DNA from: Stenotrophomonas sp. SAM-B
GTDB lineage: Bacteria; Pseudomonadota; Gammaproteobacteria; Xanthomonadales; Xanthomonadaceae
Direction: 5' to 3'
Assembly (NCBI RefSeq): GCF_013387485.1
Contig: NZ_JABBXB010000002.1
Coordinates: 630,405 to 694,404, forward strand
Length of the DNA: 64,000 nucleotides
The position numbers and the translations under genes were made by a program. Positions 1-64,000 of the stretch are shown piece by piece. Each line of letters starts with the position of its first letter. The stretch's first letter is position 1. The notes under the pieces are model-generated. The model was not told where the DNA came from and did not search any database. It saw only the letters and a program-made list of their open reading frames with translations.

Positions 1-1
1 G

Positions 2-493
2 CGGCAGAGCACGTGGACGCTGCGGGCCGATACCTGTTTCGAGCAGGTGATCGATGCCTGCGCGGCCAGCCCGCGCCCGGGCCAGGACGGCACCTGGATC
101 ACGCGGGACATGCGCGATGCCTATGTCCACCTGCACCGGCTCGGCTTCGCGCACTCGGTGGAGGTGTTCGACGACGCACGGCTGGTCGGCGGCATCTACG
201 GGGTGGCGATCGGGCGGATATTTTTCGGCGAGAGCATGTTCAGCGCAGCATCCGGCGGCTCCAAGGTCGCCTTGGCCGGCCTGGCCCATCGGCTGGCCGG
301 CTGGGGCTGGCCGCTGATCGATGCGCAGGTGGAAAACGACCACCTGCTGCGCATGGGCGCCGAACACTGGCCGCGGCAGCGCTTCCTCGCGTTGGTGCGT
401 GAACAGGTCCAACAGCCAGCTGCCGCAGGCGATTGGAGCGATCTGTTCGGTACGCTGGCCGCCGCCGCCCTGGCCGATCCTGGCGCGCCTTAA
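2..493 (+). CDS. aat: Leucyl/phenylalanyl-tRNA--protein transferase, C-terminal part (5' end outside window)
   Basis: This enzyme transfers Leu or Phe from aminoacyl-tRNA to proteins with N-terminal Arg or Lys, creating N-degrons for the ClpS/ClpAP pathway. The reading frame is already open at base 2 and ends at TAA 491-493, leaving 163 residues of a family that is usually about 230-250 aa. The visible part carries the family block [19 protein letters not shown] near residue 65 and the following conserved S-G-x-S-K-V region. It lies just upstream of infA, and clpA and clpS are close by, so three members of one N-end-rule degradation pathway sit within 5 kb. The frame continues through the left edge, so the start codon cannot be given. 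Confidence 0.93.
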
Positions 494-501
494 CCAAAAC
501 T

Positions 502-530
502 TTGCATCAAACGCCCGACCCGCGTAAAAT
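502..530 (+). promoter_or_regulatory. Sigma70-type promoter of infA
   Basis: TTGCAT (502-507) and TAAAAT (525-530) are separated by exactly 17 bp, directly after the aat stop codon. Transcription would start near 537, giving infA a leader of about 40 nt. The spacing and hexamers are close to consensus; assignment to infA is by position. Confidence 0.7.
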
Positions 531-579
531 GCCCGCTCTTCAGGCCAGCTCGGCCGGTTACAGAACTGCACAGGACTAC

Positions 580-798
580 ATGTCGAAAGACGACTCCATC
601 GAGTTCGAGGGCACCGTCAGCGAGACGCTGCCGAACACCACTTTCCGCGTACGACTGGAAAATGGGCATGAAATCATCGCCCACATCTCCGGCCGCATGC
701 GCAAGAACTACATCCGCATCCTGACGGGCGACCGCGTCAAGGTCGAAATGACCCCGTACGACCTGACCAAGGGTCGCATCACCTACCGCATGAAGTAA
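580..798 (+). CDS. infA: Translation initiation factor IF-1
   Basis: IF-1 binds the A site of the 30S ribosomal subunit during initiation and helps IF-2 and IF-3 select the start codon. The 72-aa product has the normal family length and is a single S1/OB-fold domain. It begins [13 protein letters not shown], contains the [13 protein letters not shown] segment that contacts 16S rRNA, and ends GRITYRMK. It sits 86 bp after aat behind its own promoter, with an intrinsic terminator just downstream, so it is probably monocistronic. An upstream in-frame ATG exists, but the extension does not belong to the family. Confidence 0.98.
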
Positions 799-823
799 GC
801 GGTCCGGGGGTTGTTCCCGCCAG

Positions 824-848
824 AAGGCCAGCCAGGTGCTGGCCTTTT
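824..848 (+). terminator. Intrinsic terminator of infA
   Basis: A seven-base stem, GGCCAGC (826-832) with GCTGGCC (838-844), has a 5-nt loop and is followed by TTTT. It lies 26 bp after the infA stop codon. The U-tract is short. Confidence 0.7.
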
Positions 849-1011
849 CGCGTGGGCGGCATTCAGGAGACAGCCCCCACCCTGCCATGCGGCACCCTGA
901 CCCAGTGCACCCTGACGTCGGTCAGGATGCCTTGATGCAGATTCGCCCTGGCACGCAACGGTCCACTCTGGCTCTCGATCCAATCCGGATCCCGACCCGA
1001 TGGCCCCCGCC

Positions 1012-1380
1012 ATGAAGCGCCCGACCTCCCTGTTCCTGCTCGCCACCTGCCTCGCGGCCGCCGCGTCCGTTCAGGCCGCCGAACCGGCCGCGCCCGCCGA
1101 CTGCATCACCCTGTCCCCGGACAAGCAGGTGGTGCGCAACCGTGCCGACCGCGATGTGCTGCTGCGCAACGGCGACCAGCACTATCTCGTCCGTTTTGAC
1201 CGCTCCTGCAGCAGCGCCGCCATGTCGTCCAAACTCGACTTCGCCACGCCGGGCCAGGACGGCCAGCTGTGCGGTGGCGGCGTGAGCAAGCTGCACACCA
1301 ACAGCCAGAGCTGTGACGTGGCCGCGGTGGAGCCTCTCACCGCAGAGCAGTTCAACCGCAAGGCCCGCGCCCGCCGCTGA
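1012..1380 (+). CDS. Small secreted protein of unknown function, DUF6491-like
   Basis: The 122-aa product starts with a clear Sec signal peptide (Lys-Arg start, hydrophobic core LFLLATCLAAAASV, probable cleavage after VQA), so it should be periplasmic. The mature part holds four cysteines (in DCI, RSC, LCGGG and QSC), consistent with two disulfide bonds. The pattern, with a Cys-Ile near the mature N terminus, a V-x-N/D-R-x-x-L strand and a C-terminal basic tail, resembles small Xanthomonadaceae proteins annotated DUF6491; that is recall, not a search. ATG 1012 was chosen over ATG 1000 because the signal peptide then starts normally. It is convergent with clpA, with a shared terminator between them. 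Confidence 0.75.
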   Translation: MKRPTSLFLLATCLAAAASVQAAEPAAPADCITLSPDKQVVRNRADRDVLLRNGDQHYLVRFDRSCSSAAMSSKLDFATPGQDGQLCGGGVSKLHTNSQSCDVAAVEPLTAEQFNRKARARR

Positions 1381-1403
1381 GCAGGCGCCCGGCCCGCGCA
1401 CAG

Positions 1404-1427
1404 AAAAGCCCCCTTGCGGGGGCTTTT
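1404..1427. terminator. Bidirectional intrinsic terminator between the small secreted gene and clpA
   Basis: AAAAGCCCCC (1404-1413), loop TTGC and GGGGGCTTTT (1418-1427) form a perfect ten-base stem with A and T tracts on the two sides. It therefore works for both converging genes: it lies 23 bp past the plus-strand stop and 30 bp past the clpA stop. Confidence 0.88.
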
Positions 1428-1457
1428 CGATTCATCTCGACAGCGCCGGCCGCGCGA

Positions 1458-3737
1458 TCACACGGTGGCCGGCAACAGGCGCTCCGGCTCGGCCTCGGTC
1501 TCGACGAACAACTGGTCGTCGCGGACGTCGATGCTGACCCGACCGCCGTTGACCAGCTTGCCGAACAGCAGCTCGTCAGCCAGCGGACGCTTGATCTTGT
1601 CCTGGATCACACGGGCCATCGGGCGGGCACCCATCAGCGGGTCGAAGCCATGGTGGGCCAGCCAGTCGCGCGCGGTCGGCGTGGCCGACAGGCTGACGTG
1701 CTTTTCCTGCAGCAGCATTTCCAGCTCGATCAGGAACTTGTCCACCACGCGCAGGATGTGCTCGAAGCCCAGCGCCTGGAACTGCACGATTGCGTCCAGA
1801 CGGTTGCGGAACTCCGGCGTGAAGCTCTTGCGGATCACTTCCATCGCGTCGGTGGCATGGTCCTGGCGGGTGAAGCCGATCGACCGCCGCGAGGCCTGCG
1901 CCGCGCCGGCATTGGTCGTCATCACCAGCACCACGTTCTTGAAGTTCGCCTCACGGCCATTGGTGTCGGTCAGCACACCGCGGTCCATGACCTGCAGCAG
2001 GATGTTGAAGATGTCCGGGTGGGCTTTCTCCACCTCGTCCAGCAGCAGCACGCAGTGCGGGGTCTTGACGATCTTCTCGGTCAGCAGGCCACCCTGGTCG
2101 AAGCCGACATAGCCCGGAGGCGCACCGATCAGGCGACTGATCGAATGCGATTCCATGTACTCGCTCATGTCGAAGCGGACCAGCTCGATGCCCAGATGCA
2201 GCGCGAGCTGCTTGGTGACCTCGGTCTTGCCGACGCCGGTCGGGCCGGAGAACAGGAAGTTGCCGATCGGCTTTTCCGGATTGGCCAGCCCCGAGCGGGC
2301 GAGCTTGATCGCCGAGGACAGCGTCTCGATGGCCGGGTCCTGGCCGAAGATCACCATCTTCAGGTTGCGCTCCAGGTGCTGGAGCACGTCCTTGTCGGTC
2401 GCGCTGACCTGCTTGGCCGGAATCCGCGCCATCTTGGCGACGATGGTCTCGATCTCCTCGATGTCGATCAGTTCCTTGCGCTCGCCGTCCGGCAGCAGGC
2501 GCTGGCGGGCACCGGCTTCGTCGATCACATCGATCGCCTTGTCCGGCAACAGGCGGTCGTTGATGTGCTTGACCGACAGGTCCACCGCGGCCTGCAGCGC
2601 GTCATCTGCGTAGGTCACGCCATGGTGCGCTTCATACTTGGGCTTGAGGCCCTGCAGGATTTCGTAGGTTTCGCCCACGGTGGGTTCCACGATGTCGATC
2701 TTCTGGAAGCGCCGGGCCAGCGCCCGATCCTTCTCGAAGATGCCGCGGTACTCCTGGAAGGTGGTCGAGCCGATGCAGCGCAGCTCGCCGGAGGCCAGGG
2801 CCGGCTTGATCAGGTTGGAGGCATCCATGGTGCCGCCCGAGGCCGAGCCGGCGCCGATGATGGTGTGGATCTCATCGATGAACAGCACCGCGTTCGGCAG
2901 CTTCTTCATCGCGGTCAACACGCCCTTCAGGCGCTTTTCGAAGTCGCCGCGGTACTTGGTCCCGGCGACCAGGGCGCCCAGGTCCAGCGAGTAGATCACC
3001 GCATCGGCGAGCACGTCCGGTACCGAGCCTTCCACGATGCGCTTGGCCAGGCCTTCGGCGATCGCGGTCTTGCCCACGCCGGCCTCGCCCACGTACAGCG
3101 GGTTGTTCTTGCGGCGGCGGCACAGGACCTGGATGGTGCGCTCGATCTCATCGGCGCGGCCCACCAGCGGGTCGATCTTGCCGTTGCGGGCCTGGTCGTT
3201 GAGGTTGCTGGCGAACTCGGCCAGCGCATCGCCCTTGCCCTCGCCTTCGGCGCCCTCGGCGCGGCCCTCACCATCGGCGGCAGGCGGCACTTCGCCCTCC
3301 TCGCCCAGCTTGGCGATGCCATGGGAGAGGTAGTTGACGATATCCAGCCGGGTCACGTCCTGCTGGTTGAGGTAATACACCGCATGCGAGTCCTTCTCGC
3401 CGAAGATCGCCACCAGCACATTGGCGCCGGTGACCTCCTTCTTGCCCGAGGACTGCACGTGGTACACGGCGCGCTGCAGCACACGCTGGAAGCCCAGGGC
3501 CGGCTGGGTATCACGCCCGTCATCTTCGGCCAGGCGGGAGACCGAGGCCTCGATGGCCTGTTCCAGTTCCTGGCGCAGGCGCTCGGCATCCGCGCCGCAG
3601 GCCTTCAGGACAGCCTGGGCGGACGGGTTGTCGAGCAGGGCCAGCAGCAGGTGTTCCACCGTCATGAATTCATGCCGGGCCTCACGGGCGCGCTTGTAGC
3701 ACTGTCCGATGGTGTGTTCGAGGTCTTTACTGAACAT
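1458..3737 (-). CDS. clpA: ATP-dependent Clp protease ATP-binding subunit ClpA
   Basis: ClpA is the AAA+ unfoldase that feeds substrates to ClpP; with ClpS it takes N-degron proteins. The product is 759 aa, the normal length. It shows the Clp N-terminal double repeat (about 1-145), an acidic Glu/Gly-rich linker, a first AAA+ module with Walker A GEAGVGKT and Walker B LFIDEIHT, and a second with GPTGVGKT and [12 protein letters not shown], followed by the Clp D2-small domain. There is no ClpB-type middle coiled coil, which separates it from ClpB. ATG at 3737 is preceded by a GGAG ribosome site; a 13-residue upstream extension is unlikely. The upstream neighbour on the same strand is clpS, but the two are 517 bp apart with a plus-strand pseudogene between, so they are probably not one transcript. 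Confidence 0.97.
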
Positions 3738-3868
3738 GATTAACTCCGGCGGCTGTTGGGAACAATATGCGGCCAACCATCACGATTTCCATCACCCTAG
3801 CGGATCAGTGCGTTCATACGGCGTTAGCACTCCGCCGATCGCGCCCCTCCATTCGACGAGCCTCCATC

Positions 3869-4240
3869 ATGCACGAACTTCCGGCCACGAAATGGCAGCT
3901 TCACCGTGACGGCGATGTCATCGAGACCCCGCGGGGCCGGCTCTGGCCGGTACGCCTGCCCGACGGCACCCCGGCGATGTTGAAGATGAGCACGCATGCC
4001 GAAGAACCCAACGGCCACCTGCTGCTGGACTGGTGGGACGGCGACGGCGCCGCGCGGGCGGTGCCCCCGTTTCAGGGGCTCAGCGATCTGCTGCCCCGTC
4101 TGGGGCGCGGTGGATGTTGGCGGGCGCTATGACCGCTGCTGGAACAGTGCAGATCGCGAGTGCAGCGGCTGCTGGCCGACCCGCGCGAGCGCGGGTGCAT
4201 CTCTGGCCAAGGCGCGGACGGCGCTGGAGCCGCACGTGAG
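3869..4240 (+). pseudogene. Degraded APH(6)-like aminoglycoside (streptomycin) kinase remnant
   Basis: From ATG 3869 the frame reads like the N terminus of an APH(6)/StrB-type aminoglycoside phosphotransferase: a W-x-L-x-x-DG stretch, then LWPVRLPDG, then PAMLKM, and a GHLLLDWWDGDGAARAV block. About 60-70 family residues are then missing, including the ATP-site region. The frame resumes with SDLLPRLGRGG, meets an in-frame TGA at 4130-4132, and continues in the same frame with a PLLEQ...RLLADPRERG stretch like the part before the catalytic HGD. The catalytic loop itself is absent. A deletion plus a nonsense codon make function very unlikely. It runs antisense to, and between, clpS and clpA. 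Family assignment is from motif recall. Confidence 0.6.
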
Positions 4241-4254
4241 AAGGGCTTCCGCCC

Positions 4255-4587
4255 TCAGCCGCTGGCCTTTTCCATCGTGCACAGCAGCGGATGCTGGTTC
4301 ATGCGCGAGAACTCGTTGACCTGGGCAACCTTGGATTCGGCGACCTCGCGGGTGAACACCCCGCACACGCCGCGGCCGCGGGTATGCACGTGGAGCATCA
4401 CCTGGGTGGCCTTGTCCAGGTCCATGGAGAAGAAGTGCTGCAGGACGGTCACCACGAAATCCATCGGGGTGTAGTCGTCGTTCAACAGCATCACCTGGTA
4501 CAGCGGCGGCGGCGCGACCTCGGGACGTGCAGGCTCAAGCAGCACGCCGTGGTCGTGATGAGTTTCGTGGGAAGTCTCGCGGGGCAT
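4255..4587 (-). CDS. clpS: ATP-dependent Clp protease adaptor ClpS
   Basis: ClpS recognises N-terminal Leu, Phe, Tyr and Trp and hands such proteins to ClpA. The 110-aa product has a short His-rich N-terminal extension and then the conserved core: [17 protein letters not shown] (the hydrophobic pocket and Asn-Asp-Asp), the [13 protein letters not shown] segment and a C-terminal helix. Start choice: a GTG at 4593 is in frame, but a TATAAT box occupies 4594-4599, so a transcript would begin at about the ATG at 4587. That suggests a leaderless mRNA with ATG 4587 as the true start. It has the same orientation as clpA. Confidence 0.93.
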
Positions 4588-4593
4588 ACCCAC

Positions 4594-4599
4594 ATTATA
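4594..4599 (-). promoter_or_regulatory. Consensus -10 box of clpS, positioned for a leaderless transcript
   Basis: A perfect TATAAT ends six bases before the clpS ATG, placing the expected transcription start on or next to the A of ATG. No ribosome site precedes the ATG. No good -35 is visible at 17 bp (TCCAAT). Confidence 0.55.
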
Positions 4600-4681
4600 G
4601 GGCCCCGCTCCCCCGGATTGGACGTCGCCCCCTGCGGCCCTTCACAATCTGCACTCTCCAACCGACGTTCACAGGGATTTC

Positions 4682-5146
4682 ATGAAAAGGATTGCTGCCG
4701 CACTGCTGCTGGCCGTGACTGCCACCGGCGCCCACGCGGCCGAGCCGGACAAGGCCGTCGGGCGTGCACTGGACACGCTCGACTACACCTACGAGGTGGA
4801 CGAGGACGGCGACTACAAGATGGTCTTCGACATGGACGATGGCCGCAGCCAGCTGGCCTTCGTGCGCTCCACCGTCGAGGAGTTCGGCAAGCACACGATC
4901 CGTGAGATCTGGTCGCCGGCCTACAACGCGCCGGGCAAGCAGTTCCCGGCCGCGGTGGCCAACCGCCTGCTCGAGGATTCCCAGGACGCCAAGATGGGGG
5001 CCTGGGTGAAGCAGGACCAGCTGGCGATGTTCGTGGTCAAGGTCGACGCCAACGCCACGCCGGAGGCGCTCAGCGACGCGATCGATGCCGCGGTCCGCAC
5101 CGCCGATGCGATGGAGCTCGAGCTGACCGAGCAGGACGAGTACTGA
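4682..5146 (+). CDS. Secreted 154-aa protein of unknown function, possibly YbjN-like
   Basis: The first 20 residues form a Sec signal peptide (MKR start, hydrophobic ALLLAVTATGA, cleavage after AHA), so the protein is probably periplasmic. The mature 134 aa is acidic and follows a pattern of strands and helices: DYTYEVDEDGDYKMVFDM, a strand after DDGRSQLAFV, a FPAAVANRLLEDS helix, a MGAWVKQDQLAMFVVKV hairpin and a C-terminal helix with DAIDAAVRTADAMELEL. That alternation resembles the YbjN / secretion-chaperone-like fold; this is inference from pattern only. It is divergent from clpS and one base ahead of the Nudix gene's GTG, so it probably leads the nudJ-mnmA-hflD transcription unit. Confidence 0.8.
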   Translation: MKRIAAALLLAVTATGAHAAEPDKAVGRALDTLDYTYEVDEDGDYKMVFDMDDGRSQLAFVRSTVEEFGKHTIREIWSPAYNAPGKQFPAAVANRLLEDSQDAKMGAWVKQDQLAMFVVKVDANATPEALSDAIDAAVRTADAMELELTEQDEY

Positions 5147-5147
5147 G

Positions 5148-5609
5148 GTGAGCGCCGTGCAGGAACCGCGCTGGACGCCCCATGTCACCGTGGCCACCGT
5201 GGTGGTCCGTGACGGGCGTCTGTTGCTGGTCGAGGAGGCGATCGACGGTCGCCAGGTGCTGAACCAGCCTGCTGGGCACCTGGAGCCGGACGAAAGCCTG
5301 GCCGCTGCCGCGGTCCGCGAAACGCTGGAGGAAACCGGCTGGACGGTGCGCCTGAGCGCCTTCATCGGCACCTACCAGTGGACCGCCCCGGACGGCACGC
5401 CGTTCCTGCGCTTTGCCTACGCGGCCGAAGCGCTCTCGCACGATCCCGCGCGTCCCCTCGACACCGGGATCCTGCGCGCGCTCTGGCTGACCCCGGCCGA
5501 GCTGAAGGCCGATCCGACCCGCCTGCGCAGCCCGCTGGTATGGCAGGTGGTCGCCGACTACCTCGCCGGCCAGCGCCATCCGCTGTCGCTGGTGAAGGAG
5601 GTCGCATGA
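5148..5609 (+). CDS. nudJ: Nudix hydrolase, NudJ-type (HMP-PP / nucleoside phosphate phosphatase)
   Basis: The 153-aa product carries a complete Nudix box at residues 43-65: G43-x5-E49-x7-R57-E58-x2-E61-E62-x-G64, giving all metal-binding glutamates. It begins at GTG 5148, one base after the previous stop, and its TGA overlaps the mnmA ATG (ATGA). The arrangement nudJ-mnmA-hflD matches the order in enterobacteria, where NudJ hydrolyses thiamine-precursor pyrophosphates and nucleoside di/triphosphates. The family is certain; the NudJ subtype rests on gene order and length. Confidence 0.88.
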
Positions 5610-6745
5610 GCACCCCACGGATCATGGTCGGGGTCTCGGGCGGCGTGGACTCCTCGGTCGCGGCCTGGCGGCTGGTCCAGCAGGGCGAGCCGGTGGCCGG
5701 CCTGTTCATGCAGAACTGGGCCGACGACGGCAGCGGCGACTGCCGCGCCGAAGATGACCGTCGCGACGCCGTGGCGGTCTGTGGGCTGCTCGGCATCCCG
5801 TTCCACTTCCGCGATTTCTCCGGCGAGTACTGGCAGGGCGTGTTCGAGCACTTCCTGGCCGAATACGCGGCCGGGCGCACGCCCAACCCGGACGTGCTGT
5901 GCAACCGCGAAGTGAAATTCAAGCATTTCCTCGACGCCGCGCGTGAGCTCGGCGCCGAGCGCATCGCGACCGGGCATTACGCCCGCATCGCGCAGGTCGG
6001 CGGGCGCTGGGCGCTGCTGCGCGGTGCCGACCGCAGCAAGGACCAGAGCTACTTCCTGCACCAGCTGGGCCAGGAACAGCTGGCCGCCACGCTGTTCCCG
6101 ATCGGCGACCTGCAGAAGAACGACCTGCGCCGGATCGCCCGCGACGCGCGGCTGCCGACCTACGCGAAAAAGGATTCGACCGGGATCTGCTTCATCGGCG
6201 AACGCGACTTCCGCGAGTTCCTCGGCCGTTACCTGCCGGCGAAGACGGGCGAGATCCGCGATCCTGATGGCGCCCTGATCGCCGAACATCCCGGCGTGTT
6301 CTACTTCACGCTGGGCCAGCGCGAGGGTCTGAACATCGGCGGCGTGCGTGGCCGGCCGGCCGCGCCGTGGTACGTGGTGGGCAAGGATGTCGCCAGCAAC
6401 GTGCTGTATGTCGACCAGGACCGCGAGAGCCCTTGGCTGCAGTCGACCCGGCTGCATTCCGAAGTCGCCCACTGGATCGCCGGCGCTCCGCCTGCGCGCC
6501 GGTTCGACTGCACCGCCCAGACCCGCTACCGCCAGCCGGATGAACCGTGCACGGTCACCGTGCGCGACGATGGCACCCTGGAGGTGCGCTTCGCCCGGCC
6601 ACAGCGTGCCGTCACCCCTGGTCAATCGCTGGTGTTGTATGACGATGAGGTCTGCCTCGGCGGCGCCGTCATCGCCGCCACCGATGCGCCACTGGAACAG
6701 CGCCTGCGCGCCACCCCTTCTCCTTTCGAGGTATCTGCTGCATGA
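5606..6745 (+). CDS. mnmA: tRNA-specific 2-thiouridylase MnmA
   Basis: MnmA makes the 2-thio group at the wobble uridine (U34) of tRNAs for Lys, Glu and Gln, using ATP to adenylate the uridine and a persulfide sulfur relayed from IscS through the Tus proteins. The 379-aa product has the PP-loop GVSGGVDSS at residues 9-17 and both catalytic cysteines: C99 in [12 protein letters not shown] and C195 in TGICFIGER. The C-terminal beta-barrel follows, with the usual [14 protein letters not shown] signature. ATG 5606 overlaps the nudJ stop and its own TGA overlaps the hflD ATG, so the three genes are translationally coupled. Confidence 0.98.
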
Positions 6746-7356
6746 GTTTTTCCGTCGACGACCGCGTTCTTGCTCTGGCCGGCATCGCCCAGGCCCTGCA
6801 GCAGGTGCGCCGCATCGCCGAAACCGGCCACTCCGAAGCCGCCGTGGTCCGTACCGCGGTGGACAGTGTGTTCCGCATCGACGCGGCCAGCCCGCAGGAG
6901 ATCTACGGCAGCGCCAGCAATGTCGCCCCGGGCCTGCGCCTGCTGCACAACTACCTGAGCAGCCAGGGCCAGGACGAGCACGTGCCGCGGCTGGCGCTCT
7001 CGGTCCTGCAGCTGGAGCGCCGCTTCGTGCGTGAGCACGAGATCGTGGCCAAGGTCAGCACCGGCATCGAGCGTGCCCAGGCGCAGGCCAGCGAGCTGGG
7101 CGACAGCGCCCATCCCGACGTGCTCGCCGCGCTGGGCGGCCTGTACGCCGACACCATCAGCAACCTCAAGCCGCGCGTGATGGTCCAGGGCAACCCGCAC
7201 TACCTGGGCCAGGCCGGCGTGGTCGCCGAGATCCGTGCGCTGCTGCTCGCCGCGGTCCGTTCGGCGGTGCTCTGGCGCCAGACCGGCGGCCAGTACTGGG
7301 ATTTCCTGTTCTCCCGCAAGACCATGCTGGAGGCGATCGCCCGCCAGCTGCGCTGA
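6742..7356 (+). CDS. hflD: High frequency lysogenization protein HflD homolog
   Basis: The 204-aa, largely helical product matches HflD in length and context, starting with [21 protein letters not shown] and carrying the conserved RPR-like segment as [14 protein letters not shown]. HflD is a membrane-associated protein known in E. coli for binding the lambda CII activator; its normal cell role is not settled. It overlaps mnmA by ATGA. In enterobacteria purB follows; here the operon ends at a REP palindrome and a chemoreceptor-like gene follows instead. Confidence 0.93.
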
Positions 7357-7362
7357 CCTTGG

Positions 7363-7386
7363 CAGCCACCCATGGGGTGGCTCTAC
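7363..7386 (-). repeat. GTAG-type REP palindrome after hflD
   Basis: Read on the minus strand it begins GTAGAGCCACC and folds with GGTGGCT (seven-base stem, ATGG-type loop). The GTAG head followed by an imperfect palindrome is the hallmark of the REP elements described from Stenotrophomonas. It lies 7 bp after the hflD stop codon and may act as an mRNA 3' end. Confidence 0.75.
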
Positions 7387-7433
7387 ATGGGGGCCGGAAC
7401 GTCGGGTTTTTGATCGAATGTGCGGTGCAGGAC

Positions 7434-7460
7434 TAAAGCAAACCGGGGTACGGCCGATAC
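7434..7460 (+). promoter_or_regulatory. FliA (sigma28) promoter of the chemoreceptor-like gene
   Basis: TAAAGCAA (7434-7441), an 11-bp spacer and GCCGATAC (7453-7460) match the sigma28 consensus TAAAGTTT-N11-GCCGATAA at the key bases. The expected start point is near 7467, leaving a leader of about 23 nt to ATG 7490. Confidence 0.82.
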
Positions 7461-7489
7461 AGCATCCGTGCACCTCCCCGAGAACGTCC

Positions 7490-8680
7490 ATGTACTCACG
7501 CCTCTTCATCCGCCTGGCCGCCCCCCTGGTCCTGACCCTTCTGCTTCCCTTTGCCATCGGCTTCGAGTGGCCAGCCGCCCTGCGTTGGGCGATCCTGACC
7601 ACGATGACGCTCAGCTGGCTCGGGTTTGCCTGGTGGTCGGCCCGCGCCCAGACCCAGCGTTCGCCTGAACAGGCCCGCATCCTGCGCGAGCAGGACCAGC
7701 TGCTGACCGAGCTGCGCTCGTTCGTCGGCAACGAAATCGACGGCTCGCGTGGCGAAGTCGAACGTGCCCGCGACCTGATCCGCCACGCGGTCAGCGGCCT
7801 GGGCAGCAGCTTCGATGCCATGAACCGCAAGTCGCGCCAGCAGAGCCAGGCATTGGCCCGCATCGTCGACCGTGCCGGTGAAGACGGCGGTGCCGGCGTG
7901 GACGTGGCCCGTTTCGCCCAGCATGCCAGCCAGCGCATGGAGCAGCTGGTCGAAGCGCTGGAGCAGGTCAGCGGCCAGAGCAGCAACACCGTGCAGCACA
8001 TCGACCAGATGGCGCAGCACCTGGATGGCATCTTCGCGCTGCTGGAAGACGTCAAGTCGATCGCCGACCAGACCAACCTGCTGGCGTTGAATGCCGCCAT
8101 CGAAGCAGCGCGTGCCGATGAAGCAGGTCGCGGTTTCGCGGTGGTCGCCGACGAGGTCCGCAATCTGTCCGAGCGCTCGACCACCTTCAACGAGCAGATC
8201 CGCAAGCTGGCGCACAGCTCCAAGGACGCCATCGCCAAGGTCCGCGAGACGGTTTCGCACATGGCCTCCCGCGATATGGACCGTTCCCGCGAAGCGCGCC
8301 ACGAAGCCGCGCAGATGCTGGACAACGTGGCCCAGATCAACGCCTCGCTGGGCGACGGGATGCGCGAGATTTCCGAGTGCGGCCGTGCCATCGACAGCAG
8401 CGTCGCCGAAGCGGTCCGCGCCCTGCAGTTCGAGGACATCGCGACCCAGGCCCTGGGCGGCGTGCACACCCACCTGGATCGCCTGACCGCGATCAACCGC
8501 GAGGCCGTGGCCCTGCAGGAACTGCTGCACCGCAGTGGTGGCGTGTTCGACGAAGAGGTCGTGACCGCCCTCCAGCGCACCGGCGCCCGCCTGCGCGACA
8601 TGCGCACCGAATGGGAGCGACCGCCGCACAAGGCGGTCGCCCAGCAGAGCATGGCCGCAGGCGCGGTCGAACTGTTCTGA
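7490..8680 (+). CDS. Methyl-accepting chemotaxis-type protein without a periplasmic sensor domain
   Basis: The 396-aa product has two N-terminal membrane helices (about 7-24 and 32-50) joined by only a few residues, so there is no periplasmic ligand domain. The rest is cytoplasmic coiled coil. The highly conserved chemoreceptor tip lies at about residues 190-230, including [20 protein letters not shown] and [15 protein letters not shown], which contact CheA and CheW. There is no recognisable HAMP domain. A sigma28 promoter stands 30 bp upstream, tying the gene to the flagellar regulon although it is 12 kb from the flagellar block. It could sense an internal or membrane signal. ATG 7490 was chosen because it follows that promoter; an upstream in-frame ATG at 7235 lies inside hflD. 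Confidence 0.92.
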
Positions 8681-8715
8681 TCCAGCGGTAACGTGCCGCA
8701 CGCGGCACACCCTGC

Positions 8716-8736
8716 GGCCCCGGTACCCCCGGGGCC
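8716..8736 (+). terminator. Strong GC hairpin after the chemoreceptor gene
   Basis: GGCCCCGG (8716-8723), loop TACCC and CCGGGGCC (8729-8736) form a perfect eight-base stem 36 bp after the stop codon. The following bases (GTTG) are not a U-tract, so it could be a processing or stability element as well as a terminator. Confidence 0.45.
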
Positions 8737-8778
8737 GTTGCGCTTGCACTCCCCGCCCTGGCTGCAGATGATGGTCCG

Positions 8779-9093
8779 ATGTTGAATGCGTCCGTGTTGT
8801 CCGTTGCATCCGTTGTCCCCGCCGAGCTGGACCCGGCGGTGCAGAGCAGTGACGGCGCAATTCCCGTCGCCCTGCCTGACGCCCCCGCGGTGCCTGCCAC
8901 CCCGCTGCAGGGGCGCGACCTGATTGAACGGCTGGAGCAACTCGCCCGGCAGGAACTGGCGCAGCTGGCCAGGCATCCCGCGCACGCTGTTGCCGCCCTG
9001 CCCTCCGCCATCGATCCCGCCATCGCTGGCTTGGCGTGGGACCTGGGTTTGAGCGGTGATGTGCTCGAAGAAGCGGTAGGTCCTCGCGGCTGA
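8779..9093 (+). CDS. Hypothetical 104-aa protein (doubtful)
   Basis: An open frame from ATG 8779 gives a 104-aa Ala/Pro/Leu-rich product with an amphipathic middle (LIERLEQLARQELAQLA) and no recognised domain, signal peptide or membrane segment. Third codon positions are mostly G or C, as in real genes here, but in DNA this GC-rich long open frames are common on both strands. No clear ribosome site precedes the ATG. It is the only plausible gene in the 600 bp between the chemoreceptor gene and the 468-aa protein; otherwise I see nothing in that stretch except the GC hairpin. Confidence 0.33.
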   Translation: MLNASVLSVASVVPAELDPAVQSSDGAIPVALPDAPAVPATPLQGRDLIERLEQLARQELAQLARHPAHAVAALPSAIDPAIAGLAWDLGLSGDVLEEAVGPRG

Positions 9094-9283
9094 GCGCCAG
9101 CGGGTCGCATCTGCCGCGACTGCGACCACCGGCGCTACCCGCGTCTGTGGGAGGGCTCCACCCATGGACGGGCGGTTGATCGTTTACGAAAAGTTGCATC
9201 GACATCAGCACTGGCCACCACCACACTGCGGGCCTCCTCAGCACTGACGGAAGCCTGATGATGGGCACCGCCCCGCTCCGCCG

Positions 9284-10690
9284 ATGCGCCGCGATCGCTT
9301 CCCCCGGACCGAGCGCATGCGTGCTTCGATGACACCTGGCTGCTGGCAGGAACTGCTGGCGCACGAAGATGAGCCCCGCGTCGACTGGACGGCAACCGCC
9401 GCGGAAGCGCTCCAGGCGCTGCGCGCTGGCTGGGCAACCTGGTATCCCGTCGTCGCGGACCCACTGCTGGACAGCGTGGCAGCCGATCTGGGCGACGCCA
9501 GCGGTGATATCTGGGCCGGCCGGCTGGGTCAGACATGCACCGTCCTCGGACTGTGGCTGTACCTGCTTGAGCGTGGTGACGATCAGTACCGCCTGCTGCT
9601 GATCCGGCCCGACGATCTGGACGCCATCGCGGCGTTGGTGACAGGTCAGGGCTTGACGATGTCCTGCTTGATGGAACCCGGCTTCCGGTTCGGCCAGACC
9701 ACACCGACGGTCCCTGCTGGCCCGGCCCTTGAGGCTGACACCCTGGACATCGCCGTCTCTGCAGACGCGCTGTCCGCCACAACCACACTGGTCAGCGGAC
9801 GGCATGCCTCGGACGCGACCGGGCGGTGGCTGGACCTTGCCGCCTGGCCGCCGCGGATCGGGCCACCGGGTCCGACCTGCGAAAACGCGCAGTGGTCTGC
9901 CAGCGGGGAGATCTGCGTCGCAGACGTCACGCTTCCCGGGATGACGGATAGTGGTCTGCGCTACGCCTTCCGATCACCCCGCCTGGATTTCCAGTGGCGA
10001 CTGCTGCCGGTGCCGCGCTCCAAGAAAGGCCGGCCTGAGCGCATCTGCGTACACGGTTTCGTCGGCGAGGACCTGTTCCTGCTCGGTATACGCAGAACGT
10101 GGCGGATAACCGGATTCGGCTGCCCGTCACCCCTACGCTGCGAAGACGTTACGCCCGGCGTTCGGGAGCTGGGAGGCAACGCGGTGATTCAGCTTGATTC
10201 CGGCGGTGGACTGATCGCACTGGGTGGCCGATTCCACACCTGGCATCCGGGCTGTCTGGAGCCAATGCCCATGGGCTTTCCATCGGAGGGTCTCGGGGTG
10301 ATTCCGTGGGTTCCGCTCGGCGGCGACCGGTATGGCTGGGTGCAACCCTGGCGGAAGCGCATTGTGTGCATCGATGTCTCGACGGGAGACACAACGCACG
10401 TGGCTGTACCTGGACTGCTGGACGGTGCCGCACTGCATCCCTGCCCATCAGGATGGTTGGGATTGACCGATGCCGGCCGTGTCACTGGTACCACCGGGGT
10501 GCTCCGGTTCTGGAATCCACAACGCAACCTTTGGCGCCGCATGCCGCGCGGAAGCTTGGGAGGCGCGGGTGCGGAATGGATCAAGGTCACGCCGACCGGC
10601 GAGGTGCTGGTTGGCAGTCACGATTGCATCCGAAATCTGGGGGGGTTCGCCTCGTTGATCGAACGGATGGAGCCGATCACGCCGGATTGA
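9284..10690 (+). CDS. Unrecognised 468-aa protein, possibly with a C-terminal beta-propeller
   Basis: I do not recognise this protein. It has no signal peptide or membrane helix and should be cytoplasmic. The first part is helical and Trp-rich (AGWATWYPVVADPLL). From about residue 200 it is strand-rich with spaced repeats of Gly-Gly, Trp and short hydrophobic strands (GGLIALGGRFHTWHPG, GDRYGWVQPWRKRIVCIDV, GVLRFWNPQRNLWRR), which suggests propeller-like blades. Third-position base use looks less GC-biased than in neighbouring genes. The start is uncertain: ATG 9284, 9317 and 9329 are all in frame and none has a good ribosome site. It stands alone between a non-coding stretch and a minus-strand gene, typical of accessory DNA. 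Confidence 0.7.
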   Translation: MRRDRFPRTERMRASMTPGCWQELLAHEDEPRVDWTATAAEALQALRAGWATWYPVVADPLLDSVAADLGDASGDIWAGRLGQTCTVLGLWLYLLERGDDQYRLLLIRPDDLDAIAALVTGQGLTMSCLMEPGFRFGQTTPTVPAGPALEADTLDIAVSADALSATTTLVSGRHASDATGRWLDLAAWPPRIGPPGPTCENAQWSASGEICVADVTLPGMTDSGLRYAFRSPRLDFQWRLLPVPRSKKGRPERICVHGFVGEDLFLLGIRRTWRITGFGCPSPLRCEDVTPGVRELGGNAVIQLDSGGGLIALGGRFHTWHPGCLEPMPMGFPSEGLGVIPWVPLGGDRYGWVQPWRKRIVCIDVSTGDTTHVAVPGLLDGAALHPCPSGWLGLTDAGRVTGTTGVLRFWNPQRNLWRRMPRGSLGGAGAEWIKVTPTGEVLVGSHDCIRNLGGFASLIERMEPITPD

Positions 10691-10717
10691 CCGTGCGTCG
10701 ATCATGCGAGCCACTTG

Positions 10718-11245
10718 CTAAGCCGGAGGCGTGCCACTGCGCTCGCGCGAGACGATTCCGGAGAAGATTCCGGCGCCGATCGCCGCGAAGCCAAAGGCGA
10801 AGAGGTGCTTCACCGGAACAATGAAAGTAATCAGTGTTTTGAGCGAATACGGAATCGAGGGTGAGGCCAGCAGATAGCTGCTGCGCTCATAGACCCCCTC
10901 CAAGCCTGTGTAGACAAGAGATGCGGACGCGATTAGAAGCACCCCAGTCGTCGCCTTGTAACGGTCGCTATGACGACCGCGCCGCCGGTACAGCAGGATC
11001 AGCATCGCCACGTTCGTTATGAACGAGAAGATGCCGAAGTAGATCAATTCATCCACGACCAGAAAGGCCACAGGAGGGAGCTTTCGATCAAGCTCAACCC
11101 ATATGCCGCATGCGATCAGTGAGACCGTCATCGCCCACTGAACAATCGCGAGCTCCTTGCGGTTGCTGGCGTGGCTGAGCCACTCGTTCAGCCAGTTCCA
11201 TAGCCGCGGTGGCAGTGTCGGCTCAGGCGGCGCGGGGTCACTCAA
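10718..11245 (-). CDS. Four-helix integral membrane protein of unknown function
   Basis: The 175-aa product has four predicted membrane segments, at about residues 33-52, 61-86, 99-119 and 136-165, with a short Arg-rich loop (YRRRGRHSDRYK) between the second and third. I do not recognise a family. The start is a TTG at 11243-11245 whose last two bases form the TGA stop of the upstream PAS-GGDEF-EAL gene (TTGA overlap), implying translational coupling and a shared mRNA with that cyclic-di-GMP enzyme. If TTG is not used, the next in-frame Met is at residue 39, which would cut into the first helix, so the TTG start is favoured. Confidence 0.72.
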   Translation of the reverse strand: MSDPAPPEPTLPPRLWNWLNEWLSHASNRKELAIVQWAMTVSLIACGIWVELDRKLPPVAFLVVDELIYFGIFSFITNVAMLILLYRRRGRHSDRYKATTGVLLIASASLVYTGLEGVYERSSYLLASPSIPYSLKTLITFIVPVKHLFAFGFAAIGAGIFSGIVSRERSGTPPA

Positions 11246-14025
11246 ACGACATGCACCAGGGCCGGCGGCTCACCGGCACGCAGCGATGACACCCCCAGCT
11301 TCAACCACTGCGCCAGATCGCGCGGCGCCAGCGGACGGGAGTACAGGTAGCCCTGGATCTCGTCGCAGCCCTGGCGGCGCAGCATCGCCTCTTCCTGCTC
11401 GGTCTCCACGCCTTCGGCGACGACTTTCATGCCGAGCGCGTGGCCCAGGTGCACGATCGCCTGAGTGACTTCGGCGGTGCCGGCGTCGTGCAGCATGCCC
11501 TGGACGAAGCTGCGGTCGATCTTCAGGCGGCCGACCGGGAAGCGGTTGAGGTAGTGCAGGTTCGAGAACCCGGTGCCGAAGTCGTCCACCGCCAGCGGCA
11601 CGCCGTGGCGCTCAAGGACATCGAAGCAATGCCGCAGCACTTCGGTGTCGCGGATCAGGGCGGACTCGGTCAGCTCCAGCTCGAGGCGCTGGGGTGGCCA
11701 GCCGTGGGCGTGGCAGATATCGATCACGCGCTCGGCGAAGCCGCGGTCGCGCAACTGCACGGCCGAGACATTGACCGCCACGCGGTCGAACTTCAGGCCG
11801 GCGGCGTCCCACGCGGCGGCCTGGCGGCAGGCTTCGGCCAGCACCCAGTCGCCGATCCGCACGATCTCGCCGCACTTCTCGGCAATCGGAATGAACTCGG
11901 CCGGGCTGCAGTAGCCGATGCCGGGACGATGCCAGCGCAGCAGCGCCTCGATCGCCGGGGGCTGGTCGTTCTCGGCATGCAGCAACGGCTGGTAGGCCAG
12001 GGTGAACTCTTCGCGTTCGATCGCGCCCAGCAGCGCGTGCTCGATCTCCAGCTTGCGCTGGATCTTGGCCAGCGCGTCCTGGCTGTAATACTGGTAGGTA
12101 TTACGCCCGGCTTCCTTGGCCGCGTACATCGCCGCATCGGCGGCGCGCAGCAGTGATTCGAAATCCTGGCGGCTGTCGTCGAGCATCGCGATGCCGACGC
12201 TGGCACCGACCTTCAGCGTGCTTTCCCCGCGGTGCAGCGGCTCGGCCAGCGAGGCGATCAGTTTGCGTGCCACGTGGCCGGCATCTTCCGGCGCCGCGAG
12301 GTCACGCAGCACGACGATGAACTCGTCGCCACTGAAGCGGCCGAACAGATCGTTGTTGCGCAGGCTCTGGTGCAGCCGCGAGGCGGCCGCCTTCAGCAGC
12401 GCATCGCCGGTGGCGTGGCCGAAGGTGTCGTTGATGGTCTTGAAGCCGTCCAGATCGATGAACAGCATCGCCAGCGGGCTGCCGCGATCGCGGGCTTCCT
12501 CGATGGCGTCGGCGGTCTGCTCGCGCAGCAGCATCCGGTTGGGCAGGCCGGTGAGCAGATCGTAATGGGCCAACAGCTCGATGCGCTCGTTGGCCTCGCG
12601 CTCGCGGGTGATGTCACGGAACAACACGACGAAGCGGGTCGGCAGGCCGTCGCGCCTGTCCAGTTCGATCAGCACCTGGACCCAGATGCGCAGCCCGGAC
12701 TGGCGGTAGAAGCACAGATCCAGCTGCTCGGGCAGCCCGCCGTCGGCGATGCGCAGCAGGGCCGCCTCGAAGGCGTCGCGCGAGTCCTGGGTGTAAAGGC
12801 CCAGCGCCTGGTCCAGACTGATCGGCTCCTTGCGCAGCCCATGGATGCGATAGCACTCCTCGGTCCACTGCATGTGGCGGGTGCCGACCTCGATCTCGCA
12901 GCCGCCGATGCGGCCCAGCGCGGAGACCCGGTTGAGCAGCTCGGTGCGCCAGCGGATCAGTGCGTCGGTCTGGTGTTGTTCGGTGATGTTCTGGACCTGG
13001 CCCAGCAGCCGCTGGATGCGTCCGTCGGGGCCGATCAGCGGCTGCATCCACACGCGCAGGTGCAGCGCGCCCGTGCCACGGACCAGCTCAAGCTCCAGCG
13101 TGGTCGCCGCGCCATCGCGCCACATCCGGCGCCAGGCGCCGCGCAGCCGTCCACGCGATTGCGGCTCCAGCTGCCGCAGCCAGTGACGTCGGCCGTGCAT
13201 GGAATCTTCGCCCATCTCCAGCAGCGCCCGGAACTCGGGCGACCACCAGAACCGGCGTGCTTCCGGATCCCACGACCAGCTGCCCATGCTGGCGATGCGC
13301 TGGGCTTCGCGCAGGTGCACCTGCTGCTCGCGCAGCTGGGCTTCCATCTGCTTCTGGGCCTGGATGTCGGTATGGGTGCCGACCATGCGCAGCGGCTGCC
13401 CGTCGGCGGTGCGGGTCACCACCCGGCCGCGGTCCAGCACCCAGCGCCACCCGCCGTCCGGATGGCGCGCGCGGAACTGGGCGGTATAGGCGTCGCTCTC
13501 GCCGCGCAGGTGCGCGTCCATCGCCATGCGCACCGTCGGCTGATCATCCGGGTGAACGTTCTCCAGCAGCGCGCTGACGCCCTCGGCGCGGACATGGGAG
13601 TCTTCCACGGGCTGGCCGTCCCAGCGTCGTGAGCGGCGCACGCTGTCGCTGGGCAGGTCCCAGTCCCACAGGCCATGCCCGGCATGGTCCAGCGCCACTT
13701 CCCAGCGGCTGCCCGCATAGGCGGCGACCGGCTCGGGCACGCTCAGGGTGAAGGCCAGCAGGTGCCCATCCGGATCGTGCACGGCGCGCATCCACCCATC
13801 GAACCGGCCGCCGGGCCCACCGGGAAGCTGGCAGGGCACCAGGCCGCCGTCGGCGGCGAGCAGGCGCAGGTCTTCCAGTACCTCGCCGTATGCAGCGATC
13901 GTGGCCGGCAGGCCATGCTCGCGCGCGGCCGGGTTGGCGGCGATCGGACGACCGGCACGGTCGAGGATCACCAGCGCCGAGGCCAATGGGTGCTGCAGCA
14001 GACTCGCGATAATCCCTTGGTCCAC
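11242..14025 (-). CDS. Multi-PAS GGDEF-EAL cyclic-di-GMP enzyme
   Basis: A cytoplasmic protein of about 927 aa. Successive PAS/PAC modules occupy roughly 5-475 (four can be made out, with PAC-like ends such as GTHTDIQAQKQ, GQVQNITEQHQ and FRDITREREANE), then GGDEF at about 485-650 and EAL at about 660-905. The GGDEF signature is SGDEF with an RNND inhibitory (I-site) motif five residues before it, so cyclase activity is possible but not assured. The EAL domain keeps the catalytic set: IEALLRW, NVSAVQL, ELTES, DDFGTG, KIDRSF, AEGVET and QGYLYSRP. It is therefore probably a phosphodiesterase controlled by PAS ligands. GTG 14025 has a GGAG site nine bases upstream and is preferred to a TTG at 14055 that has none. 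Its stop overlaps the membrane-protein gene. Confidence 0.93.
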   Translation of the reverse strand: MDQGIIASLLQHPLASALVILDRAGRPIAANPAAREHGLPATIAAYGEVLEDLRLLAADGGLVPCQLPGGPGGRFDGWMRAVHDPDGHLLAFTLSVPEPVAAYAGSRWEVALDHAGHGLWDWDLPSDSVRRSRRWDGQPVEDSHVRAEGVSALLENVHPDDQPTVRMAMDAHLRGESDAYTAQFRARHPDGGWRWVLDRGRVVTRTADGQPLRMVGTHTDIQAQKQMEAQLREQQVHLREAQRIASMGSWSWDPEARRFWWSPEFRALLEMGEDSMHGRRHWLRQLEPQSRGRLRGAWRRMWRDGAATTLELELVRGTGALHLRVWMQPLIGPDGRIQRLLGQVQNITEQHQTDALIRWRTELLNRVSALGRIGGCEIEVGTRHMQWTEECYRIHGLRKEPISLDQALGLYTQDSRDAFEAALLRIADGGLPEQLDLCFYRQSGLRIWVQVLIELDRRDGLPTRFVVLFRDITREREANERIELLAHYDLLTGLPNRMLLREQTADAIEEARDRGSPLAMLFIDLDGFKTINDTFGHATGDALLKAAASRLHQSLRNNDLFGRFSGDEFIVVLRDLAAPEDAGHVARKLIASLAEPLHRGESTLKVGASVGIAMLDDSRQDFESLLRAADAAMYAAKEAGRNTYQYYSQDALAKIQRKLEIEHALLGAIEREEFTLAYQPLLHAENDQPPAIEALLRWHRPGIGYCSPAEFIPIAEKCGEIVRIGDWVLAEACRQAAAWDAAGLKFDRVAVNVSAVQLRDRGFAERVIDICHAHGWPPQRLELELTESALIRDTEVLRHCFDVLERHGVPLAVDDFGTGFSNLHYLNRFPVGRLKIDRSFVQGMLHDAGTAEVTQAIVHLGHALGMKVVAEGVETEQEEAMLRRQGCDEIQGYLYSRPLAPRDLAQWLKLGVSSLRAGEPPALVHVV

Positions 14026-14175
14026 GCCCTGTAACTCCGATAACGCACCCGACAACCGGGGAACGCAATCGTTAACGGCGGGCGCTGCGGATTATTGAGT
14101 TCCCTCGCGCCCTGCATCCTCACCCGGGGCAGGTAAGATGACGCTTGCCTTGTCCGATTGGCCCCGCCCTGCCCC

Positions 14176-16281
14176 ATGTCCACCCCTTTGCCAGGCCCTT
14201 CCGAACGCGCTGCCGAACCCCCTCTCGCCCGCGATCTGCGCCGCGACCGGTGGCGCGTGGTCGTGGCCTACCTGGTCCTGGCCCTGGTCTGGATCCTGTG
14301 CAGCGACGCGGCGGTCAAGGTGGTGGCCGGTGATCTGCAGACGGCCGCGCAGTGGCAGACCATCAAGGGCACGTTCTTCGTGGTCGCCAGCGCCGCACTG
14401 ATCTATCTGCTGCTGCGCCCGCTGGCCCAGCACGTGCTGCATACCCACGCGCGGCTGGAGCATTCGGAAACGCGCCACCGGCAGATGTTCGAGGGCAACC
14501 CCGGCCCGATCCTGGTCTATGACCTGGAATCGCTGGCGATCCTGGACGTCAATCCGGCTGCCGCAGGGTTCTTCGGTTTCAGCCGCGAGGCCTTCACCGC
14601 GATGCCGATCACCGCGTTGTGGCCGCCCGGCCACGAGGCGATGCTCGAAGCCAAGCTGGAGCATATCCGCGCCCATCCCGAGCAGCTGTGCGTGATCACC
14701 GCCGATCTGCGCCTGAGCGATGGCAGCACACGGCGCATGGAGATGCGCAGCAACTTCATCGATTACGGTGGCCGCCGCGCGCGCCTGCTGATCGCGATCG
14801 ACCGCACCCGCGAAGACCAGGCCCTGCTGCGCCGCGACCAGGCCCTGGCCCGGGTCGAGGAAGCGCACGAAATGGCGCGCATCGGTGCCTGGGAGATCGA
14901 CCCGGCCACGGGCCTGGGCCGCTACGCCAACCAGGTCTATCGCCTGCTCGGCCGGCGCCCGCCCGAGGCCCGGCGCTGGCACCGCTTCGACGAGCTGCTG
15001 GTCCCGGCCGATCCGGCCACGGCGGCGCTCAGCGAACAGCTGCTGCAGGAGATGAGCTCCGGCGAGCCGGTGCAGATCGATGTGCTGCTGCCGCTGCTGG
15101 CGATGGACGGGCGCGCCCTGATGGTGCACCTGCGCGCGGAAAGCGGCCAGGATGATGCCGGGCGCCCGCGGGTGCTCGGCACGCTGCAGGACGTCACCGA
15201 GCGCGAGCAGTCGCGGCGCCTGCTGCGCGAGCGCGAAGAACAGTTCCGCGAGCTGGTACGGGTGCTGCCCGACGGCGTGGTGATCCTGTCCGAAGAGCAC
15301 GTGCTGTATGCCAACGCGTGCGCGGCCACCCAGTTCGGCTATGGCCACAACACATTGCTGGGCGAGCCACTGGCCGCACTGGTCACCGCCGATGATCTGC
15401 CCCGCGTGCGCGCCCAGCTGTTCGCGCAGTTGCCGCCGCAGAGCGCGGGGGCTGGCGAGGTGATCGGCATGCGGCGCTTCAACGGCCACGCCTTCCAGGC
15501 CGGCCTGGCGGTCGGCGACGTGCGCTACGGCGGGCGCGACTGCAAGCTGCTGATCGTGCGCGACCTCAGCGAGCCCGAGCGCATCCGCGAGGCGCTGGAA
15601 ACCAGCAACCGCGAGCTGCAGGCCATGGCCGGGCGCCTGTTCTCGCTGCAGGAAGACGAGCGCCGGGCCATCTCGCGCGATCTGCACGACGACATCGGCC
15701 AGGCGATCACCGCGATGAAACTGTCCGCGTATGCCGCGCAGGACGAGCAGGATGCCGCCCGCCGCGACGAGGACCTGGCCCAGATCATCCAGTTGGCCGA
15801 CGCGACCGTCGGCAAGCTGCGCGACATCTCCACCCTGCTGCGCCCACCGCAACTGGACGCGCTGGGCCTGGAAGCGGCCCTGCGCTGGCAGGCCGGCGTG
15901 CTGTTCCGCTCGGCGGCGATCGAGCTGCTGCCGGATATCCAGTCGCTCCCGCGGCGGCCGGCCGGCGACATCGAACAGGCCTGCTTCCGCATCGCCCAGG
16001 AAAGCCTCACCAACGTACTGCGCCACGCACGCGCCAGCCAGGTCAACCTGCACCTGCGCGATGTCGACGACCATGGCCTGCACCTGCAGGTGCGCGACGA
16101 CGGCGAGGGCTTCGACCCGGACGGCCCGCGCGGGCTGGGCCTGATCGTGATGCGCGAACGCGCGCAGAGCGTGGGTGGCACGCTGCGCATCGAATCGGCG
16201 CATGGTGCCGGTACCCTGATCGACCTTTACCTGCCGTACCGCGCCACCGGCGCGACGGCTCACGACGCACTGGAACACTGA
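14176..16281 (+). CDS. PAS-domain sensor histidine kinase of the NarL-partner (HisKA_3) type
   Basis: A 701-aa inner-membrane sensor. Two membrane helices (about 28-44 and 67-86) enclose a very short outer loop. Three PAS modules follow (about 105-475), then a HisKA_3 dimerisation domain with phosphoacceptor H504 in SRDLHDDIGQ, and a HATPase domain with the N-box region QESLTNVLRHA and G-boxes DDGEGF and GLGLIVMRERA. Such kinases pass phosphate to LuxR/NarL-type regulators. No regulator gene is adjacent, but one of that class lies at 41227-41859 in the flagellar block. ATG 14176 (MSTPLP) was chosen over an ATG six codons upstream. The gene stops 4 bp before the next one, so the two are likely co-transcribed. 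Confidence 0.92.
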   Translation: MSTPLPGPSERAAEPPLARDLRRDRWRVVVAYLVLALVWILCSDAAVKVVAGDLQTAAQWQTIKGTFFVVASAALIYLLLRPLAQHVLHTHARLEHSETRHRQMFEGNPGPILVYDLESLAILDVNPAAAGFFGFSREAFTAMPITALWPPGHEAMLEAKLEHIRAHPEQLCVITADLRLSDGSTRRMEMRSNFIDYGGRRARLLIAIDRTREDQALLRRDQALARVEEAHEMARIGAWEIDPATGLGRYANQVYRLLGRRPPEARRWHRFDELLVPADPATAALSEQLLQEMSSGEPVQIDVLLPLLAMDGRALMVHLRAESGQDDAGRPRVLGTLQDVTEREQSRRLLREREEQFRELVRVLPDGVVILSEEHVLYANACAATQFGYGHNTLLGEPLAALVTADDLPRVRAQLFAQLPPQSAGAGEVIGMRRFNGHAFQAGLAVGDVRYGGRDCKLLIVRDLSEPERIREALETSNRELQAMAGRLFSLQEDERRAISRDLHDDIGQAITAMKLSAYAAQDEQDAARRDEDLAQIIQLADATVGKLRDISTLLRPPQLDALGLEAALRWQAGVLFRSAAIELLPDIQSLPRRPAGDIEQACFRIAQESLTNVLRHARASQVNLHLRDVDDHGLHLQVRDDGEGFDPDGPRGLGLIVMRERAQSVGGTLRIESAHGAGTLIDLYLPYRATGATAHDALEH

Positions 16282-16285
16282 GCTC

Positions 16286-18037
16286 ATGTGGAACCCTTCT
16301 CTGCCCCTGGTCAGCATCGAAGATGCCCCGCCCCGCCTGGGGGCCGGCAATCCCGAACTGCAGGCGATGGTGACCGAAGCCGCCTCGGGCGGCACGCCGC
16401 TGATGCTGATGCACGTGGATATCGACCACTTCGCCTCGGTCAACGAGAACATGAGCGCCGAGGTCGGTGACCAGGCGCTTGTGCTGGTCGCCCAGCGGCT
16501 GCAGCACCACCTGCGCGGCCGCGGCAAGCTGTGGCGGCATGGCAGCGACGAGTTCCTGCTGGCGGTGCCGCGCACGGCGGACATGCCGCTGCCGGAGGAC
16601 CTGGCCGAGGAGATCCGCCAGCAGCTGGAGCTGCCCCTGTCGGTGTTGCCGTACACGCTGTTCATGACCGGCAAGCTGGGCGTGAGCCTGTGCCCGGAGC
16701 ATGCCACCGGGGTGTCGCGCCTGCTCGACCATGCCGAGGACGCGCTGTACCAGGCGGCCCGCGAAGGCGGCAACGCGGTGCGCATCCATGCGGTGGACAC
16801 GCCCTCCAGCGCGCACAGCGAGAGCATCATCGCGCGCCAGATTGTCGACGCGATCCCCAATGGCGAGCTCAAGCTGCGCTACCAGCCGCTGGTCAGTGCC
16901 CGCGACGGCCACGTGGTCGGCATGGAGGCGCTGCTGCGCTGGCAGTCCCCGACCCTCGGCATGCTGGTGCCGGAGCGCTTCATGCGCACCGCCGAACGCC
17001 TGGGCATCATCGTGCAGATCGGCACCTGGGTGCTGGAAGGCGCGCTCAAGCAGGCCAAGCTGTGGCGCGACCAGGGCTTCGATGACTTCACCATCGCGGT
17101 CAACGTCTCCACCCTGCAGCTGCTGCGGCCCAACTTCTTCGCCGAGGTGATGTCGCTGATGCAGGCCGCCGGCGTCCCGGCACAGATGCTGACGCTGGAG
17201 ATCAACGAAAGCGCACTGACCAACAACGTCAACTTCGTCCACGAAACCCTGGTCAACCTGCGCAATGAAGGCATCAGCCTGAGCCTGGACAACTTCGGCA
17301 CCGGCGACTCCAGCCTCAGCGCGCTGGTCCGCTATCCGGTGGACAAGCTCAAGATCGACCGCAGCTTCATCAAGAGCGCGCCCGCCGGCAACCGCGAAGC
17401 GGCCATCGCGCGCGCGATCATCGCCATGGGCCACCAGCTGGGCATGACGGTGATCGCCAACGGGGTGGAATCGCAGGCACAGCTCGGCTTCCTGCGCCGC
17501 AACGACTGCGATGTGTTCCAGGGCTACCTGTTCGGTGAACCGATGTCGGCCGATGCGGCCGGCATGACCCTGCGCCGGCGCTACCTGCGCCCGGAGGCCT
17601 TCGCCGAGACGCGTCCCGACCGGACGCTGCTGCTGCTGGACGACGAAGAGAACGTGCTGCGCTCACTGGTGCGCCTGTTCCGTCGCGATGGCTACCGGAT
17701 CCTGGCCGCGGGCAACGTGCGCGATGCGTTCGACCTGCTGGCGATCAACGACGTGCAGGTGATCCTGTCCGACCAGCGCATGAGCGACATGAGCGGCACC
17801 GAGTTCCTGGGCCGGGTGAAGATGCTCTATCCGGATACGATCCGGCTGGTGCTGTCCGGCTACACCGACCTCAACACGGTGACCGACGCGATCAACCGCG
17901 GCGCGATCTATCGCTTCCTGACCAAGCCGTGGAACGACGACGAACTGCGCAAGCACATCCACCAGGCGTTCCGCACGCATGAAGAACAGCGGCGTGCCAA
18001 CACCGCCCCGGTGGCTGCCGCGCCGACCGCCGACTGA
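16286..18037 (+). CDS. Degenerate GGDEF-EAL protein with a C-terminal receiver domain
   Basis: A 583-aa cytoplasmic protein with GGDEF at about 35-170, EAL at about 185-420 and a response-regulator receiver at about 445-560. The cyclase motif is HGSDEF rather than GGDEF. The EAL domain keeps MEALLRW, NVSTLQL, EINES and KIDRSF, but DDFGTG reads DNFGTG and AEGVET reads ANGVES, so metal binding or catalysis is probably lost. The receiver is intact, with acidic LLDDEEN, phosphoacceptor D496 in LSDQRM, LSG and TKPW. The domain order is unusual because receivers normally come first. It may bind cyclic-di-GMP as an effector rather than turn it over. It follows the histidine kinase by 4 bp, so phosphorylation by a nearby kinase is plausible. 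Confidence 0.92.
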   Translation: MWNPSLPLVSIEDAPPRLGAGNPELQAMVTEAASGGTPLMLMHVDIDHFASVNENMSAEVGDQALVLVAQRLQHHLRGRGKLWRHGSDEFLLAVPRTADMPLPEDLAEEIRQQLELPLSVLPYTLFMTGKLGVSLCPEHATGVSRLLDHAEDALYQAAREGGNAVRIHAVDTPSSAHSESIIARQIVDAIPNGELKLRYQPLVSARDGHVVGMEALLRWQSPTLGMLVPERFMRTAERLGIIVQIGTWVLEGALKQAKLWRDQGFDDFTIAVNVSTLQLLRPNFFAEVMSLMQAAGVPAQMLTLEINESALTNNVNFVHETLVNLRNEGISLSLDNFGTGDSSLSALVRYPVDKLKIDRSFIKSAPAGNREAAIARAIIAMGHQLGMTVIANGVESQAQLGFLRRNDCDVFQGYLFGEPMSADAAGMTLRRRYLRPEAFAETRPDRTLLLLDDEENVLRSLVRLFRRDGYRILAAGNVRDAFDLLAINDVQVILSDQRMSDMSGTEFLGRVKMLYPDTIRLVLSGYTDLNTVTDAINRGAIYRFLTKPWNDDELRKHIHQAFRTHEEQRRANTAPVAAAPTAD

Positions 18038-18051
18038 AAGGCGCGCGGCCC

Positions 18052-18169
18052 GGTAGTGCCGGCCGCTGGCCGGCTCCAAGGGATAGCTGATGTCTGCGAG
18101 GAGCCGGCCAGCGGCCGGCACTACCCATGTCCGATCGCTGCGAGGAGCCGGCCAGCGGCCGGCACTACC
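18052..18169. repeat. Cluster of three GTAG-type REP elements
   Basis: Three copies of the same 26-base unit: 18052-18077 on plus, 18100-18125 and 18144-18169 on minus. Each begins GGTAGTGCC and contains the GGCC-GCTGGCC palindrome. The first two face each other across 22 bp and could pair into one long hairpin. They sit between the converging receiver-protein and histidine-kinase genes, where they may also end transcription. The GTAG head is characteristic of Stenotrophomonas REP families. Confidence 0.88.
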
Positions 18170-18178
18170 CGTGTCTTA

Positions 18179-19408
18179 TCAGCGCGGCTGCTTGATCGGC
18201 AGCACCAGCCGGAACCGGGAGCCCACGCCCGGCGTGCTGTCCAGGTCGATGCGGCCGTGGTGCTTGTTGATGATGCTGTAGGAGATCGACAGGCCCAGGC
18301 CGGTGCCGCTGCCGACCGGCTTGGTGGTGAAGAACGGATCGAAGATGCGCTGGCGCAGGTCCGGCGAGATGCCGCCGCCGGTATCTTCGAACTCCACCCA
18401 GACCGTATCGCCGTCCACCCCGGTGCGCACGTTGATCGTGCCGCGGTCCGCGATGGCGTGGCCGGCGTTGAGCAGCAGGTTCATGTAGACCTGGTTCAAC
18501 TCGGACGGCAGGCACTCCACCAGCGGGAGTTGGCCGAACTCGCGGTGCAGGGTCACCTTGTACTTGAGCTCGTTCCAGATGATGTTGATCGTGGATTCCA
18601 GGCCCGCATGCAGGTCGACCAGCTTCCACGACTCATCGCGGCCGGAATACGAGAAGTCCTTCAGGTCGCGCACGATGCGCGTCACCCGCTCGATGCCCTC
18701 GCGCGATTCGGCCATCAGCTGCGGCAGGTCGCGGCTGATGAAGTCGATGTCGAAGCGTTGGCGGATGTCGTCGATTTCCGGGATCAGCGCCTTCGGGTCC
18801 GGCGCACGCAGGGCCCGCTCGTAGGCTTCGATCACGGTGAACAGGCTGCGCAGGTACTCCTGCAGGCTGCCCAGGTTGGAGTGCACGTAACCGATCGGGT
18901 TGTTGATCTCGTGCGCCACGCCGGCGGCGAGCTGGCCGATCGAGGCCATCTTCTCCGACTGCAGCAGCTTTTCCTGGGTGCCGTTGAGGCGCAGGTAAGC
19001 CTGGCGCAGCTCGGCATGGCGCTGCTGCAGCTCGCGCTCGTAGTCTTCCTGGCCTTCGATGCGCCGGAACAGCGCCAGGTAATGCCGCTGGCCGCCATCG
19101 TCGTGATGGTAGACGTGGGCGATGACCATCCGCTCGCCGACCGGCAGGCTGCCGTTCCAGTGGCCGTTGAGGCGCGCCTGTTCCAGCGCGTCGGGCGGCA
19201 GCAGCTGGCGCAGCCATTGCGCCGGGGTCAGCTCGGCGTCGCGCTCGGCCTGGCCGAGAATTTCGCTGACCGCGGCATTGGCCAGGGCCACGCTGCCGTC
19301 TTCGCGGAACAGCAGCACGCCCTCCTTGATCCGTTCAAACAGGGCAAGCAGGACCGGGTGCGGAGGCAACGGCGCGGTGACAAGGGCGGAAGTTACGGTC
19401 ACGGTCAC
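18179..19408 (-). CDS. PAS-domain cytoplasmic histidine kinase (HisKA type)
   Basis: A 409-aa kinase without membrane helices: a PAS module (about 20-115), a coiled-coil linker, a HisKA domain with phosphoacceptor H166 in [13 protein letters not shown], and a HATPase domain with N-box [10 protein letters not shown] and G-boxes DTGGGI, DPFFTTK and GTGLGLSIS. Its HEINNPIG box and C-terminal half are of the kind seen in ZraS/AtoS-like and RpfC-neighbour kinases. It converges on the receiver-bearing GGDEF-EAL gene, whose C-terminal receiver is the nearest possible partner. The start is GTG 19408, with a second GTG two codons on; both lack a strong ribosome site. It is followed upstream by the flagellar minus-strand genes. 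Confidence 0.9.
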
Positions 19409-19487
19409 ATCGAGGCAGCAGGAAACAGGCGCTCAATATACGCGGTGACGTTCACATCGGCAGCACGGGGCCGCCAGACGGGGGAGA

Positions 19488-19826
19488 TCAGGCGACCGCG
19501 AGCGGCCGCCGGGTGTTGAGCGTGTGCGACTGGCCCTTGGCATCGTACGCCGCCGCATCTTCGCTGCGGCCGAGCTGGCGCAGCGCCCAGTTGACCTCAC
19601 GGCGGCGCCGCGAGAGCAGCACGCCGTTGGCGCGGTTGCGCTCGGCCAGCTCCTGCACGCGCTCGGCCTGGCCGAGCGGCAGGGCCGCCTCGAGGGCCCG
19701 CAGGGCCTCCAGCTTGGCGCCCGTCGCGCGGATCAGGGCCTGCACGTCATGCTCGACCAATGCCTGGCGTTCGACGTCCAGGGCATCGCTGAGGCGCTGC
19801 AGCGGCTCGCTCATCGCCAGCTTCAT
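19488..19826 (-). CDS. flgN: Flagella synthesis chaperone FlgN
   Basis: A 112-aa helical, coiled-coil protein; FlgN is the export chaperone for the hook-filament junction proteins FlgK and FlgL. Sequence conservation in this family is low; the call rests on length, the helical heptad-like pattern (ERQALVEHDVQALIRATGAKLEALRALE), the basic RRRREVNWAL segment, and position directly behind flgM. ATG 19826 overlaps the flgM stop (ATGA); a second ATG at 19814 is also possible. It should be transcribed with flgM from the sigma28 promoter at 20157-20183 and perhaps also from the flgA promoter. Confidence 0.88.
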   Translation of the reverse strand: MKLAMSEPLQRLSDALDVERQALVEHDVQALIRATGAKLEALRALEAALPLGQAERVQELAERNRANGVLLSRRRREVNWALRQLGRSEDAAAYDAKGQSHTLNTRRPLAVA

Positions 19827-20125
19827 CCCTGCAGCTGCTGGTCCAGCTCAAGCATGCGCGACGCGATCGCGTCGGGGTTGATCTTGTAGGTGCCGTTCTG
19901 CAGCGAATCGCGCACGGCCTGGACACGGGCCGCGTCGATCGCCGGGGCCGTGGACAGTTCGCGCTGCATCGCCTGCAGGCTGGTGGCTTCGCCGGTCAGG
20001 CGCAGGCTGTCAGCGGCTTCCACCGGGCGGGCCGGTGCATCGGTGCTGACGCTCGGCTTGTTGCCCGGAGCGACGCTGCGCAGATGGGCGGTGGCCTGCA
20101 GGTTGCCGTCGATTTTCTGGCTCAT
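19823..20125 (-). CDS. flgM: Anti-sigma28 factor FlgM
   Basis: FlgM binds FliA (sigma28) and blocks late flagellar transcription until it is exported through the finished hook. The 100-aa product has the typical disordered N-terminal half and a helical C-terminal half (SLQAMQRELS, DAARVQAVRDSLQNGTYKINPDAIASRMLELD), whose KI-N/D-PD-x-IA-x-x-M/LL ending is the family signature. A strong FliA promoter lies 32 bp upstream, so the inhibitor is under control of the factor it inhibits. Its stop overlaps flgN, and flgA lies upstream on the same strand. Confidence 0.95.
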   Translation of the reverse strand: MSQKIDGNLQATAHLRSVAPGNKPSVSTDAPARPVEAADSLRLTGEATSLQAMQRELSTAPAIDAARVQAVRDSLQNGTYKINPDAIASRMLELDQQLQG

Positions 20126-20156
20126 GGAGTTGTCCTGGGAATGCGGTTCACAAGGG

Positions 20157-20183
20157 ATAACGGCCGGTCGGGCGCCATCTTTA
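20157..20183 (-). promoter_or_regulatory. FliA (sigma28) promoter of flgM-flgN
   Basis: On the minus strand TAAAGATG (20183-20176), an 11-bp spacer and GCCGTTAT (20164-20157) match TAAAGTTT-N11-GCCGATAA with exact spacing. It lies in the 109-bp gap between flgA and flgM. Confidence 0.8.
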
Positions 20184-20234
20184 GGGGAATATTGCAGGTT
20201 TTACGGGAAATGTGGCCCGTATTCACAATCGTGT

Positions 20235-20882
20235 TCAGCGCGTCACTAAAACGTCACCGCTGGCCGCGACGGTGCCCTGCACGATCTTGCGCGAGGAAAG
20301 GTTCTCGACCGAGACCCGCTCGTTCTCGCCGGCATCGGCCATGGCGCGTCCGGCTACCCGGACCTCCACCCCGCCCCGCCGCGACACCAGCGCGACACTG
20401 TCGCCCCGGCGCACCAGCCGCTGCGCGACCAGATCATTGGCCGAGAGCAGGCTGCCGGCGCTGAGGGTCCTGCGCGCCACGCGGCCGACGGCGGCGGCCG
20501 GATCGGCCAACGCAGCACCGGCGATCCGGGCCGCATCACGCTGGCCGGTAGTGATATCGGCCGCCGACAGGGTTTCTCCAGCGGCCACGCCCCGGTTGAG
20601 AATGAGTACGGTCTGGTTGCGGCGCACCTTTACCGGCACGAAGAGGCGCCAGCCGCCCGCATCGGGGCAGCTGACCTCCACGGTGCTGGTGCCGGTCGGC
20701 TGGGCTGCCAGCGGCTGGCCACAGGCGGGCAGGCGCAAGGCCGAGTCCAGCGTGGTGTCGCCTTCACTGCCGGCCGGCAAGGTGCCCAGCGCCGCCTGGC
20801 GGATGCTGTCCACCGGCTGCCAGGCACCGGCCGCCCAGGCGGGTGCCGCCAGCAGCAGCGCGGCAAAGACAAGAGAACGCAT
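20235..20882 (-). CDS. flgA: Flagellar basal body P-ring formation protein FlgA
   Basis: FlgA is the periplasmic chaperone for P-ring assembly from FlgI. The 215-aa product has a Sec signal peptide (MRSLVFAALLLAAPAWA) and ends in the SAF-type domain (VPVKVRRNQTVLILNRGVAAGETLSAADIT, then RRTLSAGSLLSANDLV) typical of FlgA, with a terminal strand pair. ATG 20882 starts the signal peptide; the open frame further upstream runs into cheV and is not coding. A sigma54 promoter lies at 20918-20934. It is divergent from cheV and upstream of flgM. Confidence 0.95.
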   Translation of the reverse strand: MRSLVFAALLLAAPAWAAGAWQPVDSIRQAALGTLPAGSEGDTTLDSALRLPACGQPLAAQPTGTSTVEVSCPDAGGWRLFVPVKVRRNQTVLILNRGVAAGETLSAADITTGQRDAARIAGAALADPAAAVGRVARRTLSAGSLLSANDLVAQRLVRRGDSVALVSRRGGVEVRVAGRAMADAGENERVSVENLSSRKIVQGTVAASGDVLVTR

Positions 20883-20917
20883 GGGCACTCCAAGGGCAAG
20901 GAACATGCGCAGCACGA

Positions 20918-20934
20918 TGCAAGCCGCATGCCGA
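20918..20934 (-). promoter_or_regulatory. Sigma54 promoter of flgA
   Basis: The minus strand reads TCGGCATGCGGCTTGCA: GG and GC are spaced exactly 10 bases, and the -12 part TTGCA is perfect against TTGGCACG-N4-TTGCA. Start point near 20907, about 25 nt before the flgA ATG. Confidence 0.68.
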
Positions 20935-20953
20935 ACCGGCGCGTACGCCGCGC

Positions 20954-20980
20954 TCAAGTCATCGCCACCGCCGCCGATAC
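20954..20980 (+). promoter_or_regulatory. FliA (sigma28) promoter of cheV
   Basis: TCAAGTCA (20954-20961), an 11-bp spacer and GCCGATAC (20973-20980). The -10 is nearly perfect; the -35 matches five of eight. It ends only 7 bp before the cheV ATG, so the mRNA would have almost no leader. Confidence 0.55.
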
Positions 20981-20987
20981 CAAGCCC

Positions 20988-21932
20988 ATGTCCCATGACC
21001 TGCTCAACCGCATCGACCAGCGTACGCGACTGGCCGGCCACAATCGTCTGGCCCTGCTGCTGTTCCGGCTGGGTGGACGTCAGCTTTTTGGCGTGAATGT
21101 CTTCAAGGTGCAGGAAGTCCTGCGCCGTCCGGGCCTGTTCCAGGTACCCGGGCTGCCCAGCCAGTTCGCCGGTGTGGCCGATGTACGTGGCCGTTCGGTG
21201 CCGGTGCTGGACCTGGGCCTGGCGATCGGCCACCCCGAGCGTGAGCCCGATGCCGACAAGGCGCCGGGCTATCTGGTGGTGACCGAGTTCAACCGTTCGA
21301 TCCAGGGATTCCTGGTCAGCGGTGTGGAACGCATCGTCAACATCGCGGTGGAGGACATCCATCCGCCGCCGGAGCTGGGCGCTGAATCGAGCTACCTGAC
21401 CGCGGTCACCCGCTTCCAGGGCGAACTGATCCAGGTGATCGACGTCGAAAGCGTGCTGGCCGACATTGCCGAGATCCGCGGCGAGGCAGTGCTGGACCCC
21501 TCCATGGCCCTGCCCGCCGATGCCCCGCCGATGCAGGTGCTGGTGGTGGACGATTCGCGCGTGGCCCGCCAGCAGATCCGCAGCGTGCTCGACCAGCTGG
21601 GGGTCGGGGCGACCCTGCTCTCGGACGGCAAGCAGGCGCTGGACCACCTGCTGCAGATCCACGCGTCGGGCGAAAACCCCGCCGAGCGCTACGCCATGGT
21701 CATCTCCGATATCGAGATGCCGGCGATGGACGGCTACACCCTGACGACGGAAATCCGGCGTCACCCGGGCCTGGCCGGCCTGTACGTGCTGCTGCATACC
21801 TCCCTGTCGGGCGTGTTCAACAACGCGATGGTCGAGCGGGTCGGGGCGAACGCCTTCGTGGCCAAGTACTCCCCGCATGAACTGGCCGACTTCCTGCTGG
21901 ACCGCCTGCGCAAGGTGGCGATGGCGGCGTAA
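20988..21932 (+). CDS. cheV: Chemotaxis coupling protein CheV (CheW-receiver fusion)
   Basis: CheV links chemoreceptors to CheA like CheW and adapts the signal through its receiver. The 314-aa product has a CheW-like domain (about 20-165; FRLGGRQLFGVNVFKVQEVLR, then GVADVRGRSVPVLDL) and a receiver (about 180-305) with acidic LVVDDSRV, phosphoacceptor D241 in ISDIEMPAMDG, and the conserved Lys in VAKYSPHEL. ATG 20988 has no ribosome site; a sigma28 -10 box ends 7 bp upstream, so translation may be leaderless. It sits between flgA (divergent) and flgB. Confidence 0.96.
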   Translation: MSHDLLNRIDQRTRLAGHNRLALLLFRLGGRQLFGVNVFKVQEVLRRPGLFQVPGLPSQFAGVADVRGRSVPVLDLGLAIGHPEREPDADKAPGYLVVTEFNRSIQGFLVSGVERIVNIAVEDIHPPPELGAESSYLTAVTRFQGELIQVIDVESVLADIAEIRGEAVLDPSMALPADAPPMQVLVVDDSRVARQQIRSVLDQLGVGATLLSDGKQALDHLLQIHASGENPAERYAMVISDIEMPAMDGYTLTTEIRRHPGLAGLYVLLHTSLSGVFNNAMVERVGANAFVAKYSPHELADFLLDRLRKVAMAA

Positions 21933-21982
21933 CCGGCGGTCGACTGGCCGTCGGTCCGTCGTCCCCGGTTGGCTTGGGTCAC

Positions 21983-22006
21983 ATCCACGCAAGGCGTGGA
22001 TCTACC
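21983..22006 (-). repeat. GTAG-type REP palindrome between cheV and flgB
   Basis: On the minus strand it reads GGTAG followed by ATCCACGC, loop CTT and GCGTGGAT, a perfect eight-base stem. It lies 51 bp after cheV and just upstream of the sigma54 promoter of flgB, so it may separate the two transcripts. Confidence 0.75.
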
Positions 22007-22030
22007 CGGCCCCTCCCCTCTGGCGCCCCT

Positions 22031-22047
22031 CTGGCACGCCGCTTGCA
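22031..22047 (+). promoter_or_regulatory. Sigma54 promoter of the flgBCDEF operon
   Basis: CTGGCACGCCGCTTGCA fits the sigma54 consensus YTGGCACG-N4-TTGCW at every position. Transcription should begin near 22058, about 22 nt before the flgB ATG. FleQ and RpoN2 encoded in this window are the expected activator and sigma factor. Confidence 0.92.
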
Positions 22048-22079
22048 CTGCCCCAGGCATCGTCCCGTGGGAGTGCGTC

Positions 22080-22475
22080 ATGCCCAATCTGATTTCGAAC
22101 TATCTGGGTGTCCATGCCCAGGCCATGCCGTTGCGCGAGCAGCGGATGAAGCTGATCGCCAGCAACCTGAGCAACGCCGACACCCCCGGGTACAAGGCCC
22201 AGGACCTGGACTTCGATGCCGCCCTGCGCAACGCCCAGGGACTGGATGCCAATGGTCTGATGAAGACCACCAGCGAGAAGCACTATGAGATCGGCGGCGG
22301 GTTGAACCCGTTCCAGATCGCCAAGGACGGCGTGCAGCCGAGCATCGACGGCAACACCGTCGACCCGGATGCCGAACGTGCCGCCTACGGCCGCGCCGCG
22401 CTGGAATACCGTGCTTCGCTGAGCTTCGTCGAATCCAAGGTGCGCTCCATGCTCACCGCGATCACGGGGCAATAA
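22080..22475 (+). CDS. flgB: Flagellar basal-body rod protein FlgB
   Basis: FlgB forms the proximal rod on the MS-ring/FliE base. The 131-aa product has the N-terminal rod signature (LREQRMKLIASNLSNADTPGYKA) and the C-terminal helix (ALEYRASLSFVESKVRSMLTAI) shared by the FlgBC/FlgFG axial family. It is the first gene after the sigma54 promoter; flgC starts 3 bp after its stop. ATG 22080 gives the normal length; an upstream in-frame ATG would precede the promoter. Confidence 0.97.
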   Translation: MPNLISNYLGVHAQAMPLREQRMKLIASNLSNADTPGYKAQDLDFDAALRNAQGLDANGLMKTTSEKHYEIGGGLNPFQIAKDGVQPSIDGNTVDPDAERAAYGRAALEYRASLSFVESKVRSMLTAITGQ

Positions 22476-22478
22476 GCC

Positions 22479-22886
22479 ATGAGCAACCTGCCCATCTTCG
22501 ATATCGCCGGCTCCGCGCTGCAGGCGCAGTCCGTGCGCATGAGCACCATCGCCTCCAACCTCTCCAACGCCGACACCGTCGCCGGCTCGGCCGATGCGGT
22601 CTACAAGCCGCTGGAGCCGATCTTCCAGTCGGTGACCAGCCGCACCGACCCGAACATCACCACGGTGCAGGTCAAGGAGATCAGCCAGAGCAACGCCGCG
22701 CCGATCCAGCGCTACGAGCCCGGCCACCCGATGGCCGATGCCGACGGCTACATCTACCAGCCCGACGTGGACCCGGTCGCGCAGATGGTCAACCTGATCT
22801 CGACCTCGCGCAATTACCAGGCGGGCGTGGAAATGCTGACCACCGCCAAGGAACTGGCGCTGGCCACGCTGACCATGGGTCGCTGA
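22479..22886 (+). CDS. flgC: Flagellar basal-body rod protein FlgC
   Basis: A 135-aa proximal rod subunit. It has the axial-family N terminus (FDIAGSALQAQSVRMSTIASNLSNADT) and the conserved C terminus (DPVAQMVNLISTSRNYQAGVEMLTTAKELAL), including the MVNLISTSRNYQ block. It lies 3 bp after flgB and 26 bp before flgD in the same operon. Confidence 0.97.
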   Translation: MSNLPIFDIAGSALQAQSVRMSTIASNLSNADTVAGSADAVYKPLEPIFQSVTSRTDPNITTVQVKEISQSNAAPIQRYEPGHPMADADGYIYQPDVDPVAQMVNLISTSRNYQAGVEMLTTAKELALATLTMGR

Positions 22887-22912
22887 CCCTCTTACCGCAG
22901 GAATCCACTCCC

Positions 22913-23599
22913 ATGAGCAGCACCAACGGCGTTGGCCAGAACAGCAGCGACATCTACACCGCGCTGGGCCTGAACGCACCCAACAGCGATACCAGCAAGA
23001 AGAAGAGCACCCTGGACCAGGCCGATTTCATGCGCCTGATGACCGAGCAGCTGCGCCACCAGGATCCGCTCAAGCCGATGGACAACACCCAGATGGTCGC
23101 GCAGATGGCGCAGCTGTCGCAGGTCCAGGGCATCACCGACCTCAACAACACGGTCAAGGGCTTCCAGGATTCGATGTCCAGCGACCAGATCCTGCGCGGC
23201 GCGGCCCTGGTCGGCCACGAAGTGCTGGTGCCGTCGGAGAAGCTCGCGCTGGAGAAGGAAGGCGATGTCACCGGCATGGTCGCCGCGCCCGGCGCCGGCT
23301 TCGTGACGGTGGACATCACTGACGCCAACGGCGTCAAGGTCAACCAGATCAGCGTGGAAGCCAAGGCCTCCGGCGAAGTCACCTTCGACTGGGACGGCAA
23401 GGATGCCAACGGCAACCGCATGGCCGAAGGCACCTACACCATCGCGGCCTCGCACACCGATACCGCCGGCACCAAGACCAAGCTCAACACCTACGTGCAG
23501 GCCCCGGTGGAGAGCGTCACGGTCGGTACGGACGGCCTGTACCTCAACCTCAAGGGTCTGGGCACGGCCCCGATCGACTACGTGCTCCGCATCAGCTGA
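22913..23599 (+). CDS. flgD: Flagellar hook cap / hook assembly protein FlgD
   Basis: FlgD caps the growing hook and is discarded later. The 228-aa product shows the N-terminal QADFMRLMTEQLRHQDPLKPMDNTQMVAQMAQLSQVQGI region (export signal and cap core), then a FlgD Ig-like beta domain with VTFDWDGKDANGNRMAEGTYTI, and a C-terminal strand pair. It is placed between the rod genes and the hook gene flgE, and ATG 22913 gives the usual length. Confidence 0.97.
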   Translation: MSSTNGVGQNSSDIYTALGLNAPNSDTSKKKSTLDQADFMRLMTEQLRHQDPLKPMDNTQMVAQMAQLSQVQGITDLNNTVKGFQDSMSSDQILRGAALVGHEVLVPSEKLALEKEGDVTGMVAAPGAGFVTVDITDANGVKVNQISVEAKASGEVTFDWDGKDANGNRMAEGTYTIAASHTDTAGTKTKLNTYVQAPVESVTVGTDGLYLNLKGLGTAPIDYVLRIS

Positions 23600-23630
23600 G
23601 CCGCCCCACCCGCATCCACAGGAGCATCCC

Positions 23631-24854
23631 ATGGGCTTCAACGTCTCGTTGTCCGGCATCAACGCAGCCAATGCCGATCTGAACGTCACCGCGAACAACA
23701 TCGCCAACGTCAACACCACCGGCTTCAAGCAGTCGCGCGCCGAGTTCGCCGATCTGTTCTCGGCCACCAGCTACGGCCTCTCCAAGAATGCGGTCGGCTC
23801 GGGCGTGCGCCTGACCAACGTCGCCCAGCAGTTCTCGCAGGGCAACAACGAACAGACCGGGCGCAGCCTGGACATGGCCATTTCCGGTGAGGGCTTCTTC
23901 ACCCTGAACATGAACGGTGCGCGCGTGTATTCGCGTGCCGGCAACTTCCAGACCGACCAGGCCGGTTATGTGACCAACCCGCAGGGTGCGCGCCTGCAGG
24001 TGTTCGCCCCGAACGCCGACGGCACCAACTTCGATGCCGGCCGCCTGACCGACCTGCAGCTGCTGACCACCGACAGCCCGCCCAAGCAGACCGGCAAGGT
24101 CGATGTCAGCTTCACCCTGCCGGCCAACGCCAAGGAACCGACGGTCGACACCTTCGACCCGACCGATTCCAACAGCTACAACCACTCCACCGGCGGCATC
24201 ACCGTGTATGACTCGCTGGGCGTGAGCCACACCCAGACCTCCTACTTCGTGAAGACCGGAAACCCGAACGAGTGGCAGGTCTACAACTATGTGGACGGCA
24301 AGGCGGCCGGTACCCCGACCACGCTGCAGTTCTCCGACGGCGGCGCACTGACCAGCCCGGCCAACGGCCAGATCGTGATGGATCCGTTCACCCCGACCAC
24401 CGGCGCCGGCGTGCTGTCGATGTCGCTGAACCTGAGTGGTTCGACCCAGTACGGCGAGAAGTTCGCGCTGCGCAACACCCAGCAGGACGGCTACGCGGCA
24501 GGCAAGCTCAACGAGATCACCGTCTCCGAGGAAGGCATCGTCTACGCGCGCTATTCCAACGGCGACGACAAGCCGCTGGGCCAGGTCGCACTGACCACCT
24601 TCAACAACGCGCAGGGCCTGGAAGCCAAGGGCAACAACCTGTGGACGGAGAGCTTCGCCTCCGGCACGCCGCGCACCGGTTCGCCGGACAGCTCCAACCT
24701 GGGCAAGATCCAGGCCGGTTCGCTGGAAGCCTCGACGGTCGACCTGACCGAGCAGCTGGTCAACATGATCACCGCCCAGCGCAACTTCCAGGCCAACTCG
24801 CAGATGGTCTCCACGCAGGACCAGATCACCCAGACCATCATCAACCTGCGTTGA
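23631..24854 (+). CDS. flgE: Flagellar hook protein FlgE
   Basis: FlgE polymerises into the hook. The 407-aa product has the axial N terminus (GINAANADLNVTANNIANVNTTGFKQSRAEF), a central D1/D2 beta region with the FlgE-type segment GGITVYDSLGVSHTQTSYFVKT, and the C terminus SLEASTVDLTEQLVNMITAQRNFQANSQMVSTQDQITQTI. A GGAG ribosome site precedes ATG 23631. It is in the flgBCDEF transcription unit, 31 bp after flgD and 33 bp before flgF. Confidence 0.98.
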   Translation: MGFNVSLSGINAANADLNVTANNIANVNTTGFKQSRAEFADLFSATSYGLSKNAVGSGVRLTNVAQQFSQGNNEQTGRSLDMAISGEGFFTLNMNGARVYSRAGNFQTDQAGYVTNPQGARLQVFAPNADGTNFDAGRLTDLQLLTTDSPPKQTGKVDVSFTLPANAKEPTVDTFDPTDSNSYNHSTGGITVYDSLGVSHTQTSYFVKTGNPNEWQVYNYVDGKAAGTPTTLQFSDGGALTSPANGQIVMDPFTPTTGAGVLSMSLNLSGSTQYGEKFALRNTQQDGYAAGKLNEITVSEEGIVYARYSNGDDKPLGQVALTTFNNAQGLEAKGNNLWTESFASGTPRTGSPDSSNLGKIQAGSLEASTVDLTEQLVNMITAQRNFQANSQMVSTQDQITQTIINLR

Positions 24855-24887
24855 TGAGCCACTGACCGCAACACGGGAAAAACACCG

Positions 24888-25643
24888 ATGGACAAGGCAC
24901 TCTACGTCGCGATGACCGGTGCACGTGCGTCCCTGCAGGCGCAGGGCACGCTGTCGCACAACCTGGCCAACACCGACACCCCCGGCTTCAAGGAGGCGCT
25001 CGCCAACACCGAAGCCTTCCCGATCAAGGGGACCGGCTACGCCTCGCGCGTGGATGCCCTGCACGTGGACGCCGGCTTCAACCGGCGCATGGGCGCACAG
25101 CAGATCACCGGCAACCCGCTGGATCTGTCCCTGCAGGCCGGCAACTGGCTGGCCGTGCAGGCGCCCGGCGCCAATGGCGGCGAAGCGTATACCCGCGGTG
25201 CGGCCCTCTCGATCACGCCCAATGGCCAGTTGGTGACCGCCGGCGGCCATCCGGTCCTGGATGAGAACAGCAACCCGATCGCGATCCCGCCCCACCAGGC
25301 GATGGACATCGGCAACGACGGCACGATCTCGATCATTCCGCTGGGCGAAGGCCCGCAGACGATGGCCAACATCGGCCGCATCCGCGTGGTGCAGGCCGAG
25401 GATGCGCGACTGGAGCGCGGCCTGGACGGGCTGATGCGCAACACCGACCCGCAGCAGGCGTTCGTGCAGGCCCAGGGCAAGTCGCTGGAAAGCGGCCAGC
25501 TGGAAGGCAGCAACGTCGATGCGGCCGGTGCGCTGGTGCAGATGATCCAGCTGCAGCGCCAGTACGAAATGCAGGTGAAGGTGATCAAGCACGGCGACGA
25601 CAACGCCCGCAGCGCCAACAGCCTGCTGCGCCTCGGCAGCTGA
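24888..25643 (+). CDS. flgF: Flagellar basal-body rod protein FlgF
   Basis: FlgF is part of the proximal rod. The 251-aa product starts MDKALYVAMTGARASLQAQGTLSHNLANTDTPGFK and ends with the axial-family helix containing SGQLEGSNVDAAGALVQMIQLQRQYEMQVKVI. In length and N terminus it is distinct from the flgG product. It is the last gene of the first operon; a separate sigma54 promoter follows before flgG. Confidence 0.96.
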   Translation: MDKALYVAMTGARASLQAQGTLSHNLANTDTPGFKEALANTEAFPIKGTGYASRVDALHVDAGFNRRMGAQQITGNPLDLSLQAGNWLAVQAPGANGGEAYTRGAALSITPNGQLVTAGGHPVLDENSNPIAIPPHQAMDIGNDGTISIIPLGEGPQTMANIGRIRVVQAEDARLERGLDGLMRNTDPQQAFVQAQGKSLESGQLEGSNVDAAGALVQMIQLQRQYEMQVKVIKHGDDNARSANSLLRLGS

Positions 25644-25673
25644 TCGCCCCGGTGACGTAATCCCGGCGCAGTT

Positions 25674-25690
25674 GTGGCACGCGCCATGCA
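25674..25690 (+). promoter_or_regulatory. Sigma54 promoter of flgGHIJKL
   Basis: GTGGCACGCGCCATGCA has GG and GC at the required 10-base spacing and matches TGGCACG exactly; the -12 element is ATGC instead of TTGC. It lies in the 104-bp flgF-flgG gap, with the start expected near 25701. Confidence 0.75.
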
Positions 25691-25747
25691 TTGCCCTTCG
25701 CAAGGGCCGCACCATGCGGCCATCCGCTACAACACAGGAATGACGCC

Positions 25748-26533
25748 ATGAACCAGGCATTGTGGATCGCCAAGACCGGACTGGATGCGCAGCAGACGCG
25801 CATGTCGGTGGTTTCCAACAACCTCGCCAACACCAACACCACCGGTTTCAAGCAGGACCGTGCCAGCTTCGAAGACCTGCTGTACCAGCAGGTCCGTCAG
25901 CCGGGCGGTGCCTCGTCGGCGCAGACCCAGCTTCCCTCGGGCCTGCAGTTGGGTACCGGCGTGCGCGTGGTGGCCACCTCCAAGAATTTCGAGCAGGGCA
26001 GCCAGCAGCAGACCGGCCGCGCGCTGGATGTGATGGTCAATGGCCGCGGCTTCTTTGAAGTGCAGATGCCGGACGGTTCCTCGGCCTACACCCGTGACGG
26101 CTCGTTCCAGCGCAACCAGGATGGCGAGCTGGTCACCAACAGCGGCTACCCGGTGCAGCCGGGCATCCAGATTCCGGAAGGCGCGCAGTCGCTGACCATC
26201 GGTACCGACGGCACCATCAGCGTGAAGATGGCCGATGACGCCGCCTCGGTGGAAATCGGCGCGCTGACCCTGACCGATTTCGTCAATCCCGCGGGCCTGC
26301 AGGCCCGTGGTGAAAACCTGTTCCTGGAAACCACCGCCTCCGGCCCCGCGCAGAACGGCAATCCCGGCCTCAACGGCCTGGGCACAGTGGTGCAGGGCGC
26401 GCTGGAAGGCAGCAACGTCAACGTGGTGGAAGAGCTGGTCTCGATGATCGAAACCCAGCGCGCCTACGAAATGAACGCCAAGGCGATCTCCACCACCGAC
26501 GCGATGCTCGGCTATCTCAACCAGAACGTCTGA
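25748..26533 (+). CDS. flgG: Flagellar distal rod protein FlgG
   Basis: A 261-aa distal rod subunit: N terminus [44 protein letters not shown], the conserved [17 protein letters not shown] and [14 protein letters not shown] segments, and C terminus [31 protein letters not shown]. The ATG at 25748 is preceded by an AGGAATGACGCC leader; the in-frame ATG at 25691 lies at the sigma54 -12 element and is excluded. Confidence 0.98.
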
Positions 26534-26555
26534 TCGGTCGCCCCGGGAACCTGCC

Positions 26556-27248
26556 ATGTCGCGTCTTGCCCCTACCCTCCGCCTGCTCGCCGCCGCCGTC
26601 ATCGTCGCCACCTTGAGTGGCTGCGTGATCGCCGGCGATGTGCGTCCCTACCCGGCCATGGCCCCGGTCGAACCGGTCATGCCGCCGTCGGCCCAGGCCA
26701 CGGCCGGGGCGATCTACGCCGCCGGCCCGGGCCTGCAGCTGTACTCGGACCGTCGCGCACGCGATGTCGGTGACCTGCTCACGATCACCCTGACCGAGAA
26801 CACCACCGCGCAGACCACCGCCAACACCTCCACCTCGAAAGAGTCGGAGCTGAGCATCGGCACGCCGACGATCTTCGGTGCACCGGTGACGCTGGGCGGC
26901 AAGGACATTCTCAGCGCCAGTGCCGCCGGTTCGCGCGATTTCACCGGCAAGGGCACCAGCGCGCAGAGCAACCGCCTGCAGGGCAGCGTGACCGTTACCG
27001 TGATCCAGCGCCTGCCCAACGGCAACCTCGTCGTGCAGGGCGCCAAGAACCTGCGCCTGAACCGTGGCGATGAGCTGGTGCAGGTGCAGGGCATCGTTCG
27101 CGCGGCGGACATCTTCCCGGACAACACCATTCCCTCCAGCCGTGTTGCCGATGCCCGCATCGTCTACGGCGGCCGCGGCGCGATCGCCCAATCCAATGCG
27201 ATGGGCTGGTTGAGCCGCTTCTTCAACTCGGCCTTGTCGCCGTACTGA
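26556..27248 (+). CDS. flgH: Flagellar L-ring protein FlgH (lipoprotein)
   Basis: FlgH forms the outer-membrane L ring. The 230-aa product has a lipoprotein signal with lipobox LSGC (Cys at residue 23), then the conserved segments [60 protein letters not shown] and the C-terminal WLSRFF. It lies 22 bp after flgG and just ahead of flgI, as usual. Confidence 0.97.
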
Positions 27249-27255
27249 GCCTGAC

Positions 27256-28410
27256 ATGACTTTCTTTCTCTCCCTGTTTGGGCAGCGACGCATGGCGTCG
27301 CGCTACAACACGGCGCGGGCGGTGCTGGCGCTGCTGGCCGTGTTCGCCCTGGCTGCGCCTGCTTCCGCCGAGCGCATCAAGGACCTGGCCCAGGTCGGCG
27401 GCGTGCGCGGCAACGCGCTGGTCGGCTATGGCCTGGTGGTCGGTCTGGATGGCAGCGGCGACCGCACCAGCCAGGCGCCCTTCACCGTGCAGAGTCTGAA
27501 GAACCTGCTCGGCGAACTGGGCGTCAACGTGCCGGCCAATGTCAATCCACAGCTGAAGAACGTGGCGGCCGTGGCCATCCACGCCGAACTGCCGCCCTTC
27601 GCCAAGCCGGGCCAGCCGATCGACATCACCGTCTCATCGGTGGGCAACGCGGTCTCGCTGCGCGGTGGCTCGCTGCTGATGGCACCGCTGCGCGGTGCCG
27701 ATGGGCAGGTCTATGCGATCGCCCAGGGCAACCTGATCGTCGGCGGCTTCGGGGTGCAGGGCAAGGATGGCTCGCGGGTCTCGGTCAACGTGCCCAGCGT
27801 CGGCCGCATTCCCAACGGCGCCACCGTGGAGCGCGCCCTGCCGGACGTGTTCAGCGGCGGCGGCGACATCACCCTGAACCTGCACAAGAACGACTTCACC
27901 ACGGTCTCGCGGATGGTGGCGGCGTTGAACAACGCCTTTGGCGACGGCGCTGCGCGCGCCATCGATGGCGTCACCGTGTCGGTGCAGTCGCCGTCCGATC
28001 CGGGCGCCCGCATCGGTCTGCTGGCCCGTATCGAAAACCTGGAACTCACGCCAGGCAGCGCGCCGGCCAAGGTGGTGGTCAATTCGCGGACCGGCACGGT
28101 GGTCATCGGTTCGCAGGTGCGCGTCGGCGCGGCCGCGATCTCGCATGGCTCGCTGACGGTGACCATCAACGAGAACCTCAACGTCAGCCAGCCGGGGGCG
28201 TTCAGCGGCGGCCAGACGGCGGTCACGCCACAGTCGACCATCACCGCGACCAACGATGGCAGCCGCATGTTCAAGTTCAACGGCGGCACCACCCTGGATG
28301 AAATCGTGCACGCGGTGAATGCCGTGGGCGCCGCCCCGGGCGATCTGATCGCCATCCTGGAAGCCCTCAAGCAGGCCGGCGCGCTCAGCGCCGAACTCGA
28401 GGTGATCTGA
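27256..28410 (+). CDS. flgI: Flagellar P-ring protein FlgI
   Basis: FlgI makes the periplasmic P ring around the rod, with FlgA as chaperone. The 384-aa product has a signal peptide ending [24 protein letters not shown], then family blocks such as [21 protein letters not shown] and the C-terminal [36 protein letters not shown] 27256 gives an unusually long N-terminal region before the signal core; ATG 27292 would give a tighter signal peptide and 372 aa. Neither has a strong ribosome site, so the start is open. It overlaps nothing and is followed one base later by flgJ. Confidence 0.96.
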
Positions 28411-28411
28411 C

Positions 28412-29626
28412 ATGCGCATCCAACCGGCCCTGGAACTCAATCCCGCCCAGCCCAACAGCCCGGCCAAGGTCGACAAGGTCGCCCGCCAGCTGGAGGGCCA
28501 GTTCGCGCAGATGCTGATCAAGAGCATGCGCGAGGCGAGCTTCGGCGATTCGCTGTTCCCCGGCGAAAACACCATGTTCCGCGAGATGTACGACCAGAAG
28601 ATCGCCGACGCGATGACCCGCGGCCGTGGATTGGGCCTGTCGAGCATGATCGCGCGCCAGTTGGGCGGCGCCGAAGGCGACGCGGCCAAGCCGGTCGACA
28701 CCACGCTCAACCCGGCCGCCGCCCTGCGCGCCTACCGCCTCAACGCACCCGCCGCGGCCATGCCGCTGCCGGCCAGCGCCGCGCCGTCGGTGCCGCGCGA
28801 GGTCGATCTGCTGCAGCAACTGGGTGGCGGTGAGCCTTCCGCCGTGCTGCAGCCGATGGAACGCGCCCTGGACCTGATTGCCGGCCGGGAGAGCAGCCAG
28901 ATGCATGAGGCCATCGGCCGCAATGATCCGTACGCGGCGGTCGCGGAAACCGATCCGGCCGCGGCCGACTGGGCGATGGCCGATGACCGCTGGAGCGGCG
29001 TCAACCGCACCGCGACGGCCGGCCCCAGTGCGGTCGACAGCCTGGCCGCCTCCACCGCCGCCGCTGAACTCGGTCCGCATACCCCGGCCGGCTTCGTCGC
29101 CAGCATCTGGGGTCACGCCCAGCAGGCCGCGCGCGAACTGGGCGTGGATGCCAAGGCACTGGTCGCCCAGGCCGCACTGGAAACCGGCTGGGGCCGCAAG
29201 CTGGTCCGCCGCAGTGGTGGCGACAGTTCGCACAACCTGTTCGGGATCAAGGCCAATGGCTGGCAGGGCGAGCGCGCCACCAGCGGCACCCACGAATACG
29301 TCAACGGCGTGCGCCGCAACGAAACCGCGAGTTTCCGCGCCTACAACTCGGTGGGCGAGAGCTTCGCCGACTACGTGCGCCTGCTGAAAACCAGCCCGCG
29401 TTACCAGAACGCCCTGCAGGCCGGCAGCGACGTGCGCAGCTTCGCCCAAGGGCTGCAGCGCGCCGGCTATGCCACTGACCCGACCTACGCAGCCAAGATC
29501 GCCGCGATCGCCGGCGGCCCGACCATCGAGCGCGCCGTCGCCGCGGTGAGCGATGCCGGCCAGCGCCTGGGCCGCACTTTTGCCAGCACCGCCAGCCCGA
29601 CCGGGCTGGGTGTCATCCGTCGTTGA
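28412..29626 (+). CDS. flgJ: Rod assembly protein and peptidoglycan hydrolase FlgJ
   Basis: FlgJ caps the rod and cuts peptidoglycan so that it can pass. The 404-aa product is the two-domain type. The N-terminal rod-cap part (VARQLEGQFAQMLIKSMREASFGDSLFPGENTMFREMYDQ) is followed by an Ala/Pro-rich linker (about 90-225) longer than in enterobacteria. The C-terminal glucosaminidase domain (about 230-375) has the catalytic Glu in QAALETGWG and the SSHNLFGIKA motif. It starts one base after the flgI stop and ends 8 bp before flgK. Confidence 0.97.
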   Translation: MRIQPALELNPAQPNSPAKVDKVARQLEGQFAQMLIKSMREASFGDSLFPGENTMFREMYDQKIADAMTRGRGLGLSSMIARQLGGAEGDAAKPVDTTLNPAAALRAYRLNAPAAAMPLPASAAPSVPREVDLLQQLGGGEPSAVLQPMERALDLIAGRESSQMHEAIGRNDPYAAVAETDPAAADWAMADDRWSGVNRTATAGPSAVDSLAASTAAAELGPHTPAGFVASIWGHAQQAARELGVDAKALVAQAALETGWGRKLVRRSGGDSSHNLFGIKANGWQGERATSGTHEYVNGVRRNETASFRAYNSVGESFADYVRLLKTSPRYQNALQAGSDVRSFAQGLQRAGYATDPTYAAKIAAIAGGPTIERAVAAVSDAGQRLGRTFASTASPTGLGVIRR

Positions 29627-29634
29627 GGTAATCC

Positions 29635-31515
29635 ATGTCCAGCGTACTCTCCACCGGCACCAGCGCCCTGCTCGCCTTCCAGCGGGCGCTGGCGACCACC
29701 AGCCATAACGTCGCCAACATCAAAACGCCGGGCTACAGCCGGCAGAAGGTGGACTTCGCCACGGCCGACCCGCAGAACTACGGGTACGGCGACGTGGGCA
29801 ATGGCACCCGCATCACCGATGTCCGCCGCGTCGCCGATCAGCTGGCGATCTCGCGGCTGCTCGATGGCAGCGGCGAACTGGCGCGCCTGAAGCAGCTCTC
29901 CACCATGGCCGACCGTGTCGATGCGATGTTCTCGGACAAAGCCACCAACGTCGCCGGCGTCTGGTCGAACTTCTTCGATTCGGTCAGCGGGCTCTCCTCC
30001 AATGCCTCCGGCAGCGCCGACCGGCAGAACATGCTGGACAGCGGCAAGACCCTGGCCAACCGCTTCCAGCAGCTCAATACCCAGCTCAACAACCTCAACG
30101 GCGAGGTCAACAACGGCCTGATCGCCGGTGCCACCGAGATCAACCGGCTGGCCCAGGAAATCGCCCAGCTCAACGGCGCGATCGGGGGCAATGCGGCGAC
30201 CGCCGCACCGGACCTGCTCGACCGCCGCGACCAGCTGATCGCCAATCTCGTCGGCTACACCGGCGGCACCGCGGTGATGCAGGACGGCGGGCTGATGAAC
30301 GTCTACACCGCCGGTGGGCAGGCGCTGGTGGTCGGCACGACGGCCTCCAAGGTCACCACCGTGACCGACCCCTACCAGCCCGAGCGGCTGCAGCTGGCGC
30401 TGGAAAGCCAGGGCCAGAAGATCACCATCGAGGGCAAGACGCTCGGCGGCCAGATCGGCGGCCTGCTGGAGTTCCGCGACACGGTGCTGACCCCGGCCCA
30501 GGCCGAGCTGGGCAAGCTGGCGATCGGCATGGCCAGCAGCTTCAACGATGTCCACCGCCAGGGCGCGGATCTGTACGGCAACATGGGCGGTGACTTCTTC
30601 ACCATCGGCAACCCGCGCATCACCGCCAACAGCGCCAACACCGGCACGGCCAGCATGAGCGCCAGCTTCGGTGATCTGTCCAAGCTGGACGGCCAGAACA
30701 TCGTGATGAAGTTCGATGGCACCCAGTGGCAGGCCACGCGCGCCGACACCGGCGCCAGCATTCCGATGACCGGCAGCGGCACCGCGGCCGACCCGCTGGT
30801 CCTCAATGGCGTCTCGCTCGTCATGAGCGGCACGCCGGCCAAGGATGACCGCTTCCTGCTGCAGCCCACCGCAGGCGTGGCCGGCGGCATGGAGGTGGCG
30901 ATCACCGACACCTCCCGCATCGCCGCCGCCGCACCGATCAAGGGCACCGCCGCGATGGCCAACACCGGCAGCGGCAAGCTGACCGGCGTCAAGGTGACCG
31001 ATCCCGACAACGCCGCGCTGCGCAATCCGGCGGCGATCGTGTTCACCAGCGCCACCGAATACACCATCAACGGGGTCGGCCCGAACACCTACACCGCCGG
31101 CCAGACCATCACCGCGAACGGCTGGAGCTTCGTCCTCGATGGCGCGCCCAAGCTGGGCGACACCTTCAACATCGGGCCGACCCCGGCCGGCTCCTCGGAC
31201 AACAGCAACGCCCTGCTGCTGGCCAAGGTCGAGCAGGCCAAGACTTTCAATGACGGCACGGTCACACTCAGTGGCGCGCTGGGCGGCCTGACCACCCAGG
31301 TCGGTGCGGCCGCCCGTTCCGCGGAGTATTCCCTGCAGGCACAGCAGGTGATCACCGACCAGGCCCAGGCCGCACGCGACTCGATCTCCGGCGTGAACCT
31401 GGATGAAGAGGCCTCGGACATGCTCCGCCTGCAGCAGGCCTACCAGGCCGCCTCGCAGCTGATCTCCACGGCCGACAACATGTTCCAGACCATCCTCGGA
31501 GCCGTCTCGCGATGA
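29635..31515 (+). CDS. flgK: Hook-filament junction protein FlgK (HAP1)
   Basis: A 626-aa junction protein. The N terminus has the axial-family signature (STGTSALLAFQRALATTSHNVANIKTPGYSRQKVDF), a long variable middle follows, and the C terminus reads SGVNLDEEASDMLRLQQAYQAASQLISTADNMFQTIL, diagnostic of FlgK. It is a FlgN client. Its stop overlaps the flgL ATG (ATGA), so the two junction proteins are coupled. Confidence 0.98.
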   Translation: MSSVLSTGTSALLAFQRALATTSHNVANIKTPGYSRQKVDFATADPQNYGYGDVGNGTRITDVRRVADQLAISRLLDGSGELARLKQLSTMADRVDAMFSDKATNVAGVWSNFFDSVSGLSSNASGSADRQNMLDSGKTLANRFQQLNTQLNNLNGEVNNGLIAGATEINRLAQEIAQLNGAIGGNAATAAPDLLDRRDQLIANLVGYTGGTAVMQDGGLMNVYTAGGQALVVGTTASKVTTVTDPYQPERLQLALESQGQKITIEGKTLGGQIGGLLEFRDTVLTPAQAELGKLAIGMASSFNDVHRQGADLYGNMGGDFFTIGNPRITANSANTGTASMSASFGDLSKLDGQNIVMKFDGTQWQATRADTGASIPMTGSGTAADPLVLNGVSLVMSGTPAKDDRFLLQPTAGVAGGMEVAITDTSRIAAAAPIKGTAAMANTGSGKLTGVKVTDPDNAALRNPAAIVFTSATEYTINGVGPNTYTAGQTITANGWSFVLDGAPKLGDTFNIGPTPAGSSDNSNALLLAKVEQAKTFNDGTVTLSGALGGLTTQVGAAARSAEYSLQAQQVITDQAQAARDSISGVNLDEEASDMLRLQQAYQAASQLISTADNMFQTILGAVSR

Positions 31516-32714
31516 ACAACCGCATTTCCACCGGCATGATGTTCAATCAGTCGGTGTCCCTGATGCTTGCCTCGCAGGCGAAGATGAGCCACCTCGAGCG
31601 CCAGATCGCCACCGGCAGCAAGATCGTGTCGGCCAAGGACGATCCGGTCTCGGCCGGCAGCGCGGTCGGCTTGGACCGTACCCTGGCCTCGCTGGACCGC
31701 ATGCAGCTCAATGCCGGCAACGTGCAGAACCGGCTCGGCCTGCAGGAAAACGCGCTGGCCCAGGTCGGCGACATGATGGGCCGCATCACCGAGCTGACCA
31801 TCTACGCCAACAACCCCGGGCTGGCCGCGGCCGACAAGCAGTCCCTGGTCACGGAAATCGAGGCGATCCGCGGCAATCTGCTCGCGGTCGCCAACAGTAC
31901 CGACGGCACCGGCCGCTATCTGTTCGGTGGTACGGATGATGGCAGCCCGCCGTTCAGCCAGGTCGATGGTCGCGTCGTCTACAACGGCGACCAGAACCAG
32001 CGCCAGGTCGAAGTCGGCCCGGACACCTACGTGCAGGATGCCCTGCCCGGCAGCGAGATTTTCATGCGCATCGTCACCGGCGACGGGCATGTGGACGGCA
32101 AGGCGGGCGTCGGCAATACCGGCAAGGGCGTGCTGACCAACGTCACCCGCGACGGCGATGGCAGCTGGAACGGCGAAGGCTTCAGCGTGCGCTTCACCGC
32201 CGCCGATGCCTACGATTTGCTGGATGCCGGCGGCAACGTGGTGTCCAGCGGCACTCTGAAGGCCGGCGACGACGTGGTGGTCAACGGCGTGCGCCTGCAT
32301 ATCGACGGTGCGCCGGCGGCGGGTGACACCTTCGAGGTCAGCCCGGCCGCCAGCCGCGACATCTTCGGCACGCTGGATTCACTGATCGGCGCACTGAAGA
32401 TGGATACCGGCACCCCCGCCCAGCAGGCGGCCCAGCAGAACCTGCTGCAGAGCGGCCTGCGCGACGTGGCCCGTGCCTCGGAGCGCATGATCGACTCACG
32501 CGCCGCCGGCGGTGCCCAGCTCAAGGCGCTGGACAACGCGTCCGACATGCGCGAATCGAACGTCGTCACGCTCAAGACCACGCTCTCGCAGATGCGCGAC
32601 CTGGACTACGCGGACGCACTGAGCCAGTACCAGCTGGAGAAGACCGCCCTGCAGGCGGCGCAGACCCTGTTCTCGCAGATGCAGTCCATGTCGCTGTTCA
32701 ACATGATCCGCTGA
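31512..32714 (+). CDS. flgL: Hook-filament junction protein FlgL (HAP3)
   Basis: A 400-aa flagellin-like junction protein: N terminus NNRISTGMMFNQSVSLMLASQAKMSHLERQIATGSKIVSAKDDP, and the C-terminal flagellin-type helix (ESNVVTLKTTLSQMRDLDYADALSQYQLEKTALQAAQTLFSQMQSMSLFNMI). It is the last gene of the flg block, overlapping flgK by four bases, with a strong terminator 26 bp after the stop. Confidence 0.97.
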   Translation: MNNRISTGMMFNQSVSLMLASQAKMSHLERQIATGSKIVSAKDDPVSAGSAVGLDRTLASLDRMQLNAGNVQNRLGLQENALAQVGDMMGRITELTIYANNPGLAAADKQSLVTEIEAIRGNLLAVANSTDGTGRYLFGGTDDGSPPFSQVDGRVVYNGDQNQRQVEVGPDTYVQDALPGSEIFMRIVTGDGHVDGKAGVGNTGKGVLTNVTRDGDGSWNGEGFSVRFTAADAYDLLDAGGNVVSSGTLKAGDDVVVNGVRLHIDGAPAAGDTFEVSPAASRDIFGTLDSLIGALKMDTGTPAQQAAQQNLLQSGLRDVARASERMIDSRAAGGAQLKALDNASDMRESNVVTLKTTLSQMRDLDYADALSQYQLEKTALQAAQTLFSQMQSMSLFNMIR

Positions 32715-32740
32715 CCGCTCCTACACCCTGGGTTGGCCTG

Positions 32741-32774
32741 AAGGCCGCGATGCATTGAGCATCGCGGCCTTTTT
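32741..32774 (+). terminator. Intrinsic terminator of the flg operon
   Basis: A perfect 11-base stem, GGCCGCGATGC (32743-32753) and GCATCGCGGCC (32759-32769), with loop ATTGA, ends in TTTTT. It isolates the flg operon from the flagellin array. Confidence 0.93.
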
Positions 32775-32836
32775 CGTTCTGGGGCGTGAAATCGGCCCGC
32801 CTCCGCCTTCCCCGCAAATCCGCTTGAATCTCTGCC

Positions 32837-32863
32837 TAAAGGTTGTTGACAAAGCGCCGTTAT
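32837..32863 (+). promoter_or_regulatory. FliA (sigma28) promoter of the flagellin array
   Basis: TAAAGGTT (32837-32844), an 11-bp spacer and GCCGTTAT (32856-32863). The start is expected near 32870, giving an A-rich leader of about 87 nt with an AAGGGAG ribosome site before ATG 32957. No comparable promoter was seen before the other three flagellin genes. Confidence 0.85.
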
Positions 32864-32956
32864 TGATTTGGCAACAGCGAAGCACACAGCCAAAAACAAA
32901 AAAACGGCGGCGCTTCGTTCCATTCACCACCGGGATTCCATTAAGGGAGACGACCC

Positions 32957-34123
32957 ATGGCACAGGTAATCAACACCAATACGATGTCGCTCAACGCTCA
33001 GCGCAACCTGAGCACCAGCGGCAACTCGCTCGCTACCACCATCCAGCGCCTGTCGTCGGGCCTGCGCATCAACAGCGCGAAAGACGACGCCGCCGGCCTG
33101 GCCATCAGCGAGCGCTTCGGCACCCAGATCCGCGGCACCGATGTCGCGATCCGCAATGCCAACGACGGCATCTCGCTGGCCCAGGTCGCCGAAGGCTCCC
33201 TGAGCGAAATCGGCAACAACCTGCAGCGCGTCCGCGAACTGGCCGTGCAGGCGTCCAACGCGACCAACTCCGCCAGCGACCGCAAGGCCCTGCAGGCCGA
33301 AGTCACCCAGCTGGTCAGCGAAATCGACCGCGTCGCCAAGCAGTCCGACTTCAACGGCACCAAGCTGCTGGACGGCAGCTTCACCAGCCAGCTGTTCCAG
33401 GTCGGCGCCAATGCCGGCCAGGCCATCGCCATCAACAATGTCGTCGATGCCAAGGCCAGCTCGCTGGGCAACGCCAAGTTTGCCGCACCGGTCGACAGCA
33501 CCGCCGACGTCGGCACCATCACCGACCTGGCCGGGGTGACCATCAACGGCGCGGCCATCGGCACCATCACCGGCAAGACCACCGCCGAGTTTGCCGCCTC
33601 CGCCGCCGCCCAGATCAACAGCAAGATCGGCGAAGCCGGTGTCTATGCCGAAGTGGTCACCACCGCCGGCACCCCGGACACCCACCGCCTGAAGCTGACC
33701 TCGGTCCAGGCCGACCGCGACCTGGTCATCGACGGCGCCGCCCAGCTCGGCCTGGCCGATTCCACCGCCGCCGCGCCCAGCTCGGTTGCCGCCACCGCGA
33801 CCTCCAGCTTCGTGCAGGACCTGGACGTCTCGTCCTACGTCGGCGCACAGAAGGCCCTGGAAATCGTCGACAAGGCACTGGAATCGGTCAACAGCGTGCG
33901 CGCCGACCTCGGCGCCATCCAGAACCGCTTCACCTCCGTCGTCGCCAATCTGCAGACCTCCTCGGAAAACCTGTCCGCTTCGCGCAGCCGCATCCGCGAC
34001 ACCGACTTCGCCAAGGAAACCGCAGAGCTGACCCGCACCCAGATCCTGCAGCAGGCCGGTACGGCCATGCTGGCCCAGGCCAACCAGGTGCCGCAGAACG
34101 TGCTCAGCCTGTTGCAGCGCTGA
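32957..34123 (+). CDS. fliC: Flagellin 1
   Basis: A 388-aa filament subunit. Conserved D0/D1 arms (about 1-165 and 295-388) flank a short variable middle; the N arm carries LSSGLRINSAKDDAAGLAIS and the C arm ends SRIRDTDFAKETAELTRTQILQQAGTAMLAQANQVPQNVLSLLQR. It is the most divergent of the four tandem copies: GLRIN where the others have GSRIN, SLSEI for SLTEI, an extra Gln before the terminal Arg, and many synonymous differences. It stands directly behind the only clear sigma28 promoter of the array. The symbol fliC is generic; numbering of paralogs is by position. Confidence 0.97.
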   Translation: MAQVINTNTMSLNAQRNLSTSGNSLATTIQRLSSGLRINSAKDDAAGLAISERFGTQIRGTDVAIRNANDGISLAQVAEGSLSEIGNNLQRVRELAVQASNATNSASDRKALQAEVTQLVSEIDRVAKQSDFNGTKLLDGSFTSQLFQVGANAGQAIAINNVVDAKASSLGNAKFAAPVDSTADVGTITDLAGVTINGAAIGTITGKTTAEFAASAAAQINSKIGEAGVYAEVVTTAGTPDTHRLKLTSVQADRDLVIDGAAQLGLADSTAAAPSSVAATATSSFVQDLDVSSYVGAQKALEIVDKALESVNSVRADLGAIQNRFTSVVANLQTSSENLSASRSRIRDTDFAKETAELTRTQILQQAGTAMLAQANQVPQNVLSLLQR

Positions 34124-34195
34124 CATGAGCCGCTCCTGAAGCACGTCATGAGCGTCTAACCCAACTCACGTGCAACCGCTCAAGGACCTCTTCCC

Positions 34196-35389
34196 ATGGC
34201 ACAAGTCATCAACACCAATACGATGTCGTTGAATGCTCAGCGTAACCTGAGCACCAGCGGCAGCTCCCTGGCCACCACCATCCAGCGCCTGTCGTCCGGT
34301 TCGCGCATCAACAGCGCCAAGGACGACGCGGCTGGCCTGGCGATCTCCGAGCGCTTCGGCACCCAGATCCGCGGCACCGACGTGGCCATCCGCAATGCCA
34401 ACGACGGCATCTCGCTGGCCCAGGTCGCCGAAGGTTCGCTGACCGAAATCGGCAACAACCTGCAGCGCGTCCGTGAACTGGCCGTGCAGGCGTCCAACGC
34501 CACCAACTCGGCCAGCGACCGCAAGGCCCTGCAGGCCGAAGTGACGCAGCTGGTCAGCGAAATCGACCGCGTGGCCAAGCAGTCCGACTTCAACGGCACC
34601 AAGCTGCTGGACGGTTCGTTCTCCAGCCAGCTGTTCCAGGTCGGTGCCAACGCCGGCCAGGCGATCGCCATCGACAAGGTCGTGGATGCCAAGGCCAACG
34701 CGCTGGGCGGCGCGAAGTTCGACAGCAACTCGCTGGCGCTGCTCGATCCGGGCACGAATGCCGACTTCAAGACCAGCGGCATGAAGATCAACGGCGTAGA
34801 CATCGCCAATGTCGACGTCAAGCAGGGCGCTGATGCCGCCGCTACCGGCAAGGCCTCGCGTGAAGCGCTGGTCAGCGCGATCAACGCCAAGATCGGTGAA
34901 ACCGGCGTCTACGCCGAAGTCAACGGCACCGCCGGCGTCACCCTGACCTCGGTCAAGGACAGCGTCAACACCGACGGCACCTTCAAGGCGATCACCGCGA
35001 CCCCGGGCACCTGGACCGGTGGTGCGGCAGCGCCGACCTTCACCGCCACCCTGGCCACCGCCGCACCGGCCAACGAGTATGCCAGCGACCTGGATGTCAG
35101 CACCGTCAAGGGTGCACAGCAGGCACTGGAAATCGTCGACAAGGCGCTGGGTTCGATCAACAACACCCGCGCCGACCTCGGTGCCATCCAGAACCGCTTC
35201 ACCTCGGTCGTGGCCAACCTGCAGACCTCCACGGAGAACCTGTCCGCATCGCGCAGCCGCATCCGCGATACCGACTTCGCCAAGGAAACCGCAGAACTGA
35301 CCCGCACCCAGATCCTGCAGCAGGCCGGTACGGCCATGCTGGCCCAGGCCAACCAGGTGCCGCAGAACGTGCTCAGCCTGCTGCGCTGA
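34196..35389 (+). CDS. fliC: Flagellin 2
   Basis: A 397-aa flagellin, the longest of the four. Its arms are almost identical, at DNA level too, to flagellins 3 and 4 (about the first 160 and last 65 codons). The middle (about 165-320) is unique, with the segments DPGTNADFKTSGMKINGVD and ATPGTWTGGAAAPTFTATL. It lies 72 bp after flagellin 1 with an AGGACC ribosome site and no visible promoter of its own, so it is probably read from the promoter before flagellin 1. Confidence 0.97.
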   Translation: MAQVINTNTMSLNAQRNLSTSGSSLATTIQRLSSGSRINSAKDDAAGLAISERFGTQIRGTDVAIRNANDGISLAQVAEGSLTEIGNNLQRVRELAVQASNATNSASDRKALQAEVTQLVSEIDRVAKQSDFNGTKLLDGSFSSQLFQVGANAGQAIAIDKVVDAKANALGGAKFDSNSLALLDPGTNADFKTSGMKINGVDIANVDVKQGADAAATGKASREALVSAINAKIGETGVYAEVNGTAGVTLTSVKDSVNTDGTFKAITATPGTWTGGAAAPTFTATLATAAPANEYASDLDVSTVKGAQQALEIVDKALGSINNTRADLGAIQNRFTSVVANLQTSTENLSASRSRIRDTDFAKETAELTRTQILQQAGTAMLAQANQVPQNVLSLLR

Positions 35390-35404
35390 TCCACGCCTGC
35401 CGCG

Positions 35405-35429
35405 TCGGCGCCGGTCTGACCGGCGTCGA
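35405..35429 (+). other. Stem-loop between flagellins 2 and 3
   Basis: TCGGCGCCGGT (35405-35415), loop CTG and ACCGGCGTCGA (35419-35429) form an 11-base stem with one G-U pair, 15 bp after the flagellin 2 stop. No U-tract follows, so it looks like a processing or 3'-protection element rather than a terminator. Confidence 0.6.
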
Positions 35430-35470
35430 CCCCGACGTCCCGTGTTCCACCCACGCCTGAAGGAACTCCC

Positions 35471-36649
35471 ATGGCACAAGTCATCAACACCAACACGATG
35501 TCGTTGAATGCTCAGCGCAACCTGAGCACCTCCGGCAGTTCGTTGGCCACCACCATCCAGCGCCTGTCGTCCGGTTCGCGCATCAACAGCGCCAAGGACG
35601 ACGCGGCTGGCCTGGCGATCTCCGAGCGCTTCGGCACCCAGATCCGCGGTACCGACGTGGCCATCCGCAATGCCAACGACGGCATCTCGCTGGCCCAGGT
35701 CGCCGAAGGTTCGCTGACCGAAATCGGCAACAACCTGCAGCGCGTCCGTGAACTGGCCGTGCAGGCGTCCAACGCGACCAACTCCGCCAGCGACCGCAAG
35801 GCCCTGCAGGCCGAAGTCACTCAGCTGGTCAGCGAAATCGACCGCGTCGCCAAGCAGTCTGACTTCAACGGCACCAAGCTGCTGGACGGTTCGTTCTCCA
35901 GCCAGCTGTTCCAGGTCGGCGCGAACGCCGGCCAGGCGATCGCCATCGACAAGGTCGTGGATGCCCGCGTCGAGTCCCTGGGCACCAGCACCTTCGCCAC
36001 CGGCGCCACGGCTGCCGTTGCCGCGGTCGCCACCGACGTGCGCTTCGGCGGCAAGGTGATGGGCGTGGATATCGGCACGGTCGAGGTCAAGAATGGCGCC
36101 ACCGTCGGTGACGCCGCCAAGGCGATCGCCACCGCGATCAACGGCAAGATCGGCGAAGCCGGCATCTACGCCGAAGCCAACACCGACGGCACGCTGAAGC
36201 TGTCGTCGGTCAAGGAAGGCAAGGCTGTCGTTGCCGCAGACATCGCCCTGACCCGCAGCAACTACCAGGCGGCGACCACCGACTGGAGCGCCGCTGCGGC
36301 CACCAGCGCGTACACCGCCGGTACCGCCACCGATGCCAACGCACAGAAGCTGGATGTCAGCTCGGTGCTGGGCGCACAGCAGGCGCTGGAGATCGTCGAC
36401 AAGGCGCTGGGTTCGATCAACAACACCCGCGCCGACCTCGGCGCCATCCAGAACCGCTTCACCTCGGTTGTGGCCAACCTGCAGACCTCCACGGAGAACC
36501 TGTCCGCATCGCGCAGCCGCATCCGCGATACCGACTTCGCCAAGGAAACCGCAGAGCTGACCCGCACCCAGATCCTGCAGCAGGCCGGTACGGCCATGCT
36601 GGCCCAGGCCAACCAGGTGCCGCAGAACGTGCTCAGCCTGCTGCGCTGA
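35471..36649 (+). CDS. fliC: Flagellin 3
   Basis: A 392-aa flagellin with the shared D0/D1 arms and a unique middle (about 165-315) that includes TAAVAAVATDVRFGGKVMGVD and SNYQAATTDWSAAAATSAYTAG. The C-terminal arm is the same as in flagellin 2. An AAGGAAC ribosome site precedes ATG 35471. The 81-bp gap to flagellin 2 holds a stem-loop but no sigma28 or sigma54 promoter that I can see. Confidence 0.97.
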   Translation: MAQVINTNTMSLNAQRNLSTSGSSLATTIQRLSSGSRINSAKDDAAGLAISERFGTQIRGTDVAIRNANDGISLAQVAEGSLTEIGNNLQRVRELAVQASNATNSASDRKALQAEVTQLVSEIDRVAKQSDFNGTKLLDGSFSSQLFQVGANAGQAIAIDKVVDARVESLGTSTFATGATAAVAAVATDVRFGGKVMGVDIGTVEVKNGATVGDAAKAIATAINGKIGEAGIYAEANTDGTLKLSSVKEGKAVVAADIALTRSNYQAATTDWSAAAATSAYTAGTATDANAQKLDVSSVLGAQQALEIVDKALGSINNTRADLGAIQNRFTSVVANLQTSTENLSASRSRIRDTDFAKETAELTRTQILQQAGTAMLAQANQVPQNVLSLLR

Positions 36650-36665
36650 TCCCGTTTGATCCGAA

Positions 36666-36685
36666 GGCGCCGGGCAACCGGCGCC
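36666..36685 (+). other. GNRA-capped stem-loop between flagellins 3 and 4
   Basis: GGCGCCGG (36666-36673), a GCAA tetraloop and CCGGCGCC (36678-36685): a perfect eight-base stem capped by a very stable loop, 17 bp after the flagellin 3 stop. The bases that follow (GCTTCC) are not a U-tract. Confidence 0.62.
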
Positions 36686-36728
36686 GCTTCCACCGCAACA
36701 CGCTCCACGTACGCCTGAAGGAAACCCC

Positions 36729-37886
36729 ATGGCACAAGTCATCAACACCAACACGATGTCGTTGAATGCTCAGCGCAACCTGAGCACCTCCGGCAGCTCG
36801 CTGGCCACCACCATCCAGCGCCTGTCGTCCGGTTCGCGCATCAACAGCGCCAAGGACGACGCGGCTGGCCTGGCGATCTCCGAGCGCTTCGGCACCCAGA
36901 TCCGCGGCACCGACGTGGCCATCCGCAATGCCAACGACGGCATCTCGCTGGCCCAGGTCGCCGAAGGTTCGCTGACCGAAATCGGCAACAACCTGCAGCG
37001 CGTCCGTGAACTGGCCGTGCAGTCGTCCAACGCGACCAACTCCGCCAGCGACCGCAAGGCCCTGCAGGCCGAAGTGACCCAGCTGGTCAGCGAAATCGAC
37101 CGCGTCGCCAAGCAGTCCGACTTCAACGGCACCAAGCTGCTGGACGGTTCGTTCTCCAGCCAGCTGTTCCAGGTGGGCGCCAACGCCGGCCAGGCGATCG
37201 CCATCGACAAGATCGTGGATGCCACGACTGCCAAGCTCGGCACCTCCACGTTCGCTACCGGCAAGGTCGCCACCGCGGATGCTGATCTGACCGCCGATGC
37301 GACGTTGTCCGGCACCATCAAGGTCGGCTCGACCACCGTCAACCTCGACAAGATCGAACTGAAGAGCGGTGCGACCGTCGCCGATCAGAACAAGGCCGCG
37401 GTTACTGCCATCAACTCCAAGCTCGGCGAGACCGGTGTGCTTGCGGAGTTGAATGACGCCGGCGAGATCGTGGTCACCCAGGTGAAGGATGGCATTGCAA
37501 TGACCGATGCCGACATCACCATCACCGGCCCGGCAGGCTTCGATCACACGGCCGACGCTGCTGTGACCACCGCCAACGTCGCGAATCTGGATGTCTCGAC
37601 GGTGACGGGTGCGCAGAAGGCCCTGTCGCTGGTCGACAACGCCCTGAGCTCGATCAACAACACGCGCGCCGACCTCGGCGCTGTCCAGAACCGCTTCACC
37701 TCGGTTGTGGCCAACCTGCAGACCTCCACGGAGAACCTGTCGGCCTCGCGCAGCCGCATCCGCGATACCGATTTCGCCAAGGAAACCGCAGAGCTGACCC
37801 GCACCCAGATCCTGCAGCAGGCCGGTACGGCCATGCTGGCCCAGGCCAACCAGGTGCCGCAGAACGTGCTCAGCCTGCTGCGCTGA
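36729..37886 (+). CDS. fliC: Flagellin 4
   Basis: A 385-aa flagellin, the shortest copy. The N arm is the same as in flagellins 2 and 3 apart from QSSNAT for QASNAT. The middle (about 165-310) is Asp/Thr-rich and distinct (TADADLTADATLSGTIKVGSTTVNLDKIELKSGATV spans it). The inner C arm also departs (QKALSLVDNALSSINNTRAD) before the common ending. An AAGGAAA ribosome site precedes ATG 36729. A UUCG hairpin and a true terminator follow. Confidence 0.97.
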   Translation: MAQVINTNTMSLNAQRNLSTSGSSLATTIQRLSSGSRINSAKDDAAGLAISERFGTQIRGTDVAIRNANDGISLAQVAEGSLTEIGNNLQRVRELAVQSSNATNSASDRKALQAEVTQLVSEIDRVAKQSDFNGTKLLDGSFSSQLFQVGANAGQAIAIDKIVDATTAKLGTSTFATGKVATADADLTADATLSGTIKVGSTTVNLDKIELKSGATVADQNKAAVTAINSKLGETGVLAELNDAGEIVVTQVKDGIAMTDADITITGPAGFDHTADAAVTTANVANLDVSTVTGAQKALSLVDNALSSINNTRADLGAVQNRFTSVVANLQTSTENLSASRSRIRDTDFAKETAELTRTQILQQAGTAMLAQANQVPQNVLSLLR

Positions 37887-37905
37887 TCCACGGCTGCATC
37901 GTCCC

Positions 37906-37929
37906 CGCCGCCGGCTTCGGCCGGCGGCG
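37906..37929 (+). other. UUCG-capped stem-loop after flagellin 4
   Basis: CGCCGCCGGC, loop TTCG, GCCGGCGGCG: a perfect ten-base stem capped with the C(UUCG)G tetraloop, 19 bp after the stop codon. It is followed by GC-rich sequence rather than T's, so it probably protects or punctuates the mRNA upstream of the real terminator at 38114. Confidence 0.62.
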
Positions 37930-37966
37930 CGGGCAACCCGAGGCATCGCAAAGCACGCGCAGGAAC

Positions 37967-38025
37967 GGGCCATGGCCATGGGACCGGACTCTCTCCCGGT
38001 CGCCACATCATCGTGGCCATGGCCC
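37967..38025. repeat. Long inverted repeat downstream of the flagellin array
   Basis: The arms 37967-37980 (GGGCCATGGCCATG) and 38012-38025 are inverted copies with one G-T mismatch. A second, inner pair, GACCGG and CCGGTC, lies between them. The whole 59 bases can fold into one extended hairpin. It lies in the 454-bp stretch between flagellin 4 and fliD, which otherwise holds hairpins, the terminator and the fliD promoters but no gene that I can see. Confidence 0.65.
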
Positions 38026-38113
38026 GCCCCTGCGGCAGAACTGTTATCAGCGCTGTTTGTTTGACTGAACACCCCGGGTGGCTTCGTCTCCCCCCGCTTT
38101 TCAGTAGCCTGAC

Positions 38114-38142
38114 CCCTCCTCTGCATTGGAGGAGGGTTTTTT
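38114..38142 (+). terminator. Intrinsic terminator of the flagellin array
   Basis: CCCTCCTC (38114-38121) pairs with GAGGAGGG (38129-38136) around a seven-base loop and is followed by TTTTTT. It lies 228 bp after flagellin 4 and ends the array before the fliD promoters. Confidence 0.93.
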
Positions 38143-38225
38143 ACAGACCACCTATCAAGGGCGCGCATCGCCGCCCCTGCCCCAGGGCTCCTGCAACCGG
38201 CGTGCCAAACCCGCCCCCGCCCTGG

Positions 38226-38242
38226 CTGGCACAACTCGTGCA
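38226..38242 (+). promoter_or_regulatory. Sigma54 promoter of fliD
   Basis: CTGGCACAACTCGTGCA: CTGGCAC is perfect, GG and GC are 10 bases apart, and the -12 element is GTGC for TTGC. The start is expected near 38253, about 88 nt before the fliD GTG. Confidence 0.72.
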
Positions 38243-38254
38243 TCAACGTGGTTC

Positions 38255-38281
38255 TAAAGACCCGGCGGCTACGGCCGCTAC
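38255..38281 (+). promoter_or_regulatory. Second, FliA-type (sigma28) promoter of fliD
   Basis: TAAAGACC (38255-38262), an 11-bp spacer and GCCGCTAC (38274-38281). The spacing is exact, TAAAG is perfect and the -10 matches six of eight. It overlaps the expected start region of the sigma54 promoter just upstream, giving a tandem middle/late promoter. Confidence 0.55.
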
Positions 38282-38340
38282 TTTCGTTGATGGCATCGCC
38301 CTGCGACTTCACTGCAGTGGCAACAAACAGGAGATACAAC

Positions 38341-39723
38341 GTGGCGGACTTCGGTTACGGCGGCATCGGTTCAGGACTGGATATTTCCGGCATGGTCAGC
38401 AGCCTGGTGGCAGCCGATCGCAAGCCGGCGGACAACGCACTGAACCTGCAGCAGTCCAAGGCCAAGATGCAGCTCTCGGCGATCGGCACGGTCAAATCCG
38501 CGTTCGACACCCTGAACACGGCGCTGAAGGCGCTGAAGGCGAATACGGCCTTCGATGCCCGCACGTTCACGGCCAGCAAGCCCGGCACCGACGAGATCTT
38601 GACGGTCAGCGGGACGAATTCTGCGGCGGCGGGCACCCACCTTGTCAACGTGGAAAAGCTGGCTACCGCACACAAGCTGATCTCAAACACCGAGATACCG
38701 AAAACAGACACGTTCGGCGCCGGAACCCTGACGCTCACCGTTGGCGTCGGCGATAAGCAGAAGACGCTGAACATCAACGTCGAAGCCGACGACACGCTCA
38801 GCTCGATCCGGACGAAGATCGAGAAAGCCGGCCGCGCCTCGGGCGTACAGGCCACGCTCATCGCGTCTGGCGATAACCAGATTCTGTCCCTCTCGCAGGA
38901 GAAGTCGGGCGCCGCCAACGCCATCACGCTGACTGCCGCACCAGGCAATACCAAGCTGGCCGACCTCGCTGCCAGTCTGAAGGAGCGTACGCCGGCCGCA
39001 GACGCCAAGCTGACCATCGACGGCGTGGCAATCACCAGCAGCGAAAACACCGTCACTGACGTGGTGCCCGGCCTCACCCTGAACCTGAAGAAGGAAGGCG
39101 AAAGCACCGTCACCATCAGTACCGACGTCGCCGCCGCGCGCAAGGTGATGCAGGACTTCGTCACCGCCTACAACGGCGCCATCGCGGCGATCAACACCGC
39201 GACCAAGTACGACATCGAGAACAAGGAACCGTCCTCGCTGACCGGCGATGCCCAGATGCGCGGCGCTTCCAGCCAGCTGCGCAGCATGATGGGCGGCATC
39301 CTCAAGGATCTCTCGGCCGCCGGCCTGGACCCCAAGAAGATCGGCCTGCAGACCCGCGCCTATCCCAACGCCGATGGCAGCCTGGTGCTGGATACCGCCA
39401 AGTTCGACGCGGCCCTGGTCAATCAGGGTGGCGCGGTACGCGAAGCCTTCACCGGCGATGACGGTGCAGCGGCCAAGCTGTTTGCCATGGTCGACGGCTA
39501 TGTCAGCACCACCGTGGGCAAGGAAGGCGCGTTCGTCTCGCGCACCACGAGCCTCAACACCACGCTGACCGACATCGACAAGCGCCGCAAGGCGCTGGAT
39601 GTGCGCATGGAAGGCGTGTCCGAGCGTTACAAAAAGCAGTTCCTCGCGCTCGACGCGCTGATGAGCAAGATGAGCCAGACCATGACCAGCCTCACCTCGC
39701 AGCTCTCGCAGCTCAGCGGCTGA
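38341..39723 (+). CDS. fliD: Flagellar filament cap protein FliD (HAP2)
   Basis: FliD caps the filament and folds incoming flagellin. The 460-aa product begins VADFGYGGIGSGLDISGMVSSLVAADR, the FliD N-terminal domain, and ends with the C-terminal coiled region (TSLNTTLTDIDKRRKALDVRMEGVSERYKKQFLALDALMSKMSQTMTSLTSQLSQL). Start choice: GTG 38341 has an AGGAG ribosome site seven bases upstream and aligns with the family start; the ATG at 38248 lies inside the promoter region. fliS follows 128 bp later. Confidence 0.97.
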   Translation: MADFGYGGIGSGLDISGMVSSLVAADRKPADNALNLQQSKAKMQLSAIGTVKSAFDTLNTALKALKANTAFDARTFTASKPGTDEILTVSGTNSAAAGTHLVNVEKLATAHKLISNTEIPKTDTFGAGTLTLTVGVGDKQKTLNINVEADDTLSSIRTKIEKAGRASGVQATLIASGDNQILSLSQEKSGAANAITLTAAPGNTKLADLAASLKERTPAADAKLTIDGVAITSSENTVTDVVPGLTLNLKKEGESTVTISTDVAAARKVMQDFVTAYNGAIAAINTATKYDIENKEPSSLTGDAQMRGASSQLRSMMGGILKDLSAAGLDPKKIGLQTRAYPNADGSLVLDTAKFDAALVNQGGAVREAFTGDDGAAAKLFAMVDGYVSTTVGKEGAFVSRTTSLNTTLTDIDKRRKALDVRMEGVSERYKKQFLALDALMSKMSQTMTSLTSQLSQLSG

Positions 39724-39851
39724 TCGATCGCGGCAGCGGACTCAAGTTGAACTGGCCCGCTGCCGATATCACTGGCAGGACACCCCGCAGGCTCCACCCG
39801 GTGCCGACGATGTCGCGAACCTCGCGGCCCCGCATGAAGGAGACATGATTG

Positions 39852-40268
39852 ATGTACGGTTCCAACCGTCAATTCACCGAGCAGTACCGCAAGGTCGGCG
39901 TGCAGAGTTCGGTTACCGATGCCGACCCGCACAAGCTGGTGGCGCTGCTGCTGGCCGGTGCCTGCGAACGCCTTCGTCTCGCGCTGGCCTGCATGGAACG
40001 TGGCGACCAGGCGCGCAAAGGCAAGGCGATCGGCGAGGTCTGTGCGATCGTCGGCCATCTCAACGGCTCGCTGGACCATGAGGCCGGCGGCGAAATCGCG
40101 GGCAATCTGTCCTCGCTGTACGACTACGTGATGCACCGGCTGACCGAAGCCAACCTGCACAACGATCCGGCCGCGTTGACCGAAGCCCTCGAGCTGCTCG
40201 GCGAGATCGACGCCGCGTGGAATGCCATCCCCCAGCAGCAGCGCCAGACTGCGCAGGCCGCCCCGTGA
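39852..40268 (+). CDS. fliS: Flagellin export chaperone FliS
   Basis: FliS binds the C-terminal helices of flagellin in the cytoplasm and prevents early polymerisation. The 138-aa product has the family start MYGSNRQFTEQYRKVGVQSSVTDADPHKLVALLLAGACERL and the helical C-terminal half with NLSSLYDYVMHRLTEANLHND. ATG 39852 is preceded by GAAGGAG; a TTG one codon earlier is also in frame. Four flagellins from this cluster are its likely clients. The stop overlaps the next gene's GTG. Confidence 0.97.
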   Translation: MYGSNRQFTEQYRKVGVQSSVTDADPHKLVALLLAGACERLRLALACMERGDQARKGKAIGEVCAIVGHLNGSLDHEAGGEIAGNLSSLYDYVMHRLTEANLHNDPAALTEALELLGEIDAAWNAIPQQQRQTAQAAP

Positions 40269-40561
40269 GTTCGCTCGGCGCGCTGAACGCCCGGCTCGAT
40301 GCACTGGAAACCGCGCTGCACGACGAGAATTTCGACGAGGCCGGGTTGCAGCTGGATGCCCTCGATGCTGCCCAACAGGACTACCTGGCCGGCCCGTCGG
40401 CCCTGTTCGATGTGCCGGGCCTGTCCTCGCTGCAGGCGCGCCAGCAGCGCATCATGCTGTTCATGATGCGTCAGCGCGAAGACGCCAGCCGCCACATCCA
40501 CAACGGCCACCAGTCCCTTCGCGCCGCCCAGGCGTACCTGACCGCAGAATCCCTGTCATGA
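40265..40561 (+). CDS. FliT-like small helical protein
   Basis: A 98-aa acidic, all-helical product (ALNARLDALETALHDENFDEAGLQLDALDAA, then LQARQQRIMLFMMRQREDASRHIHNG). FliT-type chaperones of FliD and FlhA are about this size, poorly conserved, and encoded right after fliS, which is the basis for the call. The GTG at 40265 overlaps the fliS TGA (GTGA) and the TGA at its end overlaps the ATG of the PilZ-like gene, so the three genes are translationally coupled. Confidence 0.75.
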   Translation: MSSLGALNARLDALETALHDENFDEAGLQLDALDAAQQDYLAGPSALFDVPGLSSLQARQQRIMLFMMRQREDASRHIHNGHQSLRAAQAYLTAESLS

Positions 40562-41139
40562 CCGACCTTCGCACCAGCGCCATCCATCACCCGGCCGAAA
40601 GCGAGCTGTTCGATGAGACGCTGAGCTGCGAACTGGCGCTGCCGGCCGAGTTCCGCATCGGCAGCGCGGTGATCCGCCCCGGGACCGCCGAGACCCTGCT
40701 GCGCAGCGTGGCCCTGGTCGAAGACGCGCGCGGCGACGACGGCCATGACGACCGCAGCGATGCGACGCTGCAGGTACAGCGCCTGGAGGCCAAGCTGGAT
40801 CTGGTCATGGTGCTGCTGGGCCGGCTGGTGCGCCAGACAACCCAGGACCTGCCCCTGCGTCCGCTGCGCTGGTCGCGCCGCGGCATCCGCCTGGAACAGG
40901 GCACGCGCAGCGGCGCCACCCCGGGGAGCATGGGCGTGATCCGCCTGCAGCCCTGCGACTGGCTGCCCGACCATATCGACCTGCCGGTGGTCATCGTCGC
41001 CGAAGCCGCCAACGGCTCGGGCGCCCACTATCTCTGGCTGCGCTTCGAAGGGCTCAGCGACGCGCTGGAGATGGCGCTGGAACGTCATCTGTTCCGCCTG
41101 CACCGCCGCCAGATCGCCGAAGCACGTCGTCTGCGCTGA
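40558..41139 (+). CDS. Atypical PilZ-domain protein
   Basis: A 193-aa cytoplasmic protein. After a 100-residue N-terminal part with a helical segment (LQVQRLEAKLDLVMVLLGRLVRQ) comes a beta-barrel-like half with a WSRRGIRLEQG element matching the S-x-x-G part of the PilZ signature, then GVIRLQP and a LWLRFEGLSDALEMALERHLF ending. The first cyclic-di-GMP-binding motif (RxxxR) is not clear and the Asp of D/N-x-S-x-x-G is replaced, so it may not bind the ligand in the usual way. It is coupled to fliS and the FliT-like gene, suggesting a role in export or motility control. PilZ assignment is by recall of similar Xanthomonadaceae proteins. Confidence 0.75.
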   Translation: MTDLRTSAIHHPAESELFDETLSCELALPAEFRIGSAVIRPGTAETLLRSVALVEDARGDDGHDDRSDATLQVQRLEAKLDLVMVLLGRLVRQTTQDLPLRPLRWSRRGIRLEQGTRSGATPGSMGVIRLQPCDWLPDHIDLPVVIVAEAANGSGAHYLWLRFEGLSDALEMALERHLFRLHRRQIAEARRLR

Positions 41140-41226
41140 CCATACGCTCCCGACTGTGACCCAATCGGCTTGGCGGTAGGCCTTCACTCCGTTAAGGTGA
41201 CGACCTCCCCGCTTCCCTAGCAGCCT

Positions 41227-41859
41227 GTGCGCGTTCTCATCGTCGATGATCACACCCTGGTCCGTGCCGGCCTCAGCCGCCTGCTGCAGGGCTTTGCCGA
41301 CGTCGAGGTCATCGCCGAGGCCAGCAACGCCGAGCAGGCGCTGCAACTGAGCGTGCAGCATTCCCCGGACGTGGTGCTGATGGACCTGTCCCTGCCCGGC
41401 CGCACCGGCCTGGAAGCCCTGAGCGACATCCTGCTGCGTACGCCCGGCTCGCGCGTGGTGATGATGACGATGCACGACGATGCCGTGCACGTCCGCGATG
41501 CGCTCGACCGGGGTGCGGTCGGCTTCGTGGTCAAGGATGCTGCCCCGCAGGAGCTGGAACTGGCGCTGCGTGCCGCCCATGCCGGGCAGGTGTTCCTGAG
41601 CCCGCAGATCTCGGCCAAGATGCTGGCGCCCATGCTGGGCAGGGAAAAACCGGTCGGCGTGGCGGCCCTGTCGCCGCGCCAGCGCGAGATCCTGCGCCAG
41701 ATCGGCAAGGGCGAAAGCAACAAGGAAATCGCCGCCGACCTCGGCATCAGCGTCAAGACGGTGGAGACCCACCGCGCCCGCATGATGGAATCGCTGGGCT
41801 GCCGCCGCGCCAATGATCTGGTGCTGCTCGCCGCCCGCCACCAGCACGAGCTGGAGTGA
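41227..41859 (+). CDS. NarL/FixJ-family response regulator
   Basis: A 210-aa two-domain regulator: a receiver (1-120) with acidic DD at 7-8, phosphoacceptor D53 in VVLMDLSLPG, TMH and K in VVKDAAP, then a LuxR-type helix-turn-helix (about 145-205) with LSPRQREILRQIGKGESNKEIAADLGISVKTVETHRARM. The start is GTG 41227 with no ribosome site. No kinase gene is adjacent; the HisKA_3 kinase at 14176-16281 is of the right class but 25 kb away. It stands between the fliS group and rpoN2, so it may feed environmental signals into flagellar control. Confidence 0.93.
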   Translation: MRVLIVDDHTLVRAGLSRLLQGFADVEVIAEASNAEQALQLSVQHSPDVVLMDLSLPGRTGLEALSDILLRTPGSRVVMMTMHDDAVHVRDALDRGAVGFVVKDAAPQELELALRAAHAGQVFLSPQISAKMLAPMLGREKPVGVAALSPRQREILRQIGKGESNKEIAADLGISVKTVETHRARMMESLGCRRANDLVLLAARHQHELE

Positions 41860-41987
41860 AGTGCGCCGGTTCTCCGGCACACAGCGGGCAGCCGGCCGAT
41901 CGGTGACGGATTATTGAAGCCCGGCCGGCGGTGCCGGCGACCACAGTGCAAGGCCCGGCCGTCCAGCAACGTCAAAATACCGCGCTG

Positions 41988-42008
41988 GTGTAGGGGTTTT
42001 CCCCACAC
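41988..42008 (+). other. Hairpin in the leader of rpoN2
   Basis: GTGT-A-GGGG, TTTT loop, CCCC-ACAC: an eight-base stem with one bulged A, lying between the response-regulator gene and rpoN2. It could end the upstream mRNA or shape the rpoN2 leader. The rest of the 263-bp gap shows no gene and no clear promoter. Confidence 0.4.
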
Positions 42009-42122
42009 ACTGTCAGGCATTTGACGACCCGACTCAGGAACCCCCTGATTCCCGGCGTACGGGAACAGAAGCAAGATGTGTTCCATAACGCACCGGGGAG
42101 TCGGTGCGAACGGGGAACCACC

Positions 42123-43535
42123 TTGAAAGCCTCCATGTCGACCCAGATGGGTCAGCAGCTTCACCTCACGCCGCAGCTTCTGCAGTCCATCCGCCTGTTG
42201 CAGCTTGACGGGATGCAGCTGGAACTGGAAATCCGCCGTGCACTGGACAGCAACCCGCTGCTCGAGCTCGAGGAAGCGCCGGAGCCGGTAGCGGCCGAGA
42301 CCGCCGAAGCCACGACCGGCCAGGACGTGGCCGCCTTCGACGAACTGCCCGAGAGCACCATGTGGGACGTCGCCGGCGCCGGCTGGCAGGATGGCGACGA
42401 TGACCGCATGCAGCGCGTGGCAGCGGGCGAATCCTCCGACCCGCAGCTGCGCGCCCTGCAGCGCCTGGCGATGGAGCTGGATGCCCGCGAACTGGCCGTG
42501 GCCGGTTTCTGGCTGGAGCACTGCGATGACGCCGGCTATCTGGATGCCCCGCTCGCCCAGCTGACCCTGCTGGCCAGCGCCCGCTGCGATGTCGATGCCG
42601 CGGGCGTGGAAGCGGTCCGCCAGCAGATCCTGCACGGCGACCCGGTCGGCCTGGCCGCGCAGGACCTGCATGAATGCCTGAGCGTCCAGCTGCGCGCCCT
42701 GCCCGGCCGGGTCCCCGCCCGCCATCTGGCCCAGCGCGTGCTCGATCACGGCCTGGCCGCACTGGCCGCACACGATTACCCGGCCCTGGCCCGGCAACTG
42801 GATGCCGAAGTCGCCGATATCCATGAAGCGGTCCGCCTGATCCTGTCGCTGCAGCCGCGCCCGGGCGAAAGCCTGCTGCCGGACAGCAACGGCGTGGTCA
42901 TCCCGGACGTGGTGGCCTGGCACGCCGATGGCCAGTGGCGCGTGGCGCTCAATCCGGCCACCAGCCGCCGCCTCAGCATCAACCCGCACTACGAACAGGC
43001 CCTGGCCGAGACCACCGAAGCGGCCCAGCCGCTGCGCGACATGCTGCAGGAAGCGCGCTGGCTGACCCGTGGCCTGTCGATGCGCTATGACACCCTGCTG
43101 CGCACCGCGCGGGTGATCATCGAGCGCCAGTCCGGCTTCCTGACCCGTGGCGAAGAAGCCATGGCGCCGCTCACGCTGAAGGAAGTGGCCGACGAAATCG
43201 GCATGCACGAGTCCACCGTCTCGCGCATCACCACCGGCAAGTACCTGCAGACCCCGCGCGGGACGCTGGAACTGAAGCATTTCTTCGCGGTCCGTCTGGA
43301 AGGCGCCAGCGTCTCCGGCCAGGCCGTCAAGGCCATGGTGCGTCGCCTGATCGAGTCCGAGCCGGCCGCGCGCCCGCTGGCCGATGAAGCCATCGCCGGC
43401 CTGCTCTCGCGCCAAGGGGTGAACATCGCCCGCCGTACCGTTGCAAAATACCGCGAACAACTGGACATCGCCCCGGCGCGCGAACGCCGCCGCAGCCATG
43501 CCAGCACCCCGCACCTCCTGGCCCGGGTGGGCTGA
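42123..43535 (+). CDS. rpoN2: RNA polymerase sigma54 factor, second copy (RpoN2)
   Basis: Sigma54 directs polymerase to GG/GC (-24/-12) promoters and needs an AAA+ activator such as FleQ. The 470-aa product has region I (MGQQLHLTPQLLQSIRLLQLDGMQLELEI), an acidic region II, the core-binding and HTH domains (TLKEVADEIGMHESTVSRITTGKY), and the RpoN box ARRTVAKYRE at 436-445. Start choice: TTG 42123 follows a GGGGA site and gives a family-like KAS start; ATG 42135 is the alternative. The name rpoN2 follows Xanthomonas, where a second rpoN lies in the flagellar cluster next to vemR and fleQ; whether this genome has another copy cannot be seen here. Confidence 0.94.
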   Translation: MKASMSTQMGQQLHLTPQLLQSIRLLQLDGMQLELEIRRALDSNPLLELEEAPEPVAAETAEATTGQDVAAFDELPESTMWDVAGAGWQDGDDDRMQRVAAGESSDPQLRALQRLAMELDARELAVAGFWLEHCDDAGYLDAPLAQLTLLASARCDVDAAGVEAVRQQILHGDPVGLAAQDLHECLSVQLRALPGRVPARHLAQRVLDHGLAALAAHDYPALARQLDAEVADIHEAVRLILSLQPRPGESLLPDSNGVVIPDVVAWHADGQWRVALNPATSRRLSINPHYEQALAETTEAAQPLRDMLQEARWLTRGLSMRYDTLLRTARVIIERQSGFLTRGEEAMAPLTLKEVADEIGMHESTVSRITTGKYLQTPRGTLELKHFFAVRLEGASVSGQAVKAMVRRLIESEPAARPLADEAIAGLLSRQGVNIARRTVAKYREQLDIAPARERRRSHASTPHLLARVG

Positions 43536-43549
43536 AGGAAATGGAAGAC

Positions 43550-43923
43550 ATGAACAAGCTCACCGTCCTGCTGGTCGACGACCACGAAGGTTTCATCAAC
43601 GCCGCCATGCGCCACTTCCGCAAGGTCGACTGGCTCGATGTGATCGGCAGCGCCGCCAATGGCCTGGAAGCGATCGAACGCTCCGAGTCGCTGCGCCCGA
43701 AGGTGGTGCTGATGGACCTCGCCATGCCGGAGATGGGCGGCCTGCAGGCGACCCGCCTGATCAAATCGCAGGACGACGCACCCTACATCGTCATCGCCAG
43801 CCACTTCGATGACGCCGAACACCGCGAGCACGCCCTGCGCGCCGGGGCCGACAACTTCGTCAGCAAGCTGTCCTACATCCAGGAAGTGATGCCGATCCTG
43901 GAAGGCCTGAAGGGGAACGGATC

Positions 43924-43927
<4 letters not shown>
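43550..43927 (+). CDS. vemR: Single-domain response regulator VemR
   Basis: A 125-aa stand-alone receiver. It has acidic D10-D11, phosphoacceptor D56 in [13 protein letters not shown], an A-S-H in place of the usual T/S segment, and K106 in FVSKL. In Xanthomonas campestris VemR lies between rpoN2 and fleQ, has its phosphorylation site at D56, and affects virulence, exopolysaccharide and motility. Both the place and the D56 numbering match here when ATG 43550 (MNKL) is used, and the AAGGAA ribosome site also suits that start better than ATG 43541. It has no DNA-binding domain and overlaps the fleQ ATG by four bases. Confidence 0.93.
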
Positions 43928-45420
<1,493 letters not shown>

Positions 45421-45443
45421 GCGGATTGGCAGCTGGAAAGCAG

Positions 45444-45473
45444 AAGCCCGGGCACGTCCCGGGCTTTTTTTTT
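45444..45473 (+). terminator. Intrinsic terminator of rpoN2-vemR-fleQ
   Basis: AGCCCGGG (45445-45452), loop CACGT and CCCGGGCT (45458-45465), followed by an eight-base T run. It lies 24 bp after the fleQ stop. Confidence 0.95.
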
Positions 45474-45632
45474 GACCCCACCCTCCGCCGGTTTTCCGGC
45501 GTCGACTCTCCGGCACGCCAGCGCAACACACTGCCGCTGGCGCATGCCGTCGCACCGCGCCCGCCCTATGCACAGGGACGGCTGAATACGCAAACCCCCG
45601 CCCCCCTTACGAAACTGAATCGCTCATCGGTT

Positions 45633-45649
45633 TCGGCACGGCACTTGCA
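45633..45649 (+). promoter_or_regulatory. Sigma54 promoter of fliEFGHIJK
   Basis: TCGGCACGGCACTTGCA matches YTGGCACG-N4-TTGCW except for one base (C for T next to GG), with exact GG-N10-GC spacing. The start is expected near 45660, about 32 nt before the fliE ATG. The rest of the 271-bp fleQ-fliE gap holds only the fleQ terminator. Confidence 0.85.
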
Positions 45650-45691
45650 ACGTATTCACCCGTAACCCACCCCTGCTTCGGAACGTTCCAG

Positions 45692-46054
45692 ATGTCGCAC
45701 TCCGTCACCTCGATCCTTTCTCAGATCCGCACCTTCCAGACCCAGATGGGGCAGCCCGCCGTCAGTCCGCTGACGGAGCTGCCGCGCAGCAATGCCATCC
45801 AGGGCCTGGTGGCCCCCCAGGAGATCCAGGGCCCCAGCTTCACCGAAACCCTGCGTGGCGCCATCGCCGGCGTCAACGATGCGCAACAGAAATCCGGCGC
45901 GCTGGCCAAGTCCTTCGAACTGGGTGAACCCGGTGCGGACCTGGCCAAAGTGATGGTCGCCTCGCAGCAGTCCCAGATCGCCTTCCGCGCCACCGTGGAA
46001 GTCCGTAACCGTCTCGTCCAGGCTTACCAGGACGTGATGAACATGCCGCTGTAA
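45692..46054 (+). CDS. fliE: Flagellar hook-basal body complex protein FliE
   Basis: FliE joins the MS ring to the rod. The 120-aa product has a Ser/Gln-rich N-terminal half and the conserved C-terminal part (FTETLRGAIAGVNDAQQKS, then DLAKVMVASQQSQIAFRATVEVRNRLVQAYQDVMNMPL), which ends in the diagnostic V-R-N-K/R-L-V-x-A-Y-x-x-x-M-x-M. It leads the operon behind the sigma54 promoter and is 12 bp ahead of fliF. Confidence 0.97.
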   Translation: MSHSVTSILSQIRTFQTQMGQPAVSPLTELPRSNAIQGLVAPQEIQGPSFTETLRGAIAGVNDAQQKSGALAKSFELGEPGADLAKVMVASQQSQIAFRATVEVRNRLVQAYQDVMNMPL

Positions 46055-46066
46055 GGATAGAAACGC

Positions 46067-47707
46067 ATGGCCCTGTCGCTCTCCAAAGAATCGCTGAACA
46101 CCGAAAAGGCTGGACAGTGGTTCGACCGGCTGCAAAGCCTGCAGATCACCCGTCGGCTCGGCCTGATGGCGATGATCGCCGTGGCCGTGGCGGCAGGGCT
46201 GTTCGTGTTCTTCTGGTCGCAGAAGCCGGGCATGGTGCCGCTGTACACCGGGCTGGACCAGAAGGCCACGGCCGAGGCCACCGACCTGTTGCGCGCGGCG
46301 CAGATTCCGTTCCAGCTCGACCCCGCCACCGGCGGCATCACCGTGCCGGAGAAGAACCTGCACGATGCCCGCCTCAAGCTGGCCGGCTCCGGGCTGACCG
46401 ACAGCGGCCGCCTCGGCTTTGAACTGATGGAGCGCGATCCGGGCTTCGGCGTCAGCCAGTTCATGGAGAACGCCCGCTACCAGCATTCGCTGGAAACCGA
46501 GCTGTCGCGCACCATCAACACGCTGCGCCCGGTCCGCGATTCGCGCGTGCACCTGGCCATCCCCAAGCCCAGCGCCTTCACCCGCCAGCGTGACGTGGCC
46601 AGTGCCTCGGTGGTACTGGAACTGCGCGGCGGGCAGCAGCTCGAGCGCGGCCAGATCGATGCGATCGTGCACATGGTCGCGGCCAGCATTCCGGACCTTG
46701 CCCCCGAGCGGGTGACCGTGGTCGACCAGAGCGGGCGCATGCTCAGCGTCTCCGACCCGAACAGCGATGCGGCCATGAATGCCGCGCAGTTCGAGCAGGT
46801 CCGCCGCCAGGAAACCTCGTTCAACCAGCGCATCCGCGAGCTGCTCGAACCGATGACCGGCCCCGGCCGCGTCAATCCGGAAGTCAGCGTGGACATGGAC
46901 TTCTCGGTGATCGAAGAAGCCCGTGAGCTCTACAACGGCGAGCCGCAGAAACTGCGCAGCGAGCAGATGAGCGAGAACAGCAGCAACGTGCCCGGCCCAC
47001 AGGGCGTGCCCGGTGCGGCCAGCAATACCCCGCCCGGCCCAGCGGCCGCCCCGGCCACCGCCCAGGCACCGACCGAAACCTCGAAGAACGCCACCCGCAA
47101 CTACGAGCTGGACCGCACCCTGCAGCACACCCGCCAGCCGGCCGGCCGCATCAAGCGCGTCTCCGTGGCGGTGCTGGTGGACAACGTGCCGCGCGCCGGG
47201 GCCAACGGCAAGATGGCCGACCAGGCGCTCTCGGCTGCTGAGCTGACCCGCGTCGAGGCGCTGGTCAAGCAGGCGGTTGGTTTCGATGCCGAGCGTGGCG
47301 ATACGGTCTCGGTGATGAATGCCCCGTTCGTGCGTGAGGTCACCCCGGTCGAAGGGCCGAAGTGGTGGGAGCTGCCGCAGGTACAGGACGCACTGCGTCT
47401 GCTGCTTGGCGCGATCGTGGTGCTGGCCCTGGTGTTCGGCGTGCTGCGCCCGGCGCTGCGCTCGATCACCGGCCAGACCAAGCCGAAAGACGACGAACTT
47501 GAACCCCACAGTGCCGATGTGCAGCTGGTCGACGATGGCGAGGGCCTGCCTGCGATCGGCAGCGAACGCCTGCACGCGGCGGGACATGAACCCCTGGCGT
47601 TGCCGGTGGACTCTTACGAGGAACGACTGCGCATGGCGCGTGAAGCTGTAAAGACCGATTCCAAGCGCGTGGCCCAGGTGGTCAAGGGCTGGGTGGCCAA
47701 TGATTGA
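46067..47707 (+). CDS. fliF: Flagellar MS-ring protein FliF
   Basis: FliF forms the inner-membrane MS ring that houses the export gate. The 546-aa product has membrane helices at about 31-51 and 443-464. Between them are the YscJ-like ring-building motifs (MVPLYTGLDQKATAEATDLL, ARYQHSLETELSRTINTL, SRVHLAIPKPSAF) and a Pro/Ala-rich stretch (about 305-340). A cytoplasmic tail with EERLRMAREAVKTDSKRVAQVVKGWV binds FliG. It overlaps fliG by eight bases. Confidence 0.98.
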   Translation: MALSLSKESLNTEKAGQWFDRLQSLQITRRLGLMAMIAVAVAAGLFVFFWSQKPGMVPLYTGLDQKATAEATDLLRAAQIPFQLDPATGGITVPEKNLHDARLKLAGSGLTDSGRLGFELMERDPGFGVSQFMENARYQHSLETELSRTINTLRPVRDSRVHLAIPKPSAFTRQRDVASASVVLELRGGQQLERGQIDAIVHMVAASIPDLAPERVTVVDQSGRMLSVSDPNSDAAMNAAQFEQVRRQETSFNQRIRELLEPMTGPGRVNPEVSVDMDFSVIEEARELYNGEPQKLRSEQMSENSSNVPGPQGVPGAASNTPPGPAAAPATAQAPTETSKNATRNYELDRTLQHTRQPAGRIKRVSVAVLVDNVPRAGANGKMADQALSAAELTRVEALVKQAVGFDAERGDTVSVMNAPFVREVTPVEGPKWWELPQVQDALRLLLGAIVVLALVFGVLRPALRSITGQTKPKDDELEPHSADVQLVDDGEGLPAIGSERLHAAGHEPLALPVDSYEERLRMAREAVKTDSKRVAQVVKGWVAND

Positions 47708-48707
47708 TGCACCTCCCCCGCTGACCGGCGTGCAGCGCGCCGCCGTGCTGCTGCTTTCGCTGGGCGAACTGGACGCGGCCGAAGTGCTGCGCCACATGGA
47801 ACCCAAGGAGGTGCAGAAGATCGGCATCGCCATGGCGACCATGACCGACATCACCCGCGAGCAGGTCGAGCGGGTCATGGACCAGTTCGGCAGCGAGCTG
47901 GGCTCCAAGACCTCGCTGGGCGTCGGTTCGGACGATTACATCCGCAACATGCTGGTGCAGGCCTTAGGTACCGAAAAGGCCGGCAGCCTGATCGACCGCA
48001 TCCTGCTCGGCCGCAACACCACCGGCCTGGATGCACTGAAGTGGATGGATCCGCGCGCCGTCGCCGATCTCGTCCGCAACGAGCACCCGCAGATCATCGC
48101 CATCGTGATGGCCCACCTGGAAACCGACCAGGCCGCCGATGCGCTCAAGCTGCTGCCCGAGCGCACCCGGGTGGACGTGCTGCTGCGCATCGCGACCCTG
48201 GATGGCATCCCGCCGAACGCACTCAATGAACTCAACGAGATCATGGAGCGCCAGTTCGCCGGCAACCAGAACCTGAAGTCGTCCAATATCGGTGGCGTGC
48301 AGTGCGCGGCCAACATCCTGAACTTCATGGACAGCGGCCAGGACCAGGCGATCCTGGGCGAGATCGCGCGCATCGACGCCCCGCTCAGTGGCCGCATCCA
48401 GGACCTGATGTTCGTGTTCGACGATCTGGTCGACCTGGACGATCGCGAACTGCAGCTGGTGCTGCGCGAAGTCAGCGGCGAACGCCTCGGCCTGGCCCTG
48501 CGCGGTGCCGACATCAAGGTGCGCGACAAGATCACCCGCAACATGTCCCAGCGTGCAGCTGAAATCCTGCTGGAAGACATGGAAGCCCGTGGCCCGGTGC
48601 GCCTGTCCGACGTGGAAGTGGCGCAGCGCGAGATCCTGGCGATCGTCAAGCGCATGGCCGATGAAGGCACCGTCACCATTGGTGGCAACGCGGAGGCGAT
48701 GCTGTGA
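47700..48707 (+). CDS. fliG: Flagellar motor switch protein FliG
   Basis: FliG couples the rotor to the stator. The 335-aa product shows the N-terminal FliF-binding domain (PLTGVQRAAVLLLSLGELDAAEVLRHM), the middle EHPQ motif (NEHPQIIAIVMAHL) and the C-terminal torque domain with the charged helix (FVFDDLVDLDDRELQLVLREVSGERLGLALRGA). It starts inside the fliF end and its stop overlaps the fliH GTG. Confidence 0.98.
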   Translation: MIDAPPPLTGVQRAAVLLLSLGELDAAEVLRHMEPKEVQKIGIAMATMTDITREQVERVMDQFGSELGSKTSLGVGSDDYIRNMLVQALGTEKAGSLIDRILLGRNTTGLDALKWMDPRAVADLVRNEHPQIIAIVMAHLETDQAADALKLLPERTRVDVLLRIATLDGIPPNALNELNEIMERQFAGNQNLKSSNIGGVQCAANILNFMDSGQDQAILGEIARIDAPLSGRIQDLMFVFDDLVDLDDRELQLVLREVSGERLGLALRGADIKVRDKITRNMSQRAAEILLEDMEARGPVRLSDVEVAQREILAIVKRMADEGTVTIGGNAEAML

Positions 48708-49339
48708 ACAACGCCGTGCGCTGGCTTGCCCCGGACCTGCTGGCGGTGCCCGAGCCGCCACCGGAAGAACAGTTCGAACTCACCGAACCGGATCTGGAGT
48801 TCGAGCCGGAGCCGTTGCTGCAGCTGCCGACCCTGGAGGAAATCCAGGCGATCCAGGACAACGCCGAGAAAGACGGCTTCGACCAGGGCCACGCCGAGGG
48901 GCTGGCCCAGGGCCAGGCCGAAGTGCGCCGCCTGATCGCGCAGATCGAAGGCATCCTCGACAACTTCAGCCGGCCGCTGGTGCGGCTGGAGAATGAAGTG
49001 GTCGCCGCGCTCGGCGAGCTGGCGGTGCGCGTGGCCGGCAACCTGGTCGGCCGTGCCTACGAAGCCGAACCGGAGCTGCTGGCACAGCTGGTCAACGAGG
49101 CCCTGGACGCCGTGGGCGGTGCAAGCCGCGACGTGGAAGTCCGTCTGCACCCCGACGACATCGCCGCACTGGCCCCGGTGCTCAACCTGGCCCCGAACCA
49201 GCGCCTGACGCCGGATCTGAGCCTGAGCCGCGGCGACCTGCGCGTGCACGCCGAAGCCGTGCGCATCGACGGCACGCTGGATGCACGCCTGCGCGGCGCC
49301 CTGGATGCGGTCATCCGCAAAGCCGGAACCACCCCATGA
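48704..49339 (+). CDS. fliH: Flagellar assembly protein FliH
   Basis: FliH regulates the export ATPase FliI. The 211-aa product has an acidic, Pro-rich start, a Gly/Ala-x3-Gly type segment (GFDQGHAEGLAQGQAEVRRLI) typical of the FliH coil, and the C-terminal FliI-binding domain (VRLHPDDIAALAPVL, then LTPDLSLSRGDLRVHAEAVRIDGTLDARLRGAL). It starts at GTG 48704 inside the fliG stop (GTGA) and its stop overlaps the fliI ATG. Confidence 0.95.
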   Translation: MNNAVRWLAPDLLAVPEPPPEEQFELTEPDLEFEPEPLLQLPTLEEIQAIQDNAEKDGFDQGHAEGLAQGQAEVRRLIAQIEGILDNFSRPLVRLENEVVAALGELAVRVAGNLVGRAYEAEPELLAQLVNEALDAVGGASRDVEVRLHPDDIAALAPVLNLAPNQRLTPDLSLSRGDLRVHAEAVRIDGTLDARLRGALDAVIRKAGTTP

Positions 49340-50721
49340 ATACCGAGCCCCTGCCCCTGCCCCCGCCCGCCGACTGGACCGCCGCACGCAACCTGCGGCT
49401 GGCCTCGCGGCTGGACAATATCCGTCCAGACACCGCCCATGGCCGTGGCCTGATCCGCGAAGGCGTGCTGCGCCGTGCGGTCGGCCTGACGCTGGAAGCG
49501 GTCGGCTGCGAAGCCCCGATGGGCGCCAGCTGCAAGGTCGAAGTGGCCGATGGGGGCTGGGTCGATGCCGAAGTGGTCGGCTTCGCCGGTGAACGTACTT
49601 ACCTGATGCCCAGCGCGGAACTGCATGGCCTGCTGCCCAATGCGCGGGTTGTGCCTTCGCTGGGCCGCGGTGGCGTGGAGGTCGGTGAAGGCCTGCTCGG
49701 CCGCGTGATCGACAGCGACGGCGTGCCGCTGGATGGCAAGGGCCCGATCCGCGCCGAAGGCACAGTCGGCATGGCCGGCGTATCGATCAATCCGCTGGCG
49801 CGCGAGCCGATCACCCAGCCGCTGGACGTCGGCGTGCGCGCGATCAACGCACTGCTTCCGATCGGTCGTGGCCAGCGTGTCGGTCTGTTCGCCGGCTCCG
49901 GCGTGGGTAAATCGACGCTGCTGGGCATGATGACCCGCTACACCGCCGCCGACGTCATCGTGGTCGGCCTGATCGGTGAACGTGGCCGCGAAGTGCGTGA
50001 TTTCGTGGAAAGCACCCTCGGTGAAGAAGGCCTGCGCCGCGCGGTGGTGGTGGCCAGCCCGGCCGACCGCCCGCCGCTGGCCCGCCTGCACGGCGCCTAC
50101 CGCGCCACCGCGATCGCCGAGTGGTTCCGCGACCAGGGCTTGAACGTCCTGCTGCTGATGGACTCGTTGACCCGCTTCGCGCAGGCCCAGCGTGAAATCG
50201 GTCTGTCGGTCGGCGAGCCGCCGACCACCCGCGGCTATCCGCCGTCGGTGTTCGCCAAGCTGCCTGCGCTGGTCGAACGCGCCGGCAATGGCGCGAAGGG
50301 CCGCGGCTCGATCACCGCCTTCTACACCGTGCTGACCGAAGGCGACGATCCGCAGGATCCGATCGCCGATGCCGCACGCGCCATTCTCGACGGCCACATC
50401 CTGCTCTCGCGCCGCGTCGCCGACAGCGGCCTGTACCCGGCCATCGACGTGGAATCCTCGGTCAGCCGCGTGGTCACGGAAATCGCCGACGAACCGTGGC
50501 GCCTGCGCATCCGCAAGCTCAAACGGCTGGTCTCGGCGTACTCGTCCAACCGCGACCTGATCGCGATCGGTGCCTACCAGCGCGGCAACGACCCGGCGAC
50601 CGACGAGGCGCTGGAGCGCTGGTCGGACATTGTTGAATTCCTCGGCCAGGACGTCGGCAAAGCCGCCGACCTGCCGCACAGTCAAGCCGCCCTCAAGCGG
50701 CTGGTGGAACCAGAGACTTAA
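49336..50721 (+). CDS. fliI: Flagellum-specific export ATPase FliI
   Basis: FliI is the F1-beta-like ATPase of the flagellar export apparatus. The 461-aa product has Walker A AGSGVGKST at 186-194, Walker B LLLMDSLTRFAQAQREI and the FliI/YscN signature PPTTRGYPPSVFAKLP. It overlaps fliH by ATGA and is 3 bp ahead of fliJ. Confidence 0.98.
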   Translation: MNTEPLPLPPPADWTAARNLRLASRLDNIRPDTAHGRGLIREGVLRRAVGLTLEAVGCEAPMGASCKVEVADGGWVDAEVVGFAGERTYLMPSAELHGLLPNARVVPSLGRGGVEVGEGLLGRVIDSDGVPLDGKGPIRAEGTVGMAGVSINPLAREPITQPLDVGVRAINALLPIGRGQRVGLFAGSGVGKSTLLGMMTRYTAADVIVVGLIGERGREVRDFVESTLGEEGLRRAVVVASPADRPPLARLHGAYRATAIAEWFRDQGLNVLLLMDSLTRFAQAQREIGLSVGEPPTTRGYPPSVFAKLPALVERAGNGAKGRGSITAFYTVLTEGDDPQDPIADAARAILDGHILLSRRVADSGLYPAIDVESSVSRVVTEIADEPWRLRIRKLKRLVSAYSSNRDLIAIGAYQRGNDPATDEALERWSDIVEFLGQDVGKAADLPHSQAALKRLVEPET

Positions 50722-50724
50722 GCC

Positions 50725-51183
50725 ATGATCCAATCCAAGCGCTTCGACCCCTTGCTGAAACGAGCCCAGGACCACGAAGACGAGGTCGCCCGCGACCTGG
50801 CCGAGCGCCAGCGCGCGCTCGACACGCATGTGTCGCGCCTGGATGAGCTGCACCGCTACGCCGAGGAGTACGCCGGCGCACAGATGTCGGCCACCAGCCC
50901 GGCTCAGCTGATGAACCGCCGCGCGTTCCTGGATCGCCTGGACAGCGCGGTCGCCCAGCAGCGGCAGACCGTGGACAACAACCGCGAGAAGGTCGATGCG
51001 GAGCGCGCCCGCCTGTTGCTGGCCAGCCGCGACAAGCAGGTGCTGGAACAGCTGGCCGCCAGTTACCGCGCGCAGGAAAAGGTGGTCACCGACCGCCGCG
51101 ACCAGCGCGAGATGGACGACCTCGGGGCCCGGCGCTCGCGCCAGGCGCAGCGCGAAGACAGCGAGAACGGAGGCACCCCGTGA
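50725..51183 (+). CDS. fliJ: Flagellar export protein FliJ
   Basis: FliJ is the coiled-coil stalk of the export ATPase ring. The 152-aa product is almost all heptad-like helix (KRAQDHEDEVARDLAERQRALDTHVSRLDELHRYAEEY, then RARLLLASRDKQVLEQLAASYRAQEKVVTDRRDQREMDDL), with the FliJ-type charged C terminus. It lies 3 bp after fliI, and its stop overlaps the GTG/ATG starts of fliK. Confidence 0.95.
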   Translation: MIQSKRFDPLLKRAQDHEDEVARDLAERQRALDTHVSRLDELHRYAEEYAGAQMSATSPAQLMNRRAFLDRLDSAVAQQRQTVDNNREKVDAERARLLLASRDKQVLEQLAASYRAQEKVVTDRRDQREMDDLGARRSRQAQREDSENGGTP

Positions 51184-52343
51184 TGCCCCCCGCCCTGCTC
51201 GGCGGCGCCGCATCCGCACAGAATACGGGCGGCACCTCGGCCAGCCCCCGCGCGGACAGCGCCAGCGGCACCGACCGTCGGGACTTTGACGCGCTGCTCA
51301 AGCCGGGCAATGAGGCACCGCGCAACGACACGCCACGCAGGTCGGGCAGCAGCCGCGATGCGGCCAAGAGCACCAACACCACCACTCCGCCCGGCCAGGA
51401 CAAGGACGCAACCACGCGCCCCGCCAAGCCCGGCGCCAAGAAGGCGGACGATCTGGTCGCCGCCACGGATGCCACGGGCAAAACACCGGCCACGCCGGAG
51501 AAGCCGGCCGCCGAACCGGCCGACGACACCGAAGCCGCCTGGCCGCCGCTGGGACTGGCCGGGCTGGCATTGAACGGGCTGCCGGTGCCGGTGCCGGCGC
51601 CCACGCCGGTCACGCCTGTGGCGGCCGGTACCGCCGCCGGCGCCAATGCGGCGCTGCCGGCCCTGGCGACTGCCGCCCCGGATGCGAACGCCACCCCGCC
51701 AGCGCTGGCCGCCGCGCCGTCCACCGACGGCAGCATCGCACTGCCCGGCTTGGCCGCCGAGGCCGCGCCGGCCGACGATGCCCTGCTGCTGAAGACCTTC
51801 ACGGACGCCTTGAACGCGGCCACCAACGACGGGCCCGATGCCCCCGCCAGTCCGTTGCTTCATGCGCTGCAGGGCATGACCGAGGCCAAGCCGGTGGTCG
51901 CCAGCCTGTTCACCGGCTCCCCAACCGCCACCCCGCATCTGGGCGGTGAAGACTTTGACGATGCCGTCGGGGCACGCGTCGGTTGGCTGGCGGACCAGAA
52001 GATCGGCCACGCGCATATCAAGATCACCCCGAACGACCTGGGGCCCATCGAAGTGCGGCTGCAGCTGGACGGCGACAAGGTACATGCCACCTTCACCAGC
52101 GCCCACGCCGATGTGCGTCACGCGCTGGAAAGCAGCCTGCCGCGCCTGCGTGAGCTGCTCGGCGAACAGGGCTTCCAGCTCGGCAATGCCGACGTGGGCC
52201 AGCAGCAGACCTCACCCGACGGCGGACGTGGCGATGGCAGCGGCGGCCTGACCGGCGACGACGGAGAACCGGCGCTGGCCGACACCACCCTGTCCCCGTC
52301 CCAGTTGATCCGCCAGCGCGGCCTGGTCGACGCCTACGCGTGA
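51183..52343 (+). CDS. fliK: Flagellar hook-length control protein FliK
   Basis: FliK measures the hook and switches export specificity through FlhB. The 386-aa product has a long low-complexity Ala/Pro/Thr/Asp-rich ruler (about 1-250) and the conserved C-terminal hook-length domain (about 265-345), with GHAHIKITPNDLGPIEVRLQLDGDKVHATFTSAHADVRHALESSLPRLRELLGEQGF. A GGAGG site precedes both ATG 51183 and GTG 51180; the ATG is used here for its spacing. It is the last gene of the fliE operon and is followed by a REP palindrome. Confidence 0.93.
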   Translation: MPPALLGGAASAQNTGGTSASPRADSASGTDRRDFDALLKPGNEAPRNDTPRRSGSSRDAAKSTNTTTPPGQDKDATTRPAKPGAKKADDLVAATDATGKTPATPEKPAAEPADDTEAAWPPLGLAGLALNGLPVPVPAPTPVTPVAAGTAAGANAALPALATAAPDANATPPALAAAPSTDGSIALPGLAAEAAPADDALLLKTFTDALNAATNDGPDAPASPLLHALQGMTEAKPVVASLFTGSPTATPHLGGEDFDDAVGARVGWLADQKIGHAHIKITPNDLGPIEVRLQLDGDKVHATFTSAHADVRHALESSLPRLRELLGEQGFQLGNADVGQQQTSPDGGRGDGSGGLTGDDGEPALADTTLSPSQLIRQRGLVDAYA

Positions 52344-52347
52344 TCGC

Positions 52348-52378
52348 GTAGCGGTGCAGCCACGCATGGCGTGGCTGC
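52348..52378 (+). repeat. GTAG-type REP palindrome after fliK
   Basis: GTAG (52348) is followed by GCAGCCACGC (52356-52365), loop ATG and GCGTGGCTGC (52369-52378): a perfect ten-base stem 5 bp after the fliK stop. It may end the fliE-fliK mRNA. The remaining stretch to fliL holds the sigma54 promoter. Confidence 0.75.
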
Positions 52379-52462
52379 CCTTGGTTCCGGCGAGGCAAAC
52401 GTCCACCCCTGTGTTGCGTGCCCACCGCCGCCAGAAACCCGACGCACGCCATCTCCAGCATT

Positions 52463-52479
52463 CAGGCACGCGCTTTGCA
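52463..52479 (+). promoter_or_regulatory. Sigma54 promoter of fliLMNOPQR
   Basis: CAGGCACGCGCTTTGCA matches the consensus except A for T next to GG, with exact GG-N10-GC spacing and a perfect TTGCA. The start near 52490 leaves a 24-nt leader to the fliL GTG and rules out longer fliL starts. Confidence 0.82.
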
Positions 52480-52513
52480 TGTAGGCAGGAAGCAATCCTC
52501 TGGAGCTTCCCCC

Positions 52514-53032
52514 GTGGCCGCAGCCGCCGATAAAACCAAGAAATCCGCCGACAAGGACAAGACCGCCAAGCCGCGCAGTCCGCTCCTGGTCACCGCCCTG
52601 GTCGCGGTGCTCGCCGCCGGCGCCGCCGGTGGCGGCGTCTGGTACTTCACCCAGTCCAAGCACGACGACAAGGCCGCCAAGCCGGCCACCAGCAAATCCG
52701 CCGTGCCTGCCCCGGCGCAGTACTTCGGCCTGGAACCACCGTTCGTGGTCAACCTCAACAGCAGCTTCGACGGCCCGCGCTACCTGCAGGTCGAAGTGCA
52801 GCTGATGAGCCGAGACCCGGCCGCGATGGAAGCGATCAAGCTGCATGCGCCGGCCATCCGCGCCAAGCTGCTGATGCTGTTCTCGCAGGTCGAACCGACC
52901 GACATCGCCGACCGCGCCGGCAAAGAGCGCCTGCAGGCCAGTTCCCTGGCCGAAGTACAGAAGCTGCTCAAGGCCGAGACCGGCAAGCCCGGTGCCGACG
53001 AATTGCTGTTCACCAGTTTCGTGACCCAGTAA
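52514..53032 (+). CDS. fliL: Flagellar basal body-associated protein FliL
   Basis: FliL surrounds or stabilises the stator at the basal body. The 172-aa product has a Lys-rich cytoplasmic start, one membrane helix (about 23-45, LLVTALVAVLAAGAAGGGVWYF) and a periplasmic stomatin-like domain with EPPFVVNLNSSFDGPRYLQVEVQLMSRD. GTG 52514 is set by a GGAG site eight bases upstream and by the promoter at 52463. It leads the fliL operon, 8 bp ahead of fliM. Confidence 0.95.
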   Translation: MAAAADKTKKSADKDKTAKPRSPLLVTALVAVLAAGAAGGGVWYFTQSKHDDKAAKPATSKSAVPAPAQYFGLEPPFVVNLNSSFDGPRYLQVEVQLMSRDPAAMEAIKLHAPAIRAKLLMLFSQVEPTDIADRAGKERLQASSLAEVQKLLKAETGKPGADELLFTSFVTQ

Positions 53033-53040
53033 GGGCGACC

Positions 53041-54048
53041 ATGAATGACCTGCTTTCCCAGGACGAGATCGATGCCCTGCTGCATGGCGTGGACTCCGGT
53101 GCGGTCGAGACCGACATCGATGCGCCCACGCCCGGCGAGGCGCGCTCGTACGATTTCGCCAGCCAGGACCGCATCATCCGCGGTCGCATGCCGACCCTGG
53201 AAATGGTCAACGAGCGCTTCGCGCGCCTGTGGCGCATCGGCCTGTTCAACCTGATCCGGCGCTCGGCCGAACTCTCCGTGCGTGGCATCGAGCTGATCAA
53301 GTTCAACGACTACATGCATTCGCTGTACGTGCCGACCAATCTCAACCTGATCCGCTTCAAGCCGCTGCGCGGCACCGGGCTGATCGTGTTCGAGCCGACG
53401 CTGGTGTTCGCGATCGTGGACAACTTCTTCGGCGGTGATGGGCGCTACCCGACCCGCATCGAAGGCCGCGAGTTCACCGCCACCGAAATGCGCGTCATCC
53501 ACCTGCTGCTCAAGCAGACCTTCGCCGACCTGCAGGAAGCCTGGGCGCCGGTGATGGACGTGGAGCTGGAGTACATCAACTCCGAGATCAACCCGCACTT
53601 CGCCAACATCGTGACGCCGCGCGAGTACGTGGTGGTCTGCCGCCTGCACGTCGAACTCGACGGCGGTGGCGGCGACATCCACGTCACCCTGCCCTACTCG
53701 ATGCTCGAGCCGATCCGCGAGCTGCTCGATGCCGGCATCCAGAGCGATCGCAACGACCGCGACGCGAGCTGGGGCGTGATGCTGCGCGAACAGCTCAACA
53801 TCGCCGAAGTCACGCTCTCCAGCGTACTGGCCAGCAAGCGCATGACCCTGCGTGAACTGACCGGCCTCAAGGTCGGCGACATCCTGTCGATCGACATGCC
53901 GGCGCAGGTCCCGTTGTGCGTGGAGAACATCCCGGTGTTCACCGGCGAGTTCGGCATCGCCAACGGGTGCAACGCCGTCAAGATCACCGCCACCCATCCC
54001 CCGGGCACCCGCCCACGCGTTCCCGTACTCCAGGAAGTCTCGAAATGA
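53041..54048 (+). CDS. fliM: Flagellar motor switch protein FliM
   Basis: FliM is the C-ring protein that binds CheY-P. The 335-aa product begins with the CheY-binding motif (LLSQDEIDALLHG, residues 4-16), has the CheC-like middle domain with the GGxG-type loop (FFGGDGRYPTRIEGREFT), and ends in a SpoA domain (VTLSSVLASKRMTLRELTGLKVGDIL). Its stop overlaps the fliN ATG. Confidence 0.98.
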   Translation: MNDLLSQDEIDALLHGVDSGAVETDIDAPTPGEARSYDFASQDRIIRGRMPTLEMVNERFARLWRIGLFNLIRRSAELSVRGIELIKFNDYMHSLYVPTNLNLIRFKPLRGTGLIVFEPTLVFAIVDNFFGGDGRYPTRIEGREFTATEMRVIHLLLKQTFADLQEAWAPVMDVELEYINSEINPHFANIVTPREYVVVCRLHVELDGGGGDIHVTLPYSMLEPIRELLDAGIQSDRNDRDASWGVMLREQLNIAEVTLSSVLASKRMTLRELTGLKVGDILSIDMPAQVPLCVENIPVFTGEFGIANGCNAVKITATHPPGTRPRVPVLQEVSK

Positions 54049-54398
54049 ACGATATCGAATCCAACGAACCGCTGTCCCCGGTGGAACCGACGCCAGCGCA
54101 GTTCACCACGCTGCAGTCCGATGAGAACCTCGGTCCCGAGCTGAACCTGGATGTGATCCTGGATGTACCGGTGACCCTGTCGCTGGAAGTCGGCCGCGCC
54201 CGCCTGCCGATCCGCAACCTGCTGCAGCTCAACCAGGGTTCGGTGGTGGAACTGGAACGCGGTGCCGGCGAATCGCTGGACGTGTTCGTCAACGGCACCC
54301 TGATCGCCCATGGCGAGGTGGTGGTGATCAACGACCGCTTCGGCGTGCGCCTGACCGACGTGGTCAGCCCGAGCGAACGGATCCGGAGACTGCGTTGA
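54045..54398 (+). CDS. fliN: Flagellar motor switch protein FliN
   Basis: FliN is the lower C-ring subunit and export docking site. The 117-aa product has a variable acidic start and the SpoA domain (LNLDVILDVPVTLSLEVGRARLPIRNLLQLNQGSVVELERGAGE, then VNGTLIAHGEVVVINDRFGVRLTDVVSPSERI), which ends in the typical R-x-x-x-L. It is coupled to fliM by ATGA; its stop overlaps the TTG of fliO. Confidence 0.98.
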   Translation: MNDIESNEPLSPVEPTPAQFTTLQSDENLGPELNLDVILDVPVTLSLEVGRARLPIRNLLQLNQGSVVELERGAGESLDVFVNGTLIAHGEVVVINDRFGVRLTDVVSPSERIRRLR

Positions 54399-54796
54399 GT
54401 GCCGGGCTGCTGATCGCGGCCGGCGCCTCGACGGTCAAGGTCGGCCAGCATGCCGCCGCCGCACCGGGCATGTTCGGTGCGGTGCTGGCGTTGCTGGGCG
54501 TGCTGGCACTGATCGTCGGCCTCGGCTGGCTGCTCAAGCGCATGCCCGGCAGCGGCTTCCGCCCGGCCGAAGGCCTGCGCGTGGTCGCCAGCCTGACCGT
54601 CGGTGCCAAGGAGCGCGTGGTGGTGGTCGAGGTCAATGGCACCCAACTGCTGCTGGGTGTCACCGCCGGCGGCATCAACACGCTGCATCAGCTGCCCGAA
54701 CCGCTGCCGACCCCGCCGCCGGCGCGCCTTCCCGATTTCAAACACCTCCCGAATTTCGCCCAGCTGCTGCAACAGCGGCTGCGCAAGGAATCCTGA
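54395..54796 (+). CDS. fliO: Flagellar biosynthetic protein FliO
   Basis: FliO helps FliP assemble into the export gate. The 133-aa product has one membrane helix (about 28-48, MFGAVLALLGVLALIVGLGWLL), a cytoplasmic domain with LRVVASLTVGAKERVVVVEVNGTQLLLGVTAGGI, and a Pro-rich tail. The start is TTG 54395, overlapping the fliN TGA, with GGAG six bases upstream. The next Met would remove the membrane helix, so the rare TTG start is well supported. fliP follows 2 bp later. Confidence 0.93.
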   Translation: MSAGLLIAAGASTVKVGQHAAAAPGMFGAVLALLGVLALIVGLGWLLKRMPGSGFRPAEGLRVVASLTVGAKERVVVVEVNGTQLLLGVTAGGINTLHQLPEPLPTPPPARLPDFKHLPNFAQLLQQRLRKES

Positions 54797-54798
54797 TC

Positions 54799-55581
54799 AT
54801 GCGTGGCCCCCGTACCTCCTGGACCCGTTACCTGCCGCTGTTGCTGACCGCCCTGCTGTGCGCGCTGCCGGCCCTGGCCTGGGCTGCGCCCGGCGTGCCG
54901 GGCGTACCGGCGCTGCCGGACGTGAATGTCGGCAAGATCGGCGGCCAGCCGGTCAGCCTGCCGCTGCAGACACTGCTGCTGATGACGGCGATCACCCTGA
55001 TCCCGTCGATGCTGCTGGTGCTGACCGCCTTCACCCGCATCATCATCGTGCTCGGCCTGCTGCGCCAGGCGCTGGGCACCGGCCAGACACCGTCCAACCA
55101 GGTGCTGCTCGGCCTGGCCCTGTTCCTGACCGCGATGGTGATGCTGCCGGTCTGGCAGAAGGCGTGGGGCAGCGGCATGGCGCCCTACCTCAACGGCGAG
55201 ATCGATTTCCAGACCGCCTGGACGCTGACCACCCAGCCGCTGCGCGCCTTCATGCTGGCCCAGATCCGCGAGACGGACCTGATGACCTTCGCCGGCATGG
55301 CCGGGCATGGCACCTACTCCAGCCCGGATGCCATCCCGTTCCCGATCCTGGTCGCCTCGTTCGTCACCAGCGAGCTGAAGACCGCCTTCGAAATCGGCTT
55401 CCTGATCTTCATTCCATTCGTGATCATCGATCTGGTCGTGGCCAGCGTGCTGATGTCGATGGGCATGATGATGCTCTCGCCGATGCTGGTCTCCGCACCC
55501 TTCAAGATCCTGCTGTTCGTGTTGGTGGATGGCTGGGTCCTGGTGGTGGGCACCTTGGCCGCCAGCTTCAATGCGGTCTGA
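54799..55581 (+). CDS. fliP: Flagellar export gate protein FliP
   Basis: FliP forms the export-gate pore with FliQ and FliR. The 260-aa product has a cleavable signal peptide (LPLLLTALLCALPALAWA) and four membrane helices with the family segments LMTAITLIPSMLLVLTAFTRIIIVLGLLRQALGTGQ and PSNQVLLGLALFLTAMVM, then FEIGFLIFIPFVIIDLVVASVLMSMGMMMLSP. It is 2 bp after fliO and 39 bp before fliQ. Confidence 0.98.
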   Translation: MRGPRTSWTRYLPLLLTALLCALPALAWAAPGVPGVPALPDVNVGKIGGQPVSLPLQTLLLMTAITLIPSMLLVLTAFTRIIIVLGLLRQALGTGQTPSNQVLLGLALFLTAMVMLPVWQKAWGSGMAPYLNGEIDFQTAWTLTTQPLRAFMLAQIRETDLMTFAGMAGHGTYSSPDAIPFPILVASFVTSELKTAFEIGFLIFIPFVIIDLVVASVLMSMGMMMLSPMLVSAPFKILLFVLVDGWVLVVGTLAASFNAV

Positions 55582-55620
55582 CCGCCCCGCCCTGTTGATC
55601 GATACGGACCCGAGACTGAC

Positions 55621-55890
55621 ATGACGCCCGAACTTGCCCTGACCGAACTGCGTGGTGGCCTGATCACCGTGCTGTGGGTCGCCGGCCCGCTGCTGCTCAC
55701 TGTGCTGATCGTCGGCGTGGTGGTCGGCGTGGTCCAGGCCGCGACCCAGCTCAACGAACCCACCATTGCCTTCGTGGCCAAGGCGGCCGCCCTGACCGTG
55801 GTGCTGTTCGCGCTGGGCAGCCTGTTGATCGGCCACCTGGTCGAATACACCACGCTGCTGTTCCAGCGCATTCCCCACCTGATCGGCTGA
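55621..55890 (+). CDS. fliQ: Flagellar export gate protein FliQ
   Basis: An 89-aa export-gate subunit with two membrane helices (about 15-40 and 52-72) and the family pattern PLLLTVLIVGVVVGVVQAATQLNEPTIAFVAKAAAL. Length, composition and place between fliP and fliR all fit. The gap to fliR is 11 bp. Confidence 0.97.
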   Translation: MTPELALTELRGGLITVLWVAGPLLLTVLIVGVVVGVVQAATQLNEPTIAFVAKAAALTVVLFALGSLLIGHLVEYTTLLFQRIPHLIG

Positions 55891-55901
55891 GGCCCGCCGC
55901 C

Positions 55902-56693
55902 GTGGATTCCGCGACCCAGATGGCAGCCGATGGCCTGCAGGCCTTCGGCATGATCGGCACGATCCTGTGGACCATGCTGCGCATCGGCGCGATGCTGATG
56001 GCCATGCCGCTGATCGGCACCCGCGCGGTGCCGTCGCGGATCCGCGTGCTGCTGGCCGGTGCGCTGGCGATCGCGCTGTCGCCGATGCTGCCGCCGGTGC
56101 CGGAATGGACCGGCTTCGATGCGGCCACGGTATTGACCGTCGCCCGCGAGCTGGCGATCGGCGTCTCGATCGGATTCGTGCTGCGGCTGGTATTCGAAGC
56201 CGGCGCGATGGCCGGCGAGCTGGTGGCCCAGGGCACCGGCCTGGCGTTCGCGCAGATGAGCGATCCGCTGCGCGGTGGCAGCTCCGGCGTGATCGGACAG
56301 TGGTTCTACCTGCTGTTCGGCCTGCTGTTCTTCACCGTCAACGGGCACCTGGCGCTGATCTCGCTGCTGATGGACAGCTACAAGGCCTTGCCGATCGGCA
56401 CCTCGCTGCCCGATCCACAGGCGTTCCTGAGCATTGCCCCGACCTTCCTGCTGCAGGTCTTCCGTGGCGCGCTCACTCTGGCGCTGCCGCTGACCGTGGC
56501 GATGCTGGCGATCAACCTGGCCTTCGGCGTGCTGGCCCGCGCGGCGCCGGCCTTGAATCCGATCCAGCTGGGCCTGCCGGTGGCGTTGCTGCTGGGGCTG
56601 TTCCTGCTCACGGTACTGGCCGGCGAAATGGGCCCACCGGTGCAGCGCCTGTTCGACGCGGCGTTCGATGCCGCCGACAGCGTCAGCCGCTGA
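55902..56693 (+). CDS. fliR: Flagellar export gate protein FliR
   Basis: FliR completes the FliPQR gate. The 263-aa product has about six membrane helices and family motifs LRIGAMLMAMPLIGTRAVPSRIRVLLAGALAI, FEAGAMAGELVAQGTGLAFAQMSDP and a C-terminal NPIQLGLPVALLLGLFLL. The start is GTG 55902; ATG 55920 is a possible alternative. After fliR the usual flhB is displaced by an inserted MHYT-GGDEF-EAL gene. Confidence 0.96.
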   Translation: MDSATQMAADGLQAFGMIGTILWTMLRIGAMLMAMPLIGTRAVPSRIRVLLAGALAIALSPMLPPVPEWTGFDAATVLTVARELAIGVSIGFVLRLVFEAGAMAGELVAQGTGLAFAQMSDPLRGGSSGVIGQWFYLLFGLLFFTVNGHLALISLLMDSYKALPIGTSLPDPQAFLSIAPTFLLQVFRGALTLALPLTVAMLAINLAFGVLARAAPALNPIQLGLPVALLLGLFLLTVLAGEMGPPVQRLFDAAFDAADSVSR

Positions 56694-56871
56694 CCCGGGA
56701 CACGCCGGGACAACCACGCCAGCGCTCCGCGGCGCCGCGCACCTGCCCCTTGCGATGCCCCCCGGGCGTGGCGTTAGTCTTGGCTGAAGACGAGGCCTTC
56801 ACCGGTACTCTGCGGTGATGGCACCGCGTTCTGTCGTATCGCTCAGATGTTGACCAGGGAGAGCGTCATCC

Positions 56872-59016
56872 ATGCTGATCGGCAGTTACACCCCGTGGTT
56901 GGTGGTCGTTTCGTTCCTGGTCGCCGTGCTGGCCTCGTTCACTGCGCTGGACATGGCCAGCCGGGTCACCACCGCGGCCACGCCCCGCACCACCTGGCTG
57001 TGGCTGGTGGGCGGCGGCTGCGCGATGGGGCTGGGCATCTGGTCCATGCACTTCATCGGGATGCTCGCCTTCCGGCTGCCGATCCCGCTCGGCTACGCGC
57101 TCGGCCTGACCACGGTCTCGCTGCTGGCCGCCATGGCGTCTTCGATCTTCGCCCTGTGGCTGGTATCGCAACCCACCCTGCCGCACGGCCGCCTCGCGCT
57201 CGGTGCCGTGCTCATGGGCAGCGGCATCGCCTCGATGCATTACCTGGGCATGGCCGCGCTGCACATGCAGCCCGGGATCGACTACCACGCCGGCTGGGTG
57301 GCGCTGTCGCTGGTGATCGCGGTGGTCGCTTCATGGACTGCGCTGTTCATCGCCTTCCGCCTGCGCAGCACGCACCGTCGGCTGCGCGACCGCGCCGCAC
57401 CGGCGCTGGTTCTGGGCACCGCGATCGTGGGCATGCACTACACCGGCATGGCCGCGGCGCGCTTCCCGGCCGGCAGCATCTGCGGCGCAGCGGCCGGTGA
57501 CGGCCTGCAGGCGCAATGGTTGGCACTGGTGGTACTGGTGCTGACCATCGCGATCCTGGCGGTGGTGCTGATCGTTTCCTGGCTCGACCAGCGCATGGAG
57601 GCGCAGCTGCTGCGGCTGCGCAACACCGACCTGAGCAGTTCGCTGGACGATGCCCACGCCGAGCTGACCCAGGCGGCACTGCACGATCCGCTGACCCGCC
57701 TGCCCAATCGCCGGCTGCTGCAGCAGCGCATCGAGCAATCGCTGGCCGAGGCCGAACAGCGTGGCAGCCGCTTCGCGGTGATGTTCATGGATCTGGACGG
57801 CTTCAAGCAGGTCAACGACGCTTACGGCCATCAGACCGGCGACGCCCTGCTGGTGGCCGTCGCCGACCGCACCCGCAAACTGCTGCGGCCGGCGGACATG
57901 ATGGCGCGGCTGGGTGGCGACGAGTTCGTACTGGTGGTCCCGATCGAGAACGACGAAGACGTGGCGACACTGGCCAGCCGCATCATCCAGACCGTCGGCT
58001 GCGAGCCGCTGCTGCCGCGCCACGATCTGCAGGTGACCGCGAGCATCGGCATCGCGATCTGCCCGGACCATGCCGCCAGCGAACGCCAGCTGATGGCCTT
58101 CGCCGATGCGGCGATGTATCAAGCCAAAGAAGCCGGCCGCAACGCCTACGTGCTGTTTGCGGACTGGATGAATGACAGCGCCGAGCAGCAGTTCCAGCTG
58201 CTGGCCGACCTGCGGCGCGCGATCGGGACCGAACAGCTGTTCCTGCACTACCAACCCAAGACCCGTGTGGCCGGGCAGTCGGTCAGCGGCGCCGAGGCGC
58301 TGATCCGTTGGCGGCATCCGCAGCAGGGGCTGATTCCACCGGACCGCTTCATCCGCCTGGCCGAGCGCAGCGGCGTGATCAACGAGATCGGGCGCTGGGC
58401 GCTGGATGAGGCCTGCCGCCAGCTGCGTGTCTGGCACGACGCCGGGCATGACGGGTGGACGGTCTCGGTGAATCTCTCGCCGATCCAGTTCGCTTCGCCC
58501 AACCTGCTGCAGGAGGTCCGCGAGGCGCTGCAGACCCACCGCATCGAACCACGCCGGCTGATCCTGGAGATCACGGAAAACACGGTGATGCGTGATACCG
58601 AGGCCAGCCTTACCCTGCTGCAGGCCATGGCCGCGCTGGGCGTGGGCATCTCCATCGACGACTTTGGCACCGGCTACTCCAGCCTGTTGTACCTCAAGCG
58701 CCTGCCGGCCACCGAGATCAAGATCGACCACGCCTTCGTGCGCGATCTGGAAAACAGCTCCGAGGACGTGGTGATCGTCTCGGCGATCGTGGCGCTGGGG
58801 CATGCACTGGACATGGACATCGTCGCCGAGGGCGTGGAGACGGTCGGCCAGCGGGCCTACCTGGAGCGACTGGGCTGCGATTACCTGCAGGGGTATCTGC
58901 TGGGACGTCCGGTGGATGCCCAACGCTTCATGCAGCTGCATGACCTGCCCCGGCCCCGGGTGGAGGTGGCAGCGGGATGGACACCGCAGGCGCGGCCCGG
59001 CGCCTCGTCGGGGTGA
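56872..59016 (+). CDS. MHYT-GGDEF-EAL membrane cyclic-di-GMP enzyme
   Basis: A 714-aa inner-membrane protein. The N-terminal half has seven hydrophobic segments with three MHYT-type motifs (MHFIGM, MHYLGM, MHYTGM), thought to bind copper and sense gases or redox state. A GGDEF domain (about 270-425) keeps the exact GGDEF with an RPAD inhibitory site five residues before it. The EAL domain (about 440-690) keeps EALIRW, NLSPIQF, EITENT, DDFGTG, KIDHAF, AEGVET and QGYLLGRP. Both activities look intact. A GGGAGA ribosome site precedes ATG 56872. It lies between fliR and flhB in the same direction, 178 bp after fliR, where I see no promoter or terminator. Confidence 0.95.
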   Translation: MLIGSYTPWLVVVSFLVAVLASFTALDMASRVTTAATPRTTWLWLVGGGCAMGLGIWSMHFIGMLAFRLPIPLGYALGLTTVSLLAAMASSIFALWLVSQPTLPHGRLALGAVLMGSGIASMHYLGMAALHMQPGIDYHAGWVALSLVIAVVASWTALFIAFRLRSTHRRLRDRAAPALVLGTAIVGMHYTGMAAARFPAGSICGAAAGDGLQAQWLALVVLVLTIAILAVVLIVSWLDQRMEAQLLRLRNTDLSSSLDDAHAELTQAALHDPLTRLPNRRLLQQRIEQSLAEAEQRGSRFAVMFMDLDGFKQVNDAYGHQTGDALLVAVADRTRKLLRPADMMARLGGDEFVLVVPIENDEDVATLASRIIQTVGCEPLLPRHDLQVTASIGIAICPDHAASERQLMAFADAAMYQAKEAGRNAYVLFADWMNDSAEQQFQLLADLRRAIGTEQLFLHYQPKTRVAGQSVSGAEALIRWRHPQQGLIPPDRFIRLAERSGVINEIGRWALDEACRQLRVWHDAGHDGWTVSVNLSPIQFASPNLLQEVREALQTHRIEPRRLILEITENTVMRDTEASLTLLQAMAALGVGISIDDFGTGYSSLLYLKRLPATEIKIDHAFVRDLENSSEDVVIVSAIVALGHALDMDIVAEGVETVGQRAYLERLGCDYLQGYLLGRPVDAQRFMQLHDLPRPRVEVAAGWTPQARPGASSG

Positions 59017-59079
59017 TGTCCGCCGCCGGCGGAATGGTTCTTGCACGGCCCCGGGTATCTCCTCCCGTATCGCGCCCCG

Positions 59080-60210
59080 ATGTCCGAGAACGAACAAGCC
59101 GGCGAAAAAACCGAATTACCCACCGAAAAACGCCTGCGCGATGCCCGGGAACAGGGCAACATCCCGCGCTCACGGGAGCTGGCGACGGCGGCCGTGTTCG
59201 GTGCCGGTGTGCTGGCGCTGATGGCGTTCTCCGGCACCATCGCGCGCAACGCCAAGACCTGGATGCAGTTCGCGCTGAGCCCGGAGCCGGGCCTGCGGCT
59301 GCATCCACAGGCGCTGTTCGGCCACTTCGGCGAGCTGCTGCTGCGCCTGCTGCTGGGCATGTGGCCCCTGATCGTGATCTGCCTGCTGGCCAGCTTTCTG
59401 TCGCCGGTGGTGATGGGCGGGCTGCGCTGGTCGGGCAAGGCGATGATGCCGGACTTCAAGCGCATGAGCCCGATGGCGGGCATGAAAAGGCTGTACGGCC
59501 CCGAAGCCATCGCCGAGTTCACCAAATCCCTGCTGCGCATCGCCTTCGTCGGCACCGCGGCCGGGCTGGTGGTCTGGCACGGCATCCGCCCGCTGCGCGA
59601 CCTGCTCAACCAGCCGCTGGAGGCCGCCATGGTCCACGGCCTGGGCTTCACCCTGAAGCTGATGCTGGCCACCGGCGGCGCGATGATGCTGCTCGCCGCC
59701 ATCGATGCGCCGTACCAGCGCTGGAACTGGATGCGCAAGCTGAAGATGACCCGTGAAGAACTGCGCCGGGAGATGAAGGAAAGCGAGGGCAGCCCCGAGG
59801 TCAAGGGCCGCATCCGCCAGCTGCAGCAGCAGATGTCCAACCGCCGGATGATGGAAGCGGTGCCCACCGCCGACGTCGTGGTGGTCAACCCGACCCACTA
59901 CGCGGTCGCCCTGAAGTACGAGGGCGGAAAGATGGGCGCGCCCACCGTGGTCGCCCTGGGCGTGGATGAAACCGCCCTGCGCATCCGTGAAGTGGCCGAC
60001 GGCAACAAGGTCGCCATCGTCTCCGCCCCGCCTTTGGCACGCGCCTTGTATCGGGAAGGTCAACTTGGAAAGGAAATTCCCGTGAGACTGTATTCGGCCG
60101 TGGCCCAGGTGCTCTCCTACGTCTACCAGCTGCGCAGCTGGCGGACCGGCCCGATGCCGGCCTCGCCCAGCATCGATATCGATGAGTTCGGCAAGGGAGG
60201 CCGCCCATGA
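59080..60210 (+). CDS. flhB: Flagellar export switch protein FlhB
   Basis: FlhB switches export from hook to filament substrates by cleaving itself. The 376-aa product begins ENEQAGEKTELPTEKRLRDAREQGN, has four membrane helices, and carries the autocleavage motif N270-P-T-H in VVVNPTHYAVALKYE, followed by the FlhB-CC domain. ATG 59080 was chosen because the family start MSENE follows; an in-frame TTG at 59041 would add 13 atypical residues. Its stop overlaps the flhA ATG (ATGA). Confidence 0.97.
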   Translation: MSENEQAGEKTELPTEKRLRDAREQGNIPRSRELATAAVFGAGVLALMAFSGTIARNAKTWMQFALSPEPGLRLHPQALFGHFGELLLRLLLGMWPLIVICLLASFLSPVVMGGLRWSGKAMMPDFKRMSPMAGMKRLYGPEAIAEFTKSLLRIAFVGTAAGLVVWHGIRPLRDLLNQPLEAAMVHGLGFTLKLMLATGGAMMLLAAIDAPYQRWNWMRKLKMTREELRREMKESEGSPEVKGRIRQLQQQMSNRRMMEAVPTADVVVVNPTHYAVALKYEGGKMGAPTVVALGVDETALRIREVADGNKVAIVSAPPLARALYREGQLGKEIPVRLYSAVAQVLSYVYQLRSWRTGPMPASPSIDIDEFGKGGRP

Positions 60211-62309
60211 GCGCCCAGCCTGCCGGAATGAACGTGCGCCGCGCACTGGACATGATCCGCCACGGGCTCGGTGCCCCGCTGATCGTGCTGGCGCTGCTGG
60301 CGATGGTGGTGGTGCCGCTGGCGCCGGCGGTGCTCGATGCACTTTTCACCTTCAACATCGCCATCTCGCTGATGGTGCTGCTGGCGGTGGTGTACGTGAA
60401 GCGCCCGCTGGACTTCACCATCTTCCCCATCGTGCTGCTGATCACCACGATGCTGCGGCTGGCGCTGAACGTGGCCTCCACCCGCGTGATCCTGCTCAAC
60501 GGCCAGAACGGCCACGAGGCGGCCGGCAAGGTGATCGCCTCGTTCGGCGAGTTCGTGATCGGCGGCAACTACGCGGTCGGCATCGTGGTCTTCGCGATCC
60601 TGACCATCATCAACTTCGTGGTGATCACCAAGGGTGCCGGCCGTGTCTCCGAAGTGACCGCCCGCTTCATCCTGGACGCCATGCCCGGCAAGCAGATGGC
60701 GATCGACGCCGATCTCAACGCCGGTTTGCTGACGCGTGAAGAGGCCAAGGCGCGCCGCGAGGAGGTCCGCGAGGAAGCCGACTTCTACGGCGCGATGGAC
60801 GGCGCCAGCAAGTTCATCCGTGGCGATGCGATCGCCGGCATCCTGATCCTGTTCATCAACCTGGTCGGCGGCCTGGCGGTCGGCGTGCTCCAGCACGGCA
60901 TGCCGTTCGGCGATGCCGCGGCGACCTACACCCTGCTCTCCATCGGTGACGGCCTGGTCGCCCAGCTGCCGGCGCTGCTGGTCTCCTCGGCGGTGGCCAT
61001 GCTGGTCACCCGCGCCTCGCGCTCGCAGGACATGGCCCAGGCCATGATGGGCCAGGTCTTCGGCCAGTACCGCGCGCTGACCATCGCCGCCGCGATTCTG
61101 GCGGTGGTCGGCCTGGTGCCGGGGATGCCCAACGTCGCCTTCTTGACGCTGGCCGCCATCCTCGGCTTCATCGCCTGGAAGGCCTGGAAGAAGAGCACGG
61201 CCGAAGCCCGCGCCGCCGAATCCCCGGCCACCAACCGCCCCGACACCCTCGGCCTGCCCGGTGCCGCGCCCTCGCCGACCGCCGAACTGACCTGGGACGA
61301 ACTGCGCCCGGTCGATCCGCTGGGCCTGGAAGTCGGCTACCGGTTGATCCCGCTGGTCGACAAGAACCAGGGCGGCGAACTGATGGCCCGGATCAAGGGC
61401 GTGCGCCGCAAGCTCACCCACGACATCGGCTTCCTGATTCCCTCCGTCCACATCCGCGACAACCTGGAACTGCCGGCGAGCGCGTATCGCCTGCTGATCC
61501 ACGGCGTGCCGGTGGCGACCGCCGAGATCCATCCGGACCGCGAACTCGCGCTGGACCCGGGCAGTGCCCTGGGCACGCTGGAAGGCATCGCCGGCAAGGA
61601 TCCCGCCTTCGGCCTGGATGCCACCTGGATCCAGCCGCACCAGCGCGCCAATGCCGAATCGATGGGCTACACCGTGGTCGACCCGGCCACCGTGGTCGCC
61701 ACCCATCTGTCGCACCTGATCCGCGAGCACGCCCCGGAACTGCTCGGTCACGAAGAAGTGCAGCAGCTGCTGGCCAACCTGGCCAAGAGCGCACCGAAGC
61801 TGGTCGAAGATCTGACGCCGAAGTCGCTGCCGCTGTCGGCGGTGGTGCGGGTGCTGCAGAACCTGCTGATCGAGCGCATTCCGATCCGCCAGCTGCGCAA
61901 GATCGTCGAATCGCTGGTGGAAAGCGCGCCGACCAGCCAGGACCCGGCCGTGCTTACCGCCGCCGTACGTAACGCGCTGGGCCGTTTCATCGTGCAGGAG
62001 ATCGCCGGGATGTCGCCCGAGCTGCCGGTCTTCACCCTCAACCCGCAACTGGAACGCGTCTTGCAGGAGTCCACACAGGGCAACGGCGCCGCGCTGGAAC
62101 CCGGACTCGCCGAGCGACTGCATCAAAGCCTGGCCGAATGTGTCGGCAAGCAGGAAGCGAAGAACGAGCCCGCGGTCGTGCTGGTGCCCGGCCCGGTACG
62201 TGCCGCGCTGGCACGGCTGGTACGCCACAGCGTCCCCTCGCTGTCCGTACTCGCCTACAGCGAGGTGCCCGAGGACAAACGGTTGAAGCTGGTCGGCACG
62301 ATCAGTTGA
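60207..62309 (+). CDS. flhA: Flagellar export apparatus protein FlhA
   Basis: FlhA is the major export-gate component and the docking site for chaperone-substrate complexes. The 700-aa product has about eight membrane helices (to about 330), the FHIPEP-family signature region LDFTIFPIVLLITTMLRLALNVASTRVIL, the cytoplasmic loop with FYGAMDGASKFIRGDAIAGI, and a large C-terminal domain with the conserved LPLSAVVRVLQNLLIERIPIRQLRKIVESL. It is coupled to flhB by ATGA and precedes flhF by 83 bp. Confidence 0.98.
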   Translation: MSAQPAGMNVRRALDMIRHGLGAPLIVLALLAMVVVPLAPAVLDALFTFNIAISLMVLLAVVYVKRPLDFTIFPIVLLITTMLRLALNVASTRVILLNGQNGHEAAGKVIASFGEFVIGGNYAVGIVVFAILTIINFVVITKGAGRVSEVTARFILDAMPGKQMAIDADLNAGLLTREEAKARREEVREEADFYGAMDGASKFIRGDAIAGILILFINLVGGLAVGVLQHGMPFGDAAATYTLLSIGDGLVAQLPALLVSSAVAMLVTRASRSQDMAQAMMGQVFGQYRALTIAAAILAVVGLVPGMPNVAFLTLAAILGFIAWKAWKKSTAEARAAESPATNRPDTLGLPGAAPSPTAELTWDELRPVDPLGLEVGYRLIPLVDKNQGGELMARIKGVRRKLTHDIGFLIPSVHIRDNLELPASAYRLLIHGVPVATAEIHPDRELALDPGSALGTLEGIAGKDPAFGLDATWIQPHQRANAESMGYTVVDPATVVATHLSHLIREHAPELLGHEEVQQLLANLAKSAPKLVEDLTPKSLPLSAVVRVLQNLLIERIPIRQLRKIVESLVESAPTSQDPAVLTAAVRNALGRFIVQEIAGMSPELPVFTLNPQLERVLQESTQGNGAALEPGLAERLHQSLAECVGKQEAKNEPAVVLVPGPVRAALARLVRHSVPSLSVLAYSEVPEDKRLKLVGTIS

Positions 62310-62392
62310 GCCGGACCTCCGACGGCACCGCGACAGAAAACAGACACCTCATTCGATTTCACCGCAGCAGGAAATAAAGGGACTCCCTGACC

Positions 62393-64000
62393 GTGCAGAC
62401 CACCGACAACCAGCGTTTCCCTTCCACCACTCCGCCGCCCCAGTCCCGGTACCACAGCATGAAAATCAAACGCTTCGTCGCCTCCGATATGCGCTCGGCC
62501 ATGAACCTGGTGCGCAAGGAACACGGTCCGGACGCAGTGATCCTGTCCAACCGCCGGATCGAGGAAGGCGTCGAGATCGTGGCGGCGGCCAACTACGACG
62601 AGAGCGCCGTGCAGCGCGCACTGGAAGCGGCCCGCAAGGACGTCGCCCCGGCGCCGGCACCGCGCCCCCGCAGCGCCGCCGATGCCGTGATCGCCGCCGT
62701 GACCCGCCGCAAGGCCCCGGTCGCCACGCCGGAACCGGTGGCCGCCACCACCTCGGCCGTCGCTGCGCTGGCGCGCGCCGCCGTCGGCGCGACCGGCCGT
62801 ACGCTCGATTCCGCCAACGAAAGCGTCCCGCAGCGCGGCAGCGATGGCTTCGCCGCCACCCTGGCCCGCGCCGGTGTCAGCCCTGCCGTCAACGAACCGT
62901 CGCTGCCGGAGCAGATCTTCGCGCCGTTCAATGTCGAACAGGCCGCCGCCGCTTCGCCGGCCCTGCCGCACGAGGTCGCCGCACCGGCCCCGATCAACCG
63001 CGCCCGCTTCGTCATCGATCCGCCGCTGGAGGAGATGGACGAGACCGCCGTGCCGGCCGCCGCCCTCGCGCCGCTGCCGGTCGTGGCCGCGGCCCTGCCG
63101 CCGGCGCTGCCGATCGCCGCGACCGTCGCCACCGCCGCCAATGAAGCGGCACCGGTCGTGGCCAGCGTGCCGGAACTGATCGTGGTTCCGCGCGACGACG
63201 AAGAGATCCGCCAGCTGCGCCACGAAGTGGCCGGCATGCGCCACGTCATCGAGCGCGAGATGCACCGCTTCACCGACGAACGCCTGCGCGGCTCGCCGGT
63301 CCGCGCCGCCGCGCTGGACCTGATGGACGAGTACGGCTTCGACGCCGGGATCAGCCGCGACGTGGCCATGCAGATTCCGCTGGATACCGAAGCCCACCGC
63401 GGCCGCGGCCTGATGCTGGGCCTGCTCTCCAAGAAGCTGCCGATCGCCCCGGTCGACCCGCTCGAAGCCGGCGGCGTGATCGCCCTGGTCGGCCCCACCG
63501 GCGCCGGCAAGACCACCACCATCGCCAAGCTGGCCTCGCGCTTCGCCGAAGCGCATGCCGCCCGCGACGTCGCCCTGGTCACCACCGACACCGGCCGCAT
63601 CGGCGCCCGCGAACAGCTGTACGGCTTCGGCCGCCAGCTCGGCATCGCGGTCCATGAGGCCAGCAGCGGCAGCGATCTGAACCAGCTGCTGGAGCGCCTG
63701 AAGGACTACAAGCTGGTCCTGATCGACACCGCCGGGCTGGGCCCGCGCGACCGCGCCCTGGCCGCCCAGCTGCAGTGGCTGCGCGCCGCCGAGCAGATCC
63801 GCACCCTGCTGGTGCTGCCGGCCAACACCAGCTTCGGTGACATGGACGAGGTGGTCCGTCGCTTCAGCGCCGCCAACCCGCAGGGCGTGGTGCTGAGCAA
63901 GCTGGACGAGACCGGCCGCTTCGGCACCGCCCTGTCGGTGGCCGTGGATCACCGCCTGCCGATCACCTGGGTCACCGATGGCCAAGACGTTCCCGAAGAC
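62393..64000 (+). CDS. flhF: Flagellar SRP-like GTPase FlhF (3' end outside window)
   Basis: FlhF sets the number and polar place of flagella. The visible part has the N-terminal B domain (KIKRFVASDMRSAMNLVRKEHGPDAVILSNRRI), a long Ala/Pro/Val-rich linker, the N domain, and the G domain with P-loop VGPTGAGKTTT (about residue 366), DTGRIGAREQL, DTAG and the SKLDE guanine-binding motif. The frame is open to the right edge. Start choice: ATG 62459 gives the usual MKIKRF start but has no ribosome site; GTG 62393 has AAGGGA ten bases upstream and adds 22 residues. I list the longer form, and the true start is open. Confidence 0.94.
   Translation, partial: MQTTDNQRFPSTTPPPQSRYHSMKIKRFVASDMRSAMNLVRKEHGPDAVILSNRRIEEGVEIVAAANYDESAVQRALEAARKDVAPAPAPRPRSAADAVIAAVTRRKAPVATPEPVAATTSAVAALARAAVGATGRTLDSANESVPQRGSDGFAATLARAGVSPAVNEPSLPEQIFAPFNVEQAAAASPALPHEVAAPAPINRARFVIDPPLEEMDETAVPAAALAPLPVVAAALPPALPIAATVATAANEAAPVVASVPELIVVPRDDEEIRQLRHEVAGMRHVIEREMHRFTDERLRGSPVRAAALDLMDEYGFDAGISRDVAMQIPLDTEAHRGRGLMLGLLSKKLPIAPVDPLEAGGVIALVGPTGAGKTTTIAKLASRFAEAHAARDVALVTTDTGRIGAREQLYGFGRQLGIAVHEASSGSDLNQLLERLKDYKLVLIDTAGLGPRDRALAAQLQWLRAAEQIRTLLVLPANTSFGDMDEVVRRFSAANPQGVVLSKLDETGRFGTALSVAVDHRLPITWVTDGQDVPED

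What the first reader, a model, noticed from the sequence alone, without database searches (positions are those of the whole stretch)
32957..37886. Four tandem flagellin genes with homogenised ends and distinct middles
The array encodes four flagellins of 388, 397, 392 and 385 aa. Copies 2-4 share long runs of identical DNA in both arms, silent sites included, while their surface-exposed middles are unrelated. Copy 1 has the same protein arms but many silent differences. The pattern fits repeated gene conversion of the arms in copies 2-4 with diversification of the exposed domain, a substrate for recombinational filament variation.
Basis: seen in the sequence. Interest (0 to 1): 0.72.

Follow-up and report, generated by a model that had tools for sequence, protein, structure and literature searches.

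The report
Flagellin array with swappable surface domains
This Stenotrophomonas genome carries four flagellin genes in a row whose near-identical ends appear to let their variable surface domains be exchanged with those of other species, and likely crossover points of one such exchange can still be seen in the sequence.

Summary
In detail: four tandem flagellins (388, 397, 392, 385 aa) between flgL and fliD, near-identical arms, divergent middles. Arms of copies 2-4 are homogenised (silent divergence 0.07-0.11; copy 1 against them 0.24-0.27); over 36 genomes the nearest arm relative of a downstream copy lies in its own genome for 40 of 80 (shuffles: mean 1.2, maximum 6). But the middles do not diversify in place. 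They are mostly old classes shared between species, on average under purifying selection, and are replaced wholesale: in 11 of 14 close pairs at least one middle is at most 61% identical while arms stay at 95-100%. The window's own array looks like such an exchange: flanks match a sister genome, the body another lineage, with switches at 33061-33079 (copy 1 N arm) and 37793-37893 (end of copy 4). Copy 1 is a separate lineage whose middle class was never found downstream (0 of 25 classes). The published inference that these genes duplicated after speciation is not supported here. Replacement of flagellin centres by recombination is known (E. coli, Salmonella); candidate donors and boundaries visible inside a tandem array are the new part.

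The parts
31512..32714 (+). flgL (hook-filament junction protein), upstream neighbour; sister-like (90-94% to L046)
   Evidence: Pfam Flagellin_N/C, weaker than in the four flagellins
32740..32772 (+). terminator-like hairpin after flgL
   Evidence: pattern match only
32837..32863 (+). sigma-28-type promoter TAAAGGTT-N11-GCCGTTAT, only match to the strict pattern in the window (consensus recalled)
   Evidence: in S. maltophilia KJ only the segment upstream of fliC1 had significant promoter activity (PMC8998449)
32957..34123 (+). flagellin copy 1 (388 aa), middle class D, separate position-1 lineage (L36, T143, ends LLQR)
33061..33079 (.). left switch interval: informative sites upstream match sister L046, downstream mostly L009
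34124..34195 (+). spacer 1 (72 bp), position-specific, conserved across species
34196..35389 (+). flagellin copy 2 (397 aa), middle class C
35390..35470 (+). spacer 2 (81 bp) with GC-rich hairpin
35471..36649 (+). flagellin copy 3 (392 aa), middle class B; close relative of PDB 9atl
36650..36728 (+). spacer 3 (79 bp), position-specific: 92% and 84% identical in L007 and L008, which carry another middle class at position 3
36729..37886 (+). flagellin copy 4 (385 aa), middle class F (found at position 3 in L007 and L008)
37793..37893 (.). right switch interval in the conserved 3' end of copy 4: mostly L009-like before, sister-like after
38114..38136 (+). terminator-like hairpin before fliD
   Evidence: pattern match only
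38341..39723 (+). fliD (filament cap), downstream neighbour, sister-like
   Evidence: Pfam FliD_N/FliD_C
39849..40268 (+). fliS (flagellin export chaperone)

Best explanation
The locus is the flagellin operon of a Stenotrophomonas whose nearest named flgL relatives include S. rhizophila strains. It is probably expressed from one sigma-28 promoter and its products probably co-assemble into one filament (both inferred from S. maltophilia). The D0/D1 arms are held nearly constant by function and, in copies 2-4, by recombination. Because copies and related species share these arms, homologous recombination with incoming DNA can start in one arm and end in another and replace what lies between: a single surface domain, or a block of genes with their spacers (mosaics shown, mechanism inferred). 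The surface domains form a genus-wide pool of mostly old classes found in different species and at different downstream positions. Copy 1 is kept apart: its arms have diverged and its middle classes were never found downstream. The window's array was exchanged with an L009-like lineage between the N arm of copy 1 and the C-terminal end of copy 4, leaving the promoter, flgL and fliD of its own lineage; the window as recipient is the simplest reading. What selects for new surfaces (phages, protists, host immunity) is not shown.
For: Shared classes: 196 full flagellins in 83 loci give 25 middle classes with at least two members (>=70% identity, >=85% coverage) and 50 singletons; B, E and H each occur at positions 2, 3 and 4. 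Close pairs: in 11 of 14 at least one middle is <=61% identical while arms are 95-100%, e.g. L007 [D C F E] against L009 [D C B E], each on a contig of 4.6-4.8 Mb. Mosaic in the window: sister L046 matches flgL 90-94%, upstream spacer 94%, last spacer 95%, fliD 91-94%, but the middles of copies 1-3 only 50-51%; L009 matches those middles 90-96%, spacer 1 99%, spacer 3 94%, but flgL only 83-85% and fliD 63-84%. Switch points: Fisher P=4.5e-11 left (0.0026 on well-aligned sites alone) and 1.1e-7 right (cuts chosen after seeing the sites, so optimistic). Against same-class pairs of similar flgL divergence (dS 0.4-0.6) the window-L009 middle-to-flgL ratio ranks 1 of 52 (D), 9 of 74 (C) and 4 of 112 (B), while L010, closer to the window in flgL (0.37), is farther in D (0.56) and B (0.66). 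Further mosaics: L027 and L083. Transfer: class C L023/L027 middle dS 0.034 against flgL 0.41 and fliD 0.44. Homogenised arms: 40 of 80 nearest neighbours in the same genome, shuffles mean 1.19, maximum 6. Copy 1 separation: 0 of 25 classes mix position 1 with later positions, shuffle minimum 11.
Against: Arm homogenisation is not universal: within-genome downstream arm dS is 0.409 in L011, 0.361 in L020 and 0.27-0.29 in L012, L046 and L080; 40 of 80 copies have their nearest arm in another genome, 27 of these with the same middle class; 22 of 106 contrasts go the other way. Part of the arm likeness is constraint: codon bias is stronger in the window's arms (Nc 26.2) than in its middles (29.3) or flgL (30.6), and arms are also close between species. 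Recent transfer is the minority: of 639 same-class middle pairs with both flanks above dS 0.25, 58 have a middle dS below half the lower flank value, 39 of these in position-1 classes A and D whose silent sites may be constrained, and 292 exceed the lower flank. Inside the exchanged stretch of copy 1's N arm 9 of 30 informative sites match the sister, and 18 of 52 before the right cut. Window-L009 middles still differ by dS 0.12-0.31, so L009 is not the direct donor. Copy 4's class F is not in L009 and is as far from L007/L008 as background (dS 0.64-0.67); its source is unknown. Sister L046's array may itself have been replaced, which would also produce the switch points. Spacer 2 is only 78% L009-like. 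In the pair L080/L012 spacer 2 is 80% identical although no middle was replaced, so a changed spacer alone does not prove a block exchange.
Confidence: 0.8

Rival explanations
1. Within-genome gene conversion of arms alone, with the middles diversifying in place under positive selection.
For: Arms of copies 2+ are closer within than between genomes (0.121 against 0.232).
Against: The same middle classes recur in other species and at other positions; median dN/dS within the seven largest classes is 0.17-0.39; close relatives differ by whole-domain replacement, not accumulated changes.
Confidence: 0.06
2. Recent tandem duplication after speciation, as inferred for S. maltophilia from clustering of flagellins by species (PMC8998449).
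For: Downstream copies of one genome often cluster by their arms; copy number varies: of 64 complete arrays one has 1 (a Xanthomonas), 23 have 2, 29 have 3, 10 have 4, one has 5. The three H copies of L091 and L092 could be recent duplicates.
Against: Spacers 1, 2 and 3 differ from each other within a genome yet are recognisable by position between species, and middle classes are shared between species. Recent duplicates would share spacers and middles.
Confidence: 0.05
3. Constraint only: strong codon selection in a highly expressed gene makes all arms look alike without recombination.
For: Lower Nc in arms than in middles or flgL (26.2 against 29.3 and 30.6); arms vary little between species as well.
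Against: Copy 1, in the same operon, differs from copies 2-4 at silent arm sites by 0.24-0.27; same-genome neighbours far exceed shuffles; mosaics.
Confidence: 0.06
4. Assembly artefact: short-read misjoins between near-identical arms.
For: The window genome has 65 contigs; eight fetched loci, from five distinct genomes, have runs of N in the array, and other draft contigs end inside it.
Against: Longest internal repeat in the window array is 222 bp; spacers sit in their usual positions; the same architecture is seen in single-contig genomes such as G026 and G043.
Confidence: 0.02
5. Programmed phase variation (inversion or cassette switch) choosing among four flagellins.
For: Tandem direct copies with long identical arms.
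Against: One promoter-pattern match, all four genes in one direction; no invertase or recombinase domain among the nine neighbouring proteins scanned, one of which had no Pfam match; of 63 inverted-repeat pairs between 31000 and 40500 the 25 longest, 17-27 nt, are all imperfect.
Confidence: 0.03

Closest known systems
fliC1-fliC2-fliC3 operon of Stenotrophomonas maltophilia KJ (PMC8998449; abstract, introduction, sections 2.1, 2.4 and Discussion read)
   Same: Same place between flgL and fliD, near-identical ends, variable centres; operon driven from upstream of fliC1; all three flagellins contribute to the filament; gene number varies between strains.
   Different: Four copies here. That paper inferred duplication after speciation and does not, in the sections read, report shared domain classes, position-specific spacers or domain replacement.
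Hypervariable-region (H-antigen) replacement in E. coli and Salmonella fliC (PMC7018530; abstract, passages and section 13 read)
   Same: Conserved ends, centres in discrete divergent forms, exchange by recombination with ends in the conserved regions.
   Different: There the authors report no forms shared between Escherichia and Salmonella, no retained crossover boundaries for the arrival of new forms, and no known outside donors; here species share forms and switch points are visible, in a tandem array.
Concerted evolution of duplicate flagellin genes: Campylobacter fla genes (Meinersmann and Hiett 2000, seen only as a reference in PMC5126078) and Alteromonadales fla (PMC6053082, passages read)
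   Same: Paralogues more alike within a genome than orthologues between genomes.
   Different: Here only the arms of downstream copies behave so, and not in every genome; middles and copy 1 do not. PMC6053082 could not exclude independent tandem duplication; position-specific spacers argue against that here.

Membership tests
Bacterial flagellin (FliC) | Flagellin_N and Flagellin_C above Pfam cut-off in all four proteins | tested here: met
Bacterial flagellin (FliC) | Helical ends and a separate middle domain | tested here: met
   AlphaFold2 model of copy 3: helices 2-34, 37-100, 106-138 and 299-391, strands between 173 and 289; mean pLDDT only 66.5; solved relative 9atl
Bacterial flagellin (FliC) | Assembly into a working filament | not testable with these tools
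   shown by others for the S. maltophilia three-gene operon (PMC8998449)
Concertedly evolving paralogues | Copies 2+: paralogues closer within genome than between genomes at silent arm sites | tested here: met
   40 of 80 nearest neighbours within genome, shuffles maximum 6; 84 of 106 contrasts; exceptions L011, L012, L020, L046, L080
Concertedly evolving paralogues | Copy 1: same | tested here: not met
   0 of 36
H-antigen-type flagellin with hypervariable-region replacement | Close relatives with strongly divergent centres and near-identical ends | tested here: met
   11 of 14 close pairs
H-antigen-type flagellin with hypervariable-region replacement | Antigenic (serotype) difference between forms | not testable with these tools
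   needs a binding assay
Invertase-type phase variation | Recombinase gene and long inverted repeats at the locus | tested here: not met
   (nine neighbours scanned)

The most novel reading that the evidence does not exclude
Tandem flagellin arrays in Stenotrophomonas may work as a genus-wide exchange platform for filament surface domains: homogenised downstream arms are recombination handles, redundancy of copies buffers motility while a new domain is tried, and a first copy that does not trade domains with the others keeps the filament working. Surface domains would then behave like a shared allele pool across species, and the steps of hypervariable-domain turnover reported as invisible in E. 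coli and Salmonella (donor, crossover points, change of position) could be followed here.
Probability: 0.35. Interest if true: 0.75.

Novelty: new variant of a known kind. Interest (0 to 1): 0.56.

Why it matters
Flagellin centres show extreme diversity, perhaps greater than any other protein (abstract of PMC7018530), and how a new centre enters a species is open: the E. coli/Salmonella analysis found neither outside donors nor boundaries (section 13). Here candidates for both are visible in one genus, with a near-identical middle (silent divergence 0.03) in two species whose neighbouring genes differ by about 0.4 substitutions per silent site. It also warns that clustering of flagellins by species does not date duplications, because arms evolve in concert, and it separates a conserved first flagellin from a replaceable set, which ordinary deletions can test.

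Tried and rejected
Rejected: (1) recent duplication, by spacers and shared classes; (2) giant flagellins of 616-772 aa suggested by an early ORF pass: these read through runs of N in draft assemblies, and the affected genes were dropped from then on; (3) invertase-like switching; (4) positive selection in the middles as the main driver: median dN/dS well below 1; (5) reading the two-copy pairs L061/L034, L064/L031 and L086/L097 as proof of domain-only swaps: L086 and L064 share a 99% identical spacer even at flgL dS 0.22, so a block exchange cannot be told from a domain exchange there. The sigma-70 scan found no promoter-like site.

L091, L092 and L059 (11 flagellins) lacked the C-arm anchor used, so 36 of 39 genomes with at least three full flagellins were counted; neighbours from genomes with flgL dS of 0.1 or less were left out of that count; two-copy genomes were not in it. 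L038 and L045 were left out of arm and close-pair counts, L063 of the latter as well. Sites where the window matches neither L046 nor L009 were not counted, and much of the left upstream stretch is poorly alignable to L009. The 106 contrasts, 3108 distances and 14 pairs are not independent (L083, L021 and L027 form three of the pairs, L013, L015 and L019 two). The family search was used only for a side remark.

Not achieved: strain-level variation (one genome per species held); proof of direction of the window exchange; source of middle F. The AlphaFold model is only moderate, so the exposed-middle statement rests on the flagellin family and the solved relative; it was not fold-searched.

Full report
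WHAT IS THERE. The window lies on a 4.25-Mb, 65-contig genome of the genus Stenotrophomonas, judged by its nearest named flgL loci: S. maltophilia 13146 and S. rhizophila USBA GBX 843 at 95%, S. rhizophila BIGb0145 at 94%. A strict sigma-28-type pattern, recalled, matches once in the 64 kb, upstream of copy 1 (32837-32863; none in 100 shuffles). In S. maltophilia KJ the equivalent three genes are one operon and only the segment upstream of fliC1 showed significant promoter activity (PMC8998449).

ARMS. Silent divergence of the arms is 0.074-0.108 among copies 2-4 and 0.242-0.268 between copy 1 and the others. Of 39 genomes with at least three full flagellins, 36 could be used (116 flagellins). 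For downstream copies the nearest arm relative lies in the same genome for 40 of 80; shuffled genome labels give a mean of 1.19 and a maximum of 6 in 300 shuffles. For copy 1 it is 0 of 36; all 36 have their nearest relative at position 1 elsewhere. Mean silent distances: within genomes among downstream copies 0.121, between genomes 0.232; copy 1 between genomes 0.200; copy 1 to downstream copies of its own genome 0.313. Where two genomes share two downstream middle classes, arms are closer within the genome in 84 of 106 comparisons; 22 go the other way. So downstream arms evolve in concert, but incompletely: L011, L020, L012, L046 and L080 have downstream arms differing by 0.27-0.41, and 27 of the 40 downstream copies with an outside nearest neighbour share its middle class. 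Part of the likeness is constraint, since codon bias is stronger in the window's arms than in its middles or flgL (Nc 26.2, 29.3, 30.6).

MIDDLES. Across 83 non-duplicate loci (196 full flagellins, three loci outside the genus) the middles fall into 25 classes with two or more members and 50 singletons. The window's array reads D C B F. Others read D C B E (L009), D C F E (L007, L008), D B I P (L006, L071), A C B (11 loci), A E B, A C E, A J E, D E G and so on. B, E and H each occur at positions 2, 3 and 4; C and J only at position 2. No class mixes position 1 with later positions (0 of 25; shuffling which copy is first gives a mean of 17.1 and a minimum of 11). Within the seven largest classes median dN/dS is 0.17-0.39. 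Most shared middles are as old as the species: of 639 same-class pairs with both flanks above dS 0.25, 292 have a middle dS above the lower flank value and only 58 below half of it, 39 of them in classes A and D. The middles are therefore mostly old, constrained, shared forms, not domains diversifying in place.

REPLACEMENT. I compared 14 pairs of close genomes (flgL dS below 0.21, fliD dS below 0.31, equal copy number; three loci excluded), each genome standing for one species. Arms are 95-100% identical in all 14; in 11 of 14 at least one middle is below 75% identity, the lowest of each being 49-61%. Examples: L007 against L009 differ at position 3 (F against B, 53%) and partly at position 4 (73%); L071 [D B I P] against L072 [D J E G] differ in all three downstream middles; L083 [A J L] against L021 [A E B] in two. 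The sequences just outside the array stay at 93-100% in these 11 pairs. Inner spacers are changed in some (66-83% in L083/L021, L083/L027, L071/L072, L077/L078 and L078/L024; 89% for spacer 3 in L007/L009) and kept in others (99% for spacer 2 in L021/L027). A changed spacer alone is no proof of a block exchange: in L080/L012 spacer 2 is 80% identical though no middle was replaced. Both block and single-domain replacement probably occur. In three two-copy pairs (L061/L034, L064/L031, L086/L097) copy 1's middle is replaced as well; in the other eight it is kept (93-98%).

THE WINDOW'S OWN ARRAY IS A MOSAIC. Against sister L046 the window is 90-94% identical in flgL, 94% in the upstream spacer, 95% in the last spacer and 91-94% in fliD, but only 50-51% in the middles of copies 1-3. 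Against L009 it is 83-85% in flgL and 63-84% in fliD, but 96, 90 and 91% in those middles and 99% and 94% in spacers 1 and 3; spacer 2 is 78%. At sites where L046 and L009 differ and the window matches one of them, it follows L046 at 73 of 78 up to 33061 and L009 at 21 of 30 from 33079. Much of the upstream stretch aligns poorly to L009; on well-aligned sites alone it is 6 of 6 against 9 of 30 sister-like (P=0.0026). On the right it follows L009 at 34 of 52 up to 37793 and L046 at 34 of 38 from 37893 (P=1.1e-7). The cuts were placed after seeing the sites, so these P values are optimistic. The switches lie in the outermost arms. A replaced array in L046 would give the same switches, so I asked whether window and L009 are unusually close inside: among same-class pairs with flgL dS 0.4-0.6 their middle-to-flgL ratio ranks 1 of 52 (D), 9 of 74 (C) and 4 of 112 (B). 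L010, nearer to the window in flgL (0.37 against 0.50), is farther in its D and B middles (0.56 and 0.66 against 0.12 and 0.31). So an exchange between the window's and L009's lineages is likely, the window being the simpler recipient; it is not recent, and L009 is not the direct donor. Copy 4 carries class F, which L009 lacks; its source is unknown.

OTHER MOSAICS. L027 has the chassis of L021/L083 (flgL 97%, copy 1 96-100%, downstream spacer 99%, fliD 92-93%), but its copy-2 and copy-3 middles are 98% and 97% identical to L023, whose flgL is 89% and fliD 79-87% (class C middle dS 0.034 against flgL 0.41 and fliD 0.44). Spacer 2 is 100% to L023 but also 99% to L021, so it does not discriminate. 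L083's copy-2 middle is 96% identical to L016, against 73% to its own sister L021, while flgL, the downstream spacer and fliD match L016 at 77-84%.

COPY 1. In the 36 genomes counted, copy 1 ends LLQR (36 of 36) where downstream copies end SLLR (80 of 80), and has L36 (34 of 36) where they have S36 (80 of 80). It keeps its own arms and its own middle classes. In KJ, cells with FliC1 alone had normal-looking flagella but did not swim significantly, and FliC1 helped when mixed with the others (PMC8998449 Discussion); a distinct structural role is plausible but untested here.

STRUCTURE. Copy 3 aligns over its whole length with PDB chain 9atl_A, 392 aa, 677 bits. An AlphaFold2 model of copy 3 (mean pLDDT 66.5) shows helical ends and a strand-rich middle. 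That the classes change the outer part of the filament subunit rests on the flagellin family more than on the model.

WHAT IS KNOWN. Recombinational replacement of flagellin centres is established for Salmonella and E. coli; the 2020 survey states that the two genera share no forms, that crossover boundaries of arriving forms are not retained, and that outside donors have not been seen (PMC7018530, passages and section 13). Concerted evolution of flagellin genes is known (PMC6053082 passages; Meinersmann and Hiett 2000 seen only as a reference). Eight full-text searches listed, among the 10-20 rows shown for each with titles and the start of abstracts, no paper describing this exchange in Stenotrophomonas; subscription literature is mostly outside the library. 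The 2022 S. maltophilia paper inferred duplication after speciation from clustering by species; shared middle classes and position-specific spacers argue against that in this genus.

VERDICT.

Noticed in passing
window 34124-34195, 35390-35470, 36650-36728, 37887-37961: Each flagellin is followed by a predicted hairpin, GC-rich in spacers 2-4 and weaker in spacer 1; in the relatives folded the stem sits at a similar place, often with different sequence (e.g. spacer 2 of the window against L013). It might set relative yields within the operon.
   Followed up: partly
window 33044-33109 and counterparts in copies 2-4: The flg22-type peptide (name recalled) differs between copy 1 (GLRINSAKDD, 34 of 36 genomes) and downstream copies (GSRINSAKDD, 80 of 80).
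   Followed up: partly
window about 38527-39047: This part of fliD is far more variable than its last 600 bases (window against L009 63% and 84%), so the filament cap may also exchange or diversify.
   Followed up: no
L052: A record titled Bacillus subtilis SK7B5 carries a Stenotrophomonas-type flgL and flagellin array: probably mislabelled or contaminated.
   Followed up: no
L032, L036, L042, L044, L063 (and duplicates L047, L057, L066): Runs of N in the flagellin array of draft assemblies; read through, they mimic giant flagellin ORFs, and copy number in drafts is unreliable.
   Followed up: yes
L091, L092: Arrays [O H H H]: three downstream copies of one middle class in one genome, unlike the mixed arrays elsewhere.
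   Followed up: no
L038: A five-flagellin array with five singleton middles in a more distant genome of the genus.
   Followed up: no
G096, G147, G106 (other genera of the family): Two or more strong Flagellin_C matches close together on one contig, so tandem flagellins are not confined to this genus.
   Followed up: no
L045, L096: Arrays containing short flagellin ORFs (71 aa; 253 and 160 aa), perhaps decaying copies or assembly errors.
   Followed up: no
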